NCBI GenBank assembly: GCA_021732415.1
Contig: JAKFVC010000007.1
Span: 1-39,181, forward strand
DNA: 39,181 nt
Reading direction: 5' to 3'
DNA from: Planctomycetaceae bacterium
GTDB lineage: Bacteria > Planctomycetota > Planctomycetia > Planctomycetales > Planctomycetaceae
How positions within the stretch are numbered: position 1 is the stretch's first letter; the number at the start of each line of letters is the position of its first letter. A program made the translations under genes and the position numbers. Shown here piece after piece: positions 1 to 39,181 of the stretch. Below the pieces are notes generated by a model. That model worked only from the letters and a program-made list of their open reading frames with translations. It was not told the origin of the DNA and did not search any database.

Positions 1-1
1 G

Positions 2-2530
2 CTTTCCACGCGAACTCAAGAATTCTCACGAATTCTTCTAAAGAATGCGCTCGCGACAATCGCCATCTCGCTAATCCCGCTGATCGCTCCCCCTGCCCTC
101 CAAAGTCAACCACCCGCAACCAAAGCCGCGCAACCGGCCGACGATCCCGACGCCCCTCCCCCGGAACCCGACGAATCTGAAGAATTCCAACAGCTCCCCG
201 CACTCGACGTAAAGCCATTACCGAGTCTCGAGCGGTTGCTGAAAGGTCCGGCACTGGATTGGATTGTGCTCGTCCGCGGTAACAAAGTTCTCGAAGTCGA
301 ACCCGTTTCGCCGCGGCCGAATACTCTACAAAAAATTCGCGATCGCTACCTCAAGTCGATGGACGCTCCGCTTCCGAAGCCCAATGGTGCGGACGATGCG
401 GCTCGCAATGAAGAAAAGGCCCGCCGCCGCGATCTCAACAAGTTCAACATCGTCCTGTTGAAAAACGACGAGGAAGACGGCGAATACCGGATTCACCACC
501 AGAGCATCCGCCAGATCATTCACTATGAAGATTTAATGCTCAAGCGTATCGATCTGTTGCTGAATGAGGAACGGGCGGCGGATGCCTATGAGCTGCTGAC
601 CTCGCTGCAGCAGCGCGATCCGAACTGGTCGGGAATCGGCGAGCGACGCGATCGTTTGAAATTCATCGAAGGGCTGATGAAGCTCAAGAAAAAACTTTAC
701 GAACAGGCTCTCGCCCAATTCGACCAGGTTTTTAATCGGAATCCGACCTACCCCGAGTTGGACATCCAACTCGGTTTGGCCATCGATCCCCTCATTCAGG
801 AAGCGATCGCCGCCCGCGACTATCGGCGGGCCCGGCACTTTATTGCGCGCCTGAGACGCAGTTTTCCGAACCATGCTGTCGTCACGCGACGGACGCAGGA
901 ACTGACAGCCCTCGCCACAAAAGAACTGCAGGCGGCGGCGACTGCCGAACAAGCGGGGGACGGTTCCGTTGCCGTCGATCATGCCGAACTCGCCGTGAAG
1001 ATCTGGCCGGACGGATCCGAAATTGGTGACGGTTATCGTCGCATTTGCCAGCGCTACCAAAGACTGTACGTAGGGACTTTGGAACTCGCCGCGGGCGCCT
1101 CAAGTACCCCCGTCGCAGTGGAGCGTGAAAGTCGCTTATTGGAATCGGGGCTATTCGAACCAGCCCGCATGGATGAGCGTCTGGTGCGCTATCACACGCG
1201 TTTCATCCAAGACTGGGAACCGACCGACCTCGGCCGCAGCATTCTGTTCCGTTTGAAGAAACAGACTGCTCCCTGGGAAGGTGGCGAAGTCGTGACCGCA
1301 GGCCCTGTCGTCGCGGAGATCGCCGCCCGGCTCGATCCGACCCACGCGGAATTTGACGAGCGCTTCGCAAGTTATGTCTCCGGGGTCCGCAGTTTATCTC
1401 CGTTTGAATTCAGCGTCGAATTTCGACATGCCCCGTTACGCCCCGAGGCCATCTTCAACTTTGCAATCCCGTTGATTAACTCCTCAGAATCAGCGATCGG
1501 CACGATTCAAACGGCCCGGCAACGGTTTGCCCGCGCGGCAGTCTCGCCCGAGCGCATCATCTACCGCCGCGCCCTGGCCCAGCCGGCGACCGGCAAAGAG
1601 TACTATCTCGGTGAGATTGTCGAACGACGCTATCCCTCTTATGAAAGACTCTGGCAGGGTTGGCTGCGGGGAGAAATCACGTTTGTCCCGCGCGTCCCGT
1701 TATCCGACCTGGCACGAGTCGCCAAGCTGCCCGAGGTGAGCTTGTTCGAATTCGCCCAGCCCCGGACGCACCTCATCCAATTCCATCCGCGGCACCCAGC
1801 TCTCCGCAACGGTTCGCTGCGGCGCGCCTTAGTGTACGCTACCGACCGCCAGACAATCTTGAACGACGTCGTCCTGAAAGGCCAGTCGCTGGCCCGCGGC
1901 CGGATCACCTCCGGTCCCTACGCCAATCAGCACTCCGCCACGAATTCCCTGGTTTCGCCACATCGCTTCGACACGCGGCTGGCCTACTCGATGTTGCTCG
2001 CGGCCAAAAAAGAATTGAATGGCGAGATCCCCAAGTTGCGACTGGGAGTCTCGTCCGATCTCGTGGAACAAGCCGCAGCCCGGGCCCTCGCCAAGCAGTG
2101 GGAAACCGTGGGCATCGCTGTCGAGGTCATCGAGGTCGGCCCTCAGATTCCATTCAATGCCGCCGCCGAACCTGCCCCATGGGACATGCTCTATCGCTCG
2201 ATCCAGATGACGGAGCCCCTGACTGAACTGTGGCCGTGCCTCACGCTGGACACGCATGCCAAGGTCGAATCACTGGCCCACCTGCCCGACTGGCTGCGTC
2301 AGGAATTGATCGCCGTAGACCAGGCCGGAGACTGGCCCTCAGCCGAGCGGCAACTGCGGCAATTGCATCGCGATCTGTGGTCTGAAGTCCACTTACTTCC
2401 GTTGTGGGAAGTCTCGGAATTCATGCTGAGTCGCAAACAACTGCGCGGACTCCCAAACCGCCCGATGTTCCCGTATCAGGACGTCGAACGCTGGCAACTG
2501 CAACCCTGGTTTCCAAAGGACGCGCCATGA
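2..2530 (+). CDS. Secreted solute-binding protein family 5 (ABC-type) with TPR-like N-terminal half, 5' partial
   Basis: The reading frame is open from base 2, with no plausible start codon before a hydrophobic signal-like stretch (ALATIAISLIPLIAPPAL, about nt 38-91), so the true start lies upstream of the window. At least 842 residues are visible. After the signal comes a Pro/Asp/Glu-rich spacer. A helical region follows (about nt 530-1150) with TPR-like pairs such as AADAYELLTSLQQRDPNW and YEQALAQFDQVFNRNPTYPE. The second half resembles SBP_bac_5 peptide/nickel-type binding proteins: RRALVYATDRQTILNDVV, then a C-terminal lobe ending in LHRDLWSEVHLLPLWEVSEF. Family knowledge predicts ligand binding in the periplasm. 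No permease or ATPase gene is adjacent, so a role other than transport is possible. Its stop overlaps the next start in an ATGA, which suggests translational coupling. The family call is fairly sure and the ligand is unknown. Confidence 0.8.
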   Translation, partial: LSTRTQEFSRILLKNALATIAISLIPLIAPPALQSQPPATKAAQPADDPDAPPPEPDESEEFQQLPALDVKPLPSLERLLKGPALDWIVLVRGNKVLEVEPVSPRPNTLQKIRDRYLKSMDAPLPKPNGADDAARNEEKARRRDLNKFNIVLLKNDEEDGEYRIHHQSIRQIIHYEDLMLKRIDLLLNEERAADAYELLTSLQQRDPNWSGIGERRDRLKFIEGLMKLKKKLYEQALAQFDQVFNRNPTYPELDIQLGLAIDPLIQEAIAARDYRRARHFIARLRRSFPNHAVVTRRTQELTALATKELQAAATAEQAGDGSVAVDHAELAVKIWPDGSEIGDGYRRICQRYQRLYVGTLELAAGASSTPVAVERESRLLESGLFEPARMDERLVRYHTRFIQDWEPTDLGRSILFRLKKQTAPWEGGEVVTAGPVVAEIAARLDPTHAEFDERFASYVSGVRSLSPFEFSVEFRHAPLRPEAIFNFAIPLINSSESAIGTIQTARQRFARAAVSPERIIYRRALAQPATGKEYYLGEIVERRYPSYERLWQGWLRGEITFVPRVPLSDLARVAKLPEVSLFEFAQPRTHLIQFHPRHPALRNGSLRRALVYATDRQTILNDVVLKGQSLARGRITSGPYANQHSATNSLVSPHRFDTRLAYSMLLAAKKELNGEIPKLRLGVSSDLVEQAAARALAKQWETVGIAVEVIEVGPQIPFNAAAEPAPWDMLYRSIQMTEPLTELWPCLTLDTHAKVESLAHLPDWLRQELIAVDQAGDWPSAERQLRQLHRDLWSEVHLLPLWEVSEFMLSRKQLRGLPNRPMFPYQDVERWQLQPWFPKDAP

Positions 2531-4047
2531 TCTACGACGCGTCGCGTAGCAGAATTCGTAAGAATTCTGACGCCTGCCGGATACGGCTCAGAAGTCTGGT
2601 GACTTCGGCTGCGTGCATCATCATTTGCCTGTTGTCCTCGACCAATCTCCCCGCCGCCGAACCCGTCGCAGTCCCCTTCGAACTGCAACCCTATCGCGTC
2701 CGGATCTCCCTGTCCTACGCAGAATCGCCCGAACTGGAAGTCGCACTCTGCAAATCGGTTCTCAAAGAAATCCCAGAGATCTCGGACCGCCTTCTCGGCG
2801 AAATGTGGACCGTGACGACTGATGAAAACAAGTGGCTGTTTCCCATGTCGGCGCAACATCTCGCCAGACTCACAGCGGAAAAGCTGCCCGCCGATTGGAC
2901 TACGGAAACCTTTGATAAAACATTCCTGGTCACTCTGGAGTATTCCGGAGGCGAGTATCAGTTAAGTGGCCGCGAGTGGGACCCTGTCGGCCGAACTCTG
3001 GGCACTGCAATATCGCGACCAGTTCCGCAGCGGCGTGAGTTACCCGCTGCCGTATTTCGTCTGGCTCACGACCTGTTCCGGCCTCGCTTGCAGATCGAAC
3101 GCATTACGGACGGCGTCGCAGCGGTCACCGTCCAAGCCGGAGCCCTGACCCCCGCCGATCCGACCTGCGCACAACTGCGAGCGGGTCAGTTCTGGCAGCC
3201 GTTTCTGCGCTATCGCAATCCCCAAGGGATGGTCGAAAAGCTGCAACCTGTCCCCTGGACTCTGCTGCAAGTCAGCGAGATCAATCCCGAGAGCCGAGCC
3301 CACGGCCAAGCCCGCGTCGTCAGCGGTCTGCGGTCCGCACTCCCCAACCGCCGGCGGCCCCGGATTGACATCCTGGCCCGCGCTCTGGAACCGGTCGCAT
3401 CCCAGACCGAATTACGACTGATCTCGCGCCAGGCACCCGTCAAACCTTTAGTGGGAGTCGTCGTCGACGCGAAATCCAAGCCCGATGTTCCCGCCGTTCG
3501 CATGATGACCGATCGCAACGGAACGATCCGCATCCCCGCGCGATCCGTTGACCCGCTGTTGTGGCTCTCGGTCCGCAGTGGCGATAAGACACTCGCCCGG
3601 CTGCCCTTGGTCCCCGGCCTGGAAGCCCAAGTCACCGCCGAACTCCCGGACGATTCGATTCGCTTAAGAGTCGAGGGGGAACTCTCCATTCTGCAATCCA
3701 ATCTGACCGACACCGTCGCCCAACGAGCCGTCCTGATCGCGCGCATCCGGCGGCTGGTGCAACTGGGAGATTGGAAGTCAGCGAACGAATTACGTACGGA
3801 ATTGCGATTGCTCCCCTCGACGGACAATTATCTCAAAGAGCTGAATGCCATCCGCATCCCGGCGATCAAAGCAGCCCAAGCGGCCAAGGATAAAGGGGCA
3901 GCAGCCTACATCGAACGAGTCTGCGGAGAGGCCTCGCAGATCATTCAGAAATATCTGGATGATGAAAAGCTGAAAGCGTTTGATGAAGAGCTGAAGGAAC
4001 TGGAGCGGGCAGTGCCGGCTGCGAAAAAGGGAACACCGAAAACTTAA
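2527..4047 (+). CDS. Secreted protein of unknown function coupled to the solute-binding protein
   Basis: I chose the ATG at 2527 because it overlaps the preceding stop (ATGA) and directly precedes a signal peptide: basic RSRIRKNSDACRIRLR, then hydrophobic SLVTSAACIIICLLSS, then a likely cleavage site LPAAEP. A GTG at 2599 is a weaker alternative. The product is about 506 residues and I do not recognise a named family. A region around residues 300-380 (VGVVVDAKSKPDVPAVRMMT ... GTIRIPA ... PGLEAQVTAEL) reads like a small carboxypeptidase-regulatory/Ig-like beta domain. The last 100 residues are highly charged and helical (DDEKLKAFDEELKELERA), probably a coiled coil. Signal and overlap imply that it works in the periplasm with the upstream binding protein. 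The function is unknown. Confidence 0.75.
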   Translation: MIYDASRSRIRKNSDACRIRLRSLVTSAACIIICLLSSTNLPAAEPVAVPFELQPYRVRISLSYAESPELEVALCKSVLKEIPEISDRLLGEMWTVTTDENKWLFPMSAQHLARLTAEKLPADWTTETFDKTFLVTLEYSGGEYQLSGREWDPVGRTLGTAISRPVPQRRELPAAVFRLAHDLFRPRLQIERITDGVAAVTVQAGALTPADPTCAQLRAGQFWQPFLRYRNPQGMVEKLQPVPWTLLQVSEINPESRAHGQARVVSGLRSALPNRRRPRIDILARALEPVASQTELRLISRQAPVKPLVGVVVDAKSKPDVPAVRMMTDRNGTIRIPARSVDPLLWLSVRSGDKTLARLPLVPGLEAQVTAELPDDSIRLRVEGELSILQSNLTDTVAQRAVLIARIRRLVQLGDWKSANELRTELRLLPSTDNYLKELNAIRIPAIKAAQAAKDKGAAAYIERVCGEASQIIQKYLDDEKLKAFDEELKELERAVPAAKKGTPKT

Positions 4048-4090
4048 GTCCCGCGATGGACGTGTTCGTCGACCCCGAAGGGTTCACAGA

Positions 4091-4249
4091 GAGTAGCCGG
4101 TGGTTGAGCGCAGCGACACCACCGGAAAGGTAAAGGATGAAAGCCCGACCCTGGAGGGGTCGCAGAGAATCGACTCTGCGACCCCTCCAGGGTCGTGATC
4201 ACACAATACCACTAAACCGGTGGTGTCGCTGCGCTCAACCACCGGCTAC
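4091..4249. repeat. Nested inverted repeat between convergent genes
   Basis: The outer arms are 4093-4125 and 4217-4249 and are reverse complements over 33 bp. Inside sits a second hairpin, 4146-4167 paired with 4174-4195 (22 of 22, 6-nt loop). It lies between the ends of two convergent genes, so it could work as a bidirectional terminator. The nested design recurs elsewhere in the window, which also fits a non-coding mobile element. Confidence 0.85.
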
Positions 4250-4283
4250 CCTCTTCAATCCCTCCGGGATAGTCTGAACTAGA

Positions 4284-5546
4284 TTAAGCCTGTCCGAAAA
4301 CCGTGCGGCCGGAGCGAATCAACGACCAGAAGACGGCCGCTGATAAATAGAGTACTACGAACACCAAGATGACCAAATCCCATTGATCCTTGCTCGGGCC
4401 GAGTAGCCACGGAATGACGAGCGGAAACAGTGCCGCTCCCAGATTTCCGGCCGTATTCATAAATCCGAATACGATCGCGACTGACTTTCCCGACACGTCC
4501 ATCGTCACCGTGTAGCCGGCGGGGCCGCCCACTCCGGAAAAGAATGCTCCGCACGTCATTAAACTCATCGCCAGTACCGCCACCAGCCACTTGTCTCCAG
4601 TCACCGCCCATGACCCCGCAATACATGCCGCACACGCGAGCATGCTGACAATTGCGACCCCCTGACGCGCCCAGTAAGCCTTGCCGGTGCGCTGCAGAAT
4701 CCAGTCTGAAAGGACACCTCCCACGATGGCTCCAATCAAGACTCCGACAAACATACATCCCGTGACGATGCCTGATTGATTGACGTTGAAATGACGGGTC
4801 TCCTGCAGATACGTCGCAAACCATGTGGCAAAGAAGATATAGCCGGCGGCGCGACAAAACTGCTGCGCGGAAATCAGCCAGAGCACAGGGCTGCTTAACA
4901 GTTTCCACCACGTGAAGTCCCCGGCGCCGGTCTGTTGATGGTGAGGGATCGGCAGCTCGGCGATCTCCACCGGGCTGAGCTTGGTAAAGTCGCGCGGGTT
5001 ATCGCGAAACCAGACGTAGAATCCCAAGGCCCAGATGAAACCTGGAACTGCCAGGACCCAGAAGTATCCCATCAGGCCAAAATCGTCCAACAGCGGAGCC
5101 GTGGCGAAGGCATTGAGCGCCGCCCCAATCTGCATGCTGGCGGCAACCAACGCCGTAGCACGTCCCCGCACCGACTGCGGGAACCAGAGCGACACAACTT
5201 CCGCAATCCCGGGCAGCGCCGCAGCCTGTCCAAATCCTGACAGCATCCGCGCGGCACACAGCACCCAGAAAGATTCCGACACGCCGGTCAGGCCGGTCGC
5301 CAGCGACCACGTGAAACAAAATGCCGTCAGACCAAAGCGAGGGCCCATCCGATGTCCCAGCCAGGCAGTCGGTATCTGGAAGAGCGCATAGCTCCACAAG
5401 AAGCAGCTCTGCAGCACCCCCATATCATCTTTAGTGAGTTGCAACTGAGTGCGCACTGTGCTTTCAGCGACGCCCAGATTCCGTTGCAGATACGCCACGG
5501 CCGCCAATGCACACAACCAAATCAACACCAGCGTTCGTGTGCGCAT
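4284..5546 (-). CDS. MFS transporter, anion:cation symporter-like
   Basis: This is a 420-residue protein with the usual length and about 12 hydrophobic segments of a major facilitator. The loop GHRMGPRFG (residues 64-72) is the degenerate MFS motif A after TM2. The segment RMLSGFGQAAALPGIAEVVS followed by LWFPQSVRGRA (residues 100-130) is typical of the ACS branch, which includes hexuronate, galactonate and glucarate transporters. It should therefore move an organic anion across the inner membrane, but the substrate cannot be read from sequence. The start MRTRTLVLIW puts TM1 immediately at the N terminus and the Shine-Dalgarno is weak. It lies 58 nt downstream of the Wzz-like gene on the same strand and may be cotranscribed, although the two have no obvious shared role. 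Confidence 0.88.
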   Translation of the reverse strand: MRTRTLVLIWLCALAAVAYLQRNLGVAESTVRTQLQLTKDDMGVLQSCFLWSYALFQIPTAWLGHRMGPRFGLTAFCFTWSLATGLTGVSESFWVLCAARMLSGFGQAAALPGIAEVVSLWFPQSVRGRATALVAASMQIGAALNAFATAPLLDDFGLMGYFWVLAVPGFIWALGFYVWFRDNPRDFTKLSPVEIAELPIPHHQQTGAGDFTWWKLLSSPVLWLISAQQFCRAAGYIFFATWFATYLQETRHFNVNQSGIVTGCMFVGVLIGAIVGGVLSDWILQRTGKAYWARQGVAIVSMLACAACIAGSWAVTGDKWLVAVLAMSLMTCGAFFSGVGGPAGYTVTMDVSGKSVAIVFGFMNTAGNLGAALFPLVIPWLLGPSKDQWDLVILVFVVLYLSAAVFWSLIRSGRTVFGQA

Positions 5547-5604
5547 AGTTACTAATTACTCTCGTGGAGGCAAGAGAACTGCCCCGGCGAGCCGGGTGCG
5601 TAAA

Positions 5605-6504
5605 TCATTTTTTCTGCTCGGGTACTCGTAGCCGTCGAAGGACTTGTTGCAGAAATTCAAAGAAGAACGCCAGGCCGCAACCCAACAACAGACCCAGGCC
5701 GGCCCCGATGCTCCAGGTCATGTTGCGGCGAGGCTCAACAGGCGACGTCGGTAGCGTCGCATTCGAAATACGCTGAGTCGGTGGTGATTGCAAATTAATG
5801 ATGTCGCGTTGCAGGCGGACTGACTCTTGTTCCAGAGACAACTCCTGCTGCAGGAACTGAGCACGACTGAGTTGCCTGACCGCCAGCAGCGTCTCGTTCT
5901 GATCGACCTTGGTCGGAGGCCGCTCCAGACTTCCTAATTCCGTAGAGATACGATCTTGCTCCAGGGCAATCATGTCCAGGCGGTCCCGAAGAATCTGGCG
6001 TTCTTCGGAATAAAGCGTCTTATGGTACTCAACAAATTCCGTCAGGACGGCGTTCAAGAAATCGCGGACAGCCTCGGGCGAGGAACCGCGTGCCGCAATC
6101 GTGAGTAGTTCATCTGCCCCTCGTTCAAACACGGCATCGGACACATACGATCCGCCGAACTTTTGCCCCAGGGGAGAATGAGCTGCGTATTCCCGGGAGA
6201 CTCGCAACGCCGCGACCGGGGCCGCTTCCAGCAGGACGTCTTGCTGATCTTTCGTCGGCGTGATCGGCAAGCTGACGCGGTTGTGGCCGATCTTGACCAC
6301 GCCACGACTTTCATAGCGTACGGGAGCTCGCGATAGCACCCACCAGGTTGCCGACAGGGCGATGGCCAATCCGGCAACGATCCACATCCAACGCCGCACC
6401 AGGATGACCGCCAGATCGATCAGGCCAAACTCTTCGTGAGGCAGATACACCACCGGCCCTTCCGCTAAACGGACGGGGCGTGTTTCACCAACCGCTTCGG
6501 TCAT
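5605..6504 (-). CDS. Wzz/chain-length-determinant-like membrane protein
   Basis: I place the start at the ATG at 6504, preceded by GGAG at a good distance. A longer reading to 6558 would begin inside a dispersed repeat. The product is 299 residues: a cytoplasmic lead, TM1 (WIVAGLAIALSATWWVL, residues 41-57), a long periplasmic part rich in helices (about residues 150-240, ILRDRLDMIALEQDRISTEL), then a PVEP motif and TM2 (IGAGLGLLLGCGLAFFFEF) with a short basic tail. This two-TM layout with a Pro-rich TM2 entry is that of Wzz/Wzc-type polysaccharide copolymerases, which set the chain length of exported polysaccharide. No tyrosine-kinase domain is attached and no polysaccharide polymerase gene is next to it. 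Confidence 0.78.
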   Translation of the reverse strand: MTEAVGETRPVRLAEGPVVYLPHEEFGLIDLAVILVRRWMWIVAGLAIALSATWWVLSRAPVRYESRGVVKIGHNRVSLPITPTKDQQDVLLEAAPVAALRVSREYAAHSPLGQKFGGSYVSDAVFERGADELLTIAARGSSPEAVRDFLNAVLTEFVEYHKTLYSEERQILRDRLDMIALEQDRISTELGSLERPPTKVDQNETLLAVRQLSRAQFLQQELSLEQESVRLQRDIINLQSPPTQRISNATLPTSPVEPRRNMTWSIGAGLGLLLGCGLAFFFEFLQQVLRRLRVPEQKK

Positions 6505-6556
6505 GGATGCTCCAACTCCAATAAACGCCAGCCTGGCTAATTGCAGGTCCACGCTC

Positions 6557-6687
6557 ATGGGAGGGCGAGGCTCCCGCCGAGCCTAAGACGACCGCAGGTC
6601 GGCGTCCGCCGGAGGCACCGTACGATGCCTCCGGCGGTCGCCGAGCTAAAGCTCGTGTTAGGCTCGGCGGGAGCCTCGCCCTCCCAT
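6557..6687. repeat. Dispersed palindromic repeat, family A, copy 1
   Basis: This is a 131-bp inverted repeat. The arm beginning GGGAGGGCGAGGCTCCCG (from 6559) is mirrored at 6658-6685, and the centre carries a second palindromic pair around the CCGCCGGAGGC and GCCTCCGGCGG cores. The same element occurs at 14111-14252 and 24287-24413. It overlaps the spurious upstream start of the Wzz-like gene. Bases 6688-6804 show nothing further that I recognise. Confidence 0.9.
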
Positions 6688-6804
6688 CAATCGCCATGAT
6701 CTTTTCCGCGTGTCGCGGCGATCTCCGAGCACCTTAGATTAGACCGCTATAGTATCAAATTGGCAACTCAGTGTTCCTAAGCTCGAATCATGCAACTTCG
6801 CAGG

Positions 6805-7692
6805 TCACTCGCCGGCATTCGCAATCGGACTGACGTCCACCGACACCCGCATCGCGTGCTTTCCGCCGCCGGTAAACACGCCTTGGATCGGACAGACATC
6901 GCTATAGTCTCGACCCCAGCCGACAGTGACGTGACGCAAATGCGGGATCACATTATTGGTCGGATCGAGGTCCACCCAGCCCATCCCCGGGCAATAGATT
7001 GACAGCCACGCGTGGGAAGCATCGACCCCCACCAATCGGGGTTGCCCCGGCGGGGGATCGGTCATCAGGTAGCCGCTGACGTAGCGTGCGGCCAATCCCA
7101 GGCTCCGCAAGCATGTGATCTGCAGATGGGCAAAATCCTGGCAGACTCCGCAACGTCGCTGCATGACTTCTGCCGTCGAGGTCGTCACGGCCGTGGACGC
7201 CGGAACGTACTTGAATTCGGCATGAATACGGCTCATCAAATCCATCGCCGCATCGAGAATCGGCCGATTGGGCTGGAAGCTCGCCGCCGCATATTCGAGG
7301 GCTTGAGGCAGGTAATGCACATACCACGACTCGAAACAGAACTGGGCGGCCAACCGCATTTCCAGCGTGCCCGCCTCGGCCAGCTGGTCGCGGACAGTTT
7401 CCCAGGCAGGCGTCTGCCGCTGCGTGGTCGCGGAGTGCTGGATGACCGCCACTTTACTGCGGCCGGTGATCGACAGTTCTTTATGCGGCTCTTCAATGGA
7501 AAAATACCAGACTTCATTCCCGAATATATCGGTCCAGCGGCGCCGGACAACCGGTTCGGGGGAAATCTCCAACTCAAAATCGGCACACGACTGCCACGGC
7601 GTCGGTCGCGGTGTCAGATGAATCTGATTCTGGCAGAGGGCCACGGCATCCGAGTACGAATAGGTCGTCGTATGTCTGACAGAGTATTGCAT
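6805..7692 (-). CDS. Transglutaminase-like cysteine enzyme of a peptide-modification operon
   Basis: This is a 295-residue protein. Residues 1-85 are the beta-rich bacterial transglutaminase N-terminal domain (SVRHTTTYSY ... NQIHLTPRP). The core follows with a papain-like triad in the expected order: Cys184 in RRCGVCQDFAHL, His227 in DASHAW, and Asp243 in GWVDLDPTN. Family members catalyse acyl transfer or amide hydrolysis at Gln/Asn side chains, or act as peptidases. The gene starts 5 nt after the stop of the ATP-grasp/Alpha-E gene, so the two are very likely one transcript. Genomic-context work on Alpha-E domains places such a stand-alone transglutaminase in a predicted peptide synthesis/modification system. 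No signal peptide is seen, so a cytoplasmic site is likely. The substrate is unknown. Confidence 0.9.
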   Translation of the reverse strand: MQYSVRHTTTYSYSDAVALCQNQIHLTPRPTPWQSCADFELEISPEPVVRRRWTDIFGNEVWYFSIEEPHKELSITGRSKVAVIQHSATTQRQTPAWETVRDQLAEAGTLEMRLAAQFCFESWYVHYLPQALEYAAASFQPNRPILDAAMDLMSRIHAEFKYVPASTAVTTSTAEVMQRRCGVCQDFAHLQITCLRSLGLAARYVSGYLMTDPPPGQPRLVGVDASHAWLSIYCPGMGWVDLDPTNNVIPHLRHVTVGWGRDYSDVCPIQGVFTGGGKHAMRVSVDVSPIANAGE

Positions 7693-7697
7693 GAGCG

Positions 7698-10268
7698 CTA
7701 CTTTCTGTTGGCCGACACCAGCGTATCGAGGTGACGCGCGGTCGCCGTGTGTGTCAGGTAAGTATGCGTAATGCTGTCCGAAAGCGATCGCAAATCCAAC
7801 GCCACGTGCTCCAGGAAATCATCCAGCAACACGCGGTCTTCCAATCCATTTACTGAACAAAACGCCTCTACATCAACCAGTCGCAACGCGGCCTGCGCGG
7901 CCAGCATCAGTTTCTGTTCCGGGCTGCGGACGAACTCGCCCCGATCGCGACTGAGATTCTTGACGTGCTCCGCCAGCGCCACCAGTTGAAAACCGACCGC
8001 GCGAGGATTGGTCTCGTCGACCAACACCAGATCGAGTACCGGTGCCAACTGCAATGTGGTCAGGTAACGATAGCGGTAGGTCATCGAGCTATCGGCAATT
8101 TCGAGCATCGCTTCCAGTCGCGGCAGCAAGTCGGCTTGGGCATCGACCAGCAAGCCACGAATCAACCGCACGGTCTGCAACGCACGTTCGATGCGGCGAC
8201 CGATATCAAGGAACCGCCAGCCCGGACCACGCGTCATGCTGTCTGTACTAATACCACTAAACGCCGAGAGCAACATCAACAGATGATTCAGCGGCATCAG
8301 CGCTTCACCCAGATCAACCTCGACCGATTCATCGTCGCTGGTCTGTGGATGAAGCTCCAGCTGATTCACAATCCGCCAGCCGTCGACCGAGATGCGATCG
8401 CGCACGATCGACGCGGTCCGATTGGCATTGTGCAGAGTTTCCAGCAATCCCCCTTTGCGCTTGGGATCGTACAGAAATTCCCACACCGCCTCACGCAACT
8501 TGGGCCAGGCTTCGGGATCTTCTAAATCCAGGTCGGCGACTGGTGATTCCCAGGTGTCGTCCAACGCCACGAACAACATGTGCAGCTCGGCCAGTCCGGC
8601 GGGTTGCAGTTCACTCGTCATGCGGGCCACGACGCTGCGGACGTGACGCACCTTGGCTTCGGATCGCTCAATCAGCCGTCCGAGCCAGAAGAGATGATCG
8701 GCGGCCCGGCTGGGAAGGTCGTTGCCGGTGCGTCGCAGTTCCAGCGCTGTACTCAGTGGACGCAATAGTGACACCGATTCCACGGGCCGATCCGAGAGGA
8801 TCCACACATCCTTACTGCGCTGTCCCGCGGTCATCGACTCGGTCAGCATTTCCGCCCGAGGTGCGACTCGTGACAACCCGCCGGGCATGATCTGATAGCC
8901 CCCGTCGTGCGCGACTGCATAGGCGCGGAAGGTGACGTGCCACGGCTGCAATTCCGTGCCGTTCCAGATCGGGGCAGTCGACCCCGGAATCGGCTCCTGG
9001 GCAACAAACTGATTCGGACGAGCTCGCATTTCGGCCAGTAACTTCGCCTTGTCGTCAGCGGACAGCAACCATCCGGCGTGTGTCCGCACCTTACGTTGGC
9101 GGAAGGCCGGGCGAATGATCAGCTTGTCGAAGTTTTCTTCAACATACAGCCGTTGTTCGCGCTGACCGCACCACCAGGTTTGGGCTCCCAGCAATTTGAG
9201 GTCTTGCCCCAGCAGATGGCGGCAGATGGCCGGCAAGTACGGTTGCAGAATGGGAGCTTCCAGGTATCCGCTACCGAGCGCATTGGCGATCACGACCTGT
9301 CCGTCGCGCGCCGCTTGAACGAGACCCGGAATTCCCATAATCGAATCGGGGTTCAGCTCGAGAGGATCGCAATCCGCATCGACCATGCGCCGCAGGATGA
9401 CATCGACCGGCAGCAGTCCGCCTAAGGTCTTCAGGTAGACCCCGACCCCACGCACCGTGAGGTCGCCGCCTTCCACCAGCGCATAACCCAGATACCGGGC
9501 GAGGTACACGTCTTCGAAGTAGCGTGAACTGCTCGGCCCTGGTGTGAGCAAAACGACGCGGGGATTCTCGCGGTGCTGGCGCGCCAGATTCGCCAGCGTG
9601 TTCCGCAACGTGATGAAGAACGACGCCAGTCGCACGACGTTGGAGTTCTGAAAATCCTGCGGTAATGTGCGGGAGACAATGATCCGGTTCTCGACCGCAT
9701 AGCCGGCACCCGATGGGCCTTGCGTGCGATCTCCCAACACGGCCCAACTGCCGTCGGAACGCCGGGCCAACTGGGCCGCATACCAATGGAGGAACACTCC
9801 AGTAGGCGGCACGATGCCCGCACACGGGGGCAGATATCCCGGGTGTTGGAAGATCGCATGTGGCGGCAGCACACCGGATTTCAGGACCGTTTGCGGCCCA
9901 TAGATATCCGCGAGAAATTTGTCTAGCAACAGTGCCCGCTGCTGCACGGCTTCGGACAACGGCTCCCATTCCGATTCCGGCAACAGAATCGGCAACGGGT
10001 CCAGGTCCCAGGGACGTTCGAGATCCTGCGACGCACCGTAGACGTTATACGTCACTCCGTTTTCGCGCAGCAGGCGGCGGGCCTGCTCGGTGCGTTGAGT
10101 CAGGCCGTCGGCTCCCAATTCGTCCAAGCTCGGTACGAACTGGGCCCAAGCCGGACGAATGCCGCCGCCAGCCGACACCATTTCGTCATAGAACTGGTGG
10201 GACGGCTGATAAAGTGACGCGAACTCGCCGGTCGGGTGAGCACTCACCGTACCGGTGGTTAAACTCAT
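7698..10268 (-). CDS. Circularly permuted ATP-grasp ligase fused to tandem Alpha-E domain
   Basis: This is an 856-residue fusion. Residues about 35-490 match circularly permuted ATP-grasp type 2 proteins: GIRPAWAQFVPSLDELGADG near the start, NRIIVSRTLPQDF (194-206), LTPGPSSSRYFEDVYLARYL (241-260), NALGSGYLEAP, and the C-terminal PGGLSRVAP. Residues about 515-850 are an all-helical Alpha-E region with the two hallmark ER motifs, GRLIERSE (Glu534-Arg535) and GRRIERAL (Glu694-Arg695), so both tandem copies are present. ATP-grasp enzymes form amide or peptide bonds through an acyl-phosphate. The Alpha-E role is unknown but is tied by context to peptide synthesis with transglutaminases. In many genomes these two parts are separate genes; here they are one polypeptide. 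The start has AGGGAG about 11 nt upstream. Confidence 0.9.
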   Translation of the reverse strand: MSLTTGTVSAHPTGEFASLYQPSHQFYDEMVSAGGGIRPAWAQFVPSLDELGADGLTQRTEQARRLLRENGVTYNVYGASQDLERPWDLDPLPILLPESEWEPLSEAVQQRALLLDKFLADIYGPQTVLKSGVLPPHAIFQHPGYLPPCAGIVPPTGVFLHWYAAQLARRSDGSWAVLGDRTQGPSGAGYAVENRIIVSRTLPQDFQNSNVVRLASFFITLRNTLANLARQHRENPRVVLLTPGPSSSRYFEDVYLARYLGYALVEGGDLTVRGVGVYLKTLGGLLPVDVILRRMVDADCDPLELNPDSIMGIPGLVQAARDGQVVIANALGSGYLEAPILQPYLPAICRHLLGQDLKLLGAQTWWCGQREQRLYVEENFDKLIIRPAFRQRKVRTHAGWLLSADDKAKLLAEMRARPNQFVAQEPIPGSTAPIWNGTELQPWHVTFRAYAVAHDGGYQIMPGGLSRVAPRAEMLTESMTAGQRSKDVWILSDRPVESVSLLRPLSTALELRRTGNDLPSRAADHLFWLGRLIERSEAKVRHVRSVVARMTSELQPAGLAELHMLFVALDDTWESPVADLDLEDPEAWPKLREAVWEFLYDPKRKGGLLETLHNANRTASIVRDRISVDGWRIVNQLELHPQTSDDESVEVDLGEALMPLNHLLMLLSAFSGISTDSMTRGPGWRFLDIGRRIERALQTVRLIRGLLVDAQADLLPRLEAMLEIADSSMTYRYRYLTTLQLAPVLDLVLVDETNPRAVGFQLVALAEHVKNLSRDRGEFVRSPEQKLMLAAQAALRLVDVEAFCSVNGLEDRVLLDDFLEHVALDLRSLSDSITHTYLTHTATARHLDTLVSANRK

Positions 10269-10340
10269 TTTCGCTGCATCTCCCTATGACTTCGACGACC
10301 GATCGTGGTCTCCGTGGCCGATTCCGCTAGCGTTGGAATA

Positions 10341-10359
10341 CAGACGCTGGCAGCGTCTG
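10341..10359. repeat. Short hairpin repeat in operon gap
   Basis: CAGACGCTG and CAGCGTCTG flank one base, then comes CCACGGGGG. A diverged sibling, CGACGCTAGCCGCGTCG followed by GCCACGGGG, sits near 24447-24472. It lies in the 120-nt gap between two genes of the peptide-modification operon and could act as an intra-operon processing or attenuation hairpin. Confidence 0.6.
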
Positions 10360-10388
10360 CCACGGGGGTCCTATTTCTTCCTACATCG

Positions 10389-13300
10389 TCACGGACCATT
10401 CCCCGGCATGGCCGGATACACTGGCCGCCGCAGGTCCAACGTCAGCGGATAATCCGCATTGATTTCGACCGGCGGCACTGCCTGTGAACCTGGAGTATGC
10501 CCGATTGACGAGAATCTCGCTACCCGGCGGCTCTCTGCTACGTTGGCGTTCACTGGGAAGAACTCGAAGTTGAGCCCTCCCGGATGCGAAACATCCCACT
10601 TACATCCGCCAATGGACCGTTGATTCCAGGCGTCGATGAGATCAAATACCAGCGGTGCATGCGGGGGAATCGTCGGGTGCAGGCACGAGGGTGGCTGCCA
10701 GGCCCGGAACCTTACGGCACCGACATATTCGCCCTGGACTCCGGTCGCCCGCAGCGGGACCCGTCGTCCGTTGCAAGTGACGACGTGCCGCAGATCGGTC
10801 ATCCCCTTCACCTTGACTTGGACGCGTTCGACCGACGAATCGACGTACCGAGCCGTGCCGCCAGCCCCCGGTTCTTCACCCAGGACGTTCCACGGCTCGA
10901 CAGCTTGCCGAACTTCTAACGTCAGGCCCTTTTGCTCGATCTGGCCGATGAAAGGATAGCGGAACTCGAAGTGCGGGGCGAACCATTCACGATCAAACTC
11001 GAAGCCCGCCTCGGCCAGGTCCTCGAGAACCTCGCCGAAGTCTTGTGAGACGAAGTGCGGCAGCATGAACTTGTCGTGCAGCGACGTCCCCCAGCGTACA
11101 AGCGGTTGACGGTACGGTTTCTTCCAGAACCACGCCAGCATGGCCCGCACGAGCAACTGTTGAGTCAAGCTCATTCGTTCGTGCGGCGGCATTTCAAACC
11201 CGCGCATCTCGACCAGTCCCAGGCGACCGGTTGAACTGTCCGGGGAGTACAACTTGTCGATGCAGAACTCGGCACGATGCGTGTTGCCGGTCAAGTCGAC
11301 CAGCAGGTTGCGGAACAAGCGATCGACCAGCCACGGCGGGACAGAACCCGTCAATGGCACTTGCGAACACGCCAGCTCCAGTTCATAAACATTCTCGTTA
11401 CGGCCTTCGTCGGCGCGGGGGGCCTGACTCGTCGGACCGATGAACAGCCCCGAGAACAGGTACGAGAGCGACGGGCGATTGTTCCAATAACCCACCAGGC
11501 TGGCCAGCAAGTCGGGCCGTCGCAAGAACGGGCTGTCCTTGGGCGACGGTCCGCCGAGGACGATGTGATTACCGCCACCGGTGCCCGTGTGTTTGCCATC
11601 CAGCATGAACTTTTCGGTACACAACCGTGACTGACGGGCCTCTTCGTAGAGGATGCTGGTGTTGTGGACCAGTTCGCGCCAGTTGTTAGCCGGCTGCAGA
11701 TTGACTTCGATGACTCCGGGATCCGGGGTCACGCCAAACTGTTCGACACGGTAGTCGCGGGGCGGCGTATAGCCTTCAATGCGGACCGCCAACGACAACT
11801 GAGCGGCAGTCTCCTCGACTGCGGCGATCAGTTCGAGGTACTCTTCGATCAAGGCGACGGGAGGCATGAAGACGTGCAAGACGCCACCCCGTGCTTCGAC
11901 ACACAGCGCGGTGCGAATCGAGTTCACTGCCGATTCATTCAACCTGGGTGCCACGTCAGTCGTCGCGGCCGTCGCCTGGTAAGTCGTCGCGATCGGGGTC
12001 GTGGAGGTCGCGAGATCCGGTTCCATCACGGCAGCGGTTCCCCCCGCGAGGTCCGTGTCCTGCCCCAGTCCCAGACCGTCGCCGAAACCGAGCATGGCTT
12101 TGCTGGCCGCTTCCACTCCGGCGTTGGCCATCTGCGTAACCCAGCGCAGCGACTGGGCGACCGGCGGCTCACCCGTGCCGTAGGGATGGCCATTTCCGTT
12201 GCCATTGCCATTCCCGTTGGGATTCACGCTGTAGCTGTACGGATTAGGTCGATTTTCGCGATACGTTGCGGTGTGCAACTCGGGCCGGTCAGCCAGCGGA
12301 TCACGTTGGTGGATTTGAGGCGCATCTCCCGGAGCCACCCACGGCAACGAATCCAGCGGCAACCGATAGCCCATCGGCGAATCACCGGGAATCAAATACA
12401 TCCGCTCCTGACGCAGGAACCACGGACCACTTTTCCATGTGATATTAGTGGGCGTATCGGTCGCCGGCTTCAACGGCAGCACGAAACCCACGACCTCATT
12501 GAGCCCCTTCTCTAACAGCTTGGCCAGCCGTGTCCGCTCTTCGGGCTTCTTGAGGTTCGACTGCAAAGGATCCACATTGACCGGCAGCTTGCGCTCCTTC
12601 AGCAAGTGGAACCACGTATCTTCGTAGCCCGGCAGGATATGTTCCGTATTCACTTGCAACCGCTCGGCGAGGCGATTGATGAAGTTATGGGCATCGCCTG
12701 AATCGCAGCCATAATCTCGATCGTCCTGGGCGATCAGTTCTGGATTCTTCCAGATCTGTTGCTTGTCCTTCCGCCAGTAGCAGGTCAAAGCCCAGCGCGG
12801 CAGTGGTTCACCGGGATACCATTTGCCCTGGCCATAATGCAGCAACGGACTTGTTGCGAATTTGTCGGCCATCCGCAGGAACAGCGTCCCGGCCAGCTTC
12901 CGCTTGTTCTTGCCGAGGGCTCCCGTGTTCCACTCATCGCCATCGCGGTCGTCGATTGAAACAAACGTGGGCTCGCCACCCATCGTGAAGAGCTTCGGTC
13001 CCTTCGCCAGCTCGCGGTCGACTTCTTCGCCCAGATGTTCGATCGAAGTCCACTGCTCTTCCGTGTAAGGCTTCGTAACGCGCGGATCCTCATGAATGCG
13101 CTGGACCGACATGTCGAACCCGAATTTGCATTCGCAATCTTCGACGCCGCCGGTGATCGGGGCAGCCGATTCCGGATCCGGAGTCGCCGCCAATGGGATA
13201 TGACCTTCCCCAGCCAGCAGTCCCGAGGTCGGGTCGAGACCCACCCAGCCGGCACCCGGCAGAAACACTTCCGCCCAGGCATGCAGATCGGTGAAATCGG

Positions 13301-13967
13301 TGAGGGATCCCGTGGGGCCTTCAATCGGAGCCTGATCCGGCTTCAACTGGATCAGGTAACCCGACACAAACCGGGCCGCCAAACCCAAGTGCCGCACCAG
13401 TTGCACCAGCAACCAGGCCGAATCGCGGCACGAACCACTCTTCTTAGTCAGCGTTTCCTCGCCGGTCTGCACACCCGGCTCCAGCCGGATCACATAGCCG
13501 ACCGCTTCATGCACGTAGCGATTCAGATCGACGAGGAAGTTGACCGTGCCAACCGACTTATGAGGAGCCCCAGCGACGAACGCATCTAACTTCGGCGATG
13601 ATTTCTCCAAGGCCAAATACGGGTGCAGCTGCGTCTTGGCCGCTTCGGAGTACTCGAACGGGAAGTCGTTCGCCTCGGGTTCCAGAAAGAAATCGAACGG
13701 ATTGATCACGGTCATTTCCGCGACCACGTCGACTTCCACGACGAATTCGGACGTCTTTTCCGGGAAAACCAGGCGTGCCAGAAAATTGCCGTACGGGTCC
13801 TGCTGCCAGTTCAGGAAGTGCGATTCCGGCGTGATCTTGATCGAATAACTGGTAATGGGCGTCCGGCAATGCGGAGCCGGCCGCAAGCGGACGACCTGCG
13901 GCGAAACGGTAATGGTACGGTCGTAGTGGTACGCGGTGCGATGGTGCAAGGCCACACGAATGGTCAT
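10389..13967 (-). CDS. Transglutaminase fused to DUF2126 COOH-NH2 ligase
   Basis: This is a 1192-residue protein. Residues 1-90 form the transglutaminase N-terminal domain (HHRTAYHYDRTI ... VRLRPAPH). The core has Cys180 (KKSGSCRDSAW), His229 (TDLHAWAEV) and Asp245 (GWVGLDPTS), a complete triad. From about residue 280 onward it is DUF2126, with KLFTMGGEPTFVSIDDRDG (325-343) and, in the C-terminal half, GKHTGTGGGNHIVLGG (791-806) and EMRGFEMPPHERMS, residues typical of the glutamine-synthetase-like ligase fold. Family knowledge: this fusion is the predicted circularly permuted amidoligase partner of Alpha-E/ATP-grasp proteins. A low-complexity linker (about 575-680) includes an (Asn-Gly) run at 583-592. 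It is the first gene of the three-gene minus-strand operon. No clear Shine-Dalgarno precedes the ATG. Confidence 0.9.
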   Translation of the reverse strand: MTIRVALHHRTAYHYDRTITVSPQVVRLRPAPHCRTPITSYSIKITPESHFLNWQQDPYGNFLARLVFPEKTSEFVVEVDVVAEMTVINPFDFFLEPEANDFPFEYSEAAKTQLHPYLALEKSSPKLDAFVAGAPHKSVGTVNFLVDLNRYVHEAVGYVIRLEPGVQTGEETLTKKSGSCRDSAWLLVQLVRHLGLAARFVSGYLIQLKPDQAPIEGPTGSLTDFTDLHAWAEVFLPGAGWVGLDPTSGLLAGEGHIPLAATPDPESAAPITGGVEDCECKFGFDMSVQRIHEDPRVTKPYTEEQWTSIEHLGEEVDRELAKGPKLFTMGGEPTFVSIDDRDGDEWNTGALGKNKRKLAGTLFLRMADKFATSPLLHYGQGKWYPGEPLPRWALTCYWRKDKQQIWKNPELIAQDDRDYGCDSGDAHNFINRLAERLQVNTEHILPGYEDTWFHLLKERKLPVNVDPLQSNLKKPEERTRLAKLLEKGLNEVVGFVLPLKPATDTPTNITWKSGPWFLRQERMYLIPGDSPMGYRLPLDSLPWVAPGDAPQIHQRDPLADRPELHTATYRENRPNPYSYSVNPNGNGNGNGNGHPYGTGEPPVAQSLRWVTQMANAGVEAASKAMLGFGDGLGLGQDTDLAGGTAAVMEPDLATSTTPIATTYQATAATTDVAPRLNESAVNSIRTALCVEARGGVLHVFMPPVALIEEYLELIAAVEETAAQLSLAVRIEGYTPPRDYRVEQFGVTPDPGVIEVNLQPANNWRELVHNTSILYEEARQSRLCTEKFMLDGKHTGTGGGNHIVLGGPSPKDSPFLRRPDLLASLVGYWNNRPSLSYLFSGLFIGPTSQAPRADEGRNENVYELELACSQVPLTGSVPPWLVDRLFRNLLVDLTGNTHRAEFCIDKLYSPDSSTGRLGLVEMRGFEMPPHERMSLTQQLLVRAMLAWFWKKPYRQPLVRWGTSLHDKFMLPHFVSQDFGEVLEDLAEAGFEFDREWFAPHFEFRYPFIGQIEQKGLTLEVRQAVEPWNVLGEEPGAGGTARYVDSSVERVQVKVKGMTDLRHVVTCNGRRVPLRATGVQGEYVGAVRFRAWQPPSCLHPTIPPHAPLVFDLIDAWNQRSIGGCKWDVSHPGGLNFEFFPVNANVAESRRVARFSSIGHTPGSQAVPPVEINADYPLTLDLRRPVYPAMPGNGP

Positions 13968-14110
13968 CTCACGGACTTTCTGAATTTCGTCAATTCTTCA
14001 ATAAGTGAGACGCAGACGAAACGGGTCTGGCTCACCGGAGCGGCAGTATGTGTTGGCCATCCATGACGCATCTCTCAATTCAGTAACTGCCATCCTGCAG
14101 AACCAGGCTG

Positions 14111-14252
14111 ATGGGAGGGCGAGGCTCCTGCCGAGCCGAAAGCGAGCTTTAGCTCGGAGTCCGCCGGCGGCTGATTTCATGCCTCCGGCGGACGCCGACC
14201 TTCGGTCGCCTTAGGCTCGGCGGGGTACCCTCTGGGTCCCTCGCCCTCCCAT
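14111..14252. repeat. Dispersed palindromic repeat, family A, copy 2
   Basis: The left arm ATGGGAGGGCGAGGCTCC begins at 14111 and the right arm ends CCTCGCCCTCCCAT at 14252. The central GCCGGCGG/CCTCCGGCGG palindrome is kept. Relative to the other copies the right arm is altered in the middle by roughly ten extra or changed bases (near 14224-14236). Confidence 0.88.
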
Positions 14253-14676
14253 CCACCGTAATATTCACCAACATCAAGTACAAAACGAGTCGTCGAGACA
14301 GTTCTAGCGATCTTCCCAATTGTGCTGGTGGGAAAACTTTCGCCAGTTTGCCGCGCGACTCGCAAGGCAATCATGACACATGATCGCCCGCTTGCCCACC
14401 ACTCGACAGCGTCCAATCAGAAAAGAACTTGCGTCAATAACTGATATCCGGCGCTGCCGCGACAGTCAGCAGCCACTGCCCATTTTGCATGCACGTGCAG
14501 GGTCTGTCAGGGCCGATTTCCGAATGATTATCTGGAAGCCCTTCTAAAGGCAACTGCTATGCCGCCGCAGAACGCCTACCTAAGGCGTGTTTGATCAATC
14601 TACCTACTATTCGCGGAGCAGAGTCACCAAAACACACTCGGAGCCGTGTTTGGCAAATCATCCCCCGGGAAAATTC

Positions 14677-14807
14677 ACCACGGAGACACGGAGAACACAG
14701 AGATTTAAGAAGAGGGAGTTAGCCACAGAAAGACACAGAAGAAACACAGAATCACAAGACGAATTCTATTCCTAATTTCTGTGTTTCTTCTGTGTCCTTC
14801 TGTGGCT
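14677..14807. repeat. Hairpin repeat, 'ccacggagacacgg' family, copy 1
   Basis: A leader, CACCACGGAGACACGGAG, starts near 14677. It is followed by 30-bp arms at 14721-14750 and 14778-14807 that pair with one mismatch. The same leader and hairpin occur at 27717-27846. Confidence 0.85.
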
Positions 14808-15096
14808 AAAAAACGCGTGTAAAATCGACTCTCCGTCTTCTGTGCCGTAAATGGTCCACTGGTTCCGGTTGGTTTTTGATACATCAAACACGGCCAAGGC
14901 GTGGTCTCACCGCGAGACCCAGTCCAGCAGAATTGCATCAGTGGTTTTTCATATCATGCGGGCATCCAACCGCCATACGAACGCATAAGTAACCTATACC
15001 GCGTTGGCAATTCCAGTTGCATCGATTAGCATAGGACGCATTCGACCGTTGTCCGAAGCGTCGGCTGTTCCTGAAGACTCAAAGGGGAGTTGTTCC

Positions 15097-16368
15097 ATGC
15101 GAGTGGTACGTTGCGCCAGTGTTGTCTGGATCGTAGCCGTGGCGATGACCTCGCTGGCTGGGGCACAAGAGTGGACTCGCTTCCGCGGGCCCAACGGGTC
15201 GGGCATCAGCGATGCCAAGTCGATCCCCACGACGTGGACCGACAAGGACTATCACTGGAAGGTCGAACTACCCGCCGCGGGACACTCCTCCCCAGTCCTG
15301 TGGGGCGACAGAATCTTCCTCACCGGTGCCAATGACGCCACCGCGGAACGCAAGGTTTTCGCCCTGAATACGAGCGGCAAGGTGCTGTGGACCCAGAGCT
15401 ACACTTCCGCCGTCCACAAGCGGCACAAGCTCAACAGCTTCGCGTCGCCCTCGGCCGCCTGTGACGCCGACATGGTCTATTATTCCTGGTCGGCCCCCGA
15501 GGAATACACGCTGCTGGCGATGACCCACGACGGCAACGAAAAGTGGAAACGCAATCTCGGTTCTTACGTCAGCCAGCACAGTGCCGGTGTCTCACCCATT
15601 CTCTACGAGAATCTCGTCATCCTGGTGAATTCCCAGGACAAAGACGGCGGCGGACAGAGCAGCGTCATCGCGGTCGACAAGAAGACCGGCGAGACCGTCT
15701 GGCAATTGCCTTGCGAGAGCACGACCGTCCCCTACTCGACCCCCTGCTTCCGCAAGAATTCGTCCGGCAAGGACGAGCTGATCATGAATGAATCGAATAT
15801 GGGGATGAAGGCCCTCGATCCGCTGACGGGAAAGGTCGTCTGGGAGATTCCCTCGCTGATCAACAAACGCAGCGTCAGTTCGCCCGTCATTACGGCGGGT
15901 GGCTTGATCACCATTTCGTGTGGTTCGGGTAATGGCGGCAATTTCCTGGTGGCCGTCCATCCGAAAGACAGCGCCGATCCGATGGCCGGTACCATCGCCT
16001 ACAAGGTCGATAAAGTCGGACCTTATGTGCCCACACCGATTGCCAAAGGCGATTGGCTGTTCATGATCTCCGACGGTGGAATTGCCACCTGCGTCAACGC
16101 CAAGACCGGTGCAGAAGTCTGGCAAAAGCGGGTCGGCGGCACGTTTTACGGTTCCATGATCTGCATCGGCGACAAGCTGTATTGTCCCTCCGCCGATGGC
16201 GAAGTCGTCGTCCTGTCGGCGACCGACAACTATGAGCTGATCGCCCGCAACCCGCTGGGCGAGACGATGCATTCCACGCCTGCCGTGGCCGGTGGTCGTT
16301 TGTATCTCCGCACGCTGAACCACCTGATTTCGATCGGTGGCGAGAAGCCGAAACTGGCGCTGAAGTAG
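15097..16368 (+). CDS. Secreted PQQ-like beta-propeller protein
   Basis: I set the start at the ATG at 15097, which has GGGGAG just upstream and opens directly into a signal peptide (MRVVRCASVVWIVAVAMTSL, then AGAQEW). The in-frame codons from 15004 are leader sequence. The mature part begins EWTRFRGPNGSGISDA, the usual opening of planctomycete PQQ-like propellers. It is followed by repeated blade motifs: ALNTSGKVLWTQ, AVDKKTGETVWQLP, ALDPLTGKVVWEIP, CVNAKTGAEVWQKRVGG. At 423 residues it has room for a complete 7-8 bladed propeller. Such proteins resemble BamB or PQQ-dehydrogenase scaffolds, but the cofactor is often absent and the role is unknown. It is probably periplasmic and monocistronic, followed by convergent repeats. 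Confidence 0.88.
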   Translation: MRVVRCASVVWIVAVAMTSLAGAQEWTRFRGPNGSGISDAKSIPTTWTDKDYHWKVELPAAGHSSPVLWGDRIFLTGANDATAERKVFALNTSGKVLWTQSYTSAVHKRHKLNSFASPSAACDADMVYYSWSAPEEYTLLAMTHDGNEKWKRNLGSYVSQHSAGVSPILYENLVILVNSQDKDGGGQSSVIAVDKKTGETVWQLPCESTTVPYSTPCFRKNSSGKDELIMNESNMGMKALDPLTGKVVWEIPSLINKRSVSSPVITAGGLITISCGSGNGGNFLVAVHPKDSADPMAGTIAYKVDKVGPYVPTPIAKGDWLFMISDGGIATCVNAKTGAEVWQKRVGGTFYGSMICIGDKLYCPSADGEVVVLSATDNYELIARNPLGETMHSTPAVAGGRLYLRTLNHLISIGGEKPKLALK

Positions 16369-16378
16369 GCGTAGCCGA

Positions 16379-16669
16379 TTCGTAGGACGGGGCTCCAGGC
16401 CCGTCCAAACGGCCCGCATTCGCCAAACGACTTCATCAATCAATAGATTCCTGAATTGGGTGCCACTGGCTATGCCAGTGCCGAGAGTCTATCGTCACCC
16501 TGTCCGGCAACGCACTGGCACAGCCAGTGGCACCCAAATTCTGGCTTATTGAAGCAGCTCTACCTCGATGAACAAATCGAGCCGTGTGCTGCGCGAAGTT
16601 CGCGAGAGGTGAACTTGTTTCAAGTTGAATGTGACGGGCTCGGACGGGCCTGGAGACCCGTCCTACGAA
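16379..16669. repeat. Long inverted repeat (28-bp arms) enclosing a second hairpin
   Basis: The outer arms 16379-16406 and 16642-16669 match with one mismatch. Each arm is itself palindromic (GGACGGGG...CCCGTCC). Inside is the 'tgccactggc' hairpin, 16456-16481 with 16512-16537, also with one mismatch over 26 bp. The whole unit fills the gap between convergent genes ending at 16368 and 16676 and may serve as a bidirectional terminator. Confidence 0.88.
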
Positions 16670-16675
16670 CCTGCG

Positions 16676-18337
16676 TTACTTCGCCGCGACTGACGGTGCC
16701 GGCTTCACCCGAAACAAGGTAAACCGATCCGACGGCGATTTCTCGCGTCGCGTGTAGGTGCTCTGCAGGATCTGTTCGACTGATCCCAGCAACGCCAGCT
16801 CCGCGCGAGCATTCCCGCGGGCGATCACGAAGATCTGGTCGCTCGGCGGCAACGCCTGCGGCAGGTCCGCCGGATTCCAGATGCCGATGATCGGACGTTC
16901 GAGATAGAAGATGTGCTGAGCCATTTCCTGACTGCCACAGGCGGCCAGAACTTGCTCGCGGCCGACGGTCCGCTCGACCTCGGCGAGGAATCGCTTATCG
17001 GCGGCCGACGTATCCACTCGCGGCATGACCACGACCTGAGCATAGATATGCCCCAGGACAATCACGCTCAGCAAAACGGCTGTGGATCGGACCACATTCC
17101 GCTGAGCCAACTGCCAGGCGAGCAACACGCATCCCACGCTGACCAGCGGCACAAACACCCAACCGTCGATGCGCCATTCACTACGCAGGCCGCCGGCCAC
17201 AACACCGGCAATCAATAAGCCACCGGCCGCAATCGGCAACCCCACCGTCCATCGTCGCCACGAACGACTGACATCAGCAAGTTGGCTCGCAGCAGACACC
17301 AATCCCTGGGCAACAATCGGCGACAGCGCGGGCAACGCGTAAATCAGATAGTGATGATGTTTCCCTGACGAACAGGACAACAAACACATCTGTCCCAGGA
17401 ACCACCACCAGCAAAACCGATCACTGCCAGCCTCGCGCCGCGCCGCCATGAGAGACGCCGGAGCCGCCAGCACCAGGAACGGCGTCCAGGGGAGCATCTG
17501 CAAGGGCCATTGGACGAGGTAATACCACGGCGGCTGAGTATATCCCAGCGTCCCGGAGGCTCGATCAAACAAGTGCCGCTTCCATAATTCGAGGGCCTCA
17601 GGATCGTACATCACCACGGCTACAGGCCAGGCAACAGCGACCGCGACGCCAAGTAAGATCCCCAGCGGTGACCACCAGCGACGGATGGCCTGCCAGTCTC
17701 GCCGCAGCAAGATCCAGCCGCCGCACGTAAAGGCGATCAAGACCGCTCCAAACGCAACTCCTTTGGCGAGGTTCGTCAGTCCCACCAGCACCCAGAACGC
17801 CAGCCGAAAACGGTGCAATTCGGTGGGAGTCAAAGTTGCGAACCGGGTCTCAACTTCTTGAAAGACGGTAATCGCCCCCAGCACAAACACCAGCAGCAGC
17901 ATGTCCGATTCCGCCAGCCGCGCATACATCACCGTATACACGGTCGTCGCCTGCACCATCCCCGACAACCAGCCAATGCGGGCATCAAACAACCGAGTCA
18001 TCAACCGCACAGTCAGCAGCACCACGACGACACCCGACAGCGCAAACGGCAACCGCATGGTCCATTCATTGAACCCGCCGAGCACCAGCGCACAGATCCC
18101 CGCCAACCATTGCGGCAACGGCGGCTTTTCCGTCCAGGTATGGTCGCCAATCGTCGGCACAATCCAATTGCCGCTCATGGCCATCTGCTTGGCGGTCCCC
18201 GCCATCAGGACTTCATGAGCGGTGAGAGCCCGATTCGATCCCAGGCAAAAGAAGAAGAGGATCAGGCACAGGAGCACCAGCCCCACGAGCCGGCCGCGTG
18301 GAGTTTCCACCATGTCCGCAAACCATCGAGTCGACAT
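16676..18337 (-). CDS. Glycosyltransferase family 39 / ArnT-like membrane protein
   Basis: The start at 18337 is fixed by a perfect AAGGAGGT seven bases upstream; the ten codons before it are not needed. The product is 553 residues with a cytoplasmic lead, TM1 (LVGLVLLCLILFFFCLG), then the first periplasmic loop LTAHEVLMAGTAKQMAMSGN and TWTEKPPLPQWLAGI (residues 38-80), which matches the GT39/PMT_2 pattern. Roughly ten further hydrophobic segments follow, then a C-terminal soluble part of about 120 residues (IIGIWNPADLPQALPPSDQI). Relatives transfer sugars from polyprenyl-phosphate donors to lipid or protein on the periplasmic side. The acidic pair of the loop reads His-Glu here rather than Asp-Glu. 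The acceptor is unknown. Confidence 0.85.
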   Translation of the reverse strand: MSTRWFADMVETPRGRLVGLVLLCLILFFFCLGSNRALTAHEVLMAGTAKQMAMSGNWIVPTIGDHTWTEKPPLPQWLAGICALVLGGFNEWTMRLPFALSGVVVVLLTVRLMTRLFDARIGWLSGMVQATTVYTVMYARLAESDMLLLVFVLGAITVFQEVETRFATLTPTELHRFRLAFWVLVGLTNLAKGVAFGAVLIAFTCGGWILLRRDWQAIRRWWSPLGILLGVAVAVAWPVAVVMYDPEALELWKRHLFDRASGTLGYTQPPWYYLVQWPLQMLPWTPFLVLAAPASLMAARREAGSDRFCWWWFLGQMCLLSCSSGKHHHYLIYALPALSPIVAQGLVSAASQLADVSRSWRRWTVGLPIAAGGLLIAGVVAGGLRSEWRIDGWVFVPLVSVGCVLLAWQLAQRNVVRSTAVLLSVIVLGHIYAQVVVMPRVDTSAADKRFLAEVERTVGREQVLAACGSQEMAQHIFYLERPIIGIWNPADLPQALPPSDQIFVIARGNARAELALLGSVEQILQSTYTRREKSPSDRFTLFRVKPAPSVAAK

Positions 18338-18344
18338 CCTGGCG

Positions 18345-18352
18345 ACCTCCTT
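18345..18352 (-). promoter_or_regulatory. Shine-Dalgarno fixing the GT39 start
   Basis: Read on the minus strand this is AAGGAGGT, a perfect anti-16S match, with a 7-nt spacer to the ATG at 18337. Confidence 0.8.
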
Positions 18353-18401
18353 GCCATCCCTGCCCACGACACGGCCTCGTATGCTTCAATAAACGTCTTT
18401 C

Positions 18402-18474
18402 GGGTGCCACTGGCTCTGCCAGTGCCGGGTGACTATTGAGTCGATAAAAAGCACTGGCAGAGCCAGTGGCACCC
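18402..18474. repeat. 'tgccactggc' hairpin repeat, copy 2, split by a MITE
   Basis: The arms 18402-18425 and 18451-18474 are perfect 24-bp reverse complements. The repeat is the same family as 16456-16537. Its right arm is interrupted by the element at 18474-18699, and the final bases of the arm are duplicated at 18700-18708. Confidence 0.88.
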
Positions 18475-18699
18475 TACGCCGTTAACCCTTTTCCGAATTC
18501 ATTGTTCAGCAATGAGTTATGTGATTTGCTTGGAAATCGACGGATGGCAGATGTTTCGCAGTCATCCGCAGAGACTCGAGCCGTCGGGCAGTTGGTTGCT
18601 TTAGTGATTACCCCAGTGATTCTCCAAAGTGGCAATAATGCAGCGATTTGCTGTAAGTCCATTTTTCACTGGGTATTGAGAAAAGGGTTAACGGCGTAG
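18474..18699. mobile_element. 226-bp MITE-like element with 20-bp TIRs and 9-bp target duplication
   Basis: The left end CTACGCCGTTAACCCTTTTC (18474-18493) is the exact reverse complement of the right end (18680-18699). The element is flanked by AGTGGCACC at 18465-18473 and again at 18700-18708, a perfect 9-bp direct repeat. The host site is the right arm of the hairpin repeat described just above, so the empty site can be reconstructed. It is too short for a transposase, so it would be moved in trans. Nine-base duplications are made by several insertion sequence families, so the family cannot be named. Confidence 0.88.
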
Positions 18700-18911
18700 A
18701 GTGGCACCCAGGAGGCGTCTATTGATTGGCACCGATTTCTCCCGAAACACTCCGGTTTCAGGATCGGGACTCTAGGCAAAGTGGCAAATTGCGTCAATTG
18801 GGATTACTCACAGCCGGGATTTGCAGAAACCTGAAGCGGACTTAGGTATCATGCGTGAAGCAAGAACTATCGAGACGAGTCTCTCGTTAGCGATTCGCGG
18901 TTGGAGACTTC

Positions 18912-19616
18912 ATGGCACCCCCAGATCAAGCTGCAGCCCGCAAGTCTGTTCGTTGGGTTTGGCTCGTCCTACTTCCGATTTTGCCGCTCGCTCTTTTCTG
19001 CGCTATCTTCGGCCCGTTTCTCATACAAGAGTCCATCGCCCGCCGCCTTGAATCGCGCGGAGTCTTAATCATCTATGCCATTTCTCCCGCGAAATGGTAC
19101 CAGCGATGGTTACACCCCGTCCCAGGATTCCAGCATTTTGGCGTGCGACTCGCGGAAGCGAGACTGCAGGTTGGTGACCCTCAAACCAGCCATCTCTTGC
19201 CCCAGATCATGCGAGATATCCGAGCCCTCCGAGTGCCAATCCATGTTGAACTCACTGGTTCGAAGCAGTTTCATGAGGACTTGCGACAACTGCACTCAGC
19301 GCGAGTCACCATCGTGATTACGCGAGATCATCCAATTCCAGCGGCCGACATGCGTCTGCTGCAGACTCTACCAGAATTGAACTGCCTCGTCCTCACAGGT
19401 TGCCAACTCGACCGTGAAGCCTTCGAAGTCATTGGTGAACTCCCGGGGATCGAAACGCTCTTCTTGGAAGGGACGACAATCACGGATGAAGATATCCCCG
19501 CGTTACTTCGCCTGAAGAAACTGCAGTCACTCAGCTTGAGCAACACTCAAGTCTCCGACTCCGCAAAAGAGAATCTACTTGAGAAATTCCCAAACCTCGA
19601 CCTGACCGATGACTGA
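18912..19616 (+). CDS. Small membrane-anchored leucine-rich-repeat-like protein
   Basis: The ATG at 18912 has TGGAG upstream. The 234-residue product has one N-terminal membrane helix (WLVLLPILPLALFCAIFGPF, about residues 17-36) and then a soluble domain. The last 100 residues carry LRR-like units: LLQTLPELNCLVLTGCQLDR, ELPGIETLFLEGTTITDEDI, and LRLKKLQSLSLSNTQVSDSA. These fit short LRRs of the type common in planctomycete surface or periplasmic proteins. The start of the soluble part (PAKWYQRWLHPVPGF) is not recognised. It is probably anchored in the inner membrane with the LRRs outside. It stands alone between repeats and the redoxin gene. The function is unknown. Confidence 0.72.
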   Translation: MAPPDQAAARKSVRWVWLVLLPILPLALFCAIFGPFLIQESIARRLESRGVLIIYAISPAKWYQRWLHPVPGFQHFGVRLAEARLQVGDPQTSHLLPQIMRDIRALRVPIHVELTGSKQFHEDLRQLHSARVTIVITRDHPIPAADMRLLQTLPELNCLVLTGCQLDREAFEVIGELPGIETLFLEGTTITDEDIPALLRLKKLQSLSLSNTQVSDSAKENLLEKFPNLDLTDD

Positions 19617-19643
19617 CCCCGCCAAATGGACTGACAAAGATGG

Positions 19644-20267
19644 TCATTGCCCCGCTTTGTAGTCGATATGACACCCGCGTTGCAGAGTCTCCGGGTTATC
19701 AACCGGCTTCCCCGCCAGCAACGCCGTCACCGCCTCCACGAGAAAATGTTCCTCAACCAGTTTCGGCTTGTTGTTGTCATCGATTGCCCCCATGTAGGCA
19801 ATCCGCCGCTGCGAATCGAGCACAAACACGTGCGGCGTATTGGTCGCTCCGTAGGCCTGCCCGATCTTCTGGGATTCGTCTCGCAAATAGGGGAATGAGT
19901 ACTTGCGGTCCTTCGCCCGAGCCTGCATCTGCTCCAGCCCTTCGCCCTGCTCGGCGCTGACATTAATCGCGACAACCGCGACTCCTTGAGACGAAAACTT
20001 CTCGACGAAATTGCGAATGCGGTCCTCATACGCTTGAGCAATCGGGCAGTTGTTCCGGATAAAGAGGACCACCACTAGCTTGGCCGCTTTGAGTTCCGCC
20101 AGGCCATGCTTCTGACCATCAATCCCCGGCAGCGCCTTCCATTCCGGAGCCTGCTGGCCAATCTCGACCACACGGTTAAATTTGGCAGCCAGCAGCGGAC
20201 TCTGATTGGCAGCGAAAATCAGCAGCCCCACGATGAGCGCAGTCCTCAAGCACACGTTTTGCAGCAT
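19644..20267 (-). CDS. Secreted thioredoxin-fold redoxin
   Basis: I place the start at the ATG at 20267, with AAGGTGGG upstream; a longer reading would begin inside the 20329-20402 repeat. The 207-residue product has a signal peptide (LRTALIVGLLIFAANQSPLL, cleaved near AAK). The redoxin domain follows: VGQQAP-like entry (VEIGQQAPEW), VVVLFIRNNCPIAQAYEDRI with Cys74, and the cis-proline loop YGATNTPHVFVLD with Pro145. It keeps one active-site Cys in a CPIA context rather than a CxxC pair, so it is closer to peroxiredoxin/AhpC-TSA-like proteins than to disulfide reductases. It ends with a second Cys in RGCHIDYKAG. A periplasmic thiol-redox role is likely, with partner unknown. Confidence 0.85.
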   Translation of the reverse strand: MLQNVCLRTALIVGLLIFAANQSPLLAAKFNRVVEIGQQAPEWKALPGIDGQKHGLAELKAAKLVVVLFIRNNCPIAQAYEDRIRNFVEKFSSQGVAVVAINVSAEQGEGLEQMQARAKDRKYSFPYLRDESQKIGQAYGATNTPHVFVLDSQRRIAYMGAIDDNNKPKLVEEHFLVEAVTALLAGKPVDNPETLQRGCHIDYKAGQ

Positions 20268-20328
20268 CGAATCCCACCTTGTCCAAAGATGCCCTACATA
20301 AACCATTCTGAGTAAGAGTCTGTTCTTG

Positions 20329-20402
20329 TTCGTGTCATTTGTGTGATTCGTGGTTAAGAAATTCCAAAGCAGAAGAACCACGAATCACACAAATGACACG
20401 AA
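20329..20402. repeat. Perfect 27-bp hairpin repeat, 'gtgattcgtgg' family, copy 1
   Basis: The arms 20329-20355 and 20376-20402 are exact reverse complements with a 20-nt loop. A sibling at 34100-34208 differs by one base in each arm, and the two changes keep the pairing. The rest of 20268-20576 shows nothing I can assign apart from the two divergent gene starts. Confidence 0.92.
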
Positions 20403-20576
20403 TAGGTTCCAGTGAGAGCCAATTTATGATGAATGATCAGGTTGTCTTGTGGTCGTCTTGTTATCGATTCTAAACCGCGAACCCTCGTCCGGTAAGCGGA
20501 ACCCGCTTTACCCCCCTCCCGCACGGCGTTAAGATTTTTTCTGTGACGTCCCCCATGTGTCCTCAACCGCCTCACG

Positions 20577-21308
20577 ATGCCTGATATGCCGCCGATTGTG
20601 AATATTGCCGCGTATCGCTTCGCGGAATTGACTGACCTCGCAGAACTTCGCACCGAACTGCTCGAACTCTGCCTGCAGGCTGAATTGCGCGGCACCATCC
20701 TGCTCAGCCCGGAAGGCCTCAACGTCTTCGTCGCCGGCCTGCGAGACGGCATCGATCGACTCCTCACCCGGCTACAAAAAATTCCCGGGATGGCCGATCT
20801 GGAGGTCAAGGAAAGCCTCAGCCGCGAGCGACCGTTCAAGCGGATGCGGATCAAGATCAAGCCGGAAATCATCGTGTTTGGCGTCGATGGCATCGCCCCG
20901 CAGCAGTACACGTCGCGCCGTCTCGCGCCGCAGGAGCTCAAGCGGTGGCTCGATGAAGGCCGCCCGGTGACGTTACTCGACACACGCAACAACTTCGAAT
21001 TCGAGACGGGCACGTTTCAAAACGCAGTCGCGATCGGGATCGAAGATTTCCGCGACTTTCCGGCCGCCGTCAGTCGCCTCCCCGACGAATTGAAGGACCA
21101 ACCGATCGTCACGTTCTGCACGGGGGGCATTCGCTGCGAGAAGGCGACCCCCTACCTCGAGCGTGAAGGTTTCCAAAACGTCTATCAACTCGACGGCGGC
21201 ATCCTGAAATACTTCGAAGAATGCGGCGGAGCCCACTACCATGGGCATTGTTTTGTCTTCGATGAACGCATCGCCCTGGATCCAGCACTGCAGGCAGCCA
21301 CCGACTAA
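20577..21308 (+). CDS. trhO: tRNA uridine(34) hydroxylase TrhO (rhodanese-domain)
   Basis: This is a 243-residue protein. Residues 1-105 are the N-terminal UPF0176 domain ([13 protein letters not shown] ... [18 protein letters not shown]). Residues about 115-215 are a rhodanese domain with [18 protein letters not shown] and the catalytic loop [10 protein letters not shown], where Cys181 is the expected active residue and Cys187 is the family's second conserved Cys. The tail is [11 protein letters not shown]. TrhO forms 5-hydroxyuridine at position 34 of certain tRNAs in the cytoplasm. The protein ends soon after the FDER motif, so it lacks the longer Cys-containing tail of the E. coli type; short versions are common. 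The ATG at 20577 has no strong Shine-Dalgarno, and Met4 is an alternative. Confidence 0.9.
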
Positions 21309-21376
21309 TATGTTGGGCGAGATGTGACGAAATTGATTCGTGAGTGGCAGCGAATCTTGCCACGAACTTCGTCTTG

Positions 21377-21560
21377 AGCACCAAAGGTGCGCACTAGGCC
21401 AGCCTAGGGCAACGCCCTAGGTGAGGCGTTCCCTCAAGATCTGGAGCCCTGAAGGGGCGCGCTAGATCGCGCCTAACGCGCCCCTTCAGGGCTTGACCGC
21501 GATGCCGCATCCAAACCTAGGGCGTTGCCCTAGGCTGGCCTAGCACGCACCTTTGGTGCT
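21377..21560. repeat. Nested inverted repeat with 45-bp arms
   Basis: The outer arms 21377-21421 and 21516-21560 pair at 43 of 45 positions. Within each arm CCTAGGGC/GCCCTAGG forms a smaller palindrome. The inner hairpin 21445-21461 with 21477-21493 is perfect over 17 bp. The architecture matches 4091-4249 although the sequence differs. It lies between trhO and the DUF1501 gene. Confidence 0.9.
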
Positions 21561-21685
21561 AAAACATGTTCGTCGTAAGACTTCTCCCAATTTGCAATGT
21601 ACTTAACAAACAAATCACCGTATCTTTATATGACACGCACCAGCAGTCTGTTTTGAGCCGTATCAATCCGTTTCGGAGTTCCGCG

Positions 21686-22972
21686 ATGGTCCCAGTCACT
21701 CGGCGAAAAGTCTTGGTCTCCGGCAGCCTCGTGGTCGGCGGGGCGACGCTGTCGAACGTGCTGCGATTGCGTGCGGCTGAACCTCCCGCGAAAGCCCGAG
21801 CCACCTCGGTCATCTTCGTCACGATGGGGGGTGGAGCCTCACAGTACGAAACCTTCGACCCCAAGCCACTCGCCCCACGCGAATACCGCGGCGAGTTCAA
21901 CGCGATCGCGACCAAAATCCCGGGCTTTCAATTTTCTGAGTTGTTACCGCAACTCGCCCAGATGGCAGATCGCCTGGCGGTCGTCCGATCAATCCATCAC
22001 GAACAAGCCAGTCACATCGCCGAGCACATTACCGAGACCGGCTATGATCTGACGAATTTCGCCAAGGCTGTCCCCGGGGAAATGCCCAGCATTGGCGCCG
22101 CGGTTTCGCGCATGAAGGGCGTGGGACCGTCGGGGATTCCGGCGTACGTCTCGCTGCCGCGGCATCATGCGTATTCCGGTCCACAGTGGCTGGGGGCGCA
22201 GCATCACTTTTTCCCCGTCGATGGCGATCCGAACCTGGATACGTTTTCGATCAGCAACCTGGCGCTGACGGGGAACTTAACCGTCGACCGCATGAAAGAA
22301 CGTCGCCGCCTGCAATCTGCGTTTGGAGGTCAACAACAGGTGACCGATCGCGCGGGTCACGCTGAAGTGCTGGATGTTTTCTCGCAACAAGCCTTCGATC
22401 TGATCACCGGCGAACGAGCCCGCCGCGCCCTTGACATTCACGCCGAAGACCCCAAGCTGCGAGACCGTTACGGCCGAAACACGCTCGGACAGCGCCTGAT
22501 CCTGGCGCGGCGCCTGGTGGAAGCCGAAGTCCCATACGTCGTCGTCCGCATGGGCGACTGGGATGATCACCAGAACCTGGCCAAGAACATGACCATCCGC
22601 TGTGCCCTGTTCGATCAGGGAATTTCCGCGTTGATCGAAGACCTGCACCAGCGCGGCCTGGAACGCGATGTCCTCGTGATCGGCATGGGCGAATTCGGCC
22701 GCACACCACGCTTCAACGGCATGGGCGGACGCGACCATTACCCGGGTGTGAACAGCATCTTTTACTCAGGCGGCAACTATCGCATGGGCCAGGTGATCGG
22801 AGCCACCGACGGCAACGGCATCGCCGTCAGCCACGCCCCCTATCGCCCGCAGAACGCCATCGCGATGGTCTATCACCACCTGGGCATCGATCCCGGAACT
22901 GCGTTCAAAGACTATTCCGGCCGCCCCAGATATCTGCTGGAAGAACGCGGTTTAATCAACGAAATGATCTAA
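21686..22972 (+). CDS. Tat-exported DUF1501 (sulfatase-like) protein
   Basis: I chose the ATG at 21686 because it follows CGGAG and starts a twin-arginine signal: MVPVTRRKVLVSGSLVVGG, then a hydrophobic stretch and RAAEPPAK. A reading from 21566 would add 40 non-signal residues. The 428-residue product shows DUF1501 features: VIFVTMGGGASQYETFDPKP near the start, VVRSIHHEQASHIAEH (metal-site-like His), YVVVRMGDWDDHQNL, and the C-terminal DVLVIGMGEFGRTPRFNGM and GGRDHYPG, which resembles the alkaline phosphatase/sulfatase fold. These proteins are highly expanded in planctomycetes and often pair with DUF1549/DUF1553 cytochromes. No such partner is adjacent here. The reaction is unproven. Confidence 0.9.
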   Translation: MVPVTRRKVLVSGSLVVGGATLSNVLRLRAAEPPAKARATSVIFVTMGGGASQYETFDPKPLAPREYRGEFNAIATKIPGFQFSELLPQLAQMADRLAVVRSIHHEQASHIAEHITETGYDLTNFAKAVPGEMPSIGAAVSRMKGVGPSGIPAYVSLPRHHAYSGPQWLGAQHHFFPVDGDPNLDTFSISNLALTGNLTVDRMKERRRLQSAFGGQQQVTDRAGHAEVLDVFSQQAFDLITGERARRALDIHAEDPKLRDRYGRNTLGQRLILARRLVEAEVPYVVVRMGDWDDHQNLAKNMTIRCALFDQGISALIEDLHQRGLERDVLVIGMGEFGRTPRFNGMGGRDHYPGVNSIFYSGGNYRMGQVIGATDGNGIAVSHAPYRPQNAIAMVYHHLGIDPGTAFKDYSGRPRYLLEERGLINEMI

Positions 22973-23005
22973 ACCCGTAGGATAGGCATCCTACAACAAC
23001 GAAGA

Positions 23006-23102
23006 GGGGTCGGGCGTTCAAACTTCAAAATTGGCCTGTCTTCAGATGTGATCGCTCACTGGCAGCACCCAGGCCAATTTTGAAATTTGAAGGCTCGACC
23101 CC
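23006..23102. repeat. Inverted repeat between convergent genes
   Basis: The arms 23006-23038 and 23070-23102 pair at about 30 of 33 positions (core AAAATTGGCCTG/CAGGCCAATTTT). It sits between the DUF1501 and Gfo/Idh/MocA gene ends and could terminate both. Confidence 0.8.
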
Positions 23103-23190
23103 AAACTCAGCGACTGACGAACTCCAGCCAGCCATCGATCAATCATCAACGACCGGCTGGAGGTTTTTTCACCGTCAGAAACGGCGGGGC

Positions 23191-24255
23191 TTACTTCTTC
23201 AACCCAGCAGCCAGGTCCGTCAACGGCACGACCACCCCGCCCTTCGCCTTGCTCTCCTCGGCCGCTTTGATCACCGCAAACACTTCCAGCGTCTCAGCAG
23301 GAGTCACCGGAACGTCGCCGCCTTTCAGGAACTTGGCAATCTGAATGGCCAGGCCTTCATAGCCGACATACTTGTCCGTCGTCGGCACGACACCATTGAC
23401 CGGCACGCCATGCCCGTAGATGCCGGCGACCGACACACCCTTGTCTCCAAACACCGTCGCACTGAACTTGACGGCCCCTTCCTTAATGCCACGATACGTC
23501 CCGATGCGGCCATCCTTCCAAACAGCGGTAATCGATTCGGCCGTCGGAGTCGACTGGCAGGACACCGTCGTCACGCCCGGCCCCATGATCGCGTACAGGG
23601 TTTCAATGCTGTGCAGCGGACGCATGAACATTTCGGCCGGCGGAGATTTCTCCGTATAACCACCATAGACATCGCACCCGATCACTTTGCCGACTTCGGG
23701 ATGATTGCGCATGCCGCTGAAACCCGTGTTGTAGCGATGCTGCGAACTGCTCCAGACGGGAACCTTCAGCTCTTCCGACAACTTGAAGATGGCCACGGCA
23801 TCTTCCGGCGATGACGCGATCGGGCGGCTGATAAACGTGCGCTTGCCCGCCTTCAGAGCCGCGGTCGCCAGTGCCAGATGCTGCGTGCCATCCATCGCGA
23901 AGATCATGATGGCATCGCACTTCTTAAACAGTTCGTCCATCGAATTGACGAACTCGACCGGCGGCACTTTGTCCTTCGGATCGGTGGGATTCTGATACAT
24001 CGTCAGCAATTGCTGCTTCCACATTCCAGCCAGCTTGGCACTGTCGGGATAGGTGGGGCTGTTGATCTCAAACGCGGCCACGACGCGCACTCCGGCAAAG
24101 TCCCCTTCGGCCTTGGGATGATTGAGGTGCTCGGTATAGGCCACCGACCCAAAGTTATCAATGCCGAGAATTCCCACCTTCACGGGCTCGGCAGCCTGGG
24201 CATAAGAACTCGTGACAATCGCAATGGCGACCAACGACAAGAAACGACGAATCAT
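23191..24255 (-). CDS. Secreted Gfo/Idh/MocA-family protein with altered catalytic motif
   Basis: AGGAG precedes the ATG at 24255. The 354-residue product starts with a Sec signal (MIRRFLSLVAIAIVTSSYAQ, cleaved near AAEP). The Rossmann start is KVGILGIDNFGSVAYTEHL, followed by SMDELFKKCDAIMIFAMDG. Most oxidoreductases of this family have a Glu-Lys-Pro catalytic motif at the end of the next strand; here the place reads ISRPIA (Ser143-Arg144-Pro145). The usual C-terminal Asp/His helix reads MRPLHSIETLYAIMG with His215. So the NAD(P)-binding fold is likely kept, but classical dehydrogenase chemistry is doubtful. Secreted members of this family are common in planctomycetes and thought to act on sugars. 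It lies between two repeats and is likely monocistronic. Confidence 0.88.
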   Translation of the reverse strand: MIRRFLSLVAIAIVTSSYAQAAEPVKVGILGIDNFGSVAYTEHLNHPKAEGDFAGVRVVAAFEINSPTYPDSAKLAGMWKQQLLTMYQNPTDPKDKVPPVEFVNSMDELFKKCDAIMIFAMDGTQHLALATAALKAGKRTFISRPIASSPEDAVAIFKLSEELKVPVWSSSQHRYNTGFSGMRNHPEVGKVIGCDVYGGYTEKSPPAEMFMRPLHSIETLYAIMGPGVTTVSCQSTPTAESITAVWKDGRIGTYRGIKEGAVKFSATVFGDKGVSVAGIYGHGVPVNGVVPTTDKYVGYEGLAIQIAKFLKGGDVPVTPAETLEVFAVIKAAEESKAKGGVVVPLTDLAAGLKK

Positions 24256-24286
24256 GGGTTACTCCTGGTTGAAAAGTCCTAATTTT

Positions 24287-24413
24287 GGGAGGGCGAGGCT
24301 CCTGCCGAGCCTAATACGACCGCAGGTCGGTGTCCGCCGGAGGCATTACATCAAGCCTCCGGCGGACGCCGAGCTAAAGCTCGTCTTAGGCTCGGCGGGA
24401 GCCTCGCCCTCCC
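24287..24413. repeat. Dispersed palindromic repeat, family A, copy 3
   Basis: The arms 24287-24314 and 24386-24413 pair with one mismatch, with the same CCTCCGGCGG core palindrome as copies 1 and 2. It is followed at about 24447-24472 by a relative of the small hairpin at 10341. Confidence 0.9.
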
Positions 24414-24474
24414 TTTTCAAACACACTCTTAAACACAACACACCGACGCTAGCCGCGTCGGCCACGGGGCCGGG

Positions 24475-27400
24475 TCACCTCTCCGCCGGTAATGGAACCT
24501 GACTCGGCCCCATCAAATACGCAATCAACTCGCGCACTTCTTCAATCTTCAAGTTCTGTAACATCCCCTCCGGCATGATCGATAACGGCGAAATCGTTCG
24601 ATCTTCAATTTCTGAATTCGGAATGACAACCTTTTCATTCACGGTTTGAATCGTCGTCGCGGCCTTGGTCTCGGCGACCACCAGGCCCGTGATCACGCGA
24701 CCGGAAACGGTCTCGATAATATGCATCTGAAAATCCTTGCCCACGGCGGCACTGGGATCAACGAGCGTCTGCAACAAATAATCGAGATTCGTCCGCTGCG
24801 AACCGGTAATGTCGGGACCAATGGCTCCCCCTGCATCGAAGAAGCGGTGGCAACTCGCACACGTCTTTTGAAAGATCGCCCGGCCGGCAGTCCGATCGGC
24901 CTTCACTAAAGATTCGGGAGTCAACCGCTTCTTAAAGTCGGCCACCAGCTTCGCCTTCTCGGCGGACGTGGTTCGCACTTCACCCCAGACCGCCTGCAGC
25001 CGTTCCTTGAGCTTCGCATCACCCACATTGTAGATCTGCCGCGCGGTATAAGCGGTCAACTCCTGCCGCGAAACCCGTCCTGCTTCAATTGCCTCAAGGA
25101 GGGCGCCGGCCCATGTGGGACGGGAGGCCAACGTCTGCACCGCATCCTGTCGAGCTGCCGCATCGAACGTCGGATATACTTTGAGAATCGCCATTGGCGT
25201 GCGCGCATCGTTATATTCTGCGAGCCCACGCAGTGCCGCGCGCCGGACCACGGGATCACTAATCAATAAGATTAAAAGAGGAGTCAGGTTCGGTGACTTC
25301 TTAGCAACGAGTGCTTGAATGGCTCGATTCCGCACTACGGCTTCAGCATCGTCATTGATCGTCACGCGACGCAAATTCGCCAGCGCCACCGGATCGTCAA
25401 AAATCAGCGCCAACTGCAACGACCGTTCGCGAATCGCCTCGCTGGAAGATCCCTGCAATTTCTCGTAGACCCGTGACCATCCCTCCGGCACGTCAACAGT
25501 CCGCCGCCCTTCGAGTCCTTCAATCACTCCCGCCAACAGTTCGGCGTGGTTACCATGATCAGCCTCTCCCAACTGCAAGGCGATCAATTCTAATCCGGGC
25601 TTCACATCGGCCAGCGAAGCCACACGCCGTCCGATATTCCGAGCAATCAGCGGGAATCGCAGGTTGCTGGTCAGTTCGACAAAGCGCGCCAAATCCTCAT
25701 TCACCAGCGGTTCAATGCCGTACCAGATCATGAGGGGCAAATTGTGGTCATTAACATCTCCCCCCCGGCTCATCAAAGACTCGGCGAGGAGCCAGCGATC
25801 CGACATTTTCAGCCGTTGCAGCATGCTCGCCAGATGCAGCCGCACATACGCCGAGCCCCCTTGCGCGGCCAGCTCGCAAAATCGAGACAGCGCGTCGGCC
25901 GAAGGACTACCACCTTCACAAAGCAACTGCACGGCCCAGCCGCGGACATATTCGTCGCTCTCATGCCCGAGTTGCTGAATCAGTAAGTCCGGTTTAAGTT
26001 GTCCGATGACGTGCAAGGCCCACAAAGCTCGCAATTTGCGAGGCACTTCCTTCTCGTCGTTGAACATGCTGAACAAACGCCGAGTCACCGCGGACATGTC
26101 GGCACCGCTCGCCGCACGTTCCTGCAACAACCGCCGCGCATGTTGCACATACCAATCGTTGCGATGCAGTTGCAGTTCCACGAGCGCCGCGTTATCCAGC
26201 GCAGCCAGATCAACCGGCTTCGTGACAGGTTTTCCATAGGAAATCTTATAGATCCGGCCCGTCTCGCGCCGCGTGTTCTTCACGCTATGACACTCGCCCG
26301 TATCAGACCAGTCACTGGCGAACACAGACCCATCCGGTCCGTACTTCAACGTCACGCCCATGTACCACGGATCTTTCGACCGCATCAAATCCTTACCATG
26401 CGATGCCGAATATCCCGAACCTTCTCGCTGCAGCAAATCGTTATTAATTCGCCGTCCGTGAATGTTGTTAGTGAACAACGTATTGCGATACTTCGCTGGC
26501 CAGTTGTCTCCGAGATACACCATCGTGCCGCAATGAGCATGCCCTCCCCCGGCAGCATCTTCCGCCACGGACCCCAAGCCCTCCTGCACGGACGCCTGGC
26601 CGACAAAATGCAGGTGATCGGCAATCGTGGGAATCCGCTGGTAAGCGTACTGGCTCGATTCACGATTACGCCACGGTTCATAGTGGGCCCCGTAAATCAC
26701 ATGGAAGAGATGCGGATTCACGCAGTTGCAGACAAACGCATCGCCGTAGTCATTCCAGTCAATCCCCCACGGGTTCGTTGTCCCATCGGCGTACGGCTCC
26801 CACACATGCCGCACGGGATGATAGCGATAGACGCCCCCGTCAAACCGAATCCGCTGCTCCTTGGGAGTCCCCGGCTTGCCCAGCAGCGACCAATTGGTCC
26901 GACCATGTGTTCCATACAACCAACCATCCGGCCCCCAAGCCAAAGCATTCGCCAGATTATGCGAATTCGCGTGATTGCCGAACCCATCCAGCAGCACTTC
27001 GGGTTCACTGTCGGGTTTGTCGTCACCATCGCGGTCCGGGATGAAATACAATGAGGGAGGCGAAACCACCCACGCTCCACCAAACCCGACTTCGATCCCG
27101 GTCACGTAATTCAGCTTGTCATAGAACACCGTTCGCTTGTCGAACTTACCGTCTCCATCGGTGTCGGCGAAAATCAGAATGCGGTCGCCCGGCTTCGTCC
27201 CGTGATGAGGATAGTTGTATGCCTCAGCGACCCACAGCCGGCCCCGATCATCGATGCAGAATCCGATCGGCTGCATGACGTCCGGTTCGCCGGCGAACAG
27301 CGAGACCTGAAATCCGTCCGGCACAACCATCGTCCGAGCCGCCTCAGCGGGAGGCAACGGCGCGTCGACCACCGGCTGCTTGCTATCCTGCGCGAACCCG

Positions 27401-27480
27401 ACCGTCAGCAAGCCCCCCACGAGCAGCAAGGTGGCCGCTCTCATCCACGCGCGCGATTGATAACTACGTGGTTTGTTCAT
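24475..27480 (-). CDS. PVC-type heme-binding propeller/HEAT protein (CxxCH)
   Basis: I prefer the ATG at 27480, giving about 1001 residues; 27516 is possible, while readings to 27669 start in repeats. The N-terminal signal is WMRAATLLLVGGLLTVGFAQ. The first half is a six-bladed propeller of the 'membrane-bound dehydrogenase' type: MVVPDGFQVSLFAGEPDVMQ, DRGRLWVAEAYNYP, RILIFADTDGDGKFD, NALAWGPDGWLYGTHG. The middle is helical with HEAT-like repeats (VRGWAVQLL, VRRAALRGLAEYND). The last 130 residues are the planctomycete heme-binding domain with CASCHRFF and a possible Met ligand in ISPLSIMPEG. Such proteins are expected in the periplasm. They may oxidise sugars or bind polysaccharide, but the reaction is unproven. 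A paralogue-like protein lies at 29297-32605. Confidence 0.9.
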   Translation of the reverse strand: MNKPRSYQSRAWMRAATLLLVGGLLTVGFAQDSKQPVVDAPLPPAEAARTMVVPDGFQVSLFAGEPDVMQPIGFCIDDRGRLWVAEAYNYPHHGTKPGDRILIFADTDGDGKFDKRTVFYDKLNYVTGIEVGFGGAWVVSPPSLYFIPDRDGDDKPDSEPEVLLDGFGNHANSHNLANALAWGPDGWLYGTHGRTNWSLLGKPGTPKEQRIRFDGGVYRYHPVRHVWEPYADGTTNPWGIDWNDYGDAFVCNCVNPHLFHVIYGAHYEPWRNRESSQYAYQRIPTIADHLHFVGQASVQEGLGSVAEDAAGGGHAHCGTMVYLGDNWPAKYRNTLFTNNIHGRRINNDLLQREGSGYSASHGKDLMRSKDPWYMGVTLKYGPDGSVFASDWSDTGECHSVKNTRRETGRIYKISYGKPVTKPVDLAALDNAALVELQLHRNDWYVQHARRLLQERAASGADMSAVTRRLFSMFNDEKEVPRKLRALWALHVIGQLKPDLLIQQLGHESDEYVRGWAVQLLCEGGSPSADALSRFCELAAQGGSAYVRLHLASMLQRLKMSDRWLLAESLMSRGGDVNDHNLPLMIWYGIEPLVNEDLARFVELTSNLRFPLIARNIGRRVASLADVKPGLELIALQLGEADHGNHAELLAGVIEGLEGRRTVDVPEGWSRVYEKLQGSSSEAIRERSLQLALIFDDPVALANLRRVTINDDAEAVVRNRAIQALVAKKSPNLTPLLILLISDPVVRRAALRGLAEYNDARTPMAILKVYPTFDAAARQDAVQTLASRPTWAGALLEAIEAGRVSRQELTAYTARQIYNVGDAKLKERLQAVWGEVRTTSAEKAKLVADFKKRLTPESLVKADRTAGRAIFQKTCASCHRFFDAGGAIGPDITGSQRTNLDYLLQTLVDPSAAVGKDFQMHIIETVSGRVITGLVVAETKAATTIQTVNEKVVIPNSEIEDRTISPLSIMPEGMLQNLKIEEVRELIAYLMGPSQVPLPAER

Positions 27481-27904
27481 GGCCGGGTTGAGCGAGATCC
27501 GATCAGCAGACGACATCTGAGAAATAGCGCCGCCTGAGGATATCAACATCGATTGATGTTTCAAAGCGTTGGCCGCAGGCCAACGTGTAGCCTGACTCTC
27601 CGAGTCGGGTCTTCTGAGGAGTACTCGACTCAGAAATTTTGACGGCGGTGATTCATCACCGCTTTCCAATCTGACGTTCAGACACGGGCGACTCAGTTCA
27701 TCCTCCAGGAAATTTCACCACGGAGACACGGAGAAAACAGAGGTTGCAGAAGAGGGAATTTTGGCCACAGAAGAAACACAGAAATGAGCAACCGAGTTCG
27801 TCTTCTGATTCTGTGTTTCTTCTGTGTCTTTCTGTGGCCAAAAAAAGATCCTACGAATCCGCCCTTCTCAGTCGGCTACTCCTCAGAAAACCCGACTCAG
27901 AGAG
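27481..27904. repeat. Mosaic of inverted repeats
   Basis: The outer copies of the 'gtagcctgactct' element lie at 27587-27633 and, inverted, 27871-27914. They enclose a 'ccacggagacacgg' hairpin, copy 2 (27717-27846, whose left arm has lost about 10 bp relative to its right arm). Smaller palindromes sit at 27568-27586 (CGTTGGCC/GGCCAACG) and 27645-27662 (GCGGTGAT/ATCACCGC). I see no gene here. Confidence 0.85.
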
Positions 27905-29218
27905 TCAGGCTACATCTGGCGGATCCGGCTGCGGAATCACCTGCCCGTGCGGATCCTGCTGCGGAGCCTCCAGCTCCTCCGAAATCTCCTGCTGCAGATT
28001 CGGACCGAGAAAGTGCTCCATGCGCGACGCCGGTGCGTGCAAGTGATCGCGCGGCAACTCGAAATGCTTTTCGAGGTACGCTTCCCACAGCCGGTGCGAA
28101 CGGACCAGTGATTTGGCTCCACCCCGTCCCGCATCGGTCAGAGCCAGACAGCCGTCACCGGCGTCGACAATTAAACCTCGGCTCTGCATCAGCGGAATCG
28201 CCAATCGGGCCAATAGCCCCCCGCCGGCAAACTGCACACATTTTTCCCGCTCCAGCCGCGTCTCCTGGCTGTCACGGCGACCACGCTCTTCGACGCGGTA
28301 CAGCACCGCGAGAATATCCTCCTTGATAATTCGAACCGTCCATTGCAGCTTGCGATACGCTTTGACCAGCAACCCATGCTGAGGAGCAAAAATCACAGCG
28401 ATCGTGAACAATCCGCCGGCCACGACCGACATCATCCCGGCCACGCTGGTGTTCCAGTACTCGGCCAGGAAATAGCCGATAATCGCCGACAGACATGCCG
28501 ACGCCACTGCCAGGACCTGCATCATCCACAGCCGATCGGTCAGCAAATGAGCGGTTGCCGGAGGCACGATCAGCATCGCAATGACCAGGATCGAACCGAC
28601 CGCTTCAAAACTGGCCACCGTCACCACGGCCACCATCGCCATTAACAGGTAATGGACCGTGATCGCCGAAATCCCCATCGCCGTCGCCAGCCCAGCGTCG
28701 AACGAGACAATTTTGAGCTCTTTCCACAGCAGCGTGACGAACAACACCGTCAAAGCGGCGACCGTGCTGAGCATAAAAATGGCTCGCGGAATCTCCATCC
28801 CCAGCCACGACACCGTATCCAGCGGCACAAACTCAATCAAACCATACAGCACGCAGCCGGGATCCAGATCCACCTGCGACGCGTACTGATTGAGCAAAAT
28901 CACCCCCAGCGCAAACAACGAGGTGAAGACCACCCCCATACTGGAGTCTTCCGGCACATTGCCGAAGTTGGCGAGCGCCTGCGTCAAGAACGCGGTGAGT
29001 ATCCCGACCGCGACCGCCCCGACGAAGACCTGCCAGCCCACCAGTTGCCCCGACCACAGCACGGCCACGACCGTCCCTGGCAGGACCGCATGGCTGATGG
29101 CATCACCGAGGAGACTCATCCGGCGCAGCACCATATAGCAGCCGAGGATCGCGCAAGCAGAATTGCACAGCACCCCGGCCACAATGGTCCAAAACGCAAG
29201 TAAATCTTCACGCCCCAC
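27905..29218 (-). CDS. Metal ABC permease (zinc/manganese type) fused to a DtxR/MntR-like regulator
   Basis: The GTG start at 29218 has AGGA upstream. The product is 437 residues. Residues 1-285 are an ABC-3 permease of the TroC/MntB/ZnuB kind: CAILGCYMVLRRMSLLGDAI, SHAVLPG, ANFGNVPEDSSMGVVFTSLF, SFEAVGSILVIAMLIVPPAT. Residues about 300-365 form a winged helix. Residues 366-430 match the DtxR/MntR metal-binding and dimerisation domain: LVRSHRLWEAYL (His375), SRMEHFLG (Glu401, His402) and QDPHGQVIPQ. The regulator part would face the cytoplasm. Family knowledge says the permease moves Mn, Zn or Fe with an ATPase and a binding protein, neither of which is adjacent. The last codons and stop lie inside a repeat copy. 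The fusion suggests direct metal sensing by the transporter. Confidence 0.9.
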   Translation of the reverse strand: MGREDLLAFWTIVAGVLCNSACAILGCYMVLRRMSLLGDAISHAVLPGTVVAVLWSGQLVGWQVFVGAVAVGILTAFLTQALANFGNVPEDSSMGVVFTSLFALGVILLNQYASQVDLDPGCVLYGLIEFVPLDTVSWLGMEIPRAIFMLSTVAALTVLFVTLLWKELKIVSFDAGLATAMGISAITVHYLLMAMVAVVTVASFEAVGSILVIAMLIVPPATAHLLTDRLWMMQVLAVASACLSAIIGYFLAEYWNTSVAGMMSVVAGGLFTIAVIFAPQHGLLVKAYRKLQWTVRIIKEDILAVLYRVEERGRRDSQETRLEREKCVQFAGGGLLARLAIPLMQSRGLIVDAGDGCLALTDAGRGGAKSLVRSHRLWEAYLEKHFELPRDHLHAPASRMEHFLGPNLQQEISEELEAPQQDPHGQVIPQPDPPDVA

Positions 29219-29230
29219 GGCGAACAGTCC

Positions 29231-29292
29231 TGTAGCCCGACTCTCTGAGTCGGAGCTTCTGAGGAGTACCCGACTCAGAGAGTCGGGCTACA
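29231..29292. repeat. Perfect 23-bp hairpin, 'gtagccygactct' family
   Basis: The arms 29231-29253 and 29270-29292 are exact reverse complements around a 16-nt loop. Related copies are at 27587-27633 and 27871-27914, with a partial one at 34042-34065. It sits between the permease start and the end of the second heme protein gene and could terminate the latter's upstream neighbour or its transcript. Confidence 0.9.
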
Positions 29293-29296
29293 ATAA

Positions 29297-32200
29297 TCAA
29301 CGCAACGTCGCCAGGTATTCTATCACATCGCGAATTTCACTGAGCTTCAAGATCGGCGCCACCGGCGGCATCGCCGACTTCGCCGCCGTCCGCTCCTCAA
29401 TTTCCGCGAGTGGAATTACCACCGACTTGCCCTCGGGGGTGAACACGGTCACTTGCTTGGCATCTTCCGCCTTCAACACGCCCGACACCACGCGACCATC
29501 CGTCAGCACATAGGCCACCGAACCAAATCCCGGGGCCAGCTTGGCATTCGGATCGATCATCGATTCCAGGAAATGCTCCCGCGGCGACCGCATCGCCAAC
29601 TGCGACAAATCAGGCCCCGCCTCACCCCCCTGCCCCTGGATTTTGTGGCACCGGAAGCACTGAGCGGTCGCGTGACTGCGGAAAATCCGCTTGCCGTTTT
29701 CCGCATCACCGCCTACCAAAGCCGACCGGAAACGAGCCAGTGGATCACTCGCCGGCAGTTGTGCTTCGTACTTGTTGATCGCATCGTTTAGGACAGGCCC
29801 GCGAGCCCGGGCCGCTTCGATCACGTCAACCTGCAGTTCCGGCGGCACCTTATTCGCCCGCAGATCCTCCGTCGCACTCAGCAGAATGCGGTCCGCGGCG
29901 TTATTTTTCACCATCGCGAGCTGACTCAGCGCCCGCTGCTTTTCCACGATTGTCGCCGAGTCCTGCTTCCAAGCCGCCCCCAAGAGTTCAATCCCCTTTT
30001 TCGGGTCTTTGGCTGTGGTGACTTGTCGGGCTTCCGCACGCAATAACGGTTGAGCATCCTGCAGTGCGGCCTCCAGAATCTGCGGCAATCGAGCATCTTT
30101 CCTGGCCACCAGCAGATTGAGCGCCGCGACGCGCTGCGTCACATCTCGCTCTTTCTCACCGACCCATTTGAAAAACTCCTGATCGTCAATCGCGATATTC
30201 AGCCGCGTAATCAATTGAATGGCCGCAATCTGCAACGGGCCACTCGTCTGAGTCAAAATCGGCATCGCGAACTCATTGAGGACGGTTTGCACAATCGCCG
30301 GGTCGCGTTTCGACAACGGTCGCCAGAAGCCGTTGACGCGATCTCGCTGACTCGGTTCCGACCAATCCGCCAGCATTTGCAGGGCTTCCATCCGCATCGC
30401 GGGGATGACCTGAGCATTCAGCACGACGCGGGCCACCGCTCTAGCCTGATCGGCGTCTCCGATGCGAAAGTTGGCGTTCAGAACACGTCGCAAGAGGGGT
30501 TCGGTCGCCACGGCCGGATCGCCGTTCGTCAGCAACGCGGCAAGCTGCGGTGTTTCCGAATCGATCGGCAAGTCATTAATCGCCCGCGCCGCCTCAGTCA
30601 CAATCCAAAGATCCGTATCCTTCAAGAAGTGCGAAATGCCCGGATCCTGCATTCGTCGCAAGACCAACAACGCCGCCAATCGCACCGCCGAACTCTTGTC
30701 GGTTCGCAGTTCCCACAACTGAGCCCGATCCTTCAGATTCTTCAACGCGATGACGCCCGCATGTCGCAGATACGGGTCGGCATCCTCGTTTTCTCGAACC
30801 ATTTTCACAATCGCCGGGAACGCTGCCGAATAATGATTCAGCCCTAAAGTCTGCGCCGCAAAGAACCGCACCCGAGGCACCGGATCAGCGAGCAACTCGA
30901 CCAATTTTGGATCCCCTTGCTTCCAGCGCTGTTGCCCCATCACCTTCGCCACTTGCGCCCGGATTTCGGGATCAGAATCAGCCAGCAACGGCACCAATCC
31001 GGCGGCAATTTCAGGTTGCTCACCACGGGCTTGTGCTAACGCCCAGATCGCATGCAAACGAGCAAACAAGCTCGCATTTTCCTTGGCGATGTTCAGTAAT
31101 TGCGGGACCACTTCTTTGCCACGTTCCGCCAGGGCAAACTGGGACCGCTGGCGAACACGATTGTCAGGATGAGACAGCAGCGCCAACAATTCGTCCGTCG
31201 GACGCTGTTGAAATCCTTCGTGGAACAATTTCTTAACTTGCTGGACGACATCCGTCTTAATGATCTCCGGATCTTGAACGGTATAGACTCGCCCGCCCTT
31301 AGTAGGACCGGCCCAATCGAGACCCACGAAATCCGAGACGTACATCTTGCCGTCATATCCAAACTCAGCATCGGTCGCCATCAACGGCTTGAGAAAATCG
31401 GTGGTTTCTGTGATTTCAAAGCCCGCGCCCTGGGGTTTCACACCGATCGCTTCGACGCCACCGTTGCCGGTGAAGTTGCACATAAAGAAGTGCTGATTAT
31501 ATTGCGCAGGCAACCCGGTTCCGGGGTAGTAACAAAACCCGGACGGACCAGCCCCCAGCTTGCCGACGGGAGGCACGAGATAAGCCGGCTGGCCGGGATG
31601 AACCAGATGCCACAGCTTTTCGGCATGCCACGGACCAGTCAAATACGGGTCGGGAATCGTCTGGTAGGCCATGTTCCAGCCACTCTCGCCGCCTTCGACA
31701 ACATACACTAACCGTGAGTGATCACCTTTATCGCAATTATTATCGGCCGCAAACAGGTTGCCATAATCGTCAAATGCCAGTTCCTGCGGGTTGCGCAAGC
31801 CGCGATGGACGACCTCTAATTGCGAACCATCCGGGTAGCAGCGGAAGACGGCCCCGGTACGCGGTCCCGATAGCGTCGTTCCCTCTTGAGTCTGCACGTG
31901 GAAGCCGCGATCGCCGACCGAAAAATACAGCTTCCCGTCCGGTCCCCAGCACAGGCCATGCAGGTCGTGCCCGAGGAACCCGGCGTTGACGCCGAAGCCG
32001 GTCAGGAGCGGCTTACGGGTTTCCGCCACACCGTCATTGTCGGCATCCTTCAGCAGCCAGAGATTCGGAATACACGTGAAGTAGATGTTGCCGTCCTTCG
32101 CCATCACGCCGGCCGCCAGTCCGTCCAGCACTCCGTTGAAGCCGCCCGCAAATATCGTCGCCCGGTCGGCTCGGCCGTCGCCGTCGGTGTCGGTCAACTG

Positions 32201-32605
32201 CCGCACTTGGTCGGGATGCTTGGTAAACCACTCCATCCCCCCTTCGAACTTGCTCGCGTACTTTTCGAACATCTTCAGGCGGTCGTCGAGCGTCTTGATC
32301 TGCAGATCGTCCTCGAGCAAAAACGGTCGCGTCCGGTTTTCTTCAGTCCCGCGGTTAAAACGGTATTCCTCGGCGACATAGACCCGGTTTTGCTCATCGA
32401 GACCGATTGCGACGGGACTTCCCAACTGCGGATCGGTGGCGAAGACTTCGGCCTTCAAACCCATCGGCAGCCGAAACGCCGACATCTGCCGCGCCGCGTC
32501 CGCCTTGGATTTTTCGGCCTTCGGATCAGGTTCGACGCCCCGCAGCACACTGCCGCCGAGCAACAAGACACAACAACCTAACACTGCAAACCAGCGCACT
32601 TGCAT
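29297..32605 (-). CDS. PVC-type heme-binding propeller/HEAT protein (CxxCH), second
   Basis: I chose the ATG at 32605, with GAGGA eight bases upstream; a GTG five codons earlier is less likely. The product is 1102 residues with a signal peptide (FAVLGCCVLLLGGSVLRGVE). The propeller half shows FRLPMGLKAEVFATDPQLGS, LTDTDGDGRADRATIFAGGF and LHGLCWGPDGKLYFSVGDRG. The HEAT-like middle includes VRFFAAQTLGL and YLRHAGVIALKNL. The C-terminal heme-binding domain carries CFRCHKIQGQGGEAGPDLS and AKSAMPPVAPILKLSEI. It is the same overall build as the protein at 24475-27480 but clearly divergent, so this is an old duplication. It is expected in the periplasm, with an unproven redox role. It is divergently transcribed from the acyltransferase gene. 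Confidence 0.9.
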   Translation of the reverse strand: MQVRWFAVLGCCVLLLGGSVLRGVEPDPKAEKSKADAARQMSAFRLPMGLKAEVFATDPQLGSPVAIGLDEQNRVYVAEEYRFNRGTEENRTRPFLLEDDLQIKTLDDRLKMFEKYASKFEGGMEWFTKHPDQVRQLTDTDGDGRADRATIFAGGFNGVLDGLAAGVMAKDGNIYFTCIPNLWLLKDADNDGVAETRKPLLTGFGVNAGFLGHDLHGLCWGPDGKLYFSVGDRGFHVQTQEGTTLSGPRTGAVFRCYPDGSQLEVVHRGLRNPQELAFDDYGNLFAADNNCDKGDHSRLVYVVEGGESGWNMAYQTIPDPYLTGPWHAEKLWHLVHPGQPAYLVPPVGKLGAGPSGFCYYPGTGLPAQYNQHFFMCNFTGNGGVEAIGVKPQGAGFEITETTDFLKPLMATDAEFGYDGKMYVSDFVGLDWAGPTKGGRVYTVQDPEIIKTDVVQQVKKLFHEGFQQRPTDELLALLSHPDNRVRQRSQFALAERGKEVVPQLLNIAKENASLFARLHAIWALAQARGEQPEIAAGLVPLLADSDPEIRAQVAKVMGQQRWKQGDPKLVELLADPVPRVRFFAAQTLGLNHYSAAFPAIVKMVRENEDADPYLRHAGVIALKNLKDRAQLWELRTDKSSAVRLAALLVLRRMQDPGISHFLKDTDLWIVTEAARAINDLPIDSETPQLAALLTNGDPAVATEPLLRRVLNANFRIGDADQARAVARVVLNAQVIPAMRMEALQMLADWSEPSQRDRVNGFWRPLSKRDPAIVQTVLNEFAMPILTQTSGPLQIAAIQLITRLNIAIDDQEFFKWVGEKERDVTQRVAALNLLVARKDARLPQILEAALQDAQPLLRAEARQVTTAKDPKKGIELLGAAWKQDSATIVEKQRALSQLAMVKNNAADRILLSATEDLRANKVPPELQVDVIEAARARGPVLNDAINKYEAQLPASDPLARFRSALVGGDAENGKRIFRSHATAQCFRCHKIQGQGGEAGPDLSQLAMRSPREHFLESMIDPNAKLAPGFGSVAYVLTDGRVVSGVLKAEDAKQVTVFTPEGKSVVIPLAEIEERTAAKSAMPPVAPILKLSEIRDVIEYLATLR

Positions 32606-32613
32606 CACAGTTG

Positions 32614-32618
32614 TCCTC
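32614..32618 (-). promoter_or_regulatory. Shine-Dalgarno fixing the second heme protein start
   Basis: It reads GAGGA on the minus strand with an 8-nt spacer to the ATG at 32605, which favours this start over the GTG at 32620. Confidence 0.65.
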
Positions 32619-32884
32619 ACCCTGCTATTGCCGAATATTCAGCCGCCCGCCGCTTCACTCAGACGTGCCGCCTTGATTTTGAGAATAGGGATTGTACCGT
32701 CTGAAACGGTCGTTTCTTAGCCTGATCGAACGGATTGCTGTTGTCAGCGGTGGTGGCCGGTCCGGAAACTGAGTCGACGTAGAGTGAGAACATTCTTGCT
32801 CCCCTCGCCCTGGCCGGAAAAACGAACCGGGCGGGGAGAGGGGATCCGCGAATTGTCAATAACTCCTTATTTCCAGCTTGCCGT

Positions 32885-34036
32885 ATGACCGAATCCCCTA
32901 CCACAAGCACCCCACCCGCCTCGATTGGCAGCGGAATCCGCTGGCAGTCGCTGGACGTGTTGCGCGGTGTCGCGGTGCTGCTGGTCCTGATTCGCCACAT
33001 CCCACTCCCGCCCTCCATGAGCCGCCTTTATCCCGGCCTCTACAAGGTCTTGTCGGTGCTGCAAGCGGGTGGCTGGGTGGGAGTTGATCTGTTTTTTGTC
33101 CTCAGCGGTTTCCTGGTTTCGGGCATCCTGTTTCGACAATTTCAGCGCGACGGCCAGATCCAACCCGGTCGCTTCCTGATTCGCCGTGGATTCAAGATTT
33201 ACCCTGCGTTCTGGGTGCTGATCGCCACGACACTCGGCTGGTTCTGGCTGACGGTCGACCCGTTTCCGGTGAAGATGGTCGCCGAGAAAACCATCGTCGA
33301 ACTGGCATTCCTGCAAAACTACCTGCCCGGCTTGTACGCTCATACGTGGTCGCTGGCGGTCGAAGAGCATTGTTACATCGGGATTTGCCTGCTGTTTACG
33401 TGGATGACGGCCGCCTCGCGCGGATCCGCAAATCCCTTTCGCTGGCATCCGGCATTCGTCATTGCGATGGCCATCGGGGTCCTCGCACTGCGCGTCGCCA
33501 CCGTTCCCGCGGTCATTCCGAAGAACCTCGTCCCGACCCTGGGAGCCACCCATCTGCGCTGCGACACGTTTCTGATTGGCACGCTGGTCGGGTATGCGTT
33601 TTACTTCTCCGAGGGCCGATTTATCGATTTTTGCAGGAAATTCTCACTGACTTGCCTGCTGCTGGGTGTCGCCTGCATCGTCCCTGTGTTCTTCCTGCGT
33701 ATCGAAACCGACCGCATTATTTGCACCTGGCTGTTTACCTCCAATGCGATCGGCGGGGCTTTGCTGCTGATGGGAGCACTGGGAGCCCAGGGCAAACCGA
33801 CACCAATCACCGGACTGCTGGCGACGGTTGGTGAGCATTCCTATTCGATTTACCTGTGGCATATCCTGGTCGCGAATACCTGGTTGCCGATCGTCCTGAA
33901 AACCTGCGGAATCAAAACCGATCTGCTCAGTTGGGTGTTCTTCTCGTTGATGAGTTCCATTGTAGCCGGAATCATCTCATCCTATGTGATTGAAAAGCCG
34001 GCCCTGAAACTGCGAGACCATTCGTTCCCCGGGTAA
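32885..34036 (+). CDS. Acyltransferase 3 (OafA-like) membrane protein
   Basis: This is a 383-residue protein with about ten hydrophobic segments. It starts with a short cytoplasmic lead, then SLDVLRGVAVLLVLIRHIP with the catalytic-type Arg37-His38. WVGVDLFFVLSGFLVSGILF (65-82) and RFLIRRGFKIYPAFW (97-110) are the signature of acyltransferase 3. HTWSLAVEEHCYIG (153-166) is the conserved WSL.VE motif. The C-terminal segment is YSIYLWHILVANTW. Relatives acetylate or acylate O-antigen, peptidoglycan or exopolysaccharide sugars, taking the acyl group across the inner membrane. No SGNH domain is attached. It lies 264 nt or more from the divergent heme-protein gene, a gap I see no gene in. The acceptor is unknown. 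Confidence 0.9.
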   Translation: MTESPTTSTPPASIGSGIRWQSLDVLRGVAVLLVLIRHIPLPPSMSRLYPGLYKVLSVLQAGGWVGVDLFFVLSGFLVSGILFRQFQRDGQIQPGRFLIRRGFKIYPAFWVLIATTLGWFWLTVDPFPVKMVAEKTIVELAFLQNYLPGLYAHTWSLAVEEHCYIGICLLFTWMTAASRGSANPFRWHPAFVIAMAIGVLALRVATVPAVIPKNLVPTLGATHLRCDTFLIGTLVGYAFYFSEGRFIDFCRKFSLTCLLLGVACIVPVFFLRIETDRIICTWLFTSNAIGGALLLMGALGAQGKPTPITGLLATVGEHSYSIYLWHILVANTWLPIVLKTCGIKTDLLSWVFFSLMSSIVAGIISSYVIEKPALKLRDHSFPG

Positions 34037-34041
34037 TCCGC

Positions 34042-34065
34042 GTAGCCTGACTCTCCAGAGTCGGG
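34042..34065. repeat. Partial copy of the 'gtagccygactct' repeat
   Basis: It begins GTAGCCTGACTCTC like the elements at 27587 and 29231 but keeps only one arm, which folds as a short hairpin (GACTCTCCAGAGTC). It starts 6 nt after the acyltransferase stop and could act as its terminator. Confidence 0.7.
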
Positions 34066-34099
34066 CGAATTGAGACGATTGAGTGAAGACATTTTGGGG

Positions 34100-34208
34100 A
34101 CCACGAATCACACCAATGACACGAATTTCTAAGAATTAGATCATCTTGAAAATGGACCGCGGTCTCTTTGAATGCATTTTCATTCGTGTCATTGGTGTGA
34201 TTCGTGGT
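34100..34208. repeat. Perfect 27-bp inverted repeat, 'gtgattcgtgg' family, copy 2
   Basis: The arms 34100-34126 and 34182-34208 are exact reverse complements with a 55-nt spacer. Compared with 20329-20402 both arms carry one compensating base change. The right arm overlaps a false GTG start for the next gene. Confidence 0.92.
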
Positions 34209-34230
34209 TCAAACGCTCATAATCAGCCTA

Positions 34231-36279
34231 ATGGTCCGCCCGTTTCTTGAGGCAGTCGCTGTCACTGATGCGACTGTCGCTAACAACCATCCGCCCCGTA
34301 ATTATTTAACGGTGCCAGACGCTCGCCTGATGCTTGATAGCCCTACAAACAATCTGCAGCCCGCCCAGGCCTCCTTTTTCCGGTCCGATGCCGGCGCCCT
34401 CGTGCTGCTCGGGATTCTGACGGCGTGTACCTTCATCCGTGTGCTGTGGGCTGATTTTCTCAGCTATGACGATCCGTTCTACGTCACGGCGAATCCACTG
34501 GTTTTGGGTGGCTTTTCCTGGAAATCACTGAGCGGTGCGTGGACGTCGTTCGAGTGTGCCAACTGGCATCCCGGGACCTGGATCTCGCTAATGCTGGACT
34601 ATCAGCTCTTCGGCCTGCAGCCGTGGGGATTTCATCTCACCAATTTGCTGCTGCATGTGGCCAATACGCTGTTGCTGTTTACGCTGTTGCGTCGGTTGAG
34701 TCTCGATTGGGGACCGGCCCTGTTTGTCGCGGCCGTGTTTGGAGTCCACCCGCTGCATGTGGAATCGGTCGCCTGGATCACCGAACGCAAGGATGTTCTG
34801 GCCACGTTTTTCGGGCTGCTGGCGCTGCTGGCGTATGTCCGCGGAGTGCAAACCGGCGAAGGTTGGCGGCGCTATGTCAGTTGTGCCTGGTTCGCTCTCA
34901 GTTTGACGGCGAAACCACTACTGGTCACATTGCCATGCCTGCTGCTGGTGCTCGACTACTGGCCGCTGAAACGCTGGTCGTCACTCAGCGAGTTTATGAA
35001 ACTTTTCCTGGAAAAATGGCTCTATTGGTTGCTGACGATCAGTTCGTCGATCATCACCGTGATTGCCCAGCGCGAGGGGGGTGCGGTCGCGTCGTTGGAG
35101 AAATTCAGCCTCGTCCAGCGGTTGGCGAATAGTTGCGTCAGCTACGGGACCTATCTCCAAAAGACGTTCTGGCCGACTCGGCTGGCGGCGTTTTATCCCT
35201 ACTCGATGAACGGCTGGGATTCCGGCGGAGTGATCCTGGCGGCAGGTCTACTTGTGACGGTCAGCGTTCTGGCGTGGCAGATGCGTCAACGCCACGGGAG
35301 CATCCTGCTCGGCTGGCTGTGGTTCCTGGGGACGCTGGTGCCGATGATCGGCCTGGTGCAGGTCGGCAGTCAGGCGATGGCCGATCGTTATATGTACTTT
35401 CCGTTGATCGGTTTATCTTGGGCGGCGACCAGTGCCGTGCTGGCTTGCTGGCCCGCTTCGCCCCACAGTTCGCGCTATCAAGGCATGCTGGGTCTCGCCC
35501 TGGTCGCCGTGATGTGCGGATTGACCTGGCAGCAAACCGGGTACTGGCGAAACAGCCTGGTCCTGTCGCAGCAGGCGTTGCTCGTCACGCCCGACAATCA
35601 CATTGCCCTGTGTTTGCACGCTCGGTCCCTGCGAATTGCGGGGAAGGAGGACCTCGCCCTGGCCGAATACCGCCGGGCGCTCGAGATCGCCCCTGACTAC
35701 ACGTCGGCCCATAACGATCTCGGGGCGCTGTTGCTGCAACGGGGTGAACTGGAGGCTGCGGCGGCTCAGTTTCGACAGGGTCTCAAGACGTCGCCCGAAC
35801 ACCTGCGGATGCGGTGGAACCTCGCGAATACCCTCGCGAAAATGAAGGATTATCCCGCGGCCCTCAACCAATTTGAGCTGGCGGAGCTCGACGCGCCGAA
35901 CAATGACGTCCTGTGTCTCGATCAGGCTCGGACCTACATCCTGGCGGGGCAACCCCGGATCGCCATCGAGAAATTCCAACGAGCCGTCCATTTGGCCCCC
36001 AGCAGCCTGACGAATCAGTTGGAGCTCGCATTGGCCCTCAGCCGCGTCCCCGAGGGCCAGGGCCGCGACCTGCGCCGATCAACGGTCCTGCTGCAGAAAC
36101 TGGGTGAGCAGACCGATGCTCCCAAGGTCTGGATCGCGCTGGCAGAAGTCCAAACGGCCGCGGGCCAAACCACCGCTGCCGACGCGACGTGGAAACGGGC
36201 TCTGCAACGGGCGATCGCGCTGAAACGGCCTGATTTGCAGGACACTGTGCTGGCGGCCCAGAAGCGGGCGAAGCCGTGA
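34231..36279 (+). CDS. TMTC-like multi-pass protein with C-terminal TPRs
   Basis: The start is uncertain. I use the ATG at 34231, the first after the repeat; the ATG at 34330 is closer to TM1 and equally plausible. Neither has a clear Shine-Dalgarno. The product is about 682 residues. TM1 (GALVLLGILTACTFIRVLWA) leads into FLSYDDPFYVTANP with Asp80-Asp81, and later SFECANWHPGTWISLMLDYQ and VHPLHVESVAWITERKD. These are landmarks of GT-C/DUF1736 proteins related to TMTC O-mannosyltransferases. About ten further membrane segments follow. From about residue 440 there are at least four TPRs (LALAEYRRALEIAPDYTSAH, ELEAAAAQFRQGLKTSPEH, YPAALNQFELAELDAPNND, PRIAIEKFQRAVHLAPSS). Glycosylation of an exported protein is the inferred role. 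Confidence 0.82.
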   Translation: MVRPFLEAVAVTDATVANNHPPRNYLTVPDARLMLDSPTNNLQPAQASFFRSDAGALVLLGILTACTFIRVLWADFLSYDDPFYVTANPLVLGGFSWKSLSGAWTSFECANWHPGTWISLMLDYQLFGLQPWGFHLTNLLLHVANTLLLFTLLRRLSLDWGPALFVAAVFGVHPLHVESVAWITERKDVLATFFGLLALLAYVRGVQTGEGWRRYVSCAWFALSLTAKPLLVTLPCLLLVLDYWPLKRWSSLSEFMKLFLEKWLYWLLTISSSIITVIAQREGGAVASLEKFSLVQRLANSCVSYGTYLQKTFWPTRLAAFYPYSMNGWDSGGVILAAGLLVTVSVLAWQMRQRHGSILLGWLWFLGTLVPMIGLVQVGSQAMADRYMYFPLIGLSWAATSAVLACWPASPHSSRYQGMLGLALVAVMCGLTWQQTGYWRNSLVLSQQALLVTPDNHIALCLHARSLRIAGKEDLALAEYRRALEIAPDYTSAHNDLGALLLQRGELEAAAAQFRQGLKTSPEHLRMRWNLANTLAKMKDYPAALNQFELAELDAPNNDVLCLDQARTYILAGQPRIAIEKFQRAVHLAPSSLTNQLELALALSRVPEGQGRDLRRSTVLLQKLGEQTDAPKVWIALAEVQTAAGQTTAADATWKRALQRAIALKRPDLQDTVLAAQKRAKP

Positions 36280-37040
36280 ATCCGGTCTCCTGCATTGTCC
36301 CATTGGTCCCATCCGTCGCATAAGTCCCATCCGTCCTATCGCAGACATGGGACTTATGGGACGGATGGGACCAATGGGACTTATGAATACTGGTCTTCGG
36401 ATCAGAGGCCACCAGAATCCCAAGTGTCGCACGCGGTCAATATCAGGCCCGAATCGCGGCGTACAAACAGCGATTACGCCTGGCTATTTTGCGACTTCCC
36501 AATGGTCGTCGAAAGGGGGGATTTCTCATTGCCTGAATGGACTTTACGACAGCGTGGCAAGGGGGCGAAATCCCCGTTTGGAATGCCCTTTTGAGGCCGC
36601 AAAAGCGTTAACGGCTGTTATCACTTCCACCCCAGTTTGCGCTCCACAGGCAGCGCCCGGTTGACACCAGGGGTATAGCGGCCTGTTCACGAATCCATAC
36701 AGACTTATCGTCTGTTTTTAACATTCGTCGAGCCCGCACGTGCAACCGCACCGGCCGAGCCGTCCAGATCTCGATTCTGGCGGTTGCTAAATGAGGAAAA
36801 TCAGGGATTTTGACATGTCGTTCGCAGGCGAACGGTAGGCCGCAACTCGATGCTCGAACATTGTCGGCCCCTTGGGGGGATTGGAATGGGGTTTGCAATA
36901 TGACGCCGATGCTTCATGCCGGCCAAGCGGAAGCGGGGACCCGTTGTGTCCCGAGACCCGGCTTGTATTTTGGAAGGTGCCGCGGTCGCTACTCAACTTC
37001 CATTCAATTGAATCAATAAGCCACACAGGAGAGTTTCAAG
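36280..37040. other. Intergenic region ahead of the pilin genes, no gene
   Basis: It contains the inverted repeat at 36297-36380 and otherwise nothing coding that I can support. The promoter of the pilin genes should lie here. A TTGACA at 36661-36666 is present without a convincing -10 box. AGGAGAG at 37027-37033 is the ribosome binding site of the first pilin. Confidence 0.55.
36297..36380. repeat. 34-bp inverted repeat after the TMTC-like gene
   Basis: The arms 36297-36330 and 36347-36380 match with one mismatch and a 16-nt loop. The arms contain internal near-repeats of the GGGAC(C/T/G)NATG kind, so slipped pairings are possible. It starts 18 nt past the stop codon and may act as a terminator. 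Confidence 0.88.
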
Positions 37041-37358
37041 ATGTTGAAGAAGTTTATGGCTGACGAAGCCGGTTTCATCGTTTCGTCTGAATTGGTCCTC
37101 ATCGCCACGATGCTGGTCCTGGGTCTGCTGGTCGGTCTCAACACCCTCCGCAACTCGATCACCAGCGAATTGGACGACATCGCCGATGCTATCGGCAATA
37201 TCAACCAAGACTACAGCTACTCGGGTTTGACCGGTCACTCGGCCAGCGTTGCCGGTACCGTGTTTGACGACGTCGAAGACTTCTGCGAAGTCGGCAACCA
37301 GGTTGCTGACACCTTCCAACTCTGCACCGCCACCGTCGACGGTGGAGTTGAGAACTAA
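37041..37358 (+). CDS. Flp-like pilin, planctomycete type (first of two)
   Basis: This is a 105-residue protein with AGGAGAG 7 nt before the ATG. A short charged lead, MLKKFMADEAG, is followed by FIVSSELVLIATMLVLGLLVG and then a charged amphipathic helix, LRNSITSELDDIADAIGNIN. This is the layout of type IVb prepilins: Gly (residue 11) before a hydrophobic segment with an early Glu, to be cut by a prepilin peptidase. The Glu is at +6 rather than +5 if cleavage follows Gly11. The C-terminal part is longer than in classical Flp pilins and has two Cys (DFCEVGNQVADTFQLC) that might form a disulfide. Its paralogue and cpaB follow, so it is probably the major subunit of a Tad/Flp pilus. Confidence 0.82.
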   Translation: MLKKFMADEAGFIVSSELVLIATMLVLGLLVGLNTLRNSITSELDDIADAIGNINQDYSYSGLTGHSASVAGTVFDDVEDFCEVGNQVADTFQLCTATVDGGVEN

Positions 37359-37508
37359 GGATTTGATTCGGAGCGCGGTGGTTCCTGAGACGATGGATCG
37401 CAAGATTTTTTGTTGATCTTGAGAACGCTGGACTCAGCACCGCGCAAAGATTCACAGCCCACAGATCGCCCAAAGATCTACGGGCAGTTTGAATTTGAAA
37501 TCGGGCCC

Positions 37509-37538
37509 ACTGGCGAAGAGCATCTGCTCTTCGCCAGT
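37509..37538 (+). terminator. Hairpin between the two pilin genes
   Basis: The arms 37509-37522 and 37525-37538 are perfect over 14 bp (ACTGGCGAAGAGCA) with a 2-base loop, followed by ATTTCTGTT. The T-run is weak, so it may be a partial terminator or an mRNA-stabilising hairpin that gives more of the first pilin than of downstream genes. Confidence 0.65.
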
Positions 37539-37564
37539 ATTTCTGTTGCTGGAAAATGTGACTT

Positions 37565-37882
37565 ATGTCTGGGACGTACAACACCTCGAATTCGTTTCAG
37601 AACTTCTGGCAAGACGAATGCGGAACCATCGAATTATCGTCGTGGTTTGCGCTGGTCGTAATGGTGGCCCTCGGCATGATTGTCGGCATGTCGACGCTGC
37701 GGAACGAAATTACGCAGCAGTTTGGCGACGTTTCCCAAGCCTTGGAAAGCCTCGACCAAAGCTATAGTTATTCAGTGAACAACGTGACCAGCAGTTACAG
37801 CGATACCAATAATCTCGGCAATCCCACACAATTTAATGCTCCTGCCGGAATGGATCTGGAAATCGCTGGCACCCCCGAGTAA
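37565..37882 (+). CDS. Flp-like pilin, planctomycete type (second, divergent paralogue)
   Basis: This is again 105 residues and collinear with the first pilin: lead FQNFWQDECG, hydrophobic SSWFALVVMVALGMIVG, then STLRNEITQQFGDVSQALES and LDQSYSYS, against TLRNSIT... and INQDYSYS in the first. The early Glu is shifted (ECGTIELSS) and the C-terminal Cys pair is absent, with a Ser/Asn-rich tail instead. The ATG at 37565 has only a weak Shine-Dalgarno, so expression is probably lower. It is likely a minor pilin or an alternative subunit. The prepilin cleavage site is expected after Gly19-Gly20-like positions in DECG, but is less standard than in the first. Confidence 0.75.
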   Translation: MSGTYNTSNSFQNFWQDECGTIELSSWFALVVMVALGMIVGMSTLRNEITQQFGDVSQALESLDQSYSYSVNNVTSSYSDTNNLGNPTQFNAPAGMDLEIAGTPE

Positions 37883-38243
37883 GTTGGGGCGAAACGCGTT
37901 GTCGTGAGTGCGATTTAAATCGGAACTCCGCGTTCGCGGATCAACCGCCTGAACAAGACCTAGTTTAACATCGCGTCAATCAACAGGTTGGTGTGGTGTG
38001 AGAGTATGAGAGTGTAAGTGTAACAGGGTTCAGACAAATCCCGTCGACTCCGTTACTCTCACACACTCATACCCTCTTACTAATTCGACAGCGCAAATAC
38101 ACAGTTAGTTCGAACAACTTCTGCAGTCAGAAACACACTGCGGAAACCGATGCCGGGCAAGGTTGCACACGGCATCGCCTATTAAGTTAATTGAATCTGC
38201 AGAGCCGGTCCGTTTGCCGGTGTTGTCACTAAGGAGATCAAGC
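37883..38243. other. Gap between second pilin and cpaB
   Basis: No gene is seen. An imperfect inverted repeat of GTGTGAGAGTATGAGAGTG-like arms lies at about 37996-38080, another member of the gap-filling hairpins. AAGGAG at 38231-38236 belongs to cpaB. Confidence 0.55.
38231..38236 (+). promoter_or_regulatory. Shine-Dalgarno of cpaB
   Basis: AAGGAG stands 7 nt before the GTG at 38244 and decides this start over the in-frame ATG eight codons later. Confidence 0.75.
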
Positions 38244-39181
38244 GTGGCCCGTTTTAGTCCTGGAACCATGGCGGCAGCGATCTTCGCGATTTTAATCGGT
38301 TTGACCGGCGCTTTTGCCGTGCGTCAATACCTGCACAACCCGCCCGTGGCCGCTGTCGTTGAGAAACAGGATGCCCCCCGTTCGGTGATGATCCCGACGG
38401 CGAACAATGATCTTCCCCCTGGACGCACCCTGACTATCGGTGACATTTCGATCACGATGGTCAAGCCAGGCGACATGAAGAAATCGCGGTTCTACCAGAA
38501 GCCGTTCATGCCCAACGTCCAGCAGATCGTCGGCCGGACACTCGTGACAGAACATAAGAAGGGCGAACCATTCCTCCCCGAAGATCTGTATCCGGAAGGC
38601 ATGGGCCCCAGCGTGATCGACAGCTTGCGGCCTGGTTTCCGAGCCGTCTCGATTCCCATTAAGAACATTCAAGCCGTGGCCGGTTTTGCCCGGCCGGGTT
38701 CAGTGGTCGACGTGATCTATCGCTCGTCGCCCCACAACGGGAACCCCGAAATGGCGATGACGTTGCTGGAAAAGGTCGAGCTGCTGGCCGTGGGTGAGAT
38801 CTCCTATGAAGGTCACAAAGTGCACACGGTGCTTGGTCAAAAGGGGAGTTCGGTGACGGTCGCGGTGACTCCGATCCAGGCGAAAGCCCTCAAAATTGTC
38901 GAAGACAAAGGCGACCTGACCCTGGCCCTGCGACGCGCCGAAGACAACCTCGTGCTGCCGGTCAGCAATGGCTCGGACGCGATGACCCTCGAGCAACTGC
39001 TCGGGTTGCCCGCGAGCCGCCGGAACACGCAAATCGACATCTATCACGGCAGCCGGCTGAAGACGGTCCGCTTCAATGAAGACGCTCTGCCGGTGGAAGA
39101 AAAAGCCCGCTTCGGCGACATGATCAACACACCGATCGCCGCCGAGTTCCCCCAGAACTTCAACACGACCGGCGTCGGCGC
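38244..39181 (+). CDS. cpaB: Flp pilus assembly protein CpaB, 3' partial
   Basis: The frame is open from the GTG at 38244 to the window end (312 codons plus 2 bases). The N terminus is a membrane anchor, TMAAAIFAILIGLTGAFAVR. It is followed by a SAF-type region, VMIPTANNDLPPGRTLTIGD, and later RTLVTEHKKGEPFLPEDL. The CpaB/RcpC core is FRAVSIPIKNIQAVAGFARP followed by GSVVDVIY, then VELLAVGEISYEG and VTVAVTPIQAKALKIVEDKG, the usual pattern with LTLALRR. CpaB sits in the periplasm and stabilises the secretin of the Tad pilus machine. The order pilin, pilin, cpaB predicts cpaC/secretin and the cpaF ATPase to the right. The tail TLEQLLGLPASRRNTQIDIY with HGSRLKTVRF is typical of planctomycete members. 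Confidence 0.9.
   Translation, partial: MARFSPGTMAAAIFAILIGLTGAFAVRQYLHNPPVAAVVEKQDAPRSVMIPTANNDLPPGRTLTIGDISITMVKPGDMKKSRFYQKPFMPNVQQIVGRTLVTEHKKGEPFLPEDLYPEGMGPSVIDSLRPGFRAVSIPIKNIQAVAGFARPGSVVDVIYRSSPHNGNPEMAMTLLEKVELLAVGEISYEGHKVHTVLGQKGSSVTVAVTPIQAKALKIVEDKGDLTLALRRAEDNLVLPVSNGSDAMTLEQLLGLPASRRNTQIDIYHGSRLKTVRFNEDALPVEEKARFGDMINTPIAAEFPQNFNTTGVG

Follow-up and report, generated by a model that had tools for sequence, protein, structure and literature searches.

A planctomycete transglutaminase-DUF2126/ATP-grasp-Alpha-E locus as a putative half of a two-module amide-ligase system with an apparently degenerate ATP-grasp

Which proteins of the Alpha-E/circularly permuted ATP-grasp/transglutaminase-DUF2126 gene set can still work as ligases? 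Iyer et al. reportedly predicted a peptide synthesis system from these parts in 2009, and our literature search found no assignment of the product of this widespread gene set. We analysed a 39,181-nucleotide stretch of a Planctomycetaceae bacterium genome (the window). Its ORF list places three genes on the minus strand, separated by gaps of 5 and 120 nt, the same packing that the preliminary description of this DNA had given.

10389..13967, minus strand: gene 1, 1192 aa, transglutaminase-like domain (residues 6-246) and DUF2126 (residues 276-1180); ORF, Pfam
7698..10268, minus strand: gene 2, 856 aa, apparently degenerate circularly permuted ATP-grasp fused to Alpha-E (Pfam, motif comparison); GRASP1 at residues ~1-500, Alpha-E at residues 518-838 (Pfam)
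6805..7692, minus strand: gene 3, 295 aa, stand-alone transglutaminase-like protein, triad C184/H227/D243; Pfam, alignment

The short gene matched the Pfam families Bact_transglu_N and Transglut_core, the middle gene CP_ATPgrasp_2/CP_ATPgrasp_1 and Alpha-E, and the long gene Bact_transglu_N, Transglut_core and DUF2126 (1305.8 bits). Because Alpha-E, CP_ATPgrasp, Transglut_core and DUF2126 occur in neighbouring genes read in the same direction, the locus is a member of the already predicted system. Rfam and tRNA scans gave no match. No obvious signal peptides were seen by eye, which agrees with the cytoplasmic location proposed earlier.

The clustering of the three genes is not due to chance because they recur together across phyla. 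DUF2126 and the fusion are neighbours in 26 of the 29 relative loci (the exceptions are L054, L055 and L076), always on the same strand (26/26), and the same gene order was found in Verrucomicrobia, Acidobacteria and Proteobacteria. The conserved neighbourhood that had been proposed as a check was thus found, and beyond a single phylum. The fused type also occurs without DUF2126 (G024, G031), and DUF2126 without the fusion (G027 and Acidithiobacillus). No flanking family was present in more than 11 of 53 loci; the largest group, the only one annotated, includes a DUF1501 protein. Among the genes flanking the operon, those for an MFS transporter and a GNVR protein reappear solely in L032/L060, which come from a single congener. 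A PQQ propeller gene reappears in L041 and in L033/L063, the latter pair likewise from a single congener. With recurrence limited to so few loci we rejected all three as parts of the system. Ten proteins from or beside the Proteobacterial clusters showed no recurrent function in Pfam. Several flank frames there had no Pfam match and may be spurious.

The middle protein belongs to the ATP-grasp fold family (PF14403, PF04174). The roles of the residues expected in an active enzyme, E-x-N, a catalytic Lys and a Gly-rich loop, are those of ATP-grasp enzymes in general; for the Glu and the Asn they also rest on the ATP-grasp Cp1B. The window protein has none of the three.

9726..9734, minus strand: lost Mg-binding E-x-N, G179-D-R181 in place of E-D-N; motif alignment, hhalign
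9084..9113, minus strand: lost Lys and Gly-rich loop, R386 to R395 (RKVR) in place of K...GGYG; motif alignment, hhalign

At the D, E, N and K positions of all 33 distinct stand-alone paralogues the window protein has Q, G, R and R, and in the alignment with them its GGYG loop is absent. The complete E-x-N was found in 0/49 distinct fused-type ATP-grasps as opposed to 33/33 distinct stand-alone ones, in which D, E, N, K and GGY are all retained. Among the 49, the Glu is kept in two and the Asn in none, with Arg instead of Asn in 46; a Lys is still at the Lys position in 18 and an Asp at the D position in 24. An independent hhalign comparison paired the same motif columns of both types, and in the tree they formed separate groups of 52 and 36 tips without mixing. 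The fused family is nevertheless under constraint, with dozens of invariant columns in 17 aligned proteins from several phyla, D90, E252, R293, Q424 and R448 among them, and WWCG as a conserved signature. Judged by its sequence, the fused ATP-grasp has apparently lost the residues for catalysis, which does not in itself prove inactivity. Our literature search, which did not cover Iyer et al. 2009, found no mention of a degenerate fused ATP-grasp. The first reading of the sequence had not noticed that the motifs are degenerate.

An intact ATP-grasp is encoded in the same genome on another contig (L082:8627-10180), as a stand-alone protein with all motifs present. Across 59 genomes, this one included, the fused type is present in 34, every one of which has the stand-alone type as well; eight have the stand-alone type only and 17 neither (Fisher p 3.9e-9; paralogues sorted by score and frame length, not by motif). 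The fused ATP-grasp is nearly always accompanied by an intact sister enzyme in the genomes checked. In 14 of 29 relative loci the fetched stretch also contains the stand-alone ATP-grasp together with a second Alpha-E. A plasmid record of Azospirillum brasilense Sp7 carries DUF2126, the fusion and a stand-alone paralogue. The usual partner pair of stand-alone ATP-grasp and second Alpha-E is absent from the window locus, which the first reading had not noticed; no second Alpha-E turned up in the window's genome, where the contig ends 147 bases past the stand-alone ATP-grasp gene. In three congeners a second Alpha-E comes after that gene. We read the window locus as half of a two-module system because its fused copy is degenerate and an intact paralogue lies elsewhere. 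The conserved multi-gene set described earlier holds, but as a system of three genes it is drawn too narrowly, since the stand-alone ATP-grasp and second Alpha-E often belong to it too.

The other candidate ligase is DUF2126, which contains several invariant residues.

12972..12974, minus strand: E332 in GGEPTF, similar to the first-strand metal Glu of glutamine synthetase (GS), by eye; 50/50
11706..11708, minus strand: E754 in PGVIEVN, GS-like metal ligand, by eye; 50/50
11565..11567, minus strand: H801 in GTGGGNH, GS-like metal-binding His, by eye; 50/50
11202..11210, minus strand: E920-x-R922, GS-like metal Glu and ATP/substrate Arg, by eye; 50/50 each

These residues and R898 are invariant in 50/50 aligned relatives; their equivalence to GS was assigned by eye, from motifs. 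When the DUF2126 model, a poor one (mean pLDDT 55.8), was compared with known structures by VIA-align, which re-aligns Foldseek's own candidates only, every one of the 50 matches listed was a glutamine synthetase or a GS-type ligase, with Z falling from 13.3 to 10.6; the first aligned over 261 residues at rmsd 4.4. The first 12 Foldseek matches were also GS, but with E values of 0.32-0.77. By hhalign the domain showed no link to GlnA or YbdK of E. coli (Prob 1.1 and 0.3), and a sequence search of the PDB gave no relative except two chance matches (E 0.9). For neither the fused ATP-grasp nor any DUF2126 did the literature search turn up biochemical work. From the fold match and the residues, DUF2126 is probably a GS-fold ligase domain, which would form amides. 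The earlier claim of two ligases at this locus is not supported: DUF2126 resembles a true GS-fold ligase, while the ATP-grasp has lost its motifs. The first reading had named broken ATP sites in both ligases as its refuting case; one of the two sites appears broken, on sequence rather than on a structure model, and the locus probably encodes one working ligase.

The remaining domains have intact motifs, as had been described.

13233..13430, minus strand: span of the catalytic triad C180, H229, D245 of the fused transglutaminase-like domain; each residue in 51/51 alignment rows
8664..8669, minus strand: first ER motif of Alpha-E, E534-R535; invariant in 17/17 fused proteins
8184..8189, minus strand: second ER motif of Alpha-E, E694-R695; invariant in 17/17 fused proteins

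Both transglutaminase-like proteins carry the Cys-His-Asp triad of thiol enzymes, and it is kept across relatives. In the stand-alone protein the Cys is present in 47/47, the His in 46/47 (one gap) and the Asp in 45/47 relatives (one gap, one Cys). The structure model of Alpha-E is good (pLDDT 82.8). Foldseek gave no match for it at E <= 0.001, and the VIA-align matches were mixed helical proteins (best Z 10.9) with no clear fold relative; absence from either list excludes nothing.

A hint of the operating condition comes from Burkholderia. The available text of PMC5491218 describes I35_5080-83 as DUF404/407, DUF403 and two transglutaminase genes, whose expression drops by factors between 6.0 and 9.4 when ntrC is mutated; the same regulon contains urease, urea and amine genes. 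In Acidithiobacillus, where the locus combines DUF2126 with the stand-alone ATP-grasp and Alpha-E and the fusion is missing, ntrC and glnL are ~8 kb away and an aliphatic amidase is close by. Co-occurrence with urea domains was reported in marine metagenomes (PMC3597751, in part). No sigma-54 site with up to two mismatches was found near the gene start directly upstream of the window operon; the whole window gave 23 matches against a shuffled mean of 19.3, and 23 of 100 shuffles reached 23, which is chance level. We propose that the system probably operates under nitrogen limitation because the homologous Burkholderia cluster needs NtrC.

We put at about one half the probability that the locus forms one of the two modules of an amide-ligase system. 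In this model, DUF2126 would use ATP to activate a carboxylate, which would then be joined to an amine, and the two thiol enzymes, one of them covalently tethered to the ligase, may transfer or hydrolyse the amide, as their intact triads suggest. The fused ATP-grasp-Alpha-E, without Mg-ATP residues, would be a pseudo-ligase with a scaffold, substrate-binding or regulatory role. The active ATP-grasp would be the stand-alone paralogue, which tends to come with an Alpha-E of its own; here it is encoded on the other contig, in other genomes often next to the operon. Nitrogen limitation would be the operating condition, and the product would perhaps be a glutamyl, peptidyl or polyamine amide. A bolder version, tentative and at slightly under even odds, is a phylum-spanning pseudo-ligase in which the Mg-ligand Asn became Arg and the ATP loop a new surface. 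Fused to Alpha-E, it would be an obligate structural or regulatory partner of the intact paralogue and the GS-fold ligase, in a two-ligase assembly making an undescribed amide under nitrogen limitation.

The nitrogen link would also suit a net catabolic use, modelled on gamma-glutamylated amine degradation, in which the thiol enzymes act as amidases on transient ligase-made glutamyl amides and release ammonia. The NtrC dependence, the content of the regulon, the urea co-occurrence and the amidases annotated near two loci all point this way. However, every nitrogen link comes from other phyla and the flanks offer no recurrent pathway partner, so we consider this use somewhat unlikely. Slightly less probable is that the fused ATP-grasp and DUF2126 are both active and build a peptide-like amide, the former with non-canonical metal and ATP ligands. 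The constraint on the fused family and its WWCG signature would fit, but E-x-N is incomplete in all 49 distinct sequences and the Gly-rich loop has been scrambled. Moreover, single alanine changes at R139, D141, E163 or N165 abolish or attenuate activity in the ATP-grasp Cp1B (PMC12568646, available text).

Two further readings are improbable. A protein-tagging and degradation pathway of the kind proposed for the Anbu operon, in which ligases would attach a tag that a proteasome-like peptidase takes off, is suggested by the genes shared with Anbu operons. Yet PF00227 gave no match in the window's genome (98% complete) but did in 10 of 14 control genomes, and no Anbu gene is annotated in four annotated stretches (PLSDB annotation incomplete). 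We rejected the Anbu link for this genome on the missing PF00227 match. Graspetides are RiPPs modified by ATP-grasp ligases, and a RiPP-like cluster with a small precursor gene nearby would fit that chemistry; we consider it the most doubtful reading. A scan for conserved short frames covered the gaps and flanks of 700 bases each, omitting the near duplicates L033, L035, L036, L058 and L060. By eye, its 14 largest groups resembled the ends of known genes and their antisense or out-of-frame shadows, on which ground a small precursor peptide was rejected. The upstream frames of the window and L033 also shared no obvious small gene by eye.

For the two-module model, knowing the likely inactive and active ATP-grasps and the GS-type DUF2126 guides the choice of proteins for assay. 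A reconstitution from the three locus genes alone would probably lack ATP-grasp activity.

Compared with the system reportedly predicted in 2009, the window has the same domains and, in several phyla, the same gene order; it differs in that the intact ATP-grasp is unlinked and that of the locus is degenerate. Glutathionylspermidine synthetase (Gss) and the YgiC/YjfC peptide-spermidine ligases are circularly permuted ATP-grasps, and their E-x-N (E-N-N in YgiC, E-Y-N in Gss) resembles the motif of the stand-alone paralogue, whereas the window's fused protein lacks it. By hhalign the stand-alone ATP-grasp and YgiC were not significantly related (Prob 0.3), with 25 columns falling on E-x-N. The Pseudomonas aeruginosa rlo operon also combines an ATP-grasp with a transglutaminase-domain protein, but that ATP-grasp is 24% identical to RimK, the transglutaminase is membrane-bound and inactive, and a protease is secreted (PMC12239564, as far as available). 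Anbu operons share the ATP-grasp, Alpha-E and transglutaminase; in the available text of PMC6376114 and PMC5666114 they have four genes including Anbu and, as described, no DUF2126, and phosphate release from ATP is reported for one Anbu-operon ATP-grasp (PMC6376114). I35_5080-83 of Burkholderia cenocepacia has the ATP-grasp, Alpha-E, transglutaminase and large transglutaminase protein in common with the window (PMC5491218, in part). That cluster differs in keeping six genes together with an extra transglutaminase, and NtrC control is known there and not in planctomycetes. The record of another B. cenocepacia strain (L096) has the whole set in the order of I35_5080-83, plus the fusion.

The operon lies on the minus strand of the window, in a genome assembly of 9.87 Mb in 350 contigs. 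Its genes, with Pfam domains in transcription order, are:

13967-10389 (-), first: transglutaminase-DUF2126, 1192 aa
10268-7698 (-), second: ATP-grasp-Alpha-E fusion, 856 aa
7692-6805 (-), third: transglutaminase, 295 aa

The intergenic gaps are 120 and 5 nt, in the same order. In the alignment of relatives, the thiol triads of both transglutaminases and the two ER motifs of Alpha-E are intact and conserved. The three-gene set, the packed gaps, both triads and both ER motifs, as given in the preliminary description, were thus all borne out. Upstream of the operon, positions 14273-14574 hold no convincing gene; about 300 bases there are 86% identical in a congener (L033), and no protein frame shared between the two was seen. 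Elsewhere in the window, a single gene at 27905-29218 (-) joins an ABC-3 metal permease (PF00950) to the C-terminal domain of an iron-dependent repressor (PF02742); it is flanked by two large DUF7133/HEAT/cytochrome c proteins at 24475-27669 and 29297-32620 (-). This permease-repressor gene resembles the chlamydial YtgCR fusion.

The alignment comprised 52 ATP-grasps of the fused type and 36 of the stand-alone type, taken from the fetched loci and assigned by best BLAST match. One extra fused-type row shorter than 300 aa was excluded, and residues were counted on distinct sequences. The stand-alone set, which takes in Enterobacter, Acidithiobacillus, Caballeronia and Burkholderia rows, kept D, E, N, K, G, G and Y in 33/33 distinct proteins, and the solved protein 3n6x has the same residues. 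Among the distinct fused-type proteins, E and N were kept together in 0/49 (E in 2/49, N in 0/49), Arg occupied the N position in 46/49, D was kept in 24/49 and K in 18/49, and the Gly-rich loop was variable. The window protein has Q, G, R and R at the D/E/N/K positions and RKVR for the Gly-rich loop. The same columns were paired by an independent profile alignment. The E-x-N motif is also found in E. coli Gss and YgiC, and in the fungal ATP-grasp Cp1B a change of R139, D141, E163 or N165 to alanine is reported to eliminate activity or lower it significantly (PMC12568646). Judged by these residues, the ATP-grasp of the window locus is degenerate. The fused family does not look like a set of decaying genes, for numerous columns are invariant within it and particular to it, the WWCG stretch among them. 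In a midpoint-rooted tree the fused and stand-alone groups were unmixed, with low root support for the fused clade (0.34).

The window's own genome encodes one further member of this ATP-grasp family, a 517-aa protein whose gene lies at the edge of another contig, C19. A second Alpha-E was not found in this genome, and C19 ends 147 bases past the ATP-grasp gene; in the congeners the second Alpha-E adjoins the stand-alone ATP-grasp in 3/3. The pair is located behind the small transglutaminase in one congener (G001, locus L091) and on contigs other than the operon's in G002 and G003. Since it is unlinked in these two, and the window genome's own copy is on C19, the gene set in this genus is partly divided between two loci.

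Both types were scored in 59 genomes by score and frame length, with one fragment and two weak matches counted as none. The fused type was present in 34, all of which (34/34) also had the stand-alone type; eight had the stand-alone type only and 17 neither (Fisher p 3.9e-9). One of the 34 (G013) has two internal stop codons in its fused-type gene. Across 108 genomes sampled from the phylum, the fused type occurred in 13 (three shared with the 59-genome set), with a clear stand-alone copy in 12 and contig-end fragments only in one; seven others had the stand-alone type alone, one match was unclassified and seven genomes gave weak matches only. Both types also occur in 9/10 genomes or records behind the other fetched loci, the stand-alone gene being split into two frames in two; the tenth, a Granulicella plasmid covered without its chromosome, has the fused type only. 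Two genomes, G024 and G031 (97% and 99% complete, as listed), carry both ATP-grasp types and no DUF2126 match, so the fusion can occur where the putative GS-type ligase is missing, and the pseudo-ligase, as we call the degenerate fused type, may also act independently of that ligase.

DUF2126 was found in 31/59 genomes, own genome included, and stretches were taken around 29 of the 30 others (G005 was left out). The conserved-neighbourhood search proposed in the preliminary description found the arrangement kept: the fusion lies directly beside DUF2126 in 26/29 loci, co-directional in 26/26, and the small transglutaminase adjoins the fusion in 23/29. In the remaining six, three contigs stop within the fusion (L051, L057, L073) and three stretches have no fusion (L054, L055, L076). 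The stand-alone ATP-grasp falls within the stretch in 14/29 loci, with a stand-alone second Alpha-E beside it in 14/14. This pair is upstream of DUF2126 in 10/14, where the genes run ATP-grasp 2, Alpha-E 2, transglutaminase-DUF2126, ATP-grasp 1-Alpha-E 1, transglutaminase; in the other 4/14 it comes after the small transglutaminase, on the opposite strand in three of these.

The upstream-pair order is also annotated on an Enterobacter plasmid and found in Caballeronia, there with an inserted zinc metallopeptidase (L095:8004-9065, zinc-ribbon plus Peptidase_Mx, on the strand opposite to the cluster). Granulicella (Acidobacteriota) has the same three genes as the window, Acidithiobacillus lacks the fusion but has DUF2126 together with the stand-alone ATP-grasp and Alpha-E, and the Azospirillum cluster contains an inserted cytochrome gene. 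No flanking family recurred in more than 11 of 53 partly overlapping loci. Since the full five-gene cluster on the 90 kb Enterobacter roggenkampii plasmid (L092) is flanked on both sides by insertion sequences, it may be mobile there.

The AlphaFold model of DUF2126, built from 15 sequences, was poor (pLDDT 55.8). VIA-align, which re-examines the candidates that Foldseek had proposed at weak E-values, gave glutamine synthetase or GS-type ligases in 50/50 rows listed (Z 13.3 to 10.6), the best match covering about residues 28-737 of the model. By eye, the motif order of DUF2126 (GGEPTF, PGVIEVN, GTGGGNH, NRPSLSY, HRAEF, LVEMRGF) follows that of E. coli GlnA (GPEPEFF, AGQNEVA, NGSGMHCH, NPTTNSY, SIRIP, RIEVRF); sequence methods did not detect the relation. 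E332, E754, H801, R898, E920 and R922 are invariant in 50/50 other DUF2126 sequences (window and two frames below 700 aa excluded), and H793 and N800 each vary once. The Alpha-E model was good (pLDDT 82.8) and almost wholly helical, and its structure comparison gave no convincing fold relative. Its invariant residues, mostly Arg, Glu, Trp and Gly, could form a putative binding site.

In B. cenocepacia, the reported drop on mutation of ntrC is 8.2-, 9.4-, 9.4- and 6.0-fold for the cluster I35_5080-83 (PMC5491218), an RpoN-type site is listed ahead of a Bradyrhizobium CP_ATPgrasp_1 gene (PMC13207237), and Anbu is reported to be upregulated in nitrogen-limited Pseudomonas putida (PMC5666114). In a record of another B. 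cenocepacia strain (L096) the order is ATP-grasp 2, Alpha-E 2, transglutaminase, transglutaminase-DUF2126, fusion and transglutaminase. Against a reading of nitrogen control, the search at the window operon turned up no sigma-54 site.

At the level of sequence we see intact thiol triads, invariant GS-like residues, a degenerate ATP-grasp, an intact paralogue elsewhere and their co-occurrence. DUF2126 would join a carboxylate and an amine into an amide, which the tethered transglutaminase would then transfer or cleave, while the pseudo-ligase would hold or regulate the complex and the intact ATP-grasp would contribute a second amide. The division into intact and degenerate ATP-grasps was not found in the literature searched, which did not cover the key 2009 paper. 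The gene set itself is an already known predicted system, to which this locus adds one member.
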